47,003 nt of DNA, from NCBI GenBank assembly GCA_913056255.1, contig CAJXLN010000011.1:1-47003 (forward strand), read 5' to 3'. The position numbers and the translations under genes were made by a program. The stretch comes from an uncultured Thermotogae bacterium (lineage in GTDB: Bacteria > Thermotogota > Thermotogae > Mesoaciditogales > Mesoaciditogaceae). Position 1 is the first letter of the stretch; each line of letters opens with the position of its first letter. Of the stretch, positions 1 through 47,003 are shown in pieces. The notes beneath the pieces were generated by a model, which saw only the letters and a program-made list of their open reading frames with translations, did not search any database and was not told where the DNA came from.

Positions 1-45
1 GATAAACGAGCGATTCGGTCTTGATAAGGCTTCGAAAAAAATTCC
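1..45 (+). repeat. 45-bp dispersed repeat, copy A
   Basis: The first 45 bases match positions 30623-30667 in the same orientation with a single substitution (c versus a at base 7). Both copies contain GCGATTCGGTCTTGATAAGG and end in a run of A before ATTCC; similarity stops after that. The copy may continue to the left of the window. Both sit in intergenic DNA. No transposase is visible near either copy, so the nature of the element (IS end, small interspersed repeat or RNA-gene part) is unknown. Confidence 0.85.
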
Positions 46-159
46 TCATCGCTTGCAAAGCGAAAAAAGATTTAGATCTCAAAGTTATATTGATACTGTT
101 ACCTTATAATCCCAAATGGTTGGACACTTTATACAATATTTTTGGTTTTTGGGCAATGT

Positions 160-627
160 CTACACGATTTTTGCCACAATTTCGCAGACTTTTTCAAGAA
201 ATAGTTTGTCTTTTTCAGTAAAGGGCTCTATTTTATGGGAGTCTATGTCAAGTTCACCGACTATTTCTCCATTTTTGAGAATTGGTACCACTATTTCAGA
301 TTTTACTTTCGGGCTGCAAGAAAGGTAGTTTGTCTCTTTTGACACATCTTGTACCACAAAGACATCTTTCATTTCTGCAGCTTGACCGCATATTCCATCT
401 CCAAATTTTATTTTCACATGTTCTGTTGGCTCACCAACAAATGGTCCAAGAACAAGTTCATTCTTTTCAGTATTGCCAACGAAATAGAACCCTACCCAGT
501 CATAGTGATCAACGTTATTTTTGAGAAGCTCACATATGGACTTTAATTTTTCGTATTCGTTTTGAAAGTCATTGATGATTTCATTGACACGACTTAAGAG
601 CAAATCAAAATCCACATTTTTACTCAT
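160..627 (-). CDS. msrC: Free methionine-(R)-sulfoxide reductase, GAF family (fRMsr)
   Basis: A 155-residue cytoplasmic single GAF-domain protein of the fRMsr/YebR family, which reduces free methionine-R-sulfoxide in oxidative stress defence. Family hallmarks are visible: DWVGFYF (43-49), LVLGPFVGEP (59-67), GDGICGQA (77-83), and SEIVVPI followed by GELDIDS near residues 110-130. Cys80 and Cys104 keep the 24-residue spacing of E. coli Cys94 and Cys118 (the latter catalytic). The position of E. coli Cys84, the usual resolving cysteine, is His70 here, so recycling may differ. The ATG lies 3 bp after the stop of the upstream MFS gene, with AAAGGAG overlapping that gene's end, so the two are probably co-transcribed. 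Coupling to a transporter suggests amino-acid or oxidant handling, but this is inference. Confidence 0.85.
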   Translation of the reverse strand: MSKNVDFDLLLSRVNEIINDFQNEYEKLKSICELLKNNVDHYDWVGFYFVGNTEKNELVLGPFVGEPTEHVKIKFGDGICGQAAEMKDVFVVQDVSKETNYLSCSPKVKSEIVVPILKNGEIVGELDIDSHKIEPFTEKDKLFLEKVCEIVAKIV

Positions 628-630
628 TTT

Positions 631-1761
631 TCATCGTACTCCTTTCTTCAATATTGGAATGATCATCATCATCTCAAGAACGATGAGTAGCGGGATCACG
701 ACGAATCCCCAAAAAATACCGCCCACGTTTGCAACTTGTCCAATAAGCCACTGCGAGATCGATGCTCCCACACCGACAAATAGCACAAAAATTCCCATAA
801 GGTTGCCTATCCTTCCTCCTGCTCGATTGACCAGCATAGCCTGTATGGTTGGATAAGTACTCGCAAAAGATAAACCACTCAGGAATACAAATATGATCGA
901 AAGCCAAATGTTTAGAGTTAGCATAGAGGCTACGGCTGAAATGAGAGAAGAAACGACGATGGCAAAGAGCCATATTTCTTCTTTTATTTTCAGAAAACTC
1001 GCGGCGTACCTTCCAACAAACATTCCCATCCAGAACACAGATGAGCTGATGGCCGCCATCGTAATGCTCATTCCATGGCCACGGACTAGAAGTGTACTGA
1101 TCCAGGAAGAATACCCAACTTCGTATCCGACGTAGATCATTATCAAAATGTTGATCACAAGAATAGAAGGAGAGAAAATCAGCTTCAAGTTAAGTTTTTC
1201 TTCTTCAACCATTTTGGGCTCTTTCAGACGAAATGAAAATACGAACGCGATCAAAGCAAAAAGAGCTTCAAAGAGGTACACGGCTCGCCAACCAAATCCG
1301 ATCTTCATGAATGCCGAGACTAAAAATGGACTGATAAGAGCTCCAAGAGCGAAAAGAGAATTGACACGGTTTAGTAGATTTGAAGCCATTTCTTTTGCTT
1401 CAGAGCCCACCAACGATCCAACACCAACTTCTATAAAGCCAGCACCAACGTTCGCTAGCATGTCTGCCATTGCTATCTCAAAAAAATTATCGCTGAATGC
1501 GAACATGATGGCACCGATTATCATGAAGAAGGCTCCTGCCATCGCTATACGCTTAAGTCCTGTTATGTGGGCGAAGATCGCGCATAACAATGATCCGACA
1601 ACGTATCCTGCTGTTCCAATGATCAGAAGATATCCACCGTGCAGATAATCGATTGAAAGATCAGTCAAAACTTTTGGAAAGGCGCTTGATAAGATCATCA
1701 CGAAAAATCCAAAGGCAAAAAATGCAAAGTACGAATACAATTTCAAATCTTTTGAAATCAT
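631..1761 (-). CDS. Major facilitator superfamily transporter
   Basis: A 376-residue hydrophobic protein with about twelve predicted membrane segments, arranged as two six-helix halves split by a charged loop around residues 183-192 (RLKEPKMVEEEKLN). The first half shows the MFS pattern, with a short basic loop after helix 2-3 (AHITGLKRIAMAG) corresponding to the G-x3-D-R-x-G-R motif in degenerate form. The size is at the short end for MFS. The ATG is well supported by AAGGTGGTG four bases upstream. It is followed immediately by the fRMsr gene. Substrate is not recognisable; sugar or drug-type MFS members have this size. Membrane location is certain, function is only class-level. Confidence 0.85.
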   Translation of the reverse strand: MISKDLKLYSYFAFFAFGFFVMILSSAFPKVLTDLSIDYLHGGYLLIIGTAGYVVGSLLCAIFAHITGLKRIAMAGAFFMIIGAIMFAFSDNFFEIAMADMLANVGAGFIEVGVGSLVGSEAKEMASNLLNRVNSLFALGALISPFLVSAFMKIGFGWRAVYLFEALFALIAFVFSFRLKEPKMVEEEKLNLKLIFSPSILVINILIMIYVGYEVGYSSWISTLLVRGHGMSITMAAISSSVFWMGMFVGRYAASFLKIKEEIWLFAIVVSSLISAVASMLTLNIWLSIIFVFLSGLSFASTYPTIQAMLVNRAGGRIGNLMGIFVLFVGVGASISQWLIGQVANVGGIFWGFVVIPLLIVLEMMMIIPILKKGVR

Positions 1762-1841
1762 TTCACACCACCTTGTATACTCAATTTCTTCAACTCAAGT
1801 GCATGTCAACTTGACTACTTGTAAAAAGCCATTAAAATCAC

Positions 1842-1873
1842 ATCCCTTTACAAATAGTAAAGGGATTCTTTTT
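1842..1873 (+). terminator. Hairpin with T-tract, orphan
   Basis: A perfect 10-bp stem (ATCCCTTTAC with GTAAAGGGAT), 5-base loop AAATA, then TCTTTTTG. It looks like a plus-strand intrinsic terminator, but no plus-strand gene ends before it. It may protect the minus-strand MFS promoter region from readthrough or be a leftover of a lost gene. Confidence 0.6.
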
Positions 1874-2052
1874 GATGAACAACTGTATAAGATCAATTCA
1901 ATACGTTGAACACTTTACCATGAAAGTGGCGGAAAAGCTATATAATGGGTCTGTACACTTCATGCTCTCTGTGCACAATCTGAATTTCACGATCAAATAT
2001 GCGAAATGGTCCTTGAATATGTTAGAGCATAATCGGGTGGTAAACTATCCTC

Positions 2053-2075
2053 CCTTCACTTCGTTGAAGTGGGGG
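2053..2075. repeat. Hairpin resembling an IS200/IS605 end
   Basis: A 10-bp stem (CCTTCACTTC with GAAGTGGGGG, two G-T pairs) closed by a GTT loop, in the context ACTATCC before it and CATTTCACTCC after it. Short CACTTCGTTGAAGTGGGG hairpins of this kind are typical of the ends of IS200/IS605 elements and TnpB guide RNAs. No tnpA or tnpB reading frame survives nearby, so this would be a remnant. From base 1762 to 2250 I find no gene: only the hairpins and repeat listed here. A 78-codon frame at 1872-2108 resembles nothing I know. Confidence 0.5.
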
Positions 2076-2140
2076 CATTTCACTCCTTCGCCTCATTTTT
2101 TCCATTGATAATGATTATTTGCTATTGTACATATTTTATA

Positions 2141-2184
2141 CCCTACTTCGTTGAGGATGGAAACTTCTGATAATTATGTAAAAA
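2141..2184 (+). repeat. Dispersed repeat, copy A, followed by hairpin
   Basis: The segment around TCGTTGAGGATGGAAACTTC and TAATTATGT matches 38821-38869 with few differences. It is followed at 2191-2205 by a 6-bp hairpin (CCCTGA-ATT-TCAGGG) and CGGGG, another shape common at IS200/IS605-like termini. Together with the hairpin at 2053-2075 this suggests an eroded mobile element. Confidence 0.6.
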
Positions 2185-2250
2185 CCCTCTCCCTGAATTT
2201 CAGGGCGGGGTATAAAAGAGAAAACAGATCGATTTACTATTTTATTTAAC

Positions 2251-2696
2251 TTATGATTTTTTGTTCAAATTTAATCCTGCTTCGTCGGCAATTTTCTTGG
2301 CAATGCTTTTAACATCTTCTTCATCAAAATCAAGAGTTGGCACTTTTTTAACTCCCATTTCACTTATCGTGTAGTCGCAGTCCACTTTAACTCCACGCTG
2401 TTCCATAATTTTGGAGACGCATTTATTTGCACACCCATTTATCGCTATTACGTGCCTTGCATTTTTACCAATATTTATTTACATGAGGCTCTGAGCCTGC
2501 ACCTACTGCCGCAGTGCAACACATGCGAGCATCTACACTTCTGTTAATAAGTTCTCTTGCTACCTGATTTCCTACCTGTCCAACACTTGCAGCGCCGTCG
2601 CATGCAAAAATAATATCAAGATTAGTTGTTTCCTTAATACAGGAAGACAACAAATTCCAGTTCTTGTTTCCTGAAACTTCTTTTTTGCTCTTCCAT
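2251..2696 (-). pseudogene. DGC-domain putative zinc-binding protein, frameshifted
   Basis: Conceptual translation on the minus strand joins three frames into one DGC-domain protein (putative zinc-binding, PF08859 type). A start ATG at 2696 has a strong site (AAAGGAGG) upstream. The first frame runs MEEQK and shifts at a run of six A; the second carries IIFACDGAASVGQVGNQVAR and MCCTAAVGAG; the third, after one extra A in a GTAAATAAATATTGG context, carries ARHVIAINGCANKCVSKIM and YTISEMGVKKV, ending in KKS and TAA at 2251. The paired cysteines of the family (FACDGA, MCC, INGCANKC) are all still present. Two single-base shifts, both in A-rich runs, mean recent decay or sequencing error. Function in the family is poorly known; genes of this type often sit with permeases or thioredoxins. 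Confidence 0.8.
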
Positions 2697-2700
2697 GTTA

Positions 2701-2820
2701 TTAACCTCCTTTTTCTTTGAGTAACTCCTTAACAGCATTGATTGCTTCCTTTCTCGATATATTTCTTATATCGATTTTAAGATGTTTCGTTTTATCTTTG
2801 GCTCTTTCAAATACTCATCT
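2701..2820 (-). pseudogene. 3' remnant of an unidentified gene
   Basis: A minus-strand frame ending TAA at 2701, inside the ribosome site of the DGC pseudogene, reads KHLKIDIRNISRKEAIN then AVKELLKEKGG. Its composition is coding-like. Upstream of about 2815 the same strand shows further readable pieces in other frames (CIAKIKDEYLKE; SILFPKIVQKQKGEVSFL) broken by stops up to about 2990. This looks like a decayed gene that once preceded the DGC gene. I cannot name it. The rest, 2990-3183, shows nothing but the inverted repeat listed separately. Confidence 0.35.
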
Positions 2821-3031
2821 TTAATCTTAGCAATACATCTATCCCCTTCTCTCTTTGACTCTCAACTTAAGAAGCTGACTTCGCCTTTTTGTTTTTGTAC
2901 AATCTTTGGGAATAGTATAGATTTTTTTTTAAAATCGGTCTCGAAAAATCTTCTTCAGGTTCAACAGCAGGCTAAAGAATATCTTTTCCTGTTCTTCTCA
3001 TAGCAATATTTAAAAAATTCAATAGAGCAAA

Positions 3032-3074
3032 TTGCCTCATCAAAATTTATATGAAATCTTTAAAAATGAGGCAA
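3032..3074. repeat. 9-bp inverted repeat with A/T-rich loop
   Basis: TTGCCTCAT at 3032-3040 pairs perfectly with ATGAGGCAA at 3066-3074 across a 25-base A/T-rich loop. It has no T-tract and lies in the decayed zone. It could be an operator or a mobile-element remnant. Confidence 0.4.
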
Positions 3075-3183
3075 CGCGCTGAATAAGTCTCAAGAGATGG
3101 TTTCATATCCCATAATAACTTCAGCATAATTTGGGTGAGTGAACAGACATCCTTTTTTGCTATTTGTGCTATTTGTAGGTTGG

Positions 3184-3217
3184 AAAAAACGGAACAATAA
3201 ATAACATATTGCTCCGT
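3184..3217 (-). terminator. Intrinsic terminator of the SDR gene
   Basis: On the minus strand, ACGGAGCAATA pairs with TATTGTTCCGT (one G-T pair) around a 7-base loop and is followed by TTTTTCC. It lies about 20 bases beyond the SDR stop codon. Confidence 0.85.
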
Positions 3218-3237
3218 ATTAATCTTTCTCGCATGTT

Positions 3238-4026
3238 TTATACACTTTTTATAAAGCCACCGTCAATTGGTAGAGATATCCCCGTTATATACGATGCTTT
3301 TTCAGAGGCAAGAAATGCCACAGCAGATGCATATTCTTCTACTGTTCCTATCCTATTCATTGGAATTTGGTCAACTATTGATTTTTTAGCTTCTTCAATT
3401 GTGATTCCATTTCTTGCTGCACTTTTCTCAAGAATGTTTTTTACACGATTTGTCATTGTATAACCTGGCAATACAGCATTGGCAGTGATGTTGAATGGTG
3501 CAAGTATATTGGAGACGGATTTGATGAATGTGATTACCCCTGCTCGAGATACGTTGGAAAGAATAAGGTTATCTAAGGGTTGTTTTACACTGATGGAGGT
3601 GGATGCAATAATTCTTCCCCATCTATTCTTTTTCATATGTGGAACGGTTGCGTACACTGCGTAGATCGTACTCATTAAATTGAGTTGTATAGCCTTTTGA
3701 TAATCTTCTGGTGTAAAGTCAAAAAATGTACCCGAAGGAGGTCCACCTGCATTGGCGAACAAAATATGTATTGTACCAAATTTTTCAATTGTTTCTCTAA
3801 CAAGCTTTTCTACATCTTCTTTTTTCGTTACATCTCCCTGTACAGTGAGAATCTCTTTTTTTGTTTTATCTTCTATCTCCTCTTTTGCTTTTAGAAGATT
3901 TTCTTTATTTCTTGAAAAGATTGAGACATTGGCACCTTCTTCTGCAAATTTTTCTGCTACTGCTTTACCAAGCCCCTTACTCCCTGCCATTACTATGGCA
4001 ACCTTTTTTTTAAGAGCTAAATCCAT
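3238..4026 (-). CDS. Atypical short-chain dehydrogenase/reductase
   Basis: A 262-residue Rossmann-fold SDR. The nucleotide-binding turn AGSKGLGKA (14-22) and NAGGPPSG (92-99) are clear. The family Ser (within ASTSISVKQP, 141-150) is present, but the YxxxK catalytic pair is SxxxR (Ser157, Arg161 in LSNVSRAG). That replacement, with NAGGPP and SVKQP, recalls an SDR subgroup often annotated as 3-oxoacyl-ACP reductase without proof. The start at 4026 is chosen because AAGGAGGTG lies 6 bases before it; an upstream in-frame ATG at 4059 would put the ribosome site inside the gene. It has its own promoter and terminator, so is monocistronic. Substrate unknown; classical SDR chemistry is doubtful. Confidence 0.8.
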   Translation of the reverse strand: MDLALKKKVAIVMAGSKGLGKAVAEKFAEEGANVSIFSRNKENLLKAKEEIEDKTKKEILTVQGDVTKKEDVEKLVRETIEKFGTIHILFANAGGPPSGTFFDFTPEDYQKAIQLNLMSTIYAVYATVPHMKKNRWGRIIASTSISVKQPLDNLILSNVSRAGVITFIKSVSNILAPFNITANAVLPGYTMTNRVKNILEKSAARNGITIEEAKKSIVDQIPMNRIGTVEEYASAVAFLASEKASYITGISLPIDGGFIKSV

Positions 4027-4074
4027 ATCCTTCACCTCCTTGAATTTGGTGATTCCCAAAGCTCTCTACCACTT

Positions 4075-4102
4075 AGCATACCAAAATTAAAAGTTTTGTC
4101 AA
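4075..4102 (-). promoter_or_regulatory. Promoter of the SDR gene
   Basis: Minus strand TTGACA (4097-4102), 16-bp spacer, TATGCT (4075-4080), about 50 bases before the SDR ATG. The -35 box is a perfect match; the -10 matches four of six. Confidence 0.6.
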
Positions 4103-4132
4103 AGAGACAGATATTTAAAGAGACAGATATTT
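4101..4132. repeat. Perfect tandem 16-bp repeat at the SDR promoter
   Basis: AAAGAGACAGATATTT occurs twice head-to-tail with no gap or mismatch (4101-4116 and 4117-4132). The first copy overlaps the -35 box of the minus-strand promoter by two bases and the second extends upstream, the position expected for an activator site. From 4133 to 4631 no gene is evident; there is a 16-bp near-palindrome of TATAATT/AATTATA at 4416-4431 in very A/T-rich DNA. Confidence 0.7.
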
Positions 4133-4631
4133 GTAATCTATGTTCACCTTTGAATGAGACAAACTTAGAGTGGTCTTCACTTACTGAAGAGAAATCTAAA
4201 CCATAAGGGCAAGATACGAGGAGCATCTTCTATTTTTAGTGATTTTCAGATATCATAGACTATCCAAAGATCTGAATGGGAAAATTATAGGTGGTCATTG
4301 AAAAAGGCAAGCAAACTCAACATCAGTAGTGATTTTTCTTTGTAACAAAAAAAGTTGTCTCTCATTCTTGCCCAATGAAATATACTAAAACTGTAAAAAA
4401 ATAGATAAATAATGGTATAATTAGAATTATAATACTTAAAACACAAAGATGGAAATTCAAAGCTGCGATAGAAAATTTCTTTAAATGCACAGTAAAAGAT
4501 AAACTTGAGAAAATATCTTTAAAGCAATCCATAGGAACTGCTTTTCACTTTGATATAGCCAGTTAGACGTGTATTTGAGGAGTTTAAATTGGAAATTTCA
4601 CGGTTTGATACACTTGTTTAAACCCTAAAAA

Positions 4632-4659
4632 TTGGATTTTAAAGTTAATTTGGTATATG
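4632..4659 (+). promoter_or_regulatory. Candidate promoter of the pilin-like operon
   Basis: TTGGAT (4632-4637), 16-bp spacer, TATATG (4654-4659), about 30 bases before the first pilin-like gene. Plausible by position and A/T-rich upstream DNA; neither box is perfect. Confidence 0.45.
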
Positions 4660-4690
4660 ATAAAAAGTGTAAGAAGGGAGATGAGAAGTC

Positions 4691-6733
4691 GTGAAAAAGG
4701 GTTACCTCTTGACAACTGTGATCGTCTTTCTTGTGGCCGTCGCGGTTCTTACAGGAGTGGTCATGACTTACATCTCGAACACGATAAATCTGAGGGCGGA
4801 CAAAGAGAGGTTGCTGATGGCCTCCCAGGCCTCTATGAGTGGCCTTCAGATGGGAACATCGTACCTCGCACATTTCGCAAATTCGATCGGTGGTTTTTCC
4901 CTCGATTTCACGAGTCCTGCCGCTACCTCATTTTCTTCCGTTCCATGGCTTCAGACAACGAACTCAAACAATTATTTCAATTCGATATACTCATCAGTTG
5001 ACGGAAAGGCATGGAAAACGGCATTTACTTATTTGGCTACGGATGAAAAGATTTTGTGGCTCAACAAGATCCCCGCCGTTGAGAGCTTTTTCGAATCGCT
5101 TAAGGCTTCCGGGACGATCGATTCAATTCCTGACGTTGTGATCATCCAGACCTACGTGGGCAACACAAATACAAGCAGCGCTTACAGGTACCTGACCGTT
5201 TCGCACGCCATTGTCGGCGGGAAGGATGCCTATTCGAGCGGGTTTGTCATGGGAAATTTTCTGAACAAGTACGTTTACTTCACGGACGAAGAGCCATCAA
5301 ACATATACTTTACTTCCCAAGATCTTTTGGACGGACCGTCGAGATCCAACGATACGATAAACATAGAGGGCGATCCGGTATTCGATGGCTTCTCACAGGC
5401 AGCCGGATACAATATCGTATCCGGAAATCCGCGATTTTTAAGCGGACGCGAGGTTCTTTCTTCTGCCGATATAGCTTCCATGAACATGTCCAAGATAGCC
5501 TCCGATTACTCGGCTCAGATAGATTCAGAAGTGGCCTCACCCTCTTACGTGAAGAACTCAGGGGTAACAGCAACCCCATTAGGACTCGATCTTTCCGTGG
5601 TCCAAAACTTTCTCAAGCATATGTTTATCAACGATTTTGAGAACTGGTTGAACTGGTTGAACTCGTGGTCTTGGGTCAGGTATGATTTTTCAAGCCTACC
5701 GACCGTGATACAGAACGATTACAACAACGTTCTCGCCTCGATAGATGGGATACCCTCATTAAAGGTAACCTTCTCGAGAGGCCAGGGCGGCAATTCGGCT
5801 CCCACGATAACCGTTTATTACGGAATAGACACAAGCAACGCGTTCAACGCGGTCAACGCGCTAAAATATCTTCAAACTGACATTCAGATGTATGAGAATA
5901 TCTTCCCGAATATCTTCCCTTTGCCGAATATCTTCCCTTTGAACTCCTATTTTTCAAATCTTCTCAACGTTTTGGAAAACGTTACGAAGCCCAACTGGAA
6001 CCAGGGAAAACTTTTCACTATAAAGCCGACGAAACCATCGGGATCCGTTCCGGGACCTTCCCAAATGGTGATAAACGGCCAGCCTGCCGCCGATCTTCTC
6101 GGACTCTCAAGCCCTAAGACCTTCGACTTCAACTTCAACGGAGTCATAAAGACCGATTCCGATCTTTACATAAGCGGTGAGAAAAACCCCAATGATAACA
6201 GCGACAAGACCGCTTACGTGTCTGGAAAGTACACGCTGTATTCGACGAAGAATGTTTACATCGAATCGAACATAGTCTACAGCGATGCCGACAAACTCTT
6301 AGGAGGGCACGGTCAAACCTCAAACACATGGTTATCATCAAAGGTATCTACATCGATGGTGACGGATTTAAGAAATTCAACAGACACAGATTTTTTGAAC
6401 ATAGTTGCGAACAACAACGTAACTTTGACAAACGAGGTGCCAAACAACACGAAGTTGATGGCAAGCATTTACGCGTTTACAGGACAGTTCGGCTATCAGG
6501 ACTATGATACATCGCCCAAGCCCAAGGGACAACTCTTCCTTTACGGTTCTTTGATGCAATACAAAAGGGGACCGGTAGGCACCTTCAACCCCTGGAACTA
6601 TAATATATCCACTGGTTTCTACAAATATTACGCCTACGACTGGAGGATAGTCGGAGGGCTTCCAGCGAACATGTACGGCACCCCTTCATCCAAGCACAAA
6701 GCGTTTTTACTGGCAGTCAGGACGGTGTTTTGA
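4691..6733 (+). CDS. Large type IV pilus PilX/GspK-like minor pilin
   Basis: A 680-residue protein starting MKKGYLLTTVIVFLVAVAV: a short basic leader, Gly4 and a hydrophobic helix, fitting a class III (prepilin peptidase) signal with cleavage before Tyr5. The fifth mature residue is Thr, not Glu, as in tip-type minor pilins of the PilX/GspK kind. The large extracellular part is Ser/Asn/Tyr-rich with no cysteine pattern or known domain I recognise; it contains a short internal repeat (NIFP three times near residues 402-416). GTG is used as start, with GGGAG about 11 bases upstream. The stop abuts the TTG of the next gene, so the three pilin-like genes form an operon. Role in pilus assembly or adhesion is inferred. 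At about 680 residues it is far larger than usual PilX or GspK. Confidence 0.7.
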   Translation: MKKGYLLTTVIVFLVAVAVLTGVVMTYISNTINLRADKERLLMASQASMSGLQMGTSYLAHFANSIGGFSLDFTSPAATSFSSVPWLQTTNSNNYFNSIYSSVDGKAWKTAFTYLATDEKILWLNKIPAVESFFESLKASGTIDSIPDVVIIQTYVGNTNTSSAYRYLTVSHAIVGGKDAYSSGFVMGNFLNKYVYFTDEEPSNIYFTSQDLLDGPSRSNDTINIEGDPVFDGFSQAAGYNIVSGNPRFLSGREVLSSADIASMNMSKIASDYSAQIDSEVASPSYVKNSGVTATPLGLDLSVVQNFLKHMFINDFENWLNWLNSWSWVRYDFSSLPTVIQNDYNNVLASIDGIPSLKVTFSRGQGGNSAPTITVYYGIDTSNAFNAVNALKYLQTDIQMYENIFPNIFPLPNIFPLNSYFSNLLNVLENVTKPNWNQGKLFTIKPTKPSGSVPGPSQMVINGQPAADLLGLSSPKTFDFNFNGVIKTDSDLYISGEKNPNDNSDKTAYVSGKYTLYSTKNVYIESNIVYSDADKLLGGHGQTSNTWLSSKVSTSMVTDLRNSTDTDFLNIVANNNVTLTNEVPNNTKLMASIYAFTGQFGYQDYDTSPKPKGQLFLYGSLMQYKRGPVGTFNPWNYNISTGFYKYYAYDWRIVGGLPANMYGTPSSKHKAFLLAVRTVF

Positions 6734-7246
6734 TTGAGAAGAGGATTCACTATAATTGAGCTTTTGATCTCGCTCGCGGTAGGGCTTATAGGACTTATGA
6801 TGATAATATTTGCCATGAACATATTTTACTCAACGACTCCGAAGATCCTGGCGAAGGTCAACCAGGCTTCGGATGCGATTCTTGTCAATGAGCTGATGCG
6901 CAGACAAATCGAAATGATGGGTCAGAGTATCTCGACTTTAAAGGTCGCTACTGACGGAAGATGGATATCTTTCAAGATAGAGGTTCCGTTCGGCCAGAAC
7001 GGAATCTATTACCAGCCATACACTCAGAATGCCACGATAACTATGGACGGGTCATCGATAGTAATGGCTTTCAAAAACGCGGACGATCCTTCTTCTGAAC
7101 CCAAGAGCTTCGTCATAGCCAAGAACATTGAGAATCTTTTCTTTTACCAACCGCAAAACGGGACCGTCAAGTACACGATAACGCTGAACAAAAACGGCGT
7201 GACTTCTAAGTACACTTCGGCCATCACGAGCATGAACCTGAGGTGA
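6734..7246 (+). CDS. Type IV pilin-like protein (PilW/GspJ-like)
   Basis: A 170-residue protein starting RRGFTIIELLISLAVGLIG: textbook prepilin signal with cleavage after Gly4, Phe at +1 and Glu at +5, then the N-terminal helix. The rest is a small globular domain ending in antiparallel-looking strands (SFVIAKNIENLFFY). The TTG start directly follows the previous TGA without its own strong ribosome site, so translational coupling is likely. Position between a PilX-like and a PilV-like gene fits a minor-pilin set that primes pilus or pseudopilus assembly. Type IV pilus and type II secretion cannot be told apart here because no ATPase, platform or secretin gene lies in the window. Confidence 0.8.
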   Translation: MRRGFTIIELLISLAVGLIGLMMIIFAMNIFYSTTPKILAKVNQASDAILVNELMRRQIEMMGQSISTLKVATDGRWISFKIEVPFGQNGIYYQPYTQNATITMDGSSIVMAFKNADDPSSEPKSFVIAKNIENLFFYQPQNGTVKYTITLNKNGVTSKYTSAITSMNLR

Positions 7247-7250
7247 AGAT

Positions 7251-7634
7251 GTGAAAAGCGGATCTCTTATAGTTGAGGCTTTGGTTACCATCTTTATAGT
7301 ATTCATAGGTGTGATAATGGTCATGACCATTATGTCGACGTCGATAGGAAAAAGCGACCAGAGCGTGTCGATGTCGAAATTGAACGATTTCGAAGACTAC
7401 GTTAGCCAGTACATTCTGAGACAGGGAATAGCCATGGACGCTTCGTCACTCGAAGCCTCGACCCCAGAAATAAACGATTTGTTCGTCGGGACTAACACTT
7501 CTTACATGAGGTTGGTGAGCATAACCGTCGAACCAACCTTGACACAGGCAGACATAACCGTAAGGCCCGTGAAGTTCGAAATCATTGCAGGAAGGGTCAA
7601 AAGAATCTACACCGTAATTCAGGGAAAGTATTGA
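7251..7634 (+). CDS. Type IV pilin-like protein (PilV/GspI-like)
   Basis: A 127-residue protein starting MKSGSLIVEALVTIFIVFIG: cleavage after Gly4 leaves Ser at +1 and Glu at +5, then a hydrophobic helix; the SLIVEALV pattern is typical of PilV/GspI minor pilins. The GTG start is preceded by GAGGTGA, which overlaps the stop of the previous gene. It is the last gene of the operon; a weak hairpin (AACAATCC/GGATTGTT, about 7677-7704) follows but lacks a good T-tract. Confidence 0.8.
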   Translation: MKSGSLIVEALVTIFIVFIGVIMVMTIMSTSIGKSDQSVSMSKLNDFEDYVSQYILRQGIAMDASSLEASTPEINDLFVGTNTSYMRLVSITVEPTLTQADITVRPVKFEIIAGRVKRIYTVIQGKY

Positions 7635-7751
7635 ACTCTTCACACTTTCATTTCGAAAAAGGTTTTCTTCCGTTTCAAACAATCCACCCGACTTACGGAT
7701 TGTTCTCGTTTCTCACAGAAAAAGCTAAAGAATCGATCGCTGAATTTGAAA

Positions 7752-7952
7752 TTGAGTTCATCCGATAATGATGGTAGAATATCCTGTCGAATTGTTTAAA
7801 CCGACGACTGTTTTTGCAGTTGATTTTTATCGATTTCAACATTTTGTGAAAATCGATGTGTTTGCACTTAAATGTGCATTTTTAGTTTCGCCAATTGTTT
7901 TCAAAAGATAAAAGGGTGAACGCGCCTTTTCGAAGGCGCGTTTTTCCTTTTT
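7752..7952 (+). ncRNA. Candidate small RNA: orphan promoter to terminator
   Basis: A promoter-like pair, TTGAGT (7752-7757) and TAGAAT (7775-7780) with a 17-bp spacer, is followed by hairpins (ATCGATTT/AAATCGAT near 7829-7856; TGCAC/GTGCA near 7864-7879) and a strong intrinsic terminator: a 10-bp stem AACGCGCCTT/AAGGCGCGTT with a TTCG loop at 7919-7942 and a T-rich tail. No ORF of credible size lies between. Expected transcript is about 160 nt from near 7787. It resembles no RNA family I can name. It could instead be a readthrough terminator for the pilin operon plus a chance promoter. Confidence 0.45.
7919..7952 (+). terminator. Strong intrinsic terminator
   Basis: Ten-base-pair stem AACGCGCCTT/AAGGCGCGTT, TTCG tetraloop, then TTTCCTTTTT. 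It ends whatever is transcribed from the pilin operon or the putative small RNA before the exporter operon. Confidence 0.9.
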
Positions 7953-8049
7953 AACTTCCTGCGCAAAAGAGCCTTCCCAAAAGTTTCCTTTGCTTCTGGT
8001 TATAAAAAAACAACCTTTTCTTAAATGTAATGACACAAAGAAAGTTTAT

Positions 8050-8081
8050 ATTATGCAATGCATAATTATGCATTGCATAAT
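8050..8081. promoter_or_regulatory. Perfect 32-bp palindrome, likely operator
   Basis: Positions 8050-8065 and 8066-8081 are exact reverse complements with no spacer. Each arm is ATTATGCAATGCATAA, so the site carries nested TATGCA half-sites. It lies 21 bases before the exporter ATG, between a weak promoter region (TATATT at 8047-8052 overlapping the left arm) and the GAGGTG ribosome site. The position fits a repressor site governing the exporter operon. No T-tract follows, so it is not a terminator. The cognate regulator is unknown; the PhaR-type protein at 12825 is one candidate. Confidence 0.8.
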
Positions 8082-8102
8082 AAAAATAAACGAGGTGTTT
8101 TT

Positions 8103-10889
8103 ATGGAAAAATTAGGAAGGTGGATCGCGAAGTACAGATGGCCAATAATCGTTCTTTTTATAATCTTCACCGTCTTCATGATCTACGAGGCTTCGAAGGT
8201 CCAGATAATCGATGACATAACTAAATACGTGCCGTCTAACGATCCGCAGATATCCTTCTTCAAAAAGGTTGCAAAGGAATTCAACATGAACAACTTCATC
8301 CTCGTCGGGATGGAGTACCACGATCTTTTCTCGGAAAGCTCACTTTCCAACTTGGCAAAACTTACCGGTAAACTCGAGGACCTTCCGGGTGTCACGTCCG
8401 TCCTTTCGATGACGAACGCGCCGTGGGTCGAAAGCGCGAACGGAACCGTTCGGATCTCGAAGATCGAAAAAATACTTCCTAAAACCGCAAAAGAATCCGC
8501 GGCGCTTAAAAAACAGGTAATGGCTTCCCCGCTTTTCAAAGGCCAGTTCGTATCACCGAACGGGCATTCCACACTTATGATAGTTAGCCTGCCCTCTTCC
8601 ATGACGGCAGTCAAAAGCGTCGAGACGACTAAAAGAATCGAAAATTACATAAACGCCAATTCGACCGCGGAGAAGATTTACTACACGGGGATACCTCCGT
8701 CAAACGTTTCAGCGAGATCGATGGCCATCAAAAACCTCATGATCCTCATACCACTAGCGCTTCTCGCAGTCGCAGCGGTCCTTTTCTTCGCATTCAGGAA
8801 CGTTCAGGGATTTGTCCTCCCACTTCTTTCGGTTATAGTATCTTCGACATGGGTGATGGGGCTGATACATCTGCTCGGATTCACGATGACATTGGCAAAC
8901 ATCTCTATACCCGTTATAGTCATAGCACTTGGAAACGCCTATGGGATATATATAGTCAACAAGTACATGGAGGAAAGGGACCTGGATCACTCGGTCCGGC
9001 TATCGCACACGCTCCACGACATAGGATTTGCGGTTATCCTGAGCGCGACGACGACCGTGGCCTCCTTTCTTTCACTGCTGACCGTAAACATAAGACCGGT
9101 AAAGTACTTCGGGATCTTCACGGCGATCGGGATACTTTTTGCGCTCATCACGAACATTTTCTTCACCCCCGCACTCGTTTCTTTTTCAAACAAACATATC
9201 TCGAAGACGAAAGACAAGACTTCGTCAAAGCCTGGGCTCTGGAAAAGGAGCGTTGAAGGCATTCTGAGGCACCGAGGGTTATCCATGGCAATGGTTCTAG
9301 TCATCGTCGGGATCTTCGGGATTTTCATCTGGAAGATAAAATCCGACATGAGGCTTTCGATCTTGCTCGGAAGGAACAACAATATCGTCAGATCGTTGGA
9401 ATACTTCGACAATCATTTCAAAGGACATGATTTCGTGATAGCCGACTTTAAGGGAACTGCGACGGATCCTTACCTTCTCAGGGCCGAAAACCTCGTTTCA
9501 CTCTACGCCGAGAACCATTCCCCGAGCGTCGGAGGATCTTACTCCCTGGCTAAGGTGATCCGCGAGATGAACAATAAGTTCAACGATCAGAACTACCTTC
9601 CCGGATCGTCGGCAAAAATTCAGAATCTCTGGTTTCTTATGCAGGGTTCCGATCTTTCCCAGCTCGTCAATTCTGCTGCGACCGGCACCATCGTTCAGAT
9701 CAAGGTGAATCCCAATTCTCTCGAAGATATAAAAAAACTGAGAAAAGGCCTCGACTCCTTCGTTGCCTCGAACATTTACAAGAGGTATTCGTACATCAAT
9801 CTTAACAGCGCAAACCCGGAGGAACTAAAAAAGGCAGTCGGTGGTATGGATCTTTACGTTGAAGCATACGCAACTGCACATGGTCTCAAAGCATCACCGA
9901 AGATCATCGACGGAGTCGTCTCAAAGGTCCTGGCTGTGTCCGACAAACAACTTCTCAAAGACAGCTCGACTATGGCCGCGTCAAATGTCACGGATTATCT
10001 GAATTCCTTTGGAATGCTGACTGGACTCCCAGCGACAACCGTTTCTTCCGTTAAAAATGCGATGATCAAGGCCTTTTCGGCAGGGTACACCCAGAATGCG
10101 CTCGAAAATGCTCTCTCGGATTCCATAGGTCCCGACAACGAACAGGCCCTGGCACCGGTGATAGAAATGCAGCTTACGAACGTTGTCGGAACGCTGAGGA
10201 CGAATTACGCGAAGGAGCTTCTCTCGTCGGTTGGCTTTCTTAACACGGAAGAGGTGAACTTTCTGTCTCTGATCCTTTCCGACAGGACCGTGCCGGTCCC
10301 ATCGGAAAACGGAAAGCATTCATTCAAAATCGAAGTCACCGGAGTTCCGATCGTGTACAACTACGTGTCCAACATGCTTATGACCGCGCAGTACGAGTCT
10401 ATGATAATCTCTGCGATCATTGTTTTCGTGCTCCTCGCCTTACAGATGTCTTCCATTTGGATGGGTGTGGTCGGTCTGATTCCTGTTATTCTCACGGTCA
10501 TATTCAACTTCGGGATTATGGGGATCTCCGGGATAACGCTCAACGCGATAACGATAGCGATAGCCTCGATGACGATAGGTGTCGGTGTGGACTACGTCGT
10601 CCAGGTATTCAACAGGTTCAAAATAGAGTTCAAAAAGTGTGGAAACACGCATGACGCGCTTGTAGAAGCGATATCCACCTCTGGACGCGGGCTGCTTTTC
10701 AATTCGATCTCTTCGTCGGCCGGGTTCGCGATCTTGCAGACATCCGATATAGGAGGACTCAGACAGTTCGGAATCCTGGCGATATCGACGATGGTCGTAG
10801 CATTTGTTCTTGCGATCTTCATACTTCCGCCGATTCTTTCTTACGTACCGGACGGGGTTTACAGAAAAATATTCAAGACAAAGGAGTGA
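8103..10889 (+). CDS. RND superfamily exporter (MMPL/HAE3 type)
   Basis: A 928-residue inner-membrane protein with two repeats of an RND half: one membrane segment near the N terminus (about 14-32), a large periplasmic loop, then five to six helices with a sterol-sensing-like block (about 215-355), and a second copy with helices from about 755 to 915. FALITNIFFTPALV and FVLAIFILPPILS close each half in the same way, showing the duplication. Such MMPL/HAE3 proteins move lipids or other hydrophobic molecules using proton-motive force. The ATG at 8103 is chosen for GAGGTG six bases upstream; an earlier in-frame ATG would fall inside the palindrome. The following LolA-like and barrel genes are spaced 4 and 10 bases apart, suggesting a three-part envelope lipid-transport system. 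Confidence 0.85.
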   Translation: MEKLGRWIAKYRWPIIVLFIIFTVFMIYEASKVQIIDDITKYVPSNDPQISFFKKVAKEFNMNNFILVGMEYHDLFSESSLSNLAKLTGKLEDLPGVTSVLSMTNAPWVESANGTVRISKIEKILPKTAKESAALKKQVMASPLFKGQFVSPNGHSTLMIVSLPSSMTAVKSVETTKRIENYINANSTAEKIYYTGIPPSNVSARSMAIKNLMILIPLALLAVAAVLFFAFRNVQGFVLPLLSVIVSSTWVMGLIHLLGFTMTLANISIPVIVIALGNAYGIYIVNKYMEERDLDHSVRLSHTLHDIGFAVILSATTTVASFLSLLTVNIRPVKYFGIFTAIGILFALITNIFFTPALVSFSNKHISKTKDKTSSKPGLWKRSVEGILRHRGLSMAMVLVIVGIFGIFIWKIKSDMRLSILLGRNNNIVRSLEYFDNHFKGHDFVIADFKGTATDPYLLRAENLVSLYAENHSPSVGGSYSLAKVIREMNNKFNDQNYLPGSSAKIQNLWFLMQGSDLSQLVNSAATGTIVQIKVNPNSLEDIKKLRKGLDSFVASNIYKRYSYINLNSANPEELKKAVGGMDLYVEAYATAHGLKASPKIIDGVVSKVLAVSDKQLLKDSSTMAASNVTDYLNSFGMLTGLPATTVSSVKNAMIKAFSAGYTQNALENALSDSIGPDNEQALAPVIEMQLTNVVGTLRTNYAKELLSSVGFLNTEEVNFLSLILSDRTVPVPSENGKHSFKIEVTGVPIVYNYVSNMLMTAQYESMIISAIIVFVLLALQMSSIWMGVVGLIPVILTVIFNFGIMGISGITLNAITIAIASMTIGVGVDYVVQVFNRFKIEFKKCGNTHDALVEAISTSGRGLLFNSISSSAGFAILQTSDIGGLRQFGILAISTMVVAFVLAIFILPPILSYVPDGVYRKIFKTKE

Positions 10890-10893
10890 TTTT

Positions 10894-11655
10894 ATGAAGA
10901 AGATTTTATTGGTTCTATCGGCAATTTTTGCGGTTCTCGCGACAGTTTCGTTCGCGGTCACCGGAGAACAGGTCATGGATCAAATGGTGAACACTAATTC
11001 CAATTTCAAAACTCAGAAGACCCAAATGAACATGACCATTCAGGCGAAGGGGCAGCAGGACAAGAACTACAGCCTTGTCATATACGTGTACAACAATAAG
11101 ACTTCGGGTAAAAAGTACGCACTGATACGATTCACGTCTCCCCAGAGCGTCAAAGGACTTTCTTTCCTGAGCCTCGGAAAAGACAACGAGTATCTTTACA
11201 TGCCAGCGTACCATAGGGTCGAGCGTGTTGCCGGATCGTTGAAAAATTCCAAATTCGCCGGCTCCGACTTCACCTACAGCGATCTTTCCTTACTGTATTC
11301 GCAGAAGGAAAGCGGAAAGTACACGATCGTGACCGAAAACTCAGACGAATACGTTCTCTCGATCCTTCCGTCCGATTCAAACGCGGAATATTCTAAACTC
11401 ATGATGAACGTCGTGAAGTCCCATATGCTTCCCACGAAGGTACAGTTTTACAAAGACGGAAAGCTTTACAAAACGCTCTACGCTTCTTCCCTCAAAGAGG
11501 TTAATGGGAGATGGATCTTCAAGAATATCAAACTCGAAATGGCGAACGGTTCCTCTAAAACCTTCCTTACACTCGCAAGCACGAAGTTCAACCTCAACAT
11601 TCCAGTTTCTTTCTTCTCAGTCAGGACACTTTTTCTGCCGGTTTTGAAATACTGA
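10894..11655 (+). CDS. LolA-like outer membrane lipoprotein-sorting protein
   Basis: A 253-residue secreted protein with signal peptide MKKILLVLSAIFAVLATVSF, cleaved after Ala21. The mature part is the COG2834-type LolA/LppX-like half-barrel: KNYSLVIYVYNNKTSGKKY, ALIRFTSPQSVKGLSFLSL, DNEYLYMPAYHRVERVAG and FAGSDFTYSDL are the recognisable strands. This family regularly sits beside MMPL-type RND exporters, and the periplasmic pocket is thought to carry a lipid between membranes. AAGGAG lies 8 bases before the ATG and just overlaps the exporter's end. Cargo unknown. Confidence 0.85.
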   Translation: MKKILLVLSAIFAVLATVSFAVTGEQVMDQMVNTNSNFKTQKTQMNMTIQAKGQQDKNYSLVIYVYNNKTSGKKYALIRFTSPQSVKGLSFLSLGKDNEYLYMPAYHRVERVAGSLKNSKFAGSDFTYSDLSLLYSQKESGKYTIVTENSDEYVLSILPSDSNAEYSKLMMNVVKSHMLPTKVQFYKDGKLYKTLYASSLKEVNGRWIFKNIKLEMANGSSKTFLTLASTKFNLNIPVSFFSVRTLFLPVLKY

Positions 11656-11665
11656 GGTGATTTGG

Positions 11666-12802
11666 ATGAAAAAAATCTTCGTTTATGCGGTAATTATGAT
11701 CTTGGCGGTGGCAGCCTTTGCTGCGCCGCAACTCTCCGGGAACGGAGGATACGTCTTCAGATACTCCGGCGGCAAGATAATCCAGGCCGTAAGGGACGTC
11801 AACACGTATTCGATGCAGGTAGGGGATTCCTTCACCGCGAAGATCCAATTCACGCTCATGGAGTCCCAAGCGCTTGCCGATAGCTTCGCCTTTAACTGCA
11901 ACGCGCCCTTATTTTCGCAGTCGAGCATGGCGAACCTCACATTCAATGAACTGTACCTCCTCTACAACGGAACGGATATGGGAATAAAAGCCGGGAAGTT
12001 CTACACATCCTGGGGGACGAGCCCAATCGCCAATCCTGTAAATCTTCTCGAGCCGTACGATTTCACCGATATCTTCAATTCTCCAGTGAAAAAATCCATT
12101 CTCGGTGTCCAGCTCACGCACTGGTTCAAAGACGGCTCATCTTTCGAGGCAGATATCGTGCCGACCTTCACGCCCGACGCTTTTCCGAAACTTCCATCGA
12201 CATCGATCGAGAACGTTTTGCAGACGCCTAAAAACGTGCAGATCGGCGCGAGGTACTCCGGTTTTATGGGAAACTACAACGTTGCCGTAGACGCGTATCA
12301 CGGGTTCGTACATACGTACGTCCCGACGGCTTCGGGAACCTTTTACCATCCCGGCCTGAACGCCGTGGGCGGAGAATTATCAGGACCGGTACCGTTCTAT
12401 TCGGACTACAATCTCTACGGCGAAGGAATGGTGTCGTTGAAGGCAAACGGTGTCAATTTCACCGGCTTAGTCGGTGTGAACGGCTTCATCTTTGGCCAGA
12501 TGACCGGACTCGAGATAGTCAGGGGACTCCCTGGCCAGGCCCCGGGAAATTTTGAAAACGCAGCCTTCCTCTACATCAACAGGAACGTGAACTCCAATAC
12601 GGTCTTCAACGGGACCGCGGCAATCGGCCTTACCGATTCCGGGAAAACCGGATACTTCGCTACAGGCTATTTGAATTACCATCCGACCCAGGATCTTTCT
12701 CTCGTAGTTGGAGCAAACTGGTCCAGCGGAGAGAAGGGCGAGTACTTCGAATCGCAAAGCTCTTCCAACGGCTTTTACCTGAAAGGGATTGTTTATTTAT
12801 GA
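11666..12802 (+). CDS. Predicted outer-membrane beta-barrel protein
   Basis: A 378-residue protein with signal peptide MKKIFVYAVIMILAVAAFA. The mature sequence has alternating hydrophobic strands rich in Tyr, Gly and Asn (LYLLYNGTDMGIKAGKFYTS; GYFATGYLNYHPTQDLSLVV) and ends in an aromatic/hydrophobic strand (GFYLKGIVYL), as expected of an outer-membrane barrel. It has no close resemblance to a named porin. The ATG at 11666 follows GAGGTG by 6 bases; a GTG at 11657 lies within that site and is unlikely. As last gene of the exporter/LolA-like operon it may be the outer-membrane exit or receptor for the transported lipid; this is inference. Confidence 0.75.
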   Translation: MKKIFVYAVIMILAVAAFAAPQLSGNGGYVFRYSGGKIIQAVRDVNTYSMQVGDSFTAKIQFTLMESQALADSFAFNCNAPLFSQSSMANLTFNELYLLYNGTDMGIKAGKFYTSWGTSPIANPVNLLEPYDFTDIFNSPVKKSILGVQLTHWFKDGSSFEADIVPTFTPDAFPKLPSTSIENVLQTPKNVQIGARYSGFMGNYNVAVDAYHGFVHTYVPTASGTFYHPGLNAVGGELSGPVPFYSDYNLYGEGMVSLKANGVNFTGLVGVNGFIFGQMTGLEIVRGLPGQAPGNFENAAFLYINRNVNSNTVFNGTAAIGLTDSGKTGYFATGYLNYHPTQDLSLVVGANWSSGEKGEYFESQSSSNGFYLKGIVYL

Positions 12803-12818
12803 TGAAAAATGATATATT
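12789..12818 (+). promoter_or_regulatory. Possible leaderless promoter of the PhaR-type gene
   Basis: TTGTTT (12789-12794), 18-bp spacer, TATATT (12813-12818), only 6 bases before the ATG at 12825, which has no Shine-Dalgarno sequence. Transcription would start at or next to the start codon. The -35 box lies in the last codons of the barrel gene. Confidence 0.4.
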
Positions 12819-12824
12819 ACGTTC

Positions 12825-13388
12825 ATGGACAGAAACATAATAATCAAGAGGTATTCCAACAGGAAACTTTACGACACCAATTCGAAGAGGTTCGTCACGC
12901 TCGACGACATAGCCAAGCTTCTAAACTCCGGAAAGAGCATAAAAGTCTTGGAGAAGAGCACGGGCGAGGACGTCACCGCGCACGTGACGGCGAGTCTTTT
13001 GCGCAAGCACTACGATCTCGACGGCAAGCTCCTTAATATACCCAACGAATCGCCGCTTGAACTCATAAAGAACAAGCTCAAGATGATAAAGGTGAAAAGA
13101 TCGCTTGACGTCATGTACCGCCTGGTCAGGCTTAGATCATCCGACAGGAAAACCCTCGACTCGATAGTCGACGGCCTGCTCAAAGAAGGATTCATAACGG
13201 AAGAAATGGCTTTGGAAGCCGAAGAGACGCTTTGGCATCTACTCAAAGAGAGGGATGTGGAGATAGAGAAAAAAATCCTCGGCAGGATAGAGGACGGAGA
13301 CGGCCTTCTCGCGGAACTCGAAAGGCTAAGAGATGAAAACAAAAGGCTCCGCGAAGAGATCGAAGACCTCAAAAAAGAAAAGAAGTAA
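12825..13388 (+). CDS. PHA/PHB accumulation regulator-like DNA-binding protein
   Basis: A 187-residue protein. Residues 4-60 match the N-terminal DNA-binding domain of PhaR/PHB_acc_N regulators: IIKRYSNRKLYDTNSKRFV, TLDDIAKLLNSG, and a following VLEKSTGEDVTAHV. The middle (about 75-145) is helical and basic; the C terminus (about 150-187) is a highly charged coiled coil. In proteobacteria the domain binds phasin and polyhydroxyalkanoate-gene promoters; no PHA gene is in this window, so the target must be different or distant. It ends the exporter operon but may have its own leaderless promoter. A strong terminator follows at once. It is a candidate for binding the 32-bp palindrome at 8050-8081. 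Confidence 0.8.
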   Translation: MDRNIIIKRYSNRKLYDTNSKRFVTLDDIAKLLNSGKSIKVLEKSTGEDVTAHVTASLLRKHYDLDGKLLNIPNESPLELIKNKLKMIKVKRSLDVMYRLVRLRSSDRKTLDSIVDGLLKEGFITEEMALEAEETLWHLLKERDVEIEKKILGRIEDGDGLLAELERLRDENKRLREEIEDLKKEKK

Positions 13389-13413
13389 GGCGGCACTTAG
13401 TGCCGCCTTTTTT
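13387..13413 (+). terminator. Intrinsic terminator after the PhaR-type gene
   Basis: Stem AAGGCGGCAC/GTGCCGCCTT with a TTA loop followed by six T. It overlaps the TAA stop. It marks the end of the G/C-richer block. From 13414 to 13625 I see only a perfect -35-like TTGACA at 13563 with no good -10. Confidence 0.95.
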
Positions 13414-13625
13414 CATTATCAGAGCAGAAACATAGGTCTGCCCGCACGGGAATTACACCAATAAACACGTCCTGTTTTGACAACAAATCGTGAGGAATTT
13501 GTCAGTGAGCCTCCATTTTCCCCTTAACCACATTGTTTATTTTTGGATAGTCTATACATGTCTTGACAAATTAAAAATGGTATACTTGTATATCTTCAGT
13601 CAGAAGGAGGTGCTTCTCTATCGAT

Positions 13626-14204
13626 TTGAAAACTGTATATCTTGTAAGACACGGGCAAACAAATGCGAATTTGAATCATATAATCCAGGGACAAACTGAC
13701 ACTTCATTGAATGAAACCGGATTGCTTCAGGCTCAAAAAGTGGCAGAGAAGCTTAAAATCGTTCGTGCCGATTTGATTTTGTCAAGTGATCTCAGTCGAG
13801 CTGCTCAGACAGCCAGGATAATTGCGGAAGCTTGTGATGTGCCTCTCGAATTTGACAAGAATCTTCGCGAAATGTCACTTGGAATATGGGAAGGAAAGAA
13901 ATTTGAAGAGATAGAGAGCACATCTTTGAGTAAGATCTGGTTTGAAAAACCATCTCAATTGAGACTCGAAGGAGCGGAAAGGCTAGAAAAAGTCCAAGAA
14001 AGAGTGGTCACTGCAATTTTTGATGCACTAAAGCGATGCAAGACGTTGATAGTTGTTTCGCACGGTTTGGCCATAGCTCTTTTTATTTTGCATGTGAATG
14101 GGCTTCCAATTGATTCCATGTGGGAATACCTTATGGACAACGCATCCGTGAGTAAAGTGATTTTGTCAGATGAATTGACAAGTGTCACACAAGATAATTT
14201 GTAA
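13626..14204 (+). CDS. Histidine phosphatase family protein (CobC/GpmB type)
   Basis: A 192-residue cytoplasmic phosphatase of the phosphoglycerate-mutase superfamily. The catalytic motif VYLVRHGQTNAN (4-15) holds the phospho-accepting His and Arg; LSSDLSRAAQTA (about 57-68) holds the second Arg, LREMSLGIWEGKKFEEI the conserved Glu, and VVSHGLAIALF (about 140) the second catalytic His. Members hydrolyse small phosphate esters, for example alpha-ribazole phosphate or sugar phosphates; the substrate cannot be told. TTG at 13626 is the only sensible start, although AGGAGG lies an unusually long 15 bases upstream. It stands alone ahead of the long operon that begins at 14271. Confidence 0.85.
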   Translation: MKTVYLVRHGQTNANLNHIIQGQTDTSLNETGLLQAQKVAEKLKIVRADLILSSDLSRAAQTARIIAEACDVPLEFDKNLREMSLGIWEGKKFEEIESTSLSKIWFEKPSQLRLEGAERLEKVQERVVTAIFDALKRCKTLIVVSHGLAIALFILHVNGLPIDSMWEYLMDNASVSKVILSDELTSVTQDNL

Positions 14205-14270
14205 ATAAAATTTCCTTTTTTCTCGAATTTGATCAATAATAAAGATGAAGTTGAGAAAGGGGGAAGTTCG

Positions 14271-16166
14271 GTGAAATTTTTTACACTTTTTCTTTTAGTT
14301 CTATGCCTGGCGACATTCTCGTTTGCAATACAAATGGGAACTCTTAGTGCAAGTCCCGTTTATGCCCTAAAGGGGGATTCATTTGCATTGTCTATAACAC
14401 TTTCACCAACAAGTGATGTGAAGACCGCGTACCTGATGCTATACAATTCTTGCAGTGGTTCGACTGAAACACTTTACATCCCACAAATACACGGTGATAC
14501 CTACAAATGGTACTACAGTTCCTACGATTCTTGTGATTTCAGAGCGCAAGTTCAGATCACTCAAAAATCCACAAATGCCACACTTCTTTCAAATATAGCG
14601 ACTTTCACAACTGATATACCCGCTGCCAGCGTGGACTCAACGATTGTTTACGTGCCATTCATTACCAATTCTACACAGACGTGGGCGGTGAATGCGCTCA
14701 GCGTAGGTTCAAAGGCTTTAACCTTCACCACATTTTCATCTCCATCTGGACTTTCTATTTCTCCTAACAGTGGAAGTATTCAACCAGGAAAATCAAAAAG
14801 ATTCGAAGTATCCAAAACGGGATTCCTCTTGCCGGGCAACATTTACGTTTTGGATGCTTTTATGGATACAAACGATCCAAGGATAAATCATTCGAGATAC
14901 CTGTTGGCACGTGTCATTATGGGTCCGGATGGATTGGTTATGACTCCGATTCAAATTTCAAACGATCGTGTGATCGCTGGTAGTGACGTGATCTTTGATT
15001 TTTCGATATGGAAGTATGATGTTACTTTGAATTACGCTTATGTGGTTTGGAATACCCCAAAAGGCTCAAAAATTCTTAATATCCCACCTGATCACGGCCA
15101 TTTCTCTTCTTCAATGAGGCTAACCTCTCCCGGAACGTACACTCTTTCGCAGGTAATGATAAATTACATGTACAAAGGCTTGAATAATTCCATCACCTAC
15201 TATCCAAATGTGAAAGTAGAGGCCGCAAAATCCTCAAAATCAATGAAGCTGAGTTTGAAAAATGGCACATCTGATGTTGGAATATCTCTAAAATCCTCTT
15301 CCACACCGACAGTTTACGCAATCGATGGAACACTCAAAGAGAAACTTTATATCAAGATGGCTAAGGATAAAAACACGTGGACAGCATCCTACACTTATGC
15401 TGATATGCCTGGGCCGGTAACGATTCTTTCAACATTCGATGGAACAGATTACGTGCTGTCCAAGTCATTTGAAAGATATCGAATATCGGGTGCTCAGTCA
15501 ATAAACTTCAACGGCGGATGGATATCCATTCCAAGCGGTACTTTTGCATCTACCACAATTGTTTCTGAGCTTTCAAGTACCCTGTTTTCGAATAATTTGT
15601 ACAAGGGATTTTCGAATTTCAACCCGGTTTCCAACTGTGTGAGTTTGGTTTCAAAGTCCGATCCTTGGGCAACTATAACTTATCATCTTCATTTTGACAC
15701 AAGTGCTGTAAAGGGGCTTTTTGATAACATAAAAGCTTACAAATTGGCAAATAGCGGCGCATGGGAAGCTTTACCAACAACACTGAATATCGGAGACGAT
15801 ATGATGGTCACATTTGGTGCGAAGACAGGGACGTACGCTTTAGGACTTGCTGCAAATGTTGACAAATCTTCTAAACCGACAATCAAGTTCTTCACAGCGA
15901 TTCCAAGGAAACTCATTGGTTCCGGGAATGTTCAATTCATTCTTACCGTGAGCAAAGATTGCTATTACAAACTGTTGATTTACGATATGCGTGGTAGGGT
16001 GGTAGCACTTCAAAGTGGAAAAGCTCTTAGAACCCTTGGAAACTTGCTGTACGTTTTGAATTCAACGACGATCTCAAACGGATTGTATGTGGCTGTTGTT
16101 GCCGTTGGGCCTTCAGCGAATTCGATAACCGAAACAGTATCGATGTCATTTGCAATCGTGAGATAG
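14271..16166 (+). CDS. Secreted protein of unknown function with C-terminal beta domain
   Basis: A 631-residue exported protein. The signal peptide is VKFFTLFLLVLCLATFSFA (Val read as Met), cleaved near Ala19. The mature sequence is Ser/Thr/Asn-rich and beta-strand-like, with Ig-like segments (SKALTFTTFSSPSGLSIS; FDFSIWKYDVTLNYAYVVW) and a C-terminal 90 residues resembling FlgD-like sorting-type domains (YYKLLIYDMRGRVVALQSG; ISNGLYVAVVAVG). I do not recognise a specific family. GTG at 14271 has AAAGGGGGAA just upstream and gives a clean signal peptide; an in-frame ATG at 14229 would add 14 charged residues before it. It is followed 40 bases later by a barrel-type gene, so may be its surface partner. 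Confidence 0.65.
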   Translation: MKFFTLFLLVLCLATFSFAIQMGTLSASPVYALKGDSFALSITLSPTSDVKTAYLMLYNSCSGSTETLYIPQIHGDTYKWYYSSYDSCDFRAQVQITQKSTNATLLSNIATFTTDIPAASVDSTIVYVPFITNSTQTWAVNALSVGSKALTFTTFSSPSGLSISPNSGSIQPGKSKRFEVSKTGFLLPGNIYVLDAFMDTNDPRINHSRYLLARVIMGPDGLVMTPIQISNDRVIAGSDVIFDFSIWKYDVTLNYAYVVWNTPKGSKILNIPPDHGHFSSSMRLTSPGTYTLSQVMINYMYKGLNNSITYYPNVKVEAAKSSKSMKLSLKNGTSDVGISLKSSSTPTVYAIDGTLKEKLYIKMAKDKNTWTASYTYADMPGPVTILSTFDGTDYVLSKSFERYRISGAQSINFNGGWISIPSGTFASTTIVSELSSTLFSNNLYKGFSNFNPVSNCVSLVSKSDPWATITYHLHFDTSAVKGLFDNIKAYKLANSGAWEALPTTLNIGDDMMVTFGAKTGTYALGLAANVDKSSKPTIKFFTAIPRKLIGSGNVQFILTVSKDCYYKLLIYDMRGRVVALQSGKALRTLGNLLYVLNSTTISNGLYVAVVAVGPSANSITETVSMSFAIVR

Positions 16167-16206
16167 CAACGGTGCTCTTTGGATTTGAAAGGGGAGGTAG
16201 TATTTC

Positions 16207-17049
16207 GTGAAAAAGATGTTGATGGTATCTTTTGTATTTTTGTTAAGTGTTCCTGCCTTTGCCAATGTTGTGAATGAAATAAATGATCCTTCAGCTTACT
16301 CTCGAGCAATGGGAGGAGCTCTGTACGCACTCTATGCTGGTCCACAGTCGATTACATACAATATAGCCGGAATGGCAACCGGAAAAAATGAAGTGTTTTT
16401 TTCACATATAGAGCATTTTCTCGGCGTGGTGCGAAACGAATTTTTAAGCGGTTCTTTCAAATTGAATAACCTTTATGTAGGTGGTGCTATCCAATACACT
16501 TATCCTGTCGATGAATTCAACTACGATCAGTACAAGTTGAGCGGAGGTATTGCTTACAGATTCGGGGAAAACAGTTTCGGACTCGACTTGAATACATGGA
16601 TGGGAAGTGATATAAAGAATGGATTTTCCATGGATTTCGGTTCTATAATCAAGCATGAAAATCTCAGCCTTGCCGTGGTGGTTAAAAACGCCTTTGCCTC
16701 TATTACTTGGGCATCTACTCCATCTACCGCACAATCTTACACTCATGAGTTGATCCTTGGTGCTTCGTACAACGCTCAAAAATACATTTTAAATTCTTAC
16801 TTAAACGTCACTTCAAAGGAATTGGGAGTGGGAGCGGAGATTCCAGTGACTTCTTTCTTCAGTTTACTCGGTGGTTACAGATTGACTTTTTGTAAGGATT
16901 TGTCCAAGGAAGTTAGCACTGGAACGAGAATTCACTACAATGGACTTGATCTTGACGTTGCTTACGTTTTTAAGGGTTCTCTTCAATCTGGTGAAGTTAT
17001 AAATCCATTCTACGTATCATTAACGTACAACTTTTCTGGAGGAAATTGA
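16207..17049 (+). CDS. Predicted outer-membrane beta-barrel (PorV/UPF0164-like)
   Basis: A 280-residue protein with signal peptide MKKMLMVSFVFLLSVPAFA. The mature N terminus (DPSAYSRAMGGALYALYAGP, then ITYNIAGMATG) follows the pattern of PorV/FadL-like barrels, in which an early hairpin carries R-x-x-G-x-A and NPAG-type motifs. Amphipathic strands continue to a terminal NPFYVSLTYNFSGGN, whose penultimate Phe/Tyr strand resembles a barrel signal. GTG start with AGGGGAGGTAG about 6 bases upstream. The MutS2 gene starts on the base after its stop. No cargo or ligand can be assigned. Confidence 0.7.
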   Translation: MKKMLMVSFVFLLSVPAFANVVNEINDPSAYSRAMGGALYALYAGPQSITYNIAGMATGKNEVFFSHIEHFLGVVRNEFLSGSFKLNNLYVGGAIQYTYPVDEFNYDQYKLSGGIAYRFGENSFGLDLNTWMGSDIKNGFSMDFGSIIKHENLSLAVVVKNAFASITWASTPSTAQSYTHELILGASYNAQKYILNSYLNVTSKELGVGAEIPVTSFFSLLGGYRLTFCKDLSKEVSTGTRIHYNGLDLDVAYVFKGSLQSGEVINPFYVSLTYNFSGGN

Positions 17050-19353
17050 GTGCAAGTAGACAGCAAGACTTTAGACGATTTGGAATTCAAATCCGTACTT
17101 GAAACTTTGAAATCAAAAGCCTTCTCAGATTATGGAAGATCTTACTTCGACTCACCGAAATTTCTTGATGATCCTCTCATGATATACGATCAAATTGGCG
17201 AAATAATACCTAAAATGCAAGATATTTCCTCTGTTTTCTATCGTGTTGAAAATCTTTCGAAAGTCCTTGAATCAGTGATAAAAGGAAAGATTCTTGAATC
17301 TAATCAGATCTTAGGTTTTTCTAATCTTTTTAAGGTGTCTGGAAAGCTGTCAGCGATTCTTGAAAATACCAAAACATTGAAGAAAATTTCAAAAATGTTG
17401 AAACCGCAAAAGGGATTTGTTGAGAAGTGCGAACACACGTTCAATCCAGATGGAACTGTAAAAGACAATGCCACACCAGAGCTTTTTAAGATAAGAAAAG
17501 AATTGAAGGCGATTGATAAAAGCATAAACGAAAAGCTCAAGCAACTTCTTAACGATGGAATGAGCAGAGGTTATATCTCTGATCCACTCGTGGTCCAACG
17601 TCACGACAGATACGTGCTTCCCGTTAAGGCTACTAAACATGCCATAGTGAGAGGAATCGTTCACGGTCAATCTTCAAGTGGCGTTACGTATTATGTTGAG
17701 CCAGAAGAACTGATTCAACTTAACGATGTGCTTGCAATATCACATTCAAAAGAAGCCATGGAAATATCACGGATATTTGTTGCTCTTACGAAGATGGTGT
17801 ACGATAACGCCCAGAAGATTTCAGATTTAATGAATGCTTTCGTGGAATTTGACGCGTTGTGCGCACGGGCGCGATATAAGATAGAGAACAGATGCATTTT
17901 CCCCATCATCAGAAAAGATGGTGTTTTACGTATAATATCGGGGCGTAATCCGTTAATCGATGCAAAAAAGGTCGTGCCAATAAATTTTGAAATCAGATCT
18001 GAAGATCATGTGATAATATTGAGCGGTCCTAACACTGGTGGTAAAACAGCCACTCTGAAGAATGTAGGGTTGTTTGTTTTGATGACTGCCATGGGAATTC
18101 CAATTCCTGCTATGGAAGGCACAGAGATTTCCCTCTTCGATTCTCTTTTTTCAGATATAGGAGACGATCAATCCGTTAAAGATGAATTGAGTACCTTTTC
18201 CGCGAAGGTTATGCGTGAAGATCGTATTTACAAATTGGCAAATGGAAACACTCTTGTGCTTATCGATGAAATAGGAGACGGGACAGAGCCTACCGAAGGT
18301 ACGGCATTTGCCAAAGCAATGATAGAACTCTTCATCAAGCGAGGGGTTCGGGCAGTTGTTACAACTCATCTTCCAGAGTTAAAAACGCTGGTTTTCACGA
18401 GAAAAGAAATCAGAAACGCGTCCGTTGGTTTTGACATCAACACCATGATGCCAACATATCGAATACATATGGACATGCCTGGAAGAAGTCATGCATTCGA
18501 AATAATCAAAAAACTCGGAGTTTCTAACGATTTAACCGAAGAATTCGCAAGGAACCGCACGTCATTATTTTCAAAAACGGATTTGTTGGTTGAAGAATTA
18601 CAGACGAAGATCCATGAATACGAAGAAAAATCTGAGGAAATCAGAAAAAAAGAAAAGGAACTTTTGAAAAGAGAAGAAGAATTTTCAGAGAAATTCAAGA
18701 AGCTAAAAGAAGATAGATTGGAAGAACTCTCGAAAGAGTTGAAAGAACTTTCTACGACCTTAAAAAGAACTAAAAAAGAAATGGAAGAAGCCGTACACGC
18801 AGCGCGTTTTTCGAGCGATGTGAACGAACTGAAAAAACAAAACGAAAGAATATCTGCTCTGAGAGAGAGAATAAAAGATCTCACGATTTCCAAAAGCACT
18901 TCAACGAAAACGGTAGATGTGGGCGCTTACGTGGAAATTGCGGGAACTGGTACCTGTGGTACTGTAATTGGCAAGGAAAAAGACAAAATCATCGTAGAAA
19001 TCGGAAATGTTCAGATAAAAATCGTACCTGAAAAGGTTAAACTTATTGGAAAATCGAAACCATCAGGGACAATTCATGAATCGGTCGGACAAATCGACTA
19101 CGTGATGGCGGAGAAAAATCCAGGACAAATAGATGTGCGTGGAATGACTGTAGAAGACGCGCTTCCGAGTGTTGAAGAGTTTGCAGATCGTGTGCTACAA
19201 TCTAATTCGATAGGATATGTGATACATGGAAAGGGAACTGGGAGATTGGCCAACGGTATTTGGGCATTCTTACGTTCGAAACGGATTCCCTTTAGAATTG
19301 GTAGGAAAGGTGAAGGGGGAACCGGTGTTACCGTGATAGGAGTGGAAAAATGA
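17050..19353 (+). CDS. mutS2: MutS2 family ATPase/endonuclease with Smr domain
   Basis: A 767-residue protein of normal MutS2 length. It lacks the MutS mismatch-binding domains and has the core lever/clamp helices (to about 290), the ABC ATPase with Walker A GPNTGGKT (326-333), VLIDEIGDGTEP (Walker B, about 403-414) and THLPELK, a long charged coiled coil (about 510-620), a KOW-like segment (GTGTCGTVIGKEKDKIIVEI) and a C-terminal Smr nuclease domain with IDVRGM (about 692) and HGKGTGRL. MutS2 suppresses homologous recombination and in some bacteria rescues collided ribosomes. The GTG start touches the preceding stop, and the stop overlaps the next gene by 4 bp, so it is inside an operon. Confidence 0.95.
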   Translation: MQVDSKTLDDLEFKSVLETLKSKAFSDYGRSYFDSPKFLDDPLMIYDQIGEIIPKMQDISSVFYRVENLSKVLESVIKGKILESNQILGFSNLFKVSGKLSAILENTKTLKKISKMLKPQKGFVEKCEHTFNPDGTVKDNATPELFKIRKELKAIDKSINEKLKQLLNDGMSRGYISDPLVVQRHDRYVLPVKATKHAIVRGIVHGQSSSGVTYYVEPEELIQLNDVLAISHSKEAMEISRIFVALTKMVYDNAQKISDLMNAFVEFDALCARARYKIENRCIFPIIRKDGVLRIISGRNPLIDAKKVVPINFEIRSEDHVIILSGPNTGGKTATLKNVGLFVLMTAMGIPIPAMEGTEISLFDSLFSDIGDDQSVKDELSTFSAKVMREDRIYKLANGNTLVLIDEIGDGTEPTEGTAFAKAMIELFIKRGVRAVVTTHLPELKTLVFTRKEIRNASVGFDINTMMPTYRIHMDMPGRSHAFEIIKKLGVSNDLTEEFARNRTSLFSKTDLLVEELQTKIHEYEEKSEEIRKKEKELLKREEEFSEKFKKLKEDRLEELSKELKELSTTLKRTKKEMEEAVHAARFSSDVNELKKQNERISALRERIKDLTISKSTSTKTVDVGAYVEIAGTGTCGTVIGKEKDKIIVEIGNVQIKIVPEKVKLIGKSKPSGTIHESVGQIDYVMAEKNPGQIDVRGMTVEDALPSVEEFADRVLQSNSIGYVIHGKGTGRLANGIWAFLRSKRIPFRIGRKGEGGTGVTVIGVEK

Positions 19354-21368
19354 TATTTGCTCTTGATATTGGAACAAGAACGGTAATTGGTGTGATAGCG
19401 GAAGAAACAGAAAGTGGAATTCAAGTTTTAGATTTTGAAACTGTCGAGCATGAGGAAAGGGCAATGCTTGATGGACAAATAAACGATATACCCAAAGTCG
19501 CACGTGCTGTAATGCGTGTCAAAAATGCGCTTGAGGAAAGGTTGAAAATCAGGATAGAGAAAGTCTCGACGGCTGTTGCAGGTCGATTTTTGAAAACAGT
19601 TGTGGGGGATGCTATAGAAAAAATCCCCGCCTCGAAAATAGACAATGATTTCGTGAGATCACTCGAATTTCGGGCTCTTTCGGATGCTGTTGAAAAAAAC
19701 GGTCAATCTCGTGATTATTGCGTTGGATATTCAATTTTAGAATCCACAATTGATGGCGAAAAAGTCAGAAATCTGGTCGGACAGTTTGGCGAAAGGGCCA
19801 GTGTCAGCGTAATAGCCGCATTTCTTCAACAGCGCATGGTCGAAGCGCTTTTTTCGGTTATGAAGGAAACAGAATTATCACTTGAATACCTTACCCTTGA
19901 ACCAATGGCCGCCATGAACCTCGTGGTGCCGCAGGATTTGAGAAGGTTGAATATAGTTCTCGTTGATGTTGGAGCTGGTACATCTGATATAGCGATCAGC
20001 AGGGATGGAACGATAGTAGCATATGGTATGATACCTATGGCGGGGGATGAAATAACCGAAAAGATCTGCGATACATATCTTTTGAGTTTTCAAGATGGCG
20101 AGCGTCTAAAACGCGCCATCGGAGATGAAGAACTTCCAGAGGTGGAGAACGTTCTTGGAATTCCAGTGAATACCACACGTGAAGAACTGATGGATATTGT
20201 AAATCCGATAAGTGATTCTATAACTGGAGAGATCGTTAAAACCATTCTCGATTTGAATGGTAAGACTCCAGCGGCGGTCGTGGTGGTTGGTGGTGGCGCA
20301 AAGGTACCGGGATTCACGGAACTCATTGCGGAAAAACTTTCTTTACCCATAAGTAGAGTTGCTCTTCGAGGAGTTGAAAACATAGTTTATGCGCACGATG
20401 TTACTGGAAAAATGAGAGGAAGCGAATTCGTAACTCCAGTTGGAATTGCTCATTCTTCAAGATTCAACATATCGAAGATCTTCAAGCAGGTAACTGTGAA
20501 TTCGCGCACCGTTCAACTCATGAATCTTACAGGCCGTGAAGATGTTTTACAAGCCTTAATGCAAGGTGGGTTCAATGTGAAAGAGATCCTTGGAAGTCCA
20601 TCCGCGGGTATAACATACGAATTGAATGGAGAAGTGGTGGTAGCAGCCGGTAATATGCCTGAACCACACGTGAGCATCAACGATAAGCACGCTACACTTC
20701 GAACTCACGTTAACGACGGGGACATAATAGAGGTATCACCATCTGATGGCAAACCAGTAGTGATAAGAGTTAAGGATGTGGTAAAGCCTGTAAAAGTTTT
20801 CATCGACGGGGATCCCATTGAGATTTTTCCGAAGGTAAAATTAAACTCAAAAGATGTCTCCGCCGATGAGATAATATCTGACGGAGATTCCGTGGAATTC
20901 CAGGAACATGTGGATGTAGAAGATGTGATAAGAACGCTTGACATGCGTTGTCAGGTTAAAATGAATGGCAACATTTACTCTCTTTCCAACTTCACAGTAG
21001 TAGGCGAGGATGAAAAACCAGCTAAAACCGTAGAATCTGGTCAAATATTGAGGCTCAAAACCAAAAATATTACAGTTGGGGAATTTCTCGATAAAATAGG
21101 TATCGGTACGCTTTCGGTAAAGGTCAACTCAAAAGAAATTAAAATTCCACTTCCCTCGAAGATCAAAATTAACGGAAAAGAAGCCCATCTTGATACTTCT
21201 ATCAACTGTGGAGATGACGTAAAAGTATCGTTTGAAAAACTCAAAATTTTGGACGTTTTCAAATTTTTGAACTTCACTCCGAATGGATTCAAAGTTTTGC
21301 TCAACGGATCGCTTTCGGATTTAAAAGAAGATTTGAAAAACGGCGATAAAATAGAGGTGGTTCTATGA
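19350..21368 (+). CDS. FtsA-like actin-family ATPase with beta-grasp-like tail
   Basis: A 672-residue protein. The first 370 residues form an FtsA/PilM-type actin fold: phosphate-1 loop ALDIGTRTVIGVIAE (4-18), phosphate-2 loop VLVDVGAGTSDIAI (about 204-217) and adenosine loop VVVVGGGAKVPGFTEL (about 308-323), with an SHS2-like insert near 85-170. Residues about 385-672 have no counterpart in FtsA; they contain several degenerate units of the form strand-x-NG-x-strand-x-DGDxIEV (for example VNDGDIIEV, ISDGDSVEF, KNGDKIEVVL at the very end), reminiscent of ubiquitin/ThiS-like beta-grasp folds. Similar long FtsA-related proteins are known in Firmicutes and Thermotogota, distinct from true FtsA. 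It overlaps MutS2 and the next gene by 4 bp each. A role in division or envelope assembly is inferred. Confidence 0.8.
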   Translation: MIFALDIGTRTVIGVIAEETESGIQVLDFETVEHEERAMLDGQINDIPKVARAVMRVKNALEERLKIRIEKVSTAVAGRFLKTVVGDAIEKIPASKIDNDFVRSLEFRALSDAVEKNGQSRDYCVGYSILESTIDGEKVRNLVGQFGERASVSVIAAFLQQRMVEALFSVMKETELSLEYLTLEPMAAMNLVVPQDLRRLNIVLVDVGAGTSDIAISRDGTIVAYGMIPMAGDEITEKICDTYLLSFQDGERLKRAIGDEELPEVENVLGIPVNTTREELMDIVNPISDSITGEIVKTILDLNGKTPAAVVVVGGGAKVPGFTELIAEKLSLPISRVALRGVENIVYAHDVTGKMRGSEFVTPVGIAHSSRFNISKIFKQVTVNSRTVQLMNLTGREDVLQALMQGGFNVKEILGSPSAGITYELNGEVVVAAGNMPEPHVSINDKHATLRTHVNDGDIIEVSPSDGKPVVIRVKDVVKPVKVFIDGDPIEIFPKVKLNSKDVSADEIISDGDSVEFQEHVDVEDVIRTLDMRCQVKMNGNIYSLSNFTVVGEDEKPAKTVESGQILRLKTKNITVGEFLDKIGIGTLSVKVNSKEIKIPLPSKIKINGKEAHLDTSINCGDDVKVSFEKLKILDVFKFLNFTPNGFKVLLNGSLSDLKEDLKNGDKIEVVL

Positions 21369-22651
21369 ATTTACCTGGAGTGATGGCGATAGTAATTTTC
21401 TCAGTAGCATATTTTTTCATAGCTACTGAAAAAGTAAACAAAACCATCGTGGCTATCTTAGGAGCCACAACGATGATTTTTTTTGGTCTTTTTATTGAAA
21501 AAGAAAAAGTATGGGCGACTTATGTGGATTTCAACACGATATTTTTGCTCATGGGAATGATGACCTTCGTCAGCGTCTTAGAAGAAAGCGGACTTTTTCA
21601 GTACATGGGAGTGAAATTCGCTCAATTAGCCGGTTCTTCTCCTAAAAAACTCTTTATTTCTCTTTCTTTATTTGTGGCTATTATGTCCGGTTTCCTTGAT
21701 AATGTAACCACCATACTCGTGGCATTGCCGTTAACTTTTGCCGTAACAGAACCGTTGGAATTGGATCCGATTCCATTTGTCATAGGTGAGATCTTCGCAT
21801 CGAATATCGGTGGAACTATGACGTTGATAGGTGACCCACCAAACATAATGATAGGATCTGCGGCAAAGCTCGGCTTCGTCCAGTTTCTTTGGAATACAGG
21901 GCCTGCAGCACTTGTTATGCTTTTTTTATCTGATATGTTCATCCTTTTTTTGTTCAGAAAAGAGTTTAGAAAACCTTTAGACAATAAGGTAATAGATAGT
22001 TTAGATCCCAAGTCCTCTATAAAAAGCAAACGAGATTTCACGGTATCCATAGTTTTTCTCATTGCAACCGTGACTATGTTTCTGCTCCAGGGCGTGACTC
22101 ACATTGAAAATTCGGCGATAGCAATGACTGCAGGATTCACATCCATTCTGTTCTTAAAGAAAAATGAAGTTGGTTCCATACTCAAGAAAGTTGATTGGTC
22201 AACACTCATGTTCTTTCTTGGTTTATTTGTCATGGTAGGTGCACTTGGAGATACTGGTGTTTTAAAACTTTTGGCGAATTCTTTGGTAACCCTTGCACAT
22301 GGCTCTTACAAATTAACGGAAGCTCTGATAATAACCACATCCGGCACGTTATCTTCTATAATCGACAATGTTCCCTTAACGGCAACTCTCATACCAGTTA
22401 TAAAATCCATGCATACCATTAATCCAAAGATCTACGCTGACATTAACCCATTGTGGTGGTCACTTAGCCTTGGCGCATGTCTTGGAGGTAATGGCTCGGC
22501 TGTTGGGGCTTCTGCAAATGTTGTTGCGCTCGCATTGTTGAAGAAATCTTACAAAAAAGAAATAAGCTTCATGAATTTTTTGAAATACGGAATTATGGTT
22601 TTGGCTTTAAGTGTAGTTGTATCAATTGCGTATGTTTTCTTGAGATATTGA
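21365..22651 (+). CDS. ArsB/NhaD-type ion transporter (IT superfamily)
   Basis: A 428-residue membrane protein with about 11-12 helices. It shows the ArsB/P-protein/NhaD signature twice: SGFLDNVTTILVALPLTFAV with NIGGTMTLIGDPPNIMIG in the first half, and SSIIDNVPLTATLIPVI with CLGGNGSAVGASANVVALAL in the second half. These paired N-x-G-x-P/A-N-hairpins form the substrate site in this superfamily, whose members export arsenite or exchange sodium, protons or dicarboxylates. No arsenic gene is nearby. It overlaps the preceding gene by ATGA. Substrate unresolved; Na+/H+ antiport is the most cautious guess. Confidence 0.85.
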   Translation: MNLPGVMAIVIFSVAYFFIATEKVNKTIVAILGATTMIFFGLFIEKEKVWATYVDFNTIFLLMGMMTFVSVLEESGLFQYMGVKFAQLAGSSPKKLFISLSLFVAIMSGFLDNVTTILVALPLTFAVTEPLELDPIPFVIGEIFASNIGGTMTLIGDPPNIMIGSAAKLGFVQFLWNTGPAALVMLFLSDMFILFLFRKEFRKPLDNKVIDSLDPKSSIKSKRDFTVSIVFLIATVTMFLLQGVTHIENSAIAMTAGFTSILFLKKNEVGSILKKVDWSTLMFFLGLFVMVGALGDTGVLKLLANSLVTLAHGSYKLTEALIITTSGTLSSIIDNVPLTATLIPVIKSMHTINPKIYADINPLWWSLSLGACLGGNGSAVGASANVVALALLKKSYKKEISFMNFLKYGIMVLALSVVVSIAYVFLRY

Positions 22652-22667
22652 AGTCGAAGATCCTTTT

Positions 22668-24719
22668 TTGAAAACTAAGATTGGCTGGTGCATCGATTTG
22701 AAACGTTTCTTTCCCGCAACCATAGAAGGTCTTGGAGCAGCAATTGCGTTTAAACGCCTTCATCCGAATTCTGAAGTTGTTTTGATAGGAGAAAGGGCAG
22801 ATATCCTAAGCGAGTTCTCACAGATACATGAAGTGAAATTTGAAAATGATGAGTCCCAATCCATAGAATGTAAGACTGTAAAATGCTTCTCTTGCACGGC
22901 TGAATTCGTGCTTGAGATGAGAGATTCTAATGCGATCCCGTCCGCCGATGATGCGAGACTCTTTGCTTTTGCCATATACTCAAAAACCTCTGCGCTTACC
23001 GATAAGTTGACGACTTCTGGAGATGTTGAAGCGTTGGCTTTTTGCTTTGAACACGGAGCAAAATTGAGCGAGATACCTGCACAATTCAGAGTTCCTGTTG
23101 AGTGGAATGCAAAAGCTGCTGAAATAATGACAAAATCCGTCCGAGTGGTAAGATTCGATATGGGATTACGAAAAGTGTTTGGTGTAATGAGTCGTACGGG
23201 ACTTACAGGATTTCCAGTTGTTGATTTGAACGATCGGGTGATTGGTGTTATCACAAAAAAAGATATAGAGAGAGCATTGAAATCCAATGTGGATGATTTG
23301 CAAATGGTAATGAGTATTCCGCCCATCATTGCTCAGCCAGATGAATCCATTAACAGAATAGGTGAGCTCATGACGCTTCATGACGTTGGGCGTGTGATCA
23401 TTGTTGACGATGACGTAAAAGCCGTTGGAATAATAACTCGTCGCGATCTGATGAGAGCCATATCCAGCGCGATGGGGAGCGTCGAGATCACTTCAGATGT
23501 ATCAAAACTTCTCGATAAAGTTGCACCTCGGGATCTTCTCCATTTGCTAAGGGATTTGGGGAAATTTGCCAATTCGAGGAAAGAAAAGATATACGTTGTG
23601 GGAGGGTTTGTGAGAGATCTCTTGCTTAGAAAACACAGTTTGGATATAGATACAGTTCTGGAAGGAAATGGCATAGATTTTGCTCAAGAATTCGCTTCAC
23701 TTAAAAACGTGAAATGTCATATTCATCCTGAGTTCAGAACTGCTACACTTTTCTTCGATGGAATTTCAATAGATGTTGCAACTGCTCGCACGGAGTATTA
23801 TGAAATGCCGGGTGCTTTACCCAAGGTAGAAGTTTCGAACCTTCGAAAAGATCTGTATCGTAGAGATTTTACGATCAACGCAATGGCAGTTAGCTTGAAC
23901 TCAGAGAGCTTTGGTACGTTAATAGATTTCTTTGGGGGAAGAGGTGACCTACGGGCTGGAAAGATCCGCGTTTTGCATAGCATGAGTTTTGTTGAAGATC
24001 CCACCAGAATTTTGAGAGCCCTCAGGTATGCCGCGAGATTTGGTTATTCGCTTGGAGAAAAAACGGAAAAATTACTCGTTAATGCCGTAAAACGTGGATA
24101 TCTTAAATCAGTTAGCAATGCGAGGATAAGGGCAGAGCTTGAAAGAACGTTGAAAGAATATAAACGTTCAGATTCTTTCGAATTATTTCAAAAATACGGG
24201 GTTTTTAAGGTTTTCCCCTGTGCTCGAAAGGTGAATTTTAGCAGGTATTTTACTCTTGTTAACAAGATGGAAAGGGAGATGAACATTCTCTATTCGATTT
24301 TTCTTTTGTTATTGAAAACTTGCACCTCGAAGATGGCTTATGAGATAATGGAAAGTTACGGTATTCCAAGACGTTTTCTTGGTGTTTTTGAAAGTATATA
24401 CGATGAAAGAACACGAGAGTTGATTTCAAATCCATCTGCACCTTCAGATCTGTATTTTACACTTTCCAGATTTCCAGACGAAGCTTTTCCAGTTCTTGCT
24501 TACGATGAAAAACTTGAGAAAAACGTTTTTGAATACGTAAAAAATATGGAAAAGCTGTGCCTTGAAAAAGTAAAAGGACGAATGTTGAAAGAAAAATACG
24601 GCTTGAAAGGTCGAAAAATTCAAAAAGCTCTTAACTTGGTGATGAAATTGAAAATAGATGAAAAAATGGATGAATTGGAAGCGTTGAAAAATGTACTTGA
24701 ACACGGTGATTTGAATTGA
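22668..24719 (+). CDS. CBS-domain tRNA nucleotidyltransferase/poly(A) polymerase, DHH part lost
   Basis: A 683-residue protein. Residues about 152-206 and 214-268 are two CBS domains (IMTKSVRVVRF then GFPVVDLNDRVIGVITKKDI; VMSIPPIIAQPDES then VGIITRRDLMRAI). A class II nucleotidyltransferase head follows: VVGGFVRDLLL (310-320), LDIDTV with catalytic Asp326/Asp328, and RRDFTINAMAV, then the neck helices. Family members usually begin with a complete DHH/DHHA1 phosphoesterase of roughly 300 residues; here only about 150 residues precede the CBS pair and the DHH aspartates are absent, with IEGLGAAIAFKRLHPNSEV as a relic. Likely adds CCA or A to RNA 3' ends. TTG start with no clear ribosome site, so the exact N terminus is uncertain. 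Confidence 0.85.
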   Translation: MKTKIGWCIDLKRFFPATIEGLGAAIAFKRLHPNSEVVLIGERADILSEFSQIHEVKFENDESQSIECKTVKCFSCTAEFVLEMRDSNAIPSADDARLFAFAIYSKTSALTDKLTTSGDVEALAFCFEHGAKLSEIPAQFRVPVEWNAKAAEIMTKSVRVVRFDMGLRKVFGVMSRTGLTGFPVVDLNDRVIGVITKKDIERALKSNVDDLQMVMSIPPIIAQPDESINRIGELMTLHDVGRVIIVDDDVKAVGIITRRDLMRAISSAMGSVEITSDVSKLLDKVAPRDLLHLLRDLGKFANSRKEKIYVVGGFVRDLLLRKHSLDIDTVLEGNGIDFAQEFASLKNVKCHIHPEFRTATLFFDGISIDVATARTEYYEMPGALPKVEVSNLRKDLYRRDFTINAMAVSLNSESFGTLIDFFGGRGDLRAGKIRVLHSMSFVEDPTRILRALRYAARFGYSLGEKTEKLLVNAVKRGYLKSVSNARIRAELERTLKEYKRSDSFELFQKYGVFKVFPCARKVNFSRYFTLVNKMEREMNILYSIFLLLLKTCTSKMAYEIMESYGIPRRFLGVFESIYDERTRELISNPSAPSDLYFTLSRFPDEAFPVLAYDEKLEKNVFEYVKNMEKLCLEKVKGRMLKEKYGLKGRKIQKALNLVMKLKIDEKMDELEALKNVLEHGDLN

Positions 24720-25807
24720 AGAAATTCAGTATCTATATTATCTTAATAGTGATTGTATCGGCCATTACCGTTTACCTTTTAAACTCATTTGGAGGAGGTA
24801 TAAACTGGGAGAAAACCTTTAGTTTTTTTACGCATGATTGGTGGGGAGTATTTGGCATTATCAGCCTGTTGATCGCATGGCTAACTGATTCGGGTGTGAT
24901 CTACCTTCTTGTAAAAAAAACTTCGGACAAACACTTCAGCTTTTTTGAATCTTTTAAGACAACTATCATAGGAGGATTCTTCGGAATGATCACTCCTTCG
25001 TATTCTGGAGGTCAACCTATGCAATTGATATACATGAGTAAACGTGGGATTTCACTTGGAGCGTCAACGTCCGTAATGATTTTTAAATTTGTGTTAGAGC
25101 AGGGAGCACTTGAAACGATTGCAATCCTTGGATTTGTCAGGGCGATGCACTTAATGACGCAAGTGCCAGCTGCTGCCTCCCTTGCTTTTATAGGTTTTAC
25201 CATTTCAACTGCGATTATTTTTTTTCTCATAATCTTGAGTTTGAGTAAAAGACTTTACAATAAGATATTCGGCGCTTTCAAATGGTTTATTGCTCTTTTC
25301 AAGTTCAGTAAGAGACTAAGACCCAAAGTGGAAACACTTCTCGATAAAGTGGATACCGAAATGGAAAAGTACGCTCAGAGTACCAAAATTATTTCCAAAG
25401 ATCCATTGTTGTTAATCTTGACTTTCTCGCTGGGTATAATATCGAACCTTGCAAATTTTTTTATAGTCTACGTTTGCATAGCTGCAATGGGTCTGGCTCA
25501 AAATGTGCTGTCAACTCTCCTAAACCTTATATCGGTGCAATCTCTGGCCACTATGATAATATACTTTGCACCAACGCCAGGCTCTTCCGGAGTAGCTGAG
25601 GGGGGATTTTATCTCTTTTTTTCTACCATGGTACCGAAAGAGTATTTGGGAACAATCACTTTTGAGTGGAGAGTTTTAAGCTACTTCATACCACTTTTAA
25701 TTGGATTTGTGTTTGTAACATGGATGTCATTTCATGGCATAAAGCTGAAAAGTGATGATAAGGTAGAGGTGTATAATGATAACAATGGCAACAAAAAACC
25801 GAGCTAA
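24716..25807 (+). CDS. Lysylphosphatidylglycerol-flippase-like membrane protein (UPF0104)
   Basis: A 363-residue integral membrane protein of the UPF0104/LPG_synthase_TM type: about eight helices, with the conserved GGFFGMITPSYSGGQPMQLI after helix 3 and FAPTPGSSGVAEGGFYLFF near the end. Relatives are flippase domains that move modified phospholipids or polyprenyl-linked lipids; no synthetase domain is attached here, so its lipid is unknown. TTG overlaps the previous TGA (TTGA). It is the last gene of the operon from 14271. Its last three sense codons and stop contain the terminator of the opposing tRNA gene. Confidence 0.85.
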   Translation: MKKFSIYIILIVIVSAITVYLLNSFGGGINWEKTFSFFTHDWWGVFGIISLLIAWLTDSGVIYLLVKKTSDKHFSFFESFKTTIIGGFFGMITPSYSGGQPMQLIYMSKRGISLGASTSVMIFKFVLEQGALETIAILGFVRAMHLMTQVPAAASLAFIGFTISTAIIFFLIILSLSKRLYNKIFGAFKWFIALFKFSKRLRPKVETLLDKVDTEMEKYAQSTKIISKDPLLLILTFSLGIISNLANFFIVYVCIAAMGLAQNVLSTLLNLISVQSLATMIIYFAPTPGSSGVAEGGFYLFFSTMVPKEYLGTITFEWRVLSYFIPLLIGFVFVTWMSFHGIKLKSDDKVEVYNDNNGNKKPS

Positions 25808-25813
25808 GCCCGG
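25793..25813 (-). terminator. tRNA-Gln terminator inside the flippase gene end
   Basis: On the minus strand CCGGGC pairs with GCTCGG (one G-T pair) around TTA, followed by six T. The T-tract and left arm are codons of the plus-strand flippase gene, and the loop is its TAA stop. Confidence 0.75.
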
Positions 25814-25817
25814 CTTC

Positions 25818-25891
25818 TGGCTGGGAGGGGAGGATTCGAACCTCCATCGGCGGATCCAGAGTCCGCTGTCCTACCGTTAGACGACTTCCCA
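25818..25891 (-). tRNA. tRNA-Gln (anticodon CTG)
   Basis: A 74-nt cloverleaf with the CCA end encoded. The anticodon arm is GCGGA-CTCTGGA-TCCGC, giving CTG; the T arm is GGAGG-TTCGAAT-CCTCC; the D arm holds GTCT...GGAC. Discriminator G73 and U1-A72 are normal for glutamine tRNAs. The acceptor stem has one A-C mismatch at 6-67. It has its own promoter and terminator and is convergent with the flippase gene. Confidence 0.95.
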
Positions 25892-25901
25892 AGGCGATAA
25901 A

Positions 25902-25931
25902 ATCTTACCACTTAGAAAGGGGGTTTGTCAA
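25902..25931 (-). promoter_or_regulatory. tRNA-Gln promoter
   Basis: Minus strand TTGACA (25926-25931), 18-bp spacer, TAAGAT (25902-25907), about 11 bases before the tRNA 5' end. It overlaps the ribosome site of the plus-strand gene at 25937. Confidence 0.8.
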
Positions 25932-25936
25932 CATTT

Positions 25937-26728
25937 ATGAAAAAGATTCTCATGGTATTTTGGGTGATCGGAATTTTTTCGATCGTTTCCATCGCTTCGA
26001 CATCGTTTTCCCTTCAAAACACGAAGTGGTCAAATCGTTACTCTGAGAGAATTGGAAATCTTTACCTTTTTGGAATCGTTGGAACAACTGGAACAGGGGG
26101 AGCTTTAGGTTACACATTCACTCAGGTACATCGGAAAAAAGTTGGATTTTTCAATCCAATTGTTGGGAAGAGCACGTACGCCATTGCACTTGGTGTGAAT
26201 CTTGGTCTTAATATATCACCAGCCGCGTACTTCGAATACGATACAGAACGTAATATGCTTCCCCTTTTTTATGATTTTAGATTCACGGCTGGCAACTTTG
26301 GGCTTCAGAACTTTGGAATTAATCTGGAAGGGAAAGCCTATTCCACGCTTATGAGAGCTTCTATTTACGCTGAAGGACACTTTAGACTCGTGTTTCAAAA
26401 GGATATGGGAACAGTTGGACTTTTAGATCTGTCATACAAGAATATGAAGGGCACTCTTTTTTTCACCGATGAAGTTGGATCTTTATATTTTCTAAATGCC
26501 GGTATGGGCATTGGACCTGTGGCGATCGACGCTGGTATTGGATACAATGGTAAACCCGGATTGAATTTCGGACTGTCTTCGATGAAGTCGAATTTGAGCA
26601 GTGGTTGGTGGTTCAGGTATATTGTGACGAATCTTGGGTCATCGTTTTTGTGTAATTTGAATTTTAAAGATTCCGAACTTTTCTTTGGATATAACAGGGG
26701 GGCTCTTTACGTATCCCTCGAACGTTGA
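25937..26728 (+). CDS. Predicted outer-membrane/periplasmic beta protein
   Basis: A 263-residue protein with signal peptide MKKILMVFWVIGIFSIVSIA. The mature part is rich in Gly, Phe and Tyr in alternating strands (FYDFRFTAGNFGLQNFGINL; VAIDAGIGYNGKPGLNFGL) and ends FFGYNRGALYVSLER, in keeping with a small outer-membrane barrel. No named family is recognised. ATG at 25937 is chosen because it gives a clean signal peptide; GGGGG lies a rather long 13 bases upstream and a TTG at 25925 would abut it. Its 3' end overlaps the start assigned to the next gene by 44 bp. Confidence 0.65.
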   Translation: MKKILMVFWVIGIFSIVSIASTSFSLQNTKWSNRYSERIGNLYLFGIVGTTGTGGALGYTFTQVHRKKVGFFNPIVGKSTYAIALGVNLGLNISPAAYFEYDTERNMLPLFYDFRFTAGNFGLQNFGINLEGKAYSTLMRASIYAEGHFRLVFQKDMGTVGLLDLSYKNMKGTLFFTDEVGSLYFLNAGMGIGPVAIDAGIGYNGKPGLNFGLSSMKSNLSSGWWFRYIVTNLGSSFLCNLNFKDSELFFGYNRGALYVSLER

Positions 26729-27833
26729 GACTTCGATTTACATTCACGTTCCATTTTGTTCAAGACGGTGTATTTACTGCGATTTTGCATCTACCACGCG
26801 AGATGATATGACGAATATCTACTTCGATTCGCTCAAACGTGAGATTGAAATGCATTCCAGTTATTTTGAAGGAAAAAGCGCGATCACCCTTTATTTTGGC
26901 GGCGGAACACCGAGTCATGTTCCGCTAAGGCTGATCGAAGGCGTGGTGGAAACACTTGCCCAAAATGTTTTTCTAAATGTGAAAGAAGCTACCTTCGAGT
27001 TCAATCCAGAAGATGTCAATCAACAGCTTTGCCGCGATCTTCGTGAGTTGGGAATAAACCGCGCGAGCGTTGGATTGCAAACATCTTCTGATGAACTTTT
27101 GAAGGTTATAGGACGAGCGTATTCTTTTGAAAAATTCAAAAAGGCATATTCAACGCTTAGAGAAACATTCGACAACGTGAACGTTGATCTTATGTATTCA
27201 CTTCCATTTGAAAAACTTTCGGATGTTGAAAATGATCTGAAAACCATTGAAATGTTGAATCCAGATCACGTCTCTTTTTATGAATTGGAAGTACACGAAG
27301 GAGTGCCACTATTTTCTATGATTAAAGCTGGACAAGTGCAACTTCCAACGGAAGATATTTCTGAAAGTATGTACGATATCGTGGTGAAAACTTTAGAAGA
27401 ACTTGGCTATAAAAGATACGAATTAAGCTCATGGACAAAAGAAAAACCTTGTCTTCACAATTTAAGATATTGGAGAAATGAGGATTACATGGGATTTGGC
27501 CTATCTGCTGGGAGCCACATTTCGAATGAGCGCTGGGTCAACACCACCGAAATTCAAAGTTATATTTCCGAAATTAGTGCCGGAAAACATCCTCGCGCTT
27601 ACGAATCTAAAAATGATCCGATCGTTGAAGTTGCTGAGACGCTCTTTATGGGATTAAGGCTCACAGAAGGCGTGAATATTAATGAAATGCGTGAAAAATT
27701 TGGCAACGATTTTGATGAGATTTTTTCTAAAATTAAAAAATTTTGTGGAGAGTTTTTGGAGTGTTCAGATCACTTGAAATTCACCAAAACAGGTATGAAA
27801 TTCTCCGCAATGGTCTTGCGCGAGCTCACGTGA
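26685..27833 (+). CDS. hemW: HemW-type radical SAM protein
   Basis: A 382-residue radical SAM enzyme of the HemN/HemW group. IYIHVPFCSRRCIYCDF (18-34) carries the CxxxCxxC cluster ligands (Cys25, Cys29, Cys32); YFGGGTPSHVP is the SAM-binding GGGTP motif; EFNPEDV, RASVGLQTSSDELL, VDLMYSLPF and LRYWRNEDYMGFGLSAGSHI are all typical. The single extra Cys after the CxxxCxxC motif required for true HemN is missing (CDF rather than CDFC-type), fitting HemW, a heme chaperone, rather than coproporphyrinogen dehydrogenase. The TTG start has no clear ribosome site and lies inside the upstream gene, so translation may begin elsewhere close to residue 15. Confidence 0.88.
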   Translation: MDITGGLFTYPSNVETSIYIHVPFCSRRCIYCDFASTTRDDMTNIYFDSLKREIEMHSSYFEGKSAITLYFGGGTPSHVPLRLIEGVVETLAQNVFLNVKEATFEFNPEDVNQQLCRDLRELGINRASVGLQTSSDELLKVIGRAYSFEKFKKAYSTLRETFDNVNVDLMYSLPFEKLSDVENDLKTIEMLNPDHVSFYELEVHEGVPLFSMIKAGQVQLPTEDISESMYDIVVKTLEELGYKRYELSSWTKEKPCLHNLRYWRNEDYMGFGLSAGSHISNERWVNTTEIQSYISEISAGKHPRAYESKNDPIVEVAETLFMGLRLTEGVNINEMREKFGNDFDEIFSKIKKFCGEFLECSDHLKFTKTGMKFSAMVLRELT

Positions 27834-27921
27834 AGGAGGCAAATGTTCGTTTCTCCATGGTATAGTGTGCATGAATAGTGTGTATGATCGTGAGTTCAAA
27901 AAATATACATGAGGTGATGAA

Positions 27922-28944
27922 ATGAGATATATAGACATTCGAAGTGATACAGTTACTCTACCAACAAAAAAAATGAGACAAGCGATGTTCGATGCTGAGG
28001 TTGGAGATGATGTTTATGGAGATGATCCAACTGTAAAAAAATTGGAAAAGCTTGCTGCAAAGAAAGTCGGGAAAGAGGCAGCACTATTCGTTCCGTCCGG
28101 AACATTTGGGAATGAACTTGCCCTTTTTACTCACACGAAACGCGGAGATGAAGTGATTGTGGCTAAAAATTCACATATAGTGCTACATGAAGTTGGATCT
28201 TCAGCTGTGATCGCTGGTGTGCAGTTACGTACCTATGATTCCATCAATGGAATTCCCGATCCTGTTGAAATAAAATCTCTGATACGTTCAAACGATATTC
28301 ACTATCCACCAACAGGTTTGATTTGCCTTGAGAATCCCAGCGGAATGGGAACGGTTACGAGTTTGGACGTCATGAAGGAAATTCACGAGATCGCACGTGA
28401 TCGTAAGATATCAATTCACCTTGACGGAGCACGAATTTTCAACGCGGCATGTACACTGAATGTGGATGCAGAAGAGATAGCAATGTACACTGACAGTGTG
28501 ATGTTCTGTCTCTCGAAGGGTCTTGCTGCGCCAATAGGATCGATGTTAGCTGGAACCGAAGAATTCATCGAAAAAGCTCGGAAGGGACGAAAACTCATGG
28601 GAGGAGGAATGCGCCAAGCTGGCATCATAGCTGCTGCCGGAATAGTTGCACTTGAAGATATGATCGACAGACTGTGTGAAGATCACGAGAATGCCACTCT
28701 TCTTGCTAAAAAACTCGATGAATTCGAAGAGATCGAAGTGATGAAAGAAAGAACGCAAGTAAATATGGTCTTCTTCAGATTCAACGAGAAGATAAACGAC
28801 GATGCTTTTGTTTCTTACATGTTTAAAAAAGGTGTGAAGATCAATCCTCCCGAAAATGGCGAATACAGATTTGTTACAAACAAGGATGTTTCTAAAGAAG
28901 ATGTGAATTTTGTTATCAAAACAATTGGGGATTTTTTAAGCTAA
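27922..28944 (+). CDS. ltaA: Low-specificity L-threonine aldolase
   Basis: A 340-residue PLP enzyme splitting L-threonine (and allo-threonine) to glycine and acetaldehyde. MRYIDIRSDTVTLPT opens the protein; VGDDVYGDDPTVKKLE, the PLP-stacking His85 (AKNSHIVLHE), SIHLDGARIFNAA with Asp168 and Arg171, and the Schiff-base Lys199 in CLSKGLAAPIGSML are all present. Lys199 matches the number I recall for the Thermotoga maritima enzyme, whose structure is known. GAGGTGATGAA gives a good ribosome site. It stands alone. The 117 bases to the opposing beta-glucosidase end hold no clear terminator. Confidence 0.95.
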   Translation: MRYIDIRSDTVTLPTKKMRQAMFDAEVGDDVYGDDPTVKKLEKLAAKKVGKEAALFVPSGTFGNELALFTHTKRGDEVIVAKNSHIVLHEVGSSAVIAGVQLRTYDSINGIPDPVEIKSLIRSNDIHYPPTGLICLENPSGMGTVTSLDVMKEIHEIARDRKISIHLDGARIFNAACTLNVDAEEIAMYTDSVMFCLSKGLAAPIGSMLAGTEEFIEKARKGRKLMGGGMRQAGIIAAAGIVALEDMIDRLCEDHENATLLAKKLDEFEEIEVMKERTQVNMVFFRFNEKINDDAFVSYMFKKGVKINPPENGEYRFVTNKDVSKEDVNFVIKTIGDFLS

Positions 28945-29061
28945 AGAATCCACTTAGACCAAATTTCAGTAATATCCTAAAAAGGGACGGCAAGTCATTC
29001 AATCATCGTTGACACAAATTCTATGAAAATATGGGAAACATGTTTGACAAAGACACGTTTT

Positions 29062-30285
29062 TTACAACTGATTTGAACAGATCTTTGAGTAAAGTTCCCC
29101 ACTTTTTCTCAATGTTCTTTTGAAAGTTCTAAAATCCGTGTGGTACAATCCAAAACGTGGTCCGAATCCATCCAGCCATTCGAAATTGTCCATCAACGAC
29201 CAATGAAAATATCCTTTGAGTTTTACGCCTTCTGACACAGCTATACTCAAGGACTCAAGTGTTTTCATTATGTACTCTGGTCTTATTTTATCTTCTCCAT
29301 CCGCGACACCGTTTTCAGTGATGATAATAGGAATTTTGTACCTTTTCCACACAATTTCAATGATATTTTTGATACCCTGAGGGTATATCTCGTATCCCAT
29401 CTCTGTTTTCGGCAGATCACCAAAAGAAATCTTAGGAGTAAAGCCAAAACCCACCAGAAATCGTGTGTAGTAGTTCAGTCCGATGAAATCGAGTTTTATT
29501 CCACCAGGCAATGTGATTTTTCCAACGGGTGAGTGTGTTTTCCCATAAAAAACAGAATCGAGAAAAGAAAAATTGTATTGATAATTCACAATTCTAGTCA
29601 TTATAAGATCTAAAGGACTTGATGTTTTGGAACGAAAAATAGCCGTGTTTATTGCCGTTGAAACTTTGGCATCCGGTATTTTGGAATGTATGAGATCGTA
29701 TACTTTTGAATGTGCAAGAGCCATATTCGCAAGGACTTTTTTCATTTTTTTTCGGTTTTTGATTTCAGGTGGCCAATATCCTTGTAAATATCCAAAGAGA
29801 GCGTATACATTCGGTTCATTGATCGTTATGAAGTATTTGACACTGCCAATGGTGTCCAAAATCATTTGTACATATCTGAGAAAAAACGCTATGGTTCTTT
29901 TAGATTCCCATCCCCCAAATTCGGCAATCCAAAGTGGGTTGGTAAAATGATGGAGCGTTACCATAGGCTCTATTCCGTTTTTTTGCATGTAGATTACTTC
30001 ATCTGCATAACGGTGCAAAACTTCCTGGTCAAATTCTCCCTCTCTTGGTTCAACTTTGGCCCATTCTACTGAAAATCTAAAAGCGTTGACGTTCAAAGCC
30101 TTCGCGAGTTCAATATCTTGGTGATACAGTTCACTTGAGTTGCAAGCCTTTCCCGATCGATCTCCGTTTTTTATTTTTCCCTCAGCTTCGAACTTCCACC
30201 AATCGCTATTCGTATTGTTTCCCTCAATTTGATGTGCCGACGTTGACACTCCCCACAGAAAATCATCGTCGAAGTTGAATTTCAA
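29062..30285 (-). CDS. bglA: Family GH1 beta-glucosidase
   Basis: A 407-residue (beta/alpha)8 glycosidase. FNFDDDFLWGVSTSAHQIEG is the GH1 N-terminal signature; acid/base Glu157 lies in FITINEPN, nucleophile Glu324 in IPIIITENGVADG, and the aglycone/sugar site WSLMDNFEWLDGF near the end. There is no signal peptide, so it is intracellular and presumably hydrolyses cellobiose-like disaccharides. It is about 40 residues shorter than common GH1 enzymes, mostly in loops between 160 and 300. TTG at 30285 is preferred: AGGGG lies 7 bases upstream and the signature begins at once; an in-frame ATG at 30501 would add 72 residues with no GH1 similarity, covering the hairpin leader. Confidence 0.9.
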   Translation of the reverse strand: MKFNFDDDFLWGVSTSAHQIEGNNTNSDWWKFEAEGKIKNGDRSGKACNSSELYHQDIELAKALNVNAFRFSVEWAKVEPREGEFDQEVLHRYADEVIYMQKNGIEPMVTLHHFTNPLWIAEFGGWESKRTIAFFLRYVQMILDTIGSVKYFITINEPNVYALFGYLQGYWPPEIKNRKKMKKVLANMALAHSKVYDLIHSKIPDAKVSTAINTAIFRSKTSSPLDLIMTRIVNYQYNFSFLDSVFYGKTHSPVGKITLPGGIKLDFIGLNYYTRFLVGFGFTPKISFGDLPKTEMGYEIYPQGIKNIIEIVWKRYKIPIIITENGVADGEDKIRPEYIMKTLESLSIAVSEGVKLKGYFHWSLMDNFEWLDGFGPRFGLYHTDFRTFKRTLRKSGELYSKICSNQL

Positions 30286-30295
30286 CGTAGCCCCT

Positions 30296-30350
30296 GGTTT
30301 ACAAAACCCACCAAAAATGGTGAATTTTGAAGGTAGCCTTTCTTCTACCT
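30296..30350 (-). promoter_or_regulatory. Three tandem hairpins in the beta-glucosidase leader
   Basis: On the minus strand, directly before the ribosome site: AGGTAG/CTACCT with an 8-base loop (30331-30350), CACCA/TGGTG with a TTTT loop (30309-30322), and GGTTT/AAACC with a TGT loop (30296-30308). The last two abut. None has a T-tract. They may fold into a regulatory leader or protect the mRNA; a known riboswitch is not recognised. From 30351 to 30622 I see no gene; frames there do not resemble known proteins. Confidence 0.4.
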
Positions 30351-30622
30351 GTAAAATGATCAAACATTTAAGCCCCCCTTTGAGATGACTTGCTTCAAGG
30401 GTTTTCACCTTCATAATTTCATAATAGAGATTACCACAATCTTCTTTTAGAGATTTCATTTCCCTATTAGCAATCATGCAAAACAAGTGTTGCTGACGCA
30501 CTTTTTATCGACGTTTTGAACGGAAAATTTACCTTTTCTTACCCGGCAAGCCATTGCAATCCTGATATGGATTATAGGTGCAACATACCCCTTCCTCCAC
30601 TCGTGACGTGAGCTGAAAGGTG

Positions 30623-30667
30623 GATAAAAGAGCGATTCGGTCTTGATAAGGCTTCGAAAAAAATTCC
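30623..30667 (+). repeat. 45-bp dispersed repeat, copy B
   Basis: Matches positions 1-45 at 44 of 45 bases, in the same orientation. It lies in the intergenic region upstream of the glycerol-3-phosphate operon, about 100 bases before the leader terminator. The flanks of the two copies are unrelated. Confidence 0.85.
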
Positions 30668-30765
30668 CTGTTACATTCACGCACATTGTGAGAATGTCAA
30701 CTAAACATTTGGATTTTGTCTTTAAAGGTGTTAATATAAAAAGTACGGTTGGCAGAGATGAAGAG

Positions 30766-30803
30766 AAAGCCACGCACTATTTTGTGTGTGGCTTTTATTT
30801 TTT
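30766..30803 (+). terminator. Intrinsic terminator in the glp operon leader
   Basis: A 12-bp stem AAAGCCACGCAC/GTGTGTGGCTTT (one G-T pair), 6-base loop, then TATTTTTTT. It ends 57 bases before the first gene of the glycerol-3-phosphate operon, in the same direction, with a TATAAA-like -10 at 30735-30740 upstream. The arrangement is that of a terminator controlled by antitermination. Alternatively it ends a short upstream transcript. Confidence 0.85.
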
Positions 30804-30859
30804 TGTAAGTGGAAAACTCGGTGAGTTCCATCTTTCCAGCTTTATAGGAGGTGAATAGT

Positions 30860-32269
30860 TTGAAGATCGCTGTGATCGGAGCCGGTATCGTTGGTTCTCT
30901 CATTGCAAGAAAATTTACAAGATACAAAGTCGATGTTGAAATATTCGAAAAACTTCCGGATGTCGGATGGGGCGTTACAAAGGCTAATTCCGGAATACTG
31001 CATGCAGGTTACGATGATGAGCCCAACACATTGAGGGCAAAGTACTGTAGTCGTGGTAATGAGATGTACACGGCTCTTTCAGAAGAATTGAACTTTGAAA
31101 TTAAAAGAACGGGTTCTCTTGTAGTTGCGTTCAACGATGAAGAAACTAAAATCGTGGAAGAATTGCTAAAACGAGGTAAAACCAACGGCGTAAAAGAATT
31201 GAGAATACTGTCCAAATTTGAGGCTTTGGAGATCGAGCCAAATCTTTCAAGAGAAGTTGTCTCAGCACTTTATTCGCCAAATGCCGGGGTTATCGCACCT
31301 TGGGAAGTCGCACAAGCCGCAGTTGAAAATGCTTTGAATAACGGTGCAAAGCTCCATCTTTCAACCGAAGTGAAATCCATTTCAAAAGAGGGAGAAAAAT
31401 ACAAGCTTAACACATCAAAAGGCTTTTTTTCGTTTGATGCCGTTGTGAATGCAGCAGGACTATGGGCAGACGAACTCGCGGAATCTGCTGGTGTAAAGGT
31501 TACTCCTATTCATCCCAGAAGAGGGCAATACATACTCTTAGATCAACCAAATGCTGTTAGAACTGTGATCTTTCCGACACCATCAAGAGCAGGAAAAGGA
31601 ATACTTGTACTTCCAACCGTTCATAACACAACGCTGCTTGGCCCAACGTCGGAAGATCTACCACCAAATGAAAAAGAGGCAACGGATACCACTGCAGAGT
31701 ACTTGGCAAAAATCGTGGAGAAGGCAAAAAAACTCGTTCCGTTGGTTAACCTTTCAAAAACAATCAGAACATTTGCTGGCTTGAGACCAGAAAATGATAT
31801 AAAAGATTTCGTGATCAAAAGAGAGAATAACATGATTCACATCGTTGCAACACGGTCTCCTGGCTTAACCGCGGCTCCAGCTATAGCTGAGGATATCGTT
31901 GAAGAGATCGTCGAAAAGTTTGATTTACAAAAGAGAGACAACTTCAATCCTGTAAGAAAAGCAATACCAAAAATTGCAGATATGGGTGATGAGGAGAAAG
32001 AAAAACTCATCAGCCAGAATCCATCTTACGGGAGAGTAATATGCAGATGCAACAAAGTTACTGAAGGGGAAATCGTTGAAGCCATAAAGAATGGCGCAAG
32101 AACTTTGGATGGCATCAAATTCAGAACGGCCGCGATGTTTGGACGCTGTCAGGGCTCCTTCTGTACGGTTAAAATCATGAATATTATGAAAAGAGAGCTT
32201 GGTAAGGATTTTGAAGATATCACCAAAAATCTTCCAAATTCCAACGTTGTGGATGGTGTTGTACGATGA
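30860..32269 (+). CDS. glpA: GlpA-like FAD-dependent glycerol-3-phosphate dehydrogenase
   Basis: A 469-residue flavoprotein. MKIAVIGAGIVGSLIARKF is the FAD-binding Rossmann motif; NSGILHAGYDDEPNTLRAK, HPRRGQYILLD and TFAGLRPENDIKDF are typical of the DAO/GlpA fold. The C-terminal 80 residues form a BFD-like [2Fe-2S] domain with VICRCNKVTEGEI and GRCQGSFC ligands. It oxidises glycerol-3-phosphate (or a similar 2-hydroxy substrate) to dihydroxyacetone phosphate. TTG at 30860 sits 8 bases after GGAGG; the GTG at 30851 is part of that site. It overlaps the next gene by ATGA. The set glpA-like, FAD/NAD oxidoreductase, DUF1667 is the arrangement I recall from T. maritima TM1432-TM1434. Confidence 0.9.
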   Translation: MKIAVIGAGIVGSLIARKFTRYKVDVEIFEKLPDVGWGVTKANSGILHAGYDDEPNTLRAKYCSRGNEMYTALSEELNFEIKRTGSLVVAFNDEETKIVEELLKRGKTNGVKELRILSKFEALEIEPNLSREVVSALYSPNAGVIAPWEVAQAAVENALNNGAKLHLSTEVKSISKEGEKYKLNTSKGFFSFDAVVNAAGLWADELAESAGVKVTPIHPRRGQYILLDQPNAVRTVIFPTPSRAGKGILVLPTVHNTTLLGPTSEDLPPNEKEATDTTAEYLAKIVEKAKKLVPLVNLSKTIRTFAGLRPENDIKDFVIKRENNMIHIVATRSPGLTAAPAIAEDIVEEIVEKFDLQKRDNFNPVRKAIPKIADMGDEEKEKLISQNPSYGRVICRCNKVTEGEIVEAIKNGARTLDGIKFRTAAMFGRCQGSFCTVKIMNIMKRELGKDFEDITKNLPNSNVVDGVVR

Positions 32270-33489
32270 AGAAGCTTGAATACGACGTCGTTATTTTAGG
32301 CGGTGGAGCAGCAGGAATGGGTGCTGTACGCGGAGCCCTTTCCCAAAAAGTCAGTGTTCTTCTCATAGAGCGTGAAGCGTCAACAGGTGGAGTGCTCAAT
32401 CAATGTATACACAATGGATTCGGTGTTCAAGTGTTCAAAAGAGAGTTAACAGGACCTGAATATCATGAAATGTACCTTGAAAAGCTTGAAGGATTCGATG
32501 CTATGTATGAAACCACTGTGCTTGATATAGATTCTGAAAATGGAATTCTTAAGGCAATAAGTACAGATGGAGTTTATGAAATAAAGTACGGTGCGCTTGT
32601 CTTAGCAACTGGTGCACGTGAGAGACCATTCGAAGCTTTGAGGATTCCCGGATCGAGACCTTCAGGGATCTTCACGGCCGGATTAGCGCAGCACTTCGTT
32701 AACCTTGAAAACCATCTTCCAGGCCGCAAAGCAGTTATCATAGGATCAGGTGACATAGGCTTGATAATGGCCCGACGTCTTACACTTGAAGGCGTTGAGA
32801 TTGAAGGTGTTTATGAGATCATGCCTTATCAAGGAGGATTAACTCGAAATGTAGTCCAATGTCTTAAAGATTTCAACATACCACTTTATCTTTCAACGAG
32901 TGTAGTTAGAGTTCACGGAAGAGAAAGACTCAAAGGTATTACTGTGGCAAAATTTGCGAATGGAAAACCAGTTGATGGAACGGAGAGGTTCATAAATTGC
33001 GATACACTTATAGCTTCGGTTGGTTTAATATCTGAAAATGATCTCGTTGAAAAGAACATCGAAATTTCAAGTGACGGTGGCGCTGTAGTGGATGATCTTA
33101 TGAGAACGAATGTCGATAACATATTCGCAGCTGGAAACAACATTTGTATCCACGACCTTGTTGATTTTGTCACAGTCGAAGGCGAGATGGCAGGTCGGAA
33201 TGCCGCACGCGTTGCGAAAAATGAAAAGATGGCGAAGAGAATCGGCATATTCAAGAAAGGAAAAGGCATTAGGATTATAAGTGTTCATTACACAACGGCA
33301 TCTGACCCATTCAAAATGTACGTCAGAGTTGATCATCCAATGAACGTATGTACGTTGAGAATGAACGATACGAATTTGAAAACCGTCTTGAACGCTAAGC
33401 CCAGCGAAATGATAGAGCTCACATTTGATCCTTCCAAACACAACTTAAAAGGAAATCTCGTGCTTTCCGCAACGGAGGTGAAAAGATGA
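32266..33489 (+). CDS. FAD/NAD(P)-binding oxidoreductase partner of GlpA-like enzyme
   Basis: A 407-residue two-dinucleotide-binding flavoprotein: YDVVILGGGAAGMGAVRGA (FAD), LATGARERPFE, KAVIIGSGDIGLIMARRLT (NAD(P)H) and VDNIFAAGNNICIHDLVDFV (FAD-closing ATG/G-D-like motif). There is no redox-active cysteine pair in CxxxxC form; Cys47 lies in VLNQCIHNGFGV. It is thought to pass electrons from the GlpA-like dehydrogenase to NAD or quinone, as GlpB does in other systems. It overlaps both neighbours by 4 bp. Confidence 0.85.
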   Translation: MKKLEYDVVILGGGAAGMGAVRGALSQKVSVLLIEREASTGGVLNQCIHNGFGVQVFKRELTGPEYHEMYLEKLEGFDAMYETTVLDIDSENGILKAISTDGVYEIKYGALVLATGARERPFEALRIPGSRPSGIFTAGLAQHFVNLENHLPGRKAVIIGSGDIGLIMARRLTLEGVEIEGVYEIMPYQGGLTRNVVQCLKDFNIPLYLSTSVVRVHGRERLKGITVAKFANGKPVDGTERFINCDTLIASVGLISENDLVEKNIEISSDGGAVVDDLMRTNVDNIFAAGNNICIHDLVDFVTVEGEMAGRNAARVAKNEKMAKRIGIFKKGKGIRIISVHYTTASDPFKMYVRVDHPMNVCTLRMNDTNLKTVLNAKPSEMIELTFDPSKHNLKGNLVLSATEVKR

Positions 33490-33866
33490 GTGAAAAGACA
33501 ATTGAAATGACCTGCATAGTATGCCCCATAGGTTGCAATTTGAAGGTTACTTTGGATAGCAATGGAAAGTTTCTTTCAGTTACTGGAAACAGATGCCCAA
33601 GGGGTGCCGCTTATGCTAAAGAAGAAGTCACGGAACCTAAGCGTATCCTTCCAACAAGCATCAAAGTTATTGGAGGAGAACTACCACTTGTGTCAGTAAG
33701 AACTGAAAAAGCAATTCCGAAAAAGTTGATTTTTGAGGCGATGAAAGTGATAAGATCTTCTGAAGTTAAGGCTCCCGTAGAAAGAGGACAAATATTGATA
33801 AAGAATATTCTCAGCACAGGAGTAAATGTGATAGCAACAAGAACGGTAAAAGCGCGATTTGTCTAG
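33486..33866 (+). CDS. DUF1667 iron-sulfur protein
   Basis: A 126-residue protein. MTCIVCPIGCNLKVT (9-23) and GNRCPRGAAYA (near 37-47) give C-x2-C-x3-C-x(about 24)-C, the pattern of the [4Fe-4S] segment at the start of molybdopterin oxidoreductases, here without the rest of such an enzyme. DUF1667 proteins always accompany the GlpA-like/oxidoreductase pair and probably form the third, electron-transferring subunit. Last gene of the operon; a weak GAAACCA/TGGTTTC inverted repeat spans the 43-bp gap to the convergent fliH. Confidence 0.88.
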   Translation: MSEKTIEMTCIVCPIGCNLKVTLDSNGKFLSVTGNRCPRGAAYAKEEVTEPKRILPTSIKVIGGELPLVSVRTEKAIPKKLIFEAMKVIRSSEVKAPVERGQILIKNILSTGVNVIATRTVKARFV

Positions 33867-33909
33867 TCGAAACCATCTAAAGTTGCTAATTGGGCATTTG
33901 GAATTGGTT

Positions 33910-34569
33910 TCACGTGGCGGTTCCGAATGCCTTCCTTATAAGATTTTCAAAAAGCTCCATCTGAGAGTTCACTCGAAGATCCAAAGAACCGAAATCTGCT
34001 TCTACTCGAACGTCCATAGTGTCAAGAGAGGCATCGGTGATCACCTGAACTTTTTCGATTTTTGAAAGTTCATTCACGATTTCTTGCGGGACATTATTTG
34101 AGATTTTCAAAACGATCTTTTTTGAGGATTTGACCATATCCATGGCACGATTTATTTTGTCAGATATGTTTCCACGATCCACTTCAGATAATACCGTTTC
34201 CTTAACCACAATAATCGATAAATCGATCAAAGAAAGTTTAAGATCATCTATTGAAAAATCGATACGCTCTTCGATTGAATTTACGATCTCCTTCAGTTGA
34301 GAAATTTTGGTTCTCCATTCTGTTCTGGCTTCTTCAACTCCATTTTGATATCCTGTATTCTGAGCTTGCTTTCTTATCTCTTCAGATTCAGACTTGGCTT
34401 CCTCAATCAATCGCTTAGCTTTTTTTTGAGCCTCGATGATTATTTCTTTACTTTTTGCTTGAGCAACTTTTTGTGGGTCTTTTTGCTGTTCAATTGAATT
34501 TTTCTTGACCTTTGGTCCTATTGTAACCTTTTCATTTGTGACGTTAGCACCTTTTATAATGTCAAACAA
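33910..34569 (-). CDS. fliH: Flagellar assembly protein FliH
   Basis: A 219-residue protein. Residues about 30-75 are a charged Gln/Lys/Glu-rich helix (AQKKAKRLIEEAKSESEEI), the long FliH/V-ATPase E-subunit-like coiled coil, followed by YQNGVEEARTEWRTKI and a C-terminal domain with IVVKETVLSEVDRG and DASLDTMDVRVEADFGSLDL, the last being the conserved FliH C-terminal strand motif. FliH regulates the FliI ATPase of flagellar export. TTG start overlaps fliG's stop. No fliI follows; the operon ends here against the glp operon. Confidence 0.88.
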   Translation of the reverse strand: MFDIIKGANVTNEKVTIGPKVKKNSIEQQKDPQKVAQAKSKEIIIEAQKKAKRLIEEAKSESEEIRKQAQNTGYQNGVEEARTEWRTKISQLKEIVNSIEERIDFSIDDLKLSLIDLSIIVVKETVLSEVDRGNISDKINRAMDMVKSSKKIVLKISNNVPQEIVNELSKIEKVQVITDASLDTMDVRVEADFGSLDLRVNSQMELFENLIRKAFGTAT

Positions 34570-35581
34570 TTAAATCCTCGCCTCCACCACGGCTTATCAC
34601 GATCTCTCCGGCATCTTCGAGTTTTCTGATGATGGTTACGATCTTCAACTGGGCATCTTCCACATCTTTTACTCTAACAGGTCCCATGTATTTCAACTCG
34701 TCTTCCAACAAGCCGGACGCCCTCTTGGACATGTTCTTGAAGATCTTGTCTTTTACTTCATCTGTGGAACCTTTCATCGCAAGAGCGAGATCGTGGGTAT
34801 CAACTTCTCGAAGTACCATTTGTATCGAGCGATCGTCAAGATTTACGATATCTTCAAAAACGAACATTCGTTTCTTTATTTCCTCAGCAAGTTCTGGATC
34901 GGTTTTCTCTAGGGAATCGAGTATGCGTTTCTCAGCTGACCGATCGATGGAATTCATAATCTCGACGGTAACATCTATTCCACCCACGTTACTGAAATCC
35001 TGGCTGACAAATGAGGACATCTTTTTTTCAAGAATTTTTTCCACTTGTTTTACGATTTCCGGAGAGGCACGTTCAAGCAGTGCTAATCTCTTGACCACAT
35101 CTGCTTGAAGATCTTCAGGAAGAGATATTAAAATCTCTGATGACTGTTTAGGTTCGAGATACGCAAGAATCAGTGCGATGGTTTGAGGGTGCTCATTTTG
35201 AATAAAATTGACCAACTGAACCATATCCGCTTTTTTCATGAAGTCGAAAGGCTTTACTTGGAGGTTTACCGTTAATTTTTCTATGATTTCAAGCGCTTTT
35301 TCGGGCCCAAGAGCTTTTTCCAACAGATCCCTGGCATATTCGACTCCTCCGCTATTTATAAATTCTTTGGCATCTACCATTTGGGAAAACTCTTGTAGGG
35401 CTTCTTTGCGCTCCTTGTCATCTATTTGTTTAGTGTTGGCTATTTCCAGGGTTAGTTCCTCTATTTGATCTTCACTCAAGTTCTTCAGTATTTTGGAAGC
35501 TTTTTCAGCCCCTATTGTTAGAAGAAATATTGCGGCCTTTCTTTTGTTCGTTAGTGTTTGATTTTTATCTTTTTTAGCCAT
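34562..35581 (-). CDS. fliG: Flagellar motor switch protein FliG
   Basis: A 339-residue protein of standard length: N-terminal domain (AAIFLLTIGAEKASKILKNL), middle domain with NFIQNEHPQTIALILAYL carrying the EHPQT motif near residue 130, armadillo-like helices, and C-terminal torque domain with the charged helix (DDRSIQMVLREVDTHDLALA) containing Arg/Asp residues that meet the stator. Builds the C-ring with FliM and FliN. The start is 3 bases after fliF's stop with AAGGAG-like sequence at the end of fliF. Confidence 0.95.
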   Translation of the reverse strand: MAKKDKNQTLTNKRKAAIFLLTIGAEKASKILKNLSEDQIEELTLEIANTKQIDDKERKEALQEFSQMVDAKEFINSGGVEYARDLLEKALGPEKALEIIEKLTVNLQVKPFDFMKKADMVQLVNFIQNEHPQTIALILAYLEPKQSSEILISLPEDLQADVVKRLALLERASPEIVKQVEKILEKKMSSFVSQDFSNVGGIDVTVEIMNSIDRSAEKRILDSLEKTDPELAEEIKKRMFVFEDIVNLDDRSIQMVLREVDTHDLALAMKGSTDEVKDKIFKNMSKRASGLLEDELKYMGPVRVKDVEDAQLKIVTIIRKLEDAGEIVISRGGGEDLIV

Positions 35582-35583
35582 CG

Positions 35584-37155
35584 TTACTCCTTAGACATCC
35601 ATATCTTTATAAGTTGAGCCGCTTCGGCGGGATCCTTTTCCACATATTCCATTGCAGCATTTTTAAGATCAAGAAGTTCTTTGTTCTTAACATCTGGAAT
35701 TTCACGTGATACCTGAGATAGCTCTTCTTCTATTTTCTTTCTACGTATCTCGATCTCTTTTATCTTCTTTCTATTCTTGTGACGTACCCACATGAAATAA
35801 GTTAAAACCGTTAATAGGATTGAGAAGATCAAGCTGTATGTTATTAGCGATTTGAAACGTTTTTGCCTTTGAAGCGCTACTTGTGCACTTTCCGCGGCTT
35901 TTTCTGCACTTCTGTCGAAGTTCATCGGCAAAACTTCTACACCAGATGCGGAAACTCCAATGGCATTTGCAACAGCTAACTTGACTTTATTGACATTGAC
36001 CGTGGCATTGGATGAATTCAGGAATACGGTCATCGTGATATTTTTGATCTCTCCAGATTTATCTTCAACAACTTGATTGTAAGTCTGAGAAACGTCGTAA
36101 TTGGTCACGGTCCGTGAATATTGGGATACTTCTGAAGACTTGGTCGTAGATGAATAGGTCGGCGGAATGTTTGAGTACGTTCCAGGTGGTCCGGAAGGAA
36201 TACCATTGGATGATATACTTTTTTCGTTTTCCTGACTATTAAGAACGCCGGTGTTCTGTTTTTGATCGATAGGCAGGTAAGATTTGCTTTCCTGTGTTAT
36301 CTTTTGCCAATTAAGCACGGCATTTGCTGCAATGGCAATGTTTCCGTATCCGAATACATTGTAGAGCATCTTTTTAACCTTATCCACGTAATACTTTTCA
36401 ACTGACTGCTTGAGTTTGAGTTTTGAAGCACCAGAAATCGCAGAAGACGAAAGATTTACCTGATCGCTTAGAACGTTTGAGAACTGATCAACAACTTTAA
36501 CATTGGAAACAGACATCTTACCGACGGCTCCAGCAACCAGATTCATAATACCGAATACTTGACTGGGTGAAAGAAACATTCCAGGTTTTAAAACAACTAA
36601 AACAGAAGCAGTTGGCTTCTCCTCTTCTCCCGGCACGTAATACGTGTACTTGGGAAGGGCAAGAAAAACCTTTGAATACTGGACGGCTTTGATCATATCT
36701 ATGCTTCGTTCCAGCTCCCCTGCCAACGCAATTTGAAATTGAACTTGTCTATCGAAACTCGTCATTCCCATTGAAGCGATAGAGTTTTTTTCGAGTAAAC
36801 TGTACCCTTGCGTTCCGGCTGCAGGACCAAGCACACCAAGAGTTGCCAATTTCATTCTCACTTCGTAAACATTTGACGATTGTGGAATGTAAATGGTTCC
36901 ATTTGGTCCTGCTTTATACGGAACGCCTAATCCGTCAAGTTTTTGTGTTACATACCCGGCGCTTTCCTCACTTAGATTTGAAACGAGTGTTACGTACTTT
37001 GGAGAGGAGTTCACGTCTATCAGAACGAATAATCCTATTATTGCTCCTAAGAGCACGAAGATCCACAAAACTTTCTTCCCTAAACTCAATGGTTTGAAAC
37101 GATCGGTGTAAATTTTTGTTACTTGTTTCCACAAATTACCAACATTCATTGCCAT
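35584..37155 (-). CDS. fliF: Flagellar MS-ring protein FliF
   Basis: A 523-residue membrane protein. N-terminal helix KVLWIFVLLGAIIGLFVLI (about 28-46) and C-terminal helix LITYSLIFSILLTVLTYFM (about 440-458) flank the periplasmic ring-building domains: SSPKYVTLVSNLSEESAGYV, VRMKLATLGVLG, GYSLLEKNSIASMGMTSFDR and LAGELERSIDMIKAVQYSKV. The last 20 residues (DPAEAAQLIKIWMSKE) are the FliG-binding tail. ATG at 37155 is 9 bases after the amidohydrolase stop, so co-transcribed with it. Confidence 0.95.
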   Translation of the reverse strand: MAMNVGNLWKQVTKIYTDRFKPLSLGKKVLWIFVLLGAIIGLFVLIDVNSSPKYVTLVSNLSEESAGYVTQKLDGLGVPYKAGPNGTIYIPQSSNVYEVRMKLATLGVLGPAAGTQGYSLLEKNSIASMGMTSFDRQVQFQIALAGELERSIDMIKAVQYSKVFLALPKYTYYVPGEEEKPTASVLVVLKPGMFLSPSQVFGIMNLVAGAVGKMSVSNVKVVDQFSNVLSDQVNLSSSAISGASKLKLKQSVEKYYVDKVKKMLYNVFGYGNIAIAANAVLNWQKITQESKSYLPIDQKQNTGVLNSQENEKSISSNGIPSGPPGTYSNIPPTYSSTTKSSEVSQYSRTVTNYDVSQTYNQVVEDKSGEIKNITMTVFLNSSNATVNVNKVKLAVANAIGVSASGVEVLPMNFDRSAEKAAESAQVALQRQKRFKSLITYSLIFSILLTVLTYFMWVRHKNRKKIKEIEIRRKKIEEELSQVSREIPDVKNKELLDLKNAAMEYVEKDPAEAAQLIKIWMSKE

Positions 37156-37164
37156 TCGAGTTCA

Positions 37165-38445
37165 TCACACCCTGGAAAGAACTTTATGCCTTATCTCTTT
37201 TATCCTCTCTTCCAGATCCGACCTGTCATCGGATATAGAATCATATGCGATCCTACCATTTACTACGGCCATGTAAACACGTGCATCTCTCAAAAAGTCA
37301 AAAAGCAAATTTCTAAGAGTTGGTTTTTTTCCTTCTCCAATCGGACCGTTGTAATCGTATAACACAAAATCAGCAATGTAGCCGGAGGCAAGCTTTCCAA
37401 TCGGTTTGTCCAGTAACTTTCCGGCAAAATGGTAATTGTTTTCAAGTAGTATTTTCTTAATCTGGTATACAGCACCGAAATCGGTAGTGCCTTTTATCAT
37501 CCTTCTAAGTAGGAATGCCACCTGTGATTCTCCAAGTATGGAAAGATCTGATATGTTTCCCGTACCAATTGAAACGTTGACACCTCTTCCCATCATTCCG
37601 TCTATATCAGGAAGACCCATACTTTGTATCATCATCTGGCGTGGACTGTACACTGCCATAGTGTCGGTAGAAGCCATAATATCGAGGTCTGTTTCGGTGA
37701 AATGTTGGGCATTCACAATGATTTCATGATCTCCAAGGAGGTTCAAATGTCGCAATCTTTCCAAATTAGACATTCCATATTTTAAAAAGGTTTCTTTTTC
37801 CTCTCTGCTTTCGTCTGAAAGTAGAATGACAACAAAGGCATTTATATTCTCTGAGAACTCTTTTAAATTTCTCAGAGAATCATCGTCGAATGACGTGATC
37901 GAATTCAACGGTATATATTGAGGCTTTTCTCCAGATTTAATGAGACGTTGCAAGTCTTCAGGGTTTTTAAGACTTTCACCTACTATAAATCTGAATGGCA
38001 TGGAATTCATAACGGCTTCGATCGTCTTGCTGACCTCTATTTTATGAAGATAACGTTCAATAGAGCCTGCCACTGTGGTAACACCTTGTTTCAAAGAATC
38101 ATGCGCGATTTTTTCCGTTATGGTGAAGAATATTTCTTCGTCGAAGATGCTTTGTAGCGCTTCATGAATGCGTTTGTAAAGATCATTTTCAGGAATTCCA
38201 AAGCGTTCTTCTACACCAAATTTGGGAAATATAGCAGATTCCATGTTAACATACGCATTCACCAGTCCTGGAAGAACGGTCATTCCTTTGCCATGAATGA
38301 TATCTTTTACGTTGCAGTAGCGTTTTTCTAATACCTCGGTGGGTCCTATTTCTACGATTTCATCATCTTTTACGTAAATGGCTCCATTTTCTAATATACC
38401 AGTTTCTGTATCGTTACTCACAATGCGAACATTGGTAATGAGCAT
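37165..38445 (-). CDS. Amidohydrolase-fold protein with lost metal ligands
   Basis: A 426-residue protein with the amidohydrolase/cytosine-deaminase layout: N-terminal beta sandwich (MLITNVRIVSND, GAIYVKDDEIVEIG), GKGMTVLPGLVNAYVN, a TIM-barrel body, and a closing IGKLASGYIADFVLYD. The HxH metal motif expected after GLVNA is Tyr65-Val-Asn67; the later NAQHFTETDLDIMAS keeps a His, but the usual GTD is GTGN. So at least three of the canonical zinc ligands are gone and catalysis by the normal route is unlikely. ATG at 38445 has GAGGTG 7 bases upstream; the in-frame ATG at 38478 lies before that site. First gene of the amidohydrolase-fliF-fliG-fliH run. Function unknown. Confidence 0.8.
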   Translation of the reverse strand: MLITNVRIVSNDTETGILENGAIYVKDDEIVEIGPTEVLEKRYCNVKDIIHGKGMTVLPGLVNAYVNMESAIFPKFGVEERFGIPENDLYKRIHEALQSIFDEEIFFTITEKIAHDSLKQGVTTVAGSIERYLHKIEVSKTIEAVMNSMPFRFIVGESLKNPEDLQRLIKSGEKPQYIPLNSITSFDDDSLRNLKEFSENINAFVVILLSDESREEKETFLKYGMSNLERLRHLNLLGDHEIIVNAQHFTETDLDIMASTDTMAVYSPRQMMIQSMGLPDIDGMMGRGVNVSIGTGNISDLSILGESQVAFLLRRMIKGTTDFGAVYQIKKILLENNYHFAGKLLDKPIGKLASGYIADFVLYDYNGPIGEGKKPTLRNLLFDFLRDARVYMAVVNGRIAYDSISDDRSDLEERIKEIRHKVLSRV

Positions 38446-38519
38446 CTGAATACACCTCAATTCACGAAAACATTTCATATGATTTTACCACTACACCAAC
38501 ATGGGTTCCACAATTTGAA

Positions 38520-38534
38520 TTAACATAATGTTAA
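38520..38534. promoter_or_regulatory. Palindromic TTAACAT-A-ATGTTAA site
   Basis: A perfect 15-bp palindrome, with a further ACATAAT copy right after it (direct repeat TTAACATAAT). It lies 75 bases upstream of the amidohydrolase/flagellar run and could be its operator. Confidence 0.4.
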
Positions 38535-38546
38535 CATAATTTCTGA

Positions 38547-38572
38547 TTAAAAAGCGGTCTCTACAGACCGCT
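38547..38572 (-). terminator. tRNA-Leu terminator
   Basis: Minus-strand stem AGCGGTCT/AGACCGCT, four-base loop, then TTTTTAA, three bases past the tRNA 3' end. Confidence 0.9.
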
Positions 38573-38574
38573 AC

Positions 38575-38663
38575 TGGTGCCGAGGGCGGGACTTGAACCC
38601 GCACGAACTCCAAAGTCCACTGGATTTTGAATCCAGCGCGTCTGCCAATTCCGCCACCTCGGC
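38575..38663 (-). tRNA. tRNA-Leu (anticodon CAA)
   Basis: An 89-nt class II cloverleaf with encoded CCA. Acceptor GCCGAGG/CCTCGGC, discriminator A; D arm GGCGGAATTGGCAGACGC; anticodon arm CTGGA-TTCAAAA-TCCAG reading UUG; long variable arm TGGACTTTGGAGTTCG; T arm GCGGG-TTCAAGT-CCCGC. All stems pair fully. Confidence 0.97.
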
Positions 38664-38675
38664 AATTACGATCTG

Positions 38676-38704
38676 ATTATATACGTTTATTCTTTAAGTG
38701 TCAA
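38676..38704 (-). promoter_or_regulatory. tRNA-Leu promoter, perfect consensus
   Basis: Minus strand TTGACA (38699-38704), 17-bp spacer, TATAAT (38676-38681), twelve bases before the tRNA. Both boxes and the spacer are the exact housekeeping-sigma consensus. Confidence 0.95.
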
Positions 38705-38820
38705 GTGTTCAATTGACGGTTTTCTTCTTAGAAAACGTACCAATCAATTCAGGATGTTTGTCCGAAAAGTATCATATGTATATCGAAACATCATGATATT
38801 TCAAATGAAGGTGAGCTACC

Positions 38821-38869
38821 CCCCACTTACCTCGTTGAGGATGAAGACTTCTGCTAATTATGTTAAAAG
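38821..38869 (+). repeat. Dispersed repeat, copy B (IS605-end-like)
   Basis: CCCCACTTACCTCGTTGAGG and the bases up to TAATTATGT match 2141-2184 with few changes. It is preceded by GGTGAGCTACCCC, a string common at IS200/IS605 right ends. It lies between tRNA-Leu and the nuclease gene, overlapping the latter's 3' flank. No transposase is present. Confidence 0.6.
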
Positions 38870-38874
38870 TCCAT

Positions 38875-40053
38875 TTACATTTGCTCCAAAGATGCTTTAA
38901 CCCTCATAAGAGCGCGGCAATCATCCTCATTGTACATGATGATTTTGCTGAGAATATCGGGATCTTTATTTTTTCCCCACACACTCAATGCCCTCATTGC
39001 CTCGTAACCGCTGAAATTCTTTATTCTCCAATCGAATCCCACAGTTCTTGCCACATCTTTAAGGGAATAAAATCGGACGGGAAGGATGAAAGAATGGATT
39101 ATCATTTTATAGAGATCGACTAACCGTTCAGTTAATTCTTCTGTGTCCATTCTTGCCAAACTTCCAAACCTCATGATCACGTCTCTGTCAAAAACATCGT
39201 AATGATATATGGGAGCTTTTGGATGTACGTTCACGAAATCAAGAAAATCATTCCAAGCACTTTTCCAATGATCATTCAGAGTGAAATAACGATATTGACT
39301 TTTGGTTTTCTCCTTTAAAATAATTCCAAAAAGATAGATTTGATTCTCACCTTTTTCAACGTCAAAAAAATACTCCGCTTCACTCGTTGGAAGAGTGAAT
39401 TCATCAACACGAAACCACTTGGAAGTGCTTATGGACTCAGCTTGTTTCACGATCCTTTCCGCTTCTTTTAAACCCACTCCTGTGTATTTTGAAATTACTT
39501 CTGGATCTGATCTTGCGACATCATCAACTTTTAGAAAACCTGCTTTTTTCAACGCACGTTTTCTTCCCTCACCAACGCCGTTTATCATGGTAATATCGCC
39601 GTTTTTGATCGCAAAATCAATACACTCTGCATGAAAGGGACAATTTTTGCAATTGTAGGAAAAAGAAGGCTCGGGGGGAATTTCCGAACTAAAACTCTCT
39701 TTTATTTTTGAAAGTAGCGAGGGAATTCTATTTATATTTGGGCGTGTGATCCTTAAATCATCATTAAGGCGGATTCCAATAGAAAACTTTTCGCCACGAA
39801 GATAAAGGACAAAGGCAAGAAATGCCAATTCAATTCTGTGACGCTCTTTTAAAGTTTTGGATGACTTGTCGATAATGGCTACGCGATTTCCATTAACCTC
39901 TGCAAATCCATCCGCTTTAGCCACTAAAGTCATTCCATGATAGTTCGCAAGGAAAGTGCCTCCCTCTATAGTTTCTTGAACTTGATTTTTCATAAAATAC
40001 GCTTTCCTTGGACATGAAACAAATATCGTTAAAATGTCGCGATTGATTTTCAT
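38875..40053 (-). CDS. TM0106-type RecB-like nuclease
   Basis: A 392-residue protein combining a RecB/Cas4-like N-terminal nuclease part and a C-terminal RNase H-fold exonuclease. SCPRKAYFMK (13-22) with YNCKNCPFHAEC (about 133-144) form the four-Cys iron-sulfur cluster of RecB-family nucleases; GFAEVNGNRVAIIDKSSK is the degenerate nuclease Asp-ExK-like core. A helix-hairpin-helix (MINGVGEGRKRALKKAG) follows. The C-terminal part has YFFDVEK (DEDD-type Asp-Glu), YHYDVFDRDV and MYNEDDCRAL, matching PF13482. Such proteins are presumed DNA-processing enzymes. It stands alone; a start with no strong ribosome site is supported by the conserved N terminus. Confidence 0.85.
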   Translation of the reverse strand: MKINRDILTIFVSCPRKAYFMKNQVQETIEGGTFLANYHGMTLVAKADGFAEVNGNRVAIIDKSSKTLKERHRIELAFLAFVLYLRGEKFSIGIRLNDDLRITRPNINRIPSLLSKIKESFSSEIPPEPSFSYNCKNCPFHAECIDFAIKNGDITMINGVGEGRKRALKKAGFLKVDDVARSDPEVISKYTGVGLKEAERIVKQAESISTSKWFRVDEFTLPTSEAEYFFDVEKGENQIYLFGIILKEKTKSQYRYFTLNDHWKSAWNDFLDFVNVHPKAPIYHYDVFDRDVIMRFGSLARMDTEELTERLVDLYKMIIHSFILPVRFYSLKDVARTVGFDWRIKNFSGYEAMRALSVWGKNKDPDILSKIIMYNEDDCRALMRVKASLEQM

Positions 40054-40091
40054 AATTTCATTTTACTACAAAAACGTATGTATTTTTAATT

Positions 40092-40301
40092 TTACTTTCC
40101 TATCTCAAATTTTTTATTAGAATTTAAAATGATTCTCTTTGAGCGCAGAAGCTTTGAAAGCGCGAGTCTGATCTCAACTGATTTCATACAGCCGTCACGA
40201 GGTATGAAAAGGGAAATAAAACCTTGCTTTTCCAAAATCTTTGTGATTTGGCACTCATTCAATGGTTCGTATTTCAGTATTTGGATGATCTTGTCTTCCA
40301 T
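40092..40301 (-). CDS. Small winged-helix-like protein
   Basis: A 69-residue protein with the look of a winged helix: NECQITKILEKQGFISL (helix-turn-helix), SVEIRLALSKLLRSKRII and a final strand pair (LNSNKKFEIGK). AAGGAGAG lies 6 bases before the ATG. It is divergent from the XRE/S24 regulator; its probable -10 (TATAAT at 40325-40330, minus) sits beside the 21-bp palindrome at 40334-40354, so it may be a target of that regulator. No named family recognised. Confidence 0.6.
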   Translation of the reverse strand: MEDKIIQILKYEPLNECQITKILEKQGFISLFIPRDGCMKSVEIRLALSKLLRSKRIILNSNKKFEIGK

Positions 40302-40333
40302 TTAATCTCTCCTTAATAGATTGTATTATATCT

Positions 40334-40354
40334 ATGATTTATAGTATATATCAT
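40334..40354. promoter_or_regulatory. 21-bp operator-like palindrome
   Basis: ATGAT-T-TATA-G-TATA-T-ATCAT: a palindrome around a central G with one mismatched pair. It lies between the divergent promoters, in the spacer of the leftward one. Expected target of the dimeric XRE/S24 protein. Confidence 0.6.
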
Positions 40355-40379
40355 GTTATCTATTTTTTCAAGACATATA

Positions 40380-40408
40380 TTGACTTTTTTATCTATTTAT
40401 TATAGAAT
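40380..40408 (+). promoter_or_regulatory. Promoter of the XRE/S24 gene
   Basis: TTGACT (40380-40385), 17-bp spacer, TAGAAT (40403-40408), 17 bases before the ATG, with GAGGTGAT between. Confidence 0.8.
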
Positions 40409-40425
40409 TAAAATGAGGTGATAAA

Positions 40426-41028
40426 ATGAGTTCTACCTTTTCTTCACGGCTAAAACAACTTAGGATAGAAAAAAAACTTAGTCAGAGAGCATTAGGTGCT
40501 TTGCTTGGTCTGAGTGACAAAACGATCTCTGCTTACGAGAATAATCGAAACACACCAGATTTTGAAAGGCTCACAAAGTTATCTAAAATATTTGGAGTGA
40601 GCGTTGATTATTTAATAGGCGCTTCTGAAAATTCCGAATCTTCAGAAACCACTTTGCGTGAATATTCATTGAAAACCATATCAGTTTACAACATCGATTC
40701 CTTACAAACCAACAAGGCTGTTGAATATTTAAAACTTCCAATGTGGTTTGGATGTGATTTTGGAATTTTAGTTTCAGATGAATCCTGTGAACCTGTTCTC
40801 TCCAAGGGTGACATCGCTCTTGTAAGAAAAGGTCCTGCTTTAGAAGGCGATCTCGTGCTTTGGAGGGAAAAAGAAGAAAAAATCGTGATACGACGCATTT
40901 ATTTTCAGGGAGATTCGGTTATATTAAAACCAGAAAATTCAAAGTACAGACCCGTTATAGTTAAGAATATGAAAATCTCTGGATCGTTGTTAGGTGTAGT
41001 CGTGGGGAGATGGCAAAAGATTTTATGA
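40426..41028 (+). CDS. XRE-family regulator with LexA/CI-like S24 domain
   Basis: A 200-residue repressor. Residues 8-63 are an XRE helix-turn-helix (LKQLRIEKKLSQRALGALLG, SDKTISAYENNRNTPDFERL). Residues about 110-200 are a peptidase-S24 domain: the nucleophile position is Ser120 in SDESCEPVLSKGD (usually GDSM), but the catalytic Lys of the VKR motif is Arg156 (IVIRRIYF), followed by SVILKPENSKYRP. So self-cleavage as in LexA or phage CI is doubtful, and control may be by another signal or the protein may be a constitutive repressor. No phage genes are near. Confidence 0.88.
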   Translation: MSSTFSSRLKQLRIEKKLSQRALGALLGLSDKTISAYENNRNTPDFERLTKLSKIFGVSVDYLIGASENSESSETTLREYSLKTISVYNIDSLQTNKAVEYLKLPMWFGCDFGILVSDESCEPVLSKGDIALVRKGPALEGDLVLWREKEEKIVIRRIYFQGDSVILKPENSKYRPVIVKNMKISGSLLGVVVGRWQKIL

Positions 41029-41067
41029 CTCGTTACGCGATGAATAAAATTACTTGGAGGTACTCCC

Positions 41068-41229
41068 ATGCGAATGACAAAAACGGTATTATGGAGAATG
41101 AAATTCGGAAATTCTGTTTTGTGGAGGGAAAAATCCACAAAAACAGCAGATGTAAGATTTGAAATATGGACTCCCACTTTAGGAAGGAGAGAGCAAAATG
41201 ATGATAAAAAGACCGAAGATACTAAATGA
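41068..41229 (+). CDS. Small ORF with internal hairpin (leader or small protein)
   Basis: A 53-codon frame from ATG at 41068, with GGAGG 7 bases upstream (the best ribosome site in the area), rich in Lys, Arg and Thr (MRMTKTVLWRMKFGN; EQNDDKKTEDTK at its end). It overlaps the start of the aminopeptidase gene by 32 bases in another frame. Within it, 41114-41146 forms a hairpin (TTTTGTGGA/TCCACAAAA plus flanking CTG/CAG). It may encode a real small basic protein or a leader that couples translation to the next gene. No homolog recognised. Confidence 0.45.
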   Translation: MRMTKTVLWRMKFGNSVLWREKSTKTADVRFEIWTPTLGRREQNDDKKTEDTK

Positions 41230-42925
41230 GTTTTCACCCAAAAATGCACTTGAAATGGAACGAGAACTTTCAAGATTCCATAGGTCAAAAGGAGGATATG
41301 GATATTCACAAGCTGTTGAAAAAATTCAAAAAGTTATCGGAGATTCTAAAGTACTGAAATATCCAGCCGGGAAAGTGTACAACAGTTGGAATACGCCTGT
41401 AGGATGGAATTTGAGAGGGGGATTTTTGAGAACAGTCGATCCCAAAAAATACGTCGTTTCAGATTTGTCTCTTTCACCAATATCCGCGATTTTCATGTCT
41501 GGACCGTCAAATGGAATTGAGAAGTTAAAAGTGATAGATGTTGGAAGTGGTGAATCAGAAGAAGATTATTCACAGTCTGTTAAAGGATGCGCAGTCTTAT
41601 CAAATGGGAATATTTCAAGAGTTTACGATCTGGCGGTTGAAAAGTTTGGTGCAAGATGTGTACTCTCTCATTTCATGAGAGCACAAGTTGAAGAGATAGG
41701 AAGAACTCCAGAACTTATGCCGCAAGCGGTTAATTACACGTCTTTTCCAGCTTATTCAAAAGGAGAAGCCTTTGGTTTTGCTTTGACTTATAAACAATAC
41801 AAATGGATGAAATCTCGTTCCAGATCTGGGAAACTCGAAGTCGAAGCACGTATGGACGTAGATCGTGGCACGGATGATTTAGAGATTTTAGAAGCGCGTT
41901 TCGGAAAATCAGAAAATGAAAAGCCGTTGCTCTTAATAGCTCATCTTTGTCATCCTAAGCCTGGTGCAAACGATAATGCCAGCGGCTCAGCACTTTTGAC
42001 TGAAATAGTGAGGGTCCTCAAAAAAACCGACCTGAATCGTGAAATCGTGGCACTTTGGGTTCCCGAAATGTACGGTACGGCTGCCTATCTTACAGATCAC
42101 GTACCTGATTTTGAACTCGGAGTGAATTTAGATATGGTTGGAGAAGATCAGTGTAAAACAGGGTCGGTTTTGCAAGTATCATCTACTCCATGGTCGCTAC
42201 CGTCTTTCATAAGTGAACTTCTTTTTGTAAATCTTGAAACAGATAGATTCAGAATAAAAACAGGTAAGTACTCAGGTGGCTCAGATCATTTTATATTGTC
42301 CGATTCAACTGTTAAGATTCCAACTACTTCGTTGACTCAATGGCCAGATCGTTTTTACCATTCCAGCGAAGATACCACAGATAAATCCTCGGTAGAATCA
42401 TTTGAATGGATTGGAAAGGGAGTTCTGAACAGCATCATGGATCTCACATATGAAATGCCGCACATCGTAGCTACGAAGATCAGTGCAAATATATTAAAAG
42501 AATTCATTGTAGAGTATAATACGTACGAAGAACCGGTGATTCGCGATTGGATGGTAACTCGTGCACGCAGGAAGCTCCGATCGTTGTCAAAGTATGCGGA
42601 TGTAAAAAGTGTACTTAACATGATAGAAAAGTACTCAAATTTTCGTGATATTCCCGAAAAATCATCCAATTTGCGAAGGATCAAAGGCCCAGTTGCCGAT
42701 TCCTGGATGAATTCGGAAGACAGGGAATGGTTTTTTAAGTTAACCAGAAAACTTCCAGCATGGAGAGACTACAAAGATGAACTTTTGAACTTCATGGAGA
42801 TAGGCTTTTCTGTGGAAGACGCTATTAAACTTGCATCGTGCGAATTTGAAATATCGGTAGACGTTTCCGAAGATTCCAGGCGTTACATAAAAAGACTTTC
42901 AGAGGAAAGTATCATTAATCTGTGA
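41198..42925 (+). CDS. M28-like aminopeptidase-domain protein (DUF4910/COG4310 type)
   Basis: A 575-residue cytoplasmic protein. The zinc-peptidase core holds LLIAHLCHPKPGANDNASGS with His252 and Asp259, LWVPEMYGTAAYL with Glu290, GVNLDMVGED, and GGSDHFILSD, the order of ligands in M28 aminopeptidases. An N-terminal domain of about 200 residues (VGWNLRGGFLRTVD; PQAVNYTSFPAYS) and a C-terminal helical region of about 150 residues flank it. GGAAGGAG lies 8 bases upstream of the ATG. It probably trims peptides; substrate not known. Confidence 0.8.
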   Translation: MMIKRPKILNEFSPKNALEMERELSRFHRSKGGYGYSQAVEKIQKVIGDSKVLKYPAGKVYNSWNTPVGWNLRGGFLRTVDPKKYVVSDLSLSPISAIFMSGPSNGIEKLKVIDVGSGESEEDYSQSVKGCAVLSNGNISRVYDLAVEKFGARCVLSHFMRAQVEEIGRTPELMPQAVNYTSFPAYSKGEAFGFALTYKQYKWMKSRSRSGKLEVEARMDVDRGTDDLEILEARFGKSENEKPLLLIAHLCHPKPGANDNASGSALLTEIVRVLKKTDLNREIVALWVPEMYGTAAYLTDHVPDFELGVNLDMVGEDQCKTGSVLQVSSTPWSLPSFISELLFVNLETDRFRIKTGKYSGGSDHFILSDSTVKIPTTSLTQWPDRFYHSSEDTTDKSSVESFEWIGKGVLNSIMDLTYEMPHIVATKISANILKEFIVEYNTYEEPVIRDWMVTRARRKLRSLSKYADVKSVLNMIEKYSNFRDIPEKSSNLRRIKGPVADSWMNSEDREWFFKLTRKLPAWRDYKDELLNFMEIGFSVEDAIKLASCEFEISVDVSEDSRRYIKRLSEESIINL

Positions 42926-42971
42926 GAAATGTCCCTTTTTATTCACATCTAAATAAGGAGGTGATCGGATT

Positions 42972-43814
42972 TTGATAGGAACTGAATTCAAAAAACTATC
43001 GAATGTCCCCTTGACTAAAATCGTCGATCTTGTCAATTCCATTTTCAAGGACTACGTGATTCCAATAAAATGGAACATACTTTCTTTTGAACTGGACATG
43101 AAAGAAAATTCAATCTCATTGGATGACTCCTACTTGTTGAGAGTTGAAGGGGAAGATGTTGGATTTTGTATCAACGCCCTTCGACCACCTTACGCAAGAA
43201 TAGACGCTTTCGGCATTAAACGTTCTTACCGGAGAAAAGGGTTTGGTGATGCTTTGCTCAACTACTCACTTGATTCTTTAAAGTGGAATGGAGTAAAGGA
43301 AATTTCTTTAGAAGTGGCAGAGCACGATGATGCCGCGATCTTTTACGAAAAGAACGGCTTCAGGATTGAAAGAGCTCTGATCTCTTATTATGTGGATAAA
43401 AAAATCGACGCAGAGCCTTTAAACTTCGAAGAAGCCGCCATCGACGAAATTTACAACGAAGCGGTTATCAATCAAAAAGAAAAACTGCGTTTTCCCAATT
43501 GGCAAAGAGAACCACTGACCTTAAAACTTTCTGAAGGCAGATACAATAAAAACTTTCTCAAAAAGGGAAATAAAGAAATAGGTTATGTCGTGTGGGGAAC
43601 CAATCCGGAAGGTGCGTACATAATAGACGCAGCTCCAAAAGATTTTAAGGATTACAACAGTTTTTTCAAAAGCTTAATAGCTTCCATACAAAATTCATTA
43701 TCGATCGAAAAGACAATCGTAATGAATGTTCCTGAAAATGATTCTCTGAATAAAGCGGCAATTGCCGCTGGAATGAAACCTTTCTTCAAACAGTGGGAGA
43801 TGTTAAGGGTCTGA
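42972..43814 (+). CDS. Double GNAT acetyltransferase
   Basis: A 280-residue protein. Residues about 60-140 are a clear GNAT N-acetyltransferase: IDAFGIKRSYRRKGFGDALL carries the R/Q-x-x-G-x-G/A CoA loop, and EVAEHDDAAIFYEKNGFRI is the usual C-terminal strand-helix. Residues about 165-280 repeat the fold in degenerate form (EIGYVVWGTNPEGAYIIDAA; NDSLNKAAIAAGMKPFFKQWEM) without the CoA loop. Such tandem GNATs often modify small molecules or antibiotics. TTG start with GGAGGTGAT upstream. It overlaps the next gene by 22 bases. Confidence 0.82.
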   Translation: MIGTEFKKLSNVPLTKIVDLVNSIFKDYVIPIKWNILSFELDMKENSISLDDSYLLRVEGEDVGFCINALRPPYARIDAFGIKRSYRRKGFGDALLNYSLDSLKWNGVKEISLEVAEHDDAAIFYEKNGFRIERALISYYVDKKIDAEPLNFEEAAIDEIYNEAVINQKEKLRFPNWQREPLTLKLSEGRYNKNFLKKGNKEIGYVVWGTNPEGAYIIDAAPKDFKDYNSFFKSLIASIQNSLSIEKTIVMNVPENDSLNKAAIAAGMKPFFKQWEMLRV

Positions 43815-44488
43815 GAATACCTGAATTTCGTTCACCGACAAAATTTGAGGTCAAACACACGCATGCTTCCGTAGTTCTTGGGAGTTGTTCTCTTACGAAA
43901 AGCACGAGAACCGTTGTTGAACTTGGGTGTGGTAATGGGGTGGTACTCGTCTTGATCGCACTCTTAAACCTCACTGTGGAGAAACTGATCGGTGTGGATA
44001 TAAATCCTAAAGCTTGTGAAGTTGCACGTGAATTTGTGCGAATCAATTCCCTGGAAGACCGTATAGAAATCATCAACATGGACATCAAAGATCTTTGCAA
44101 TCAACTGAGTTGTGGCTTTGCCGATCTTGTGGTCTTCAACCCACCATTTCATATTTCTGGGAAAGTCAGTAAAGAAAAGAAGAGATTTTTAGAGAGAAAT
44201 AACGATGTCTTTGAAGATTTTGTGATTGCAGCCCGTAATATTTTGAATAACAGGCGGAGATTTTGTTTTGTTACATCTCCCAATAACGTTTTGGTGTATT
44301 CTAAGATTCTCATGAACAACAAAATGATTCCTAAATCTCTAACTCCCGTTTACGGTAAAAAAGGCGCGGAATCTAAGCTGATTTTAGTAGAAGGAATTAA
44401 AAATGGAAAATCGCAAGGGTTCAAGGTGAAAAAGCCAATATTTTTGAATGAGCTCGAGACATCCATATCGCCAAAAATCAGTAAATAA
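43793..44488 (+). CDS. TrmN6-like SAM-dependent methyltransferase
   Basis: A 231-residue class I methyltransferase of the MTS/YfiC (tRNA1 Val A37-N6) type: VVELGCGNGVVLVLIAL is the SAM motif I, IGVDINPKACEVAREFV motif II with the acidic ribose-binding residue, INMDIKDL, and LVVFNPPFHISGK holds the NPPF catalytic motif for adenine-N6 or related amines. The C-terminal part has ESKLILVEGIKNGKS, a YfiC-family landmark. Start (GTG at 43793) is inside the preceding gene with no ribosome site; translation is probably coupled. Confidence 0.85.
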   Translation: MGDVKGLRIPEFRSPTKFEVKHTHASVVLGSCSLTKSTRTVVELGCGNGVVLVLIALLNLTVEKLIGVDINPKACEVAREFVRINSLEDRIEIINMDIKDLCNQLSCGFADLVVFNPPFHISGKVSKEKKRFLERNNDVFEDFVIAARNILNNRRRFCFVTSPNNVLVYSKILMNNKMIPKSLTPVYGKKGAESKLILVEGIKNGKSQGFKVKKPIFLNELETSISPKISK

Positions 44489-44674
44489 ATATGTAAAGAA
44501 AGACAATTTTCCGCCGTTGTGGTTCCTTTTAGTGATGATTGTAGGACATGTTTTAATGATTCTCGTTCAAATAAAATAGAACAAATCGGTACGCTGAAAT
44601 AAAAATCAAAAAAGTTCACTCTAAGAAGAACAAAAAGGGCAAATTGTGGAATTTTTTAAAAAGAGGAGTTAAAC

Positions 44675-45865
44675 ATGGATAAAGAAATATTTTTAAAAGC
44701 TGCGAAAGAATTTGGGACACCCTTGTATCTTTACGATTTAAGGGTAATCAAAAAAAGATTAGAAATGGTAGAGAGAACACTTAAAAATGTCGAACACAAG
44801 ATTTTCTTTGCTTTCAAATCGAATTCCAATCCCCATCTGTTGGAGTTCGTAAAATCACTTGGATTTGGAGCAGACGTCGTTTCTATGAATGAGTACAAAA
44901 TGGCAAAGTTAGTTGGTTTTTCTCCTTCGAATATTGTCGTCAACGGAAATGGAAAGATAACCGATGAGCTAAAGGTTTACGCCCGGGATGGAGTTGGGTG
45001 CGTAAATGTGGATTCGTCAGAAGAAATTCAAAGGTTTCCTGATCTTTCAGCACGAATTGCAATTCGAATAAATCCAGATGTTGACGCTAAAACTCATCCT
45101 TATATATCCACAGGGCTTAAGAAAAATAAATTTGGCGTGAATATGGAAAGCGCATCCGCAATTATTCGTTCTTTGCCTTCAAATCTCAAGCTCGTTGGCA
45201 TTCACTCTCATATAGGCTCACAGATAACGGATATTTCCACTTTCGTCGACGCGTTCAAATCTTTGAAATCCTTTATCGATAAAGAATCTTTAAAACTCGA
45301 ATTCGTCAACATAGGTGGAGGATGGGGAATAGATTACTCGCACAAAGGTGAAGGCTTGAACCTTCAAGATTATCAAGAGAAAGTTGTCCCCATATTGAAA
45401 AGTTTTGGAGTACCGATACATCTTGAACTTGGAAGATTTATCGTTGGACCAGCTGGTTATCTCGTTACCCGTGTGTTAGAACTGAAACGAACGACTTCAA
45501 AAAATTTTGTGATCGTTGATACATCCATGTCAGATCTTATAAGACCTTCTTTGTATGGTGCCCATCATCACATAGAATTTTTTCCCGATGGCTCGGAGGA
45601 AATCGTTGCCGACGTAGTTGGCCGTGTGTGTGAAACTGGAGATACGCTTGGTAAAAATAGAAAGATCTTTAAACCAGAGATTGGTGATCTTGGCGTGATC
45701 TACAATGTTGGAGCTTATGGATATGCAATGTCTTCAAACTACAACCTCTCATTAAGACCTGCAGAAGTCGCCTTCGATGGAAGAAATCTGAAGTTGATAA
45801 GACGCAGAGAAACTCTTGAAGATATCGTTAAACTCTGTGACTTTTCCAAAAACTCAAAACAATAG
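44675..45865 (+). CDS. lysA: Diaminopimelate decarboxylase
   Basis: A 396-residue PLP enzyme of the alanine-racemase fold that makes L-lysine from meso-diaminopimelate. Lys48 in IFFAFKSNSNP binds PLP; SLGFGADVVSMNEYKMA, VGIHSHIGSQI, VNIGGGWGIDY and LELGRFIVGPAGYL are conserved; Cys near residue 325 in VCETGDTLG is the substrate-side active-site residue across the dimer; YNVGAYGYAMSSNYN ends the site. AAAGAGGAG lies 9 bases upstream of the ATG. Alone here; other lysine genes are not in the window. Confidence 0.95.
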   Translation: MDKEIFLKAAKEFGTPLYLYDLRVIKKRLEMVERTLKNVEHKIFFAFKSNSNPHLLEFVKSLGFGADVVSMNEYKMAKLVGFSPSNIVVNGNGKITDELKVYARDGVGCVNVDSSEEIQRFPDLSARIAIRINPDVDAKTHPYISTGLKKNKFGVNMESASAIIRSLPSNLKLVGIHSHIGSQITDISTFVDAFKSLKSFIDKESLKLEFVNIGGGWGIDYSHKGEGLNLQDYQEKVVPILKSFGVPIHLELGRFIVGPAGYLVTRVLELKRTTSKNFVIVDTSMSDLIRPSLYGAHHHIEFFPDGSEEIVADVVGRVCETGDTLGKNRKIFKPEIGDLGVIYNVGAYGYAMSSNYNLSLRPAEVAFDGRNLKLIRRRETLEDIVKLCDFSKNSKQ

Positions 45866-45950
45866 CACATTGATAAGTCTTTGCCTTTGCGTCATTCAAA
45901 ATGTCGGTTTAGAATTCCGAAGCTGAAACTTCATAGCATTTAGACTTATC

Positions 45951-46178
45951 TTAAAAACCGTGATTTTTTAAATAATCGTGAAGTCTTTCATCAAGTGTTC
46001 CATCGGGAAGCATCCAATCTTCGTGATATTTTCCATTTTCTTCCATACGGTAGCGAATGCAACTTCTCCAGTTACCTTTACAGTATTGTTTGATCCATTT
46101 TTCATCCAAAAGACCTTTTTCGTAGAACATCTTCATCGGACAAACTTCATACCATTTGCAGGTCTGTGTTTCATTCAT
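45951..46178 (-). CDS. Conserved-looking four-cysteine small protein
   Basis: A 75-residue acidic protein with Cys7, Cys13, Cys33 and Cys40 (TCKWYEVCPM and YCKGNWRSCIRY), then WMLPDGTLDERLHDYLK. The spacing and tryptophans suggest a small metal- or cluster-binding fold; the same layout occurs in short uncharacterised proteins of thermophiles as I recall, but I cannot name a family. ATG overlaps the stop of the preceding nadE remnant (ATGA), so it is in the queD operon. Confidence 0.7.
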   Translation of the reverse strand: MNETQTCKWYEVCPMKMFYEKGLLDEKWIKQYCKGNWRSCIRYRMEENGKYHEDWMLPDGTLDERLHDYLKNHGF

Positions 46179-46537
46179 TTTCTTTTCCCCCGCTTACAAT
46201 GGTTTTTGTAATTTGCTTCAATGATATCACATTCAATTTCATTTTCGATTGCTCGATCACTCATGTCTTTTTCAAAACTGTAAAGAATCTGATCCAGAGT
46301 TTCATATTTCATCTGAAGAGCGAATTCATCCGTTACTCCTGATACAAGATCCGAATTGGGGGCTTTATTTATTATTTTCATTGGAATCCTGATATATCTA
46401 GCCAACTCCTTTACTTGCGTTTTGTAAAGAGTTCCTGGAACAAGAGGAAAATAAAAGCAAGACAGATCTCTCGACAGACAGAGGTAACTTTGGCTCCTGC
46501 AAAAATTCTTCTTTTTAAGAGCCATTGTAGGTGACAA
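46175..46537 (-). pseudogene. nadE: Truncated NAD synthetase (NadE) C-terminal remnant
   Basis: A 120-codon frame whose last 85 residues match the C-terminal part of NH3-dependent NAD synthetase: LYKTQVKELARYIRIPMKII, then KAPNSDLVSGVTDEFAL, KYETLDQILYSFE and a basic end. The normal motif PSADLxPGQTDE is altered (NSD; GVTDE). The N-terminal two-thirds, including the SGGIDSS ATP-binding loop, is absent; the first 35 codons overlap queD and do not match NadE. The reading frame is still open and overlaps both neighbours, so it may be expressed, but cannot make NAD. A complete nadE must exist elsewhere if the cell depends on it. Confidence 0.8.
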
Positions 46538-46940
46538 AGGAAGTTTCGGTTTCCCAAACGATCACCTCATACAAATGATGATTTGGAGCCTTCAACGGTT
46601 CTTCTATTTTGTTCCATATCCACAAAGCTATATTTTCAGCCGAGGGTTGCTCTATCGTTTCATTAATGTAAGAATGATCCAATTTCGATACGACGAGTTC
46701 ATTCACAATCTTTTTCAATTCTGCAAAATCGAAGACAATTCCTTCTTTATCAGGCCTTCCCTCAAGCGTGACCCTCAATTTATAAGTATGACCATGAAGC
46801 TTTTCGCATTTGCCATGATAGTGAATAAGATTATGTGCAGCATCGAATTTAAACTCTTTTGATATCAACATCATCGCTTTTTCACCTTCTTTCAATCTTT
46901 CGTGATATTCTAATCTATCATCGTTGAGTGTGAATTTCAA
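46515..46940 (-). CDS. queD: 6-carboxy-tetrahydropterin synthase QueD
   Basis: A T-fold enzyme of queuosine (preQ0) synthesis. MMLISKEFKFDAAHNLIHY, GKCEKLHGHTYKLRVTLEG, GIVFDFAELKKIVN and LDHSYINE carry the zinc-binding histidines (AAH, HGH) and the catalytic Cys/His. Two starts are possible: TTG at 46940 with AGGAG 9 bases upstream (141 residues) or ATG at 46874 with AAGGTG upstream (119 residues, the usual family length). The 22 extra residues are hydrophilic and plausible. It overlaps the nadE remnant by 23 bases. The DNA beyond 46940 shows only the end of an unidentifiable frame. Confidence 0.9.
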   Translation of the reverse strand: MKFTLNDDRLEYHERLKEGEKAMMLISKEFKFDAAHNLIHYHGKCEKLHGHTYKLRVTLEGRPDKEGIVFDFAELKKIVNELVVSKLDHSYINETIEQPSAENIALWIWNKIEEPLKAPNHHLYEVIVWETETSFVTYNGS

Positions 46941-47003
46941 ACGTTCTAACTCCTAATGTGCGTGAAGATTAAGGACTTAACCCTGAAGACATAATGAAAA
47001 TGT

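Follow-up and report, generated by a model that had tools for sequence, protein, structure and literature searches.

The window analysed here, a stretch of DNA of 47,003 nucleotides, is contig C11 of a draft Mesoaciditogaceae genome (1.63 Mb, 89% complete). Four contiguous genes on the same strand at 8103-13388 encode an MMPL transporter, a LolA-like protein, a probable barrel and a PHB_acc_N regulator (Table 1). An earlier note on this DNA had named these four genes as neighbours, and Pfam matches and gene positions confirmed the arrangement, except for the identity of the barrel. Since terminator-like hairpins flank the unit and its intergenic gaps measure only 4, 10 and 22 bases, the genes are likely transcribed together. 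The transporter start was set at 8103, with a ribosome site (GAGGTG) at 8092-8097; a longer open reading frame from 8058 was rejected, as it would start within the operator. Three consecutive genes with prepilin-like N-termini occupy 4691-7634, upstream of the unit and of its left-hand hairpin.

Table 1. Features of the four-gene unit and its flanks (positions in the window).
Feature	Position	Strand	Evidence
Terminator-like hairpin of the upstream pilin-like genes; left boundary	7918-7943	+	11 pairs, U tail
Probable promoter: -35-like ATGTAA (8025-8030), 16-bp spacer, -10-like TATATT (8047-8052)	8025-8052	+	Alignment of relatives
Operator palindrome 1, TTATGCAATGCATAA	8051-8065	.	Exact palindrome; fits PhaR consensus
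Operator palindrome 2, TTATGCATTGCATAA	8066-8080	.	Exact palindrome
MMPL/HAE3-type RND transporter, 928 aa	8103-10889	+	PF03176, E 1.4e-42
LolA-like periplasmic protein, 253 aa, signal-peptide-like N-terminus	10894-11655	+	PF17131, E 4e-41
Probable outer-membrane beta-barrel, 378 aa, signal-peptide-like N-terminus	11666-12802	+	Orthologues weakly DUF1302
PhaR-type regulator, PHB_acc_N domain	12825-13388	+	PF07879, E 2.7e-19
Terminator-like hairpin; right boundary of unit	13387-13409	+	Hairpin

The best NCBIfam match of the RND pump was the HAE3 model TIGR00921 (271 bits, under the cut-off of 352), and its relatives in the PDB were MmpL4, HpnN and Patched. The LolA-like protein matched the PDB entries 9tp6, 3bk5, 4z48 and 3buu, the last three being structures cited for AmeB (PMC6394551). 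The third gene product had no Pfam match of its own; it is strand-rich, and its AlphaFold model was poor (pLDDT 38). Two of the ten aligned orthologues matched the barrel family DUF1302 weakly, with an E value of 4e-4 at best. Because the orthologue matches are weak and the model failed, the barrel named in the earlier note is probable but not proven.

Paired palindromes at the probable promoter

Two perfect, abutting 15-bp palindromes of the form TTATGCA-N-TGCATAA were found at 8051-8080. From base composition about 0.015 exact copies would be expected in the genome, and these two are the only ones present, so the site that the earlier note had seen at 8050-8081 is real. The promoter was placed by alignment of relatives and was missed by a sigma-70 consensus scan; its putative -10 element shares its final two bases with the start of the operator. 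In nine of ten operons the promoter-proximal site and the bases preceding it form TATATTATGC, indicating that the site overlaps the likely -10, as expected of a repressor site.

The palindromes were compared with published PhaR sites. The R. eutropha motif, YTKNTGCRNYGCANMAR, is palindromic around a single central base (PMC12849132), the S. meliloti site has the core YGCRNYGCR with AT-rich arms, and the R. sphaeroides site is CTGCNNNGCAG (PMC12542648); at phaP1, paired sites lie near -10/-35 (PMC12849132, PMC12542648). A PhaR operator, TGCRNYGCA, precedes the exporter operon. The inner 15 bases of the Ralstonia motif fit the window site, and the outermost two of its 17 positions (8050 A, 8066 T) do not. 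Sites in other Thermotogota vary precisely at the R and Y positions (TGCGATGCA, TGCAACGCA, TGCGGCGCA). This variation and the match to the published motifs together give independent support that the site is read by the PHB_acc_N protein rather than by another factor.

Further targets were sought among near-matches. Two-mismatch matches in the own genome were no more numerous than those of the reversed pattern, and about 16 one-mismatch copies lay away from the operon, against 17 for the reversed pattern in the same 19 genomes, which is background. The near-matches at C10:31465 in the own genome and at C18:3588 in the relative G015 lie in a single shared stretch of coding sequence, within a radical-SAM gene resembling hydG. 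Both were rejected as regulon members because they share this coding stretch and the total equals that of the reversed-pattern control.

Distribution of the regulator, its site and the exporter in Thermotogota

Among 103 Thermotogota genomes, a PHB_acc_N regulator was found in 11, six of them Mesoaciditogaceae and five of a second family (f9); the names given to f9 rest on genomes G080 and G069, which we take to be Thermosipho melanesiensis and Fervidobacterium nodosum. The exact palindrome occurred in nine of the 11 genomes with the regulator and in none of the 92 without it (Fisher test, 2.2e-11), and every exact copy preceded the exporter operon or its remnant. A relaxed pattern, TTATGCRNYGCATAA (TGC[AG]N[CT]GCA within TTA...TAA), was present in all 11 regulator genomes and in none of eight tested genomes lacking the regulator. 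Nearly all operons have two sites, and in nearly all one site lies over or adjoins the -10; their spacing, 15-20 bp in most Mesoaciditogaceae, reaches 83 bp in G016 and 64-67 bp in Thermosipho. The palindromes thus accompany the regulator from genome to genome; this, and their likeness to published PhaR sites, agrees with the connection drawn in the earlier note.

The full four-gene order was retained at ten loci in ten genomes of two distant families, the window included, with identities to the window proteins of 31-58% for the MMPL transporter and 28-62% for the regulator at the other loci. The order was thus conserved wherever the regulator occurs, bar one decayed locus and one plasmid copy, and the unlinking of regulator and exporter in relatives, which the earlier note had named as counter-evidence, was not observed. 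At the decayed locus (L027 of the Fervidobacterium-like G069; locus positions 8766-10066) the operator and the PhaR-type gene persist, the MMPL and LolA genes are gone, and the gene between is a remnant. The plasmid copy, on pATS2 of A. saccharophila, is a further PhaR-type gene that closely resembles the one on the chromosome; it adjoins repeated genes of 361-408 aa that resemble insertion-sequence transposases, and its locus holds neither operator nor exporter. With a regulator and site persisting without the exporter and a regulator without either, other roles are therefore possible.

Among the matches listed, the closest named relatives of the regulator were from Mesoaciditoga or Mesoaciditogaceae assemblies, from Athalassotoga saccharophila NAS-01 and from two MAG contigs assigned to other phyla. 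These two contigs, labelled 'Brevinema andersonii' (L046) and 'Bacteroidales' (L050), carry the operon with regulators 75% and 49% identical to that of the window, and are probably mis-binned Mesoaciditogaceae. None of about 72 PHB_acc_N loci of other phyla among the matches listed had an MMPL or LolA gene within 8 kb.

The LolA profile matched in 21 of the 103 genomes: the ten with regulator and operon, and 11 without the regulator from a third family (f7), presumably the Petrotogaceae, which include Marinitoga. The f7 loci retain the MMPL-LolA-barrel order, and their MMPL and LolA proteins are homologous to those of the window. At eight loci (two scanned with Pfam) the neighbour is a gene for an IS1595-type zinc-ribbon protein of about 250 aa, encoded divergently in front of the exporter, and at three others it is a MarR family gene. 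The TGCRNYGCA site was absent from all ten f7 upstream regions examined. At each of the eight loci with the zinc-ribbon gene, TGCCAC(C/T)AA is found once or twice instead, and most exact copies of the longer repeat in these genomes sit in the same upstream regions. The eight loci are L148 and L150-L156 (for example L150, 2573-3316 and 3316-3472 in the operon reading direction), and direct repeats of the TTTGCCACCAAA type are intergenic there. The zinc-ribbon protein, probably a domesticated transposase relative, has the appearance of an exapted transcription regulator that possesses an operator of its own. As the exporter stays constant while the neighbouring regulator and the upstream repeat differ, regulator and operator appear to have been swapped together. 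In the MMPL and LolA trees, which are unrooted, PhaR-linked operons group against those of the Petrotogaceae, with a join between long branches.

Regulator, cargo and alternative explanations

The PHB_acc_N domain of the regulator (69.5 bits against a curated cut-off of 25; matched in 12 of 12 orthologues) spans residues 6-58 and was modelled confidently (pLDDT about 80-92). The remainder is helical or coiled-coil with a long terminal helix and was poorly modelled. The PhaR equivalog TIGR01848 scored 54.5 bits against a cut-off of 109.45, over the first 60 model positions only. The granule-binding PHB_acc domain had no match in the full Pfam list of the window protein up to E 5, nor among the matches listed for 12 regulator members (25 families, up to E 5). 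Full-length PHB_acc_N homologues of Planctomycetota have the same layout, and one of them (L054, 7992-8561) joins the DNA-binding domain to a C-terminal Pfam phasin domain, PF05597 (E 2.5e-9). The Thermotogota and Planctomycetota C-termini aligned with an hhalign probability of 84% (74% with Thermosipho-type rows alone; 0.4-0.6% for reversed controls), which drops to 15% without the coiled coil, a feature that could inflate the likeness. A phasin-like C-terminus that binds hydrophobic surfaces is plausible, though not established. A fold search with the regulator model gave no significant match, the best being to ExbD (E 0.16), a sequence search found no solved structure of a PHB_acc_N protein, and no paper linking PHB_acc_N to Thermotogota or to an exporter was found in the literature searched.

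We propose, with a probability of about 0.6 for the explanation as a whole, that the regulator is of PhaR type, serves an Ame-like hydrophobe exporter as its dedicated autorepressor and is probably released by a hydrophobic ligand. The unit would then be an inducible export system carrying its own regulator. The RND transporter, LolA-like carrier and barrel would together carry a compound of hydrophobic or amphiphilic nature out of the inner membrane and through the periplasm, either to the 'toga' (the outer membrane) or to the outside. The PhaR-type protein would bind each of the two TTATGCANTGCATAA palindromes as a dimer, over the -10, and so repress the whole operon, its own gene included. 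Its phasin-like C-terminus would capture a hydrophobic ligand, in the simplest case the exported cargo or the surface of that cargo, which would pull the regulator off the DNA and switch export on, as PHB granules do with classical PhaR. Genome comparison establishes the gene content, the operator, its pairing with this regulator and the lack of a PHA synthase, and strongly supports the DNA target and the linkage; binding itself, repression, ligand release and cargo are inferred. Control of the operon through 8051-8080 is very probable; that this control is repression is likely, judging from the position of the site and the habit of the family. Release by a ligand related to the cargo is favoured less firmly.

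The family name, and an own genome that is only 89% complete, could suggest an ordinary PhaR serving undetected PHA genes, with the exporter linkage incidental. This has been largely refuted and is highly improbable. A PhaC_N profile search was negative in all 103 Thermotogota genomes (the Caulobacter control was positive), TIGR01836 had no match over its cut-off in any of them, and no PHA synthase was found in the own genome, so the absence of PHA genes remarked on in the earlier note holds, as regards the synthase, across the genomes compared. TIGR01836 did give weak matches in 43 of 103 genomes, such as C24:10462-10671 in the own genome; these are short and below the cut-off, and were taken as ordinary alpha/beta hydrolases. 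The linkage is moreover retained in ten operons of two distant families and no site lies elsewhere; PHA synthesis genes with matching sites, the other finding that would have told against the earlier note, did not turn up. A housekeeping route of envelope biogenesis, in which the operon supplies structural toga lipids and the regulator sets the supply, would agree with the LolA fold and with the lipids moved by MMPL and HpnN relatives. The LolA gene is nevertheless missing from 82 of the 103 genomes, among them near-complete genomes from the same genus and family (the operon is lacking in G010, G011 and G015), and the operon has decayed in G069. This patchy occurrence argues against core envelope biogenesis, leaving that route improbable, and it suggests that an accessory, inducible hydrophobe exporter is the better fit; confidence in a toga lipid as cargo is low.

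A stronger competitor, although still unlikely, is that the regulator binds its sites and controls the operon but senses no cargo, responding instead to membrane state, carbon, redox or its own level, or acting as an activator. PhaR homologues are pleiotropic and one activates, at phaP3 in R. eutropha (PMC12849132), the missing PHB_acc domain fits a non-cargo signal, and a second site about 65 bp upstream in Thermosipho is in a position that permits activation. Against this, a site over or adjoining the -10 recurs in nearly all operons, and the transporter always has a local regulator, from three families, as is usual for substrate-induced exporters.

We tentatively suggest that a PHA-type granule sensor became the dedicated repressor of a hydrophobe or lipid exporter, sensing its substrate, and kept its old DNA code in a phylum without PHA, and that a transposase-like zinc-ribbon protein, or MarR, was recruited to the same exporter in sister lineages along with new operators. 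On that reading PhaR-type proteins would be general sensors of hydrophobic phases rather than PHA regulators. Annotation everywhere treats PHB_acc_N proteins as PHA regulators; in the present case, backed across 103 genomes, the family and its DNA code are retained without the PHA pathway, and the exporter is the only target seen. One protein, one 30-bp site and one operon offer a cheap system for asking whether PhaR senses hydrophobic surfaces generally, and a handle on the cargo of an uncharacterised HAE3/LolA/barrel exporter in bacteria with a little-understood toga envelope.

Comparison with known systems

Classical PhaR or AniA of Ralstonia, Sinorhizobium and Rhodobacter shares with the Thermotogota regulator the DNA-binding domain and the TGCRNYGCA core with its single central base and AT-rich arms. 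The classical proteins combine PHB_acc_N with PHB_acc, whereas the window regulator lacks PHB_acc and falls below the PhaR equivalog cut-off; its phylum has no PHA synthase, and its one visible target is the operon that holds its own gene. The MMPL-LolA-barrel operon of the Petrotogaceae differs in having either an IS1595-type zinc-ribbon gene with TGCCACCAA repeats or a MarR gene in place of the PHB_acc_N gene, and no PhaR site. The HpnN hopanoid and MmpL lipid transporters belong to the same RND/MMPL superfamily and move lipids outward, but the window pump scores far below the HpnN family cut-off (111 against 752 bits).

Judged by its parts, the closest characterised system is AmeABCD of Castellaniella defragrans, which exports apolar monoterpenes and whose deletion lowers tolerance to hydrophobic compounds (PMC6394551). 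The two systems share three kinds of component, an HAE3-like RND pump, a LolA-superfamily protein and a barrel (a probable one in the Thermotogota unit). The LolA partner is PF17131 LolA_like in the Thermotogota unit and DUF1329 in AmeABCD, and the barrel, DUF1302 in AmeABCD, is only weakly DUF1302-like here. The Thermotogota unit lacks an AmeC-like protein, has a different gene order and, unlike AmeABCD, carries a PhaR-type regulator inside the operon.
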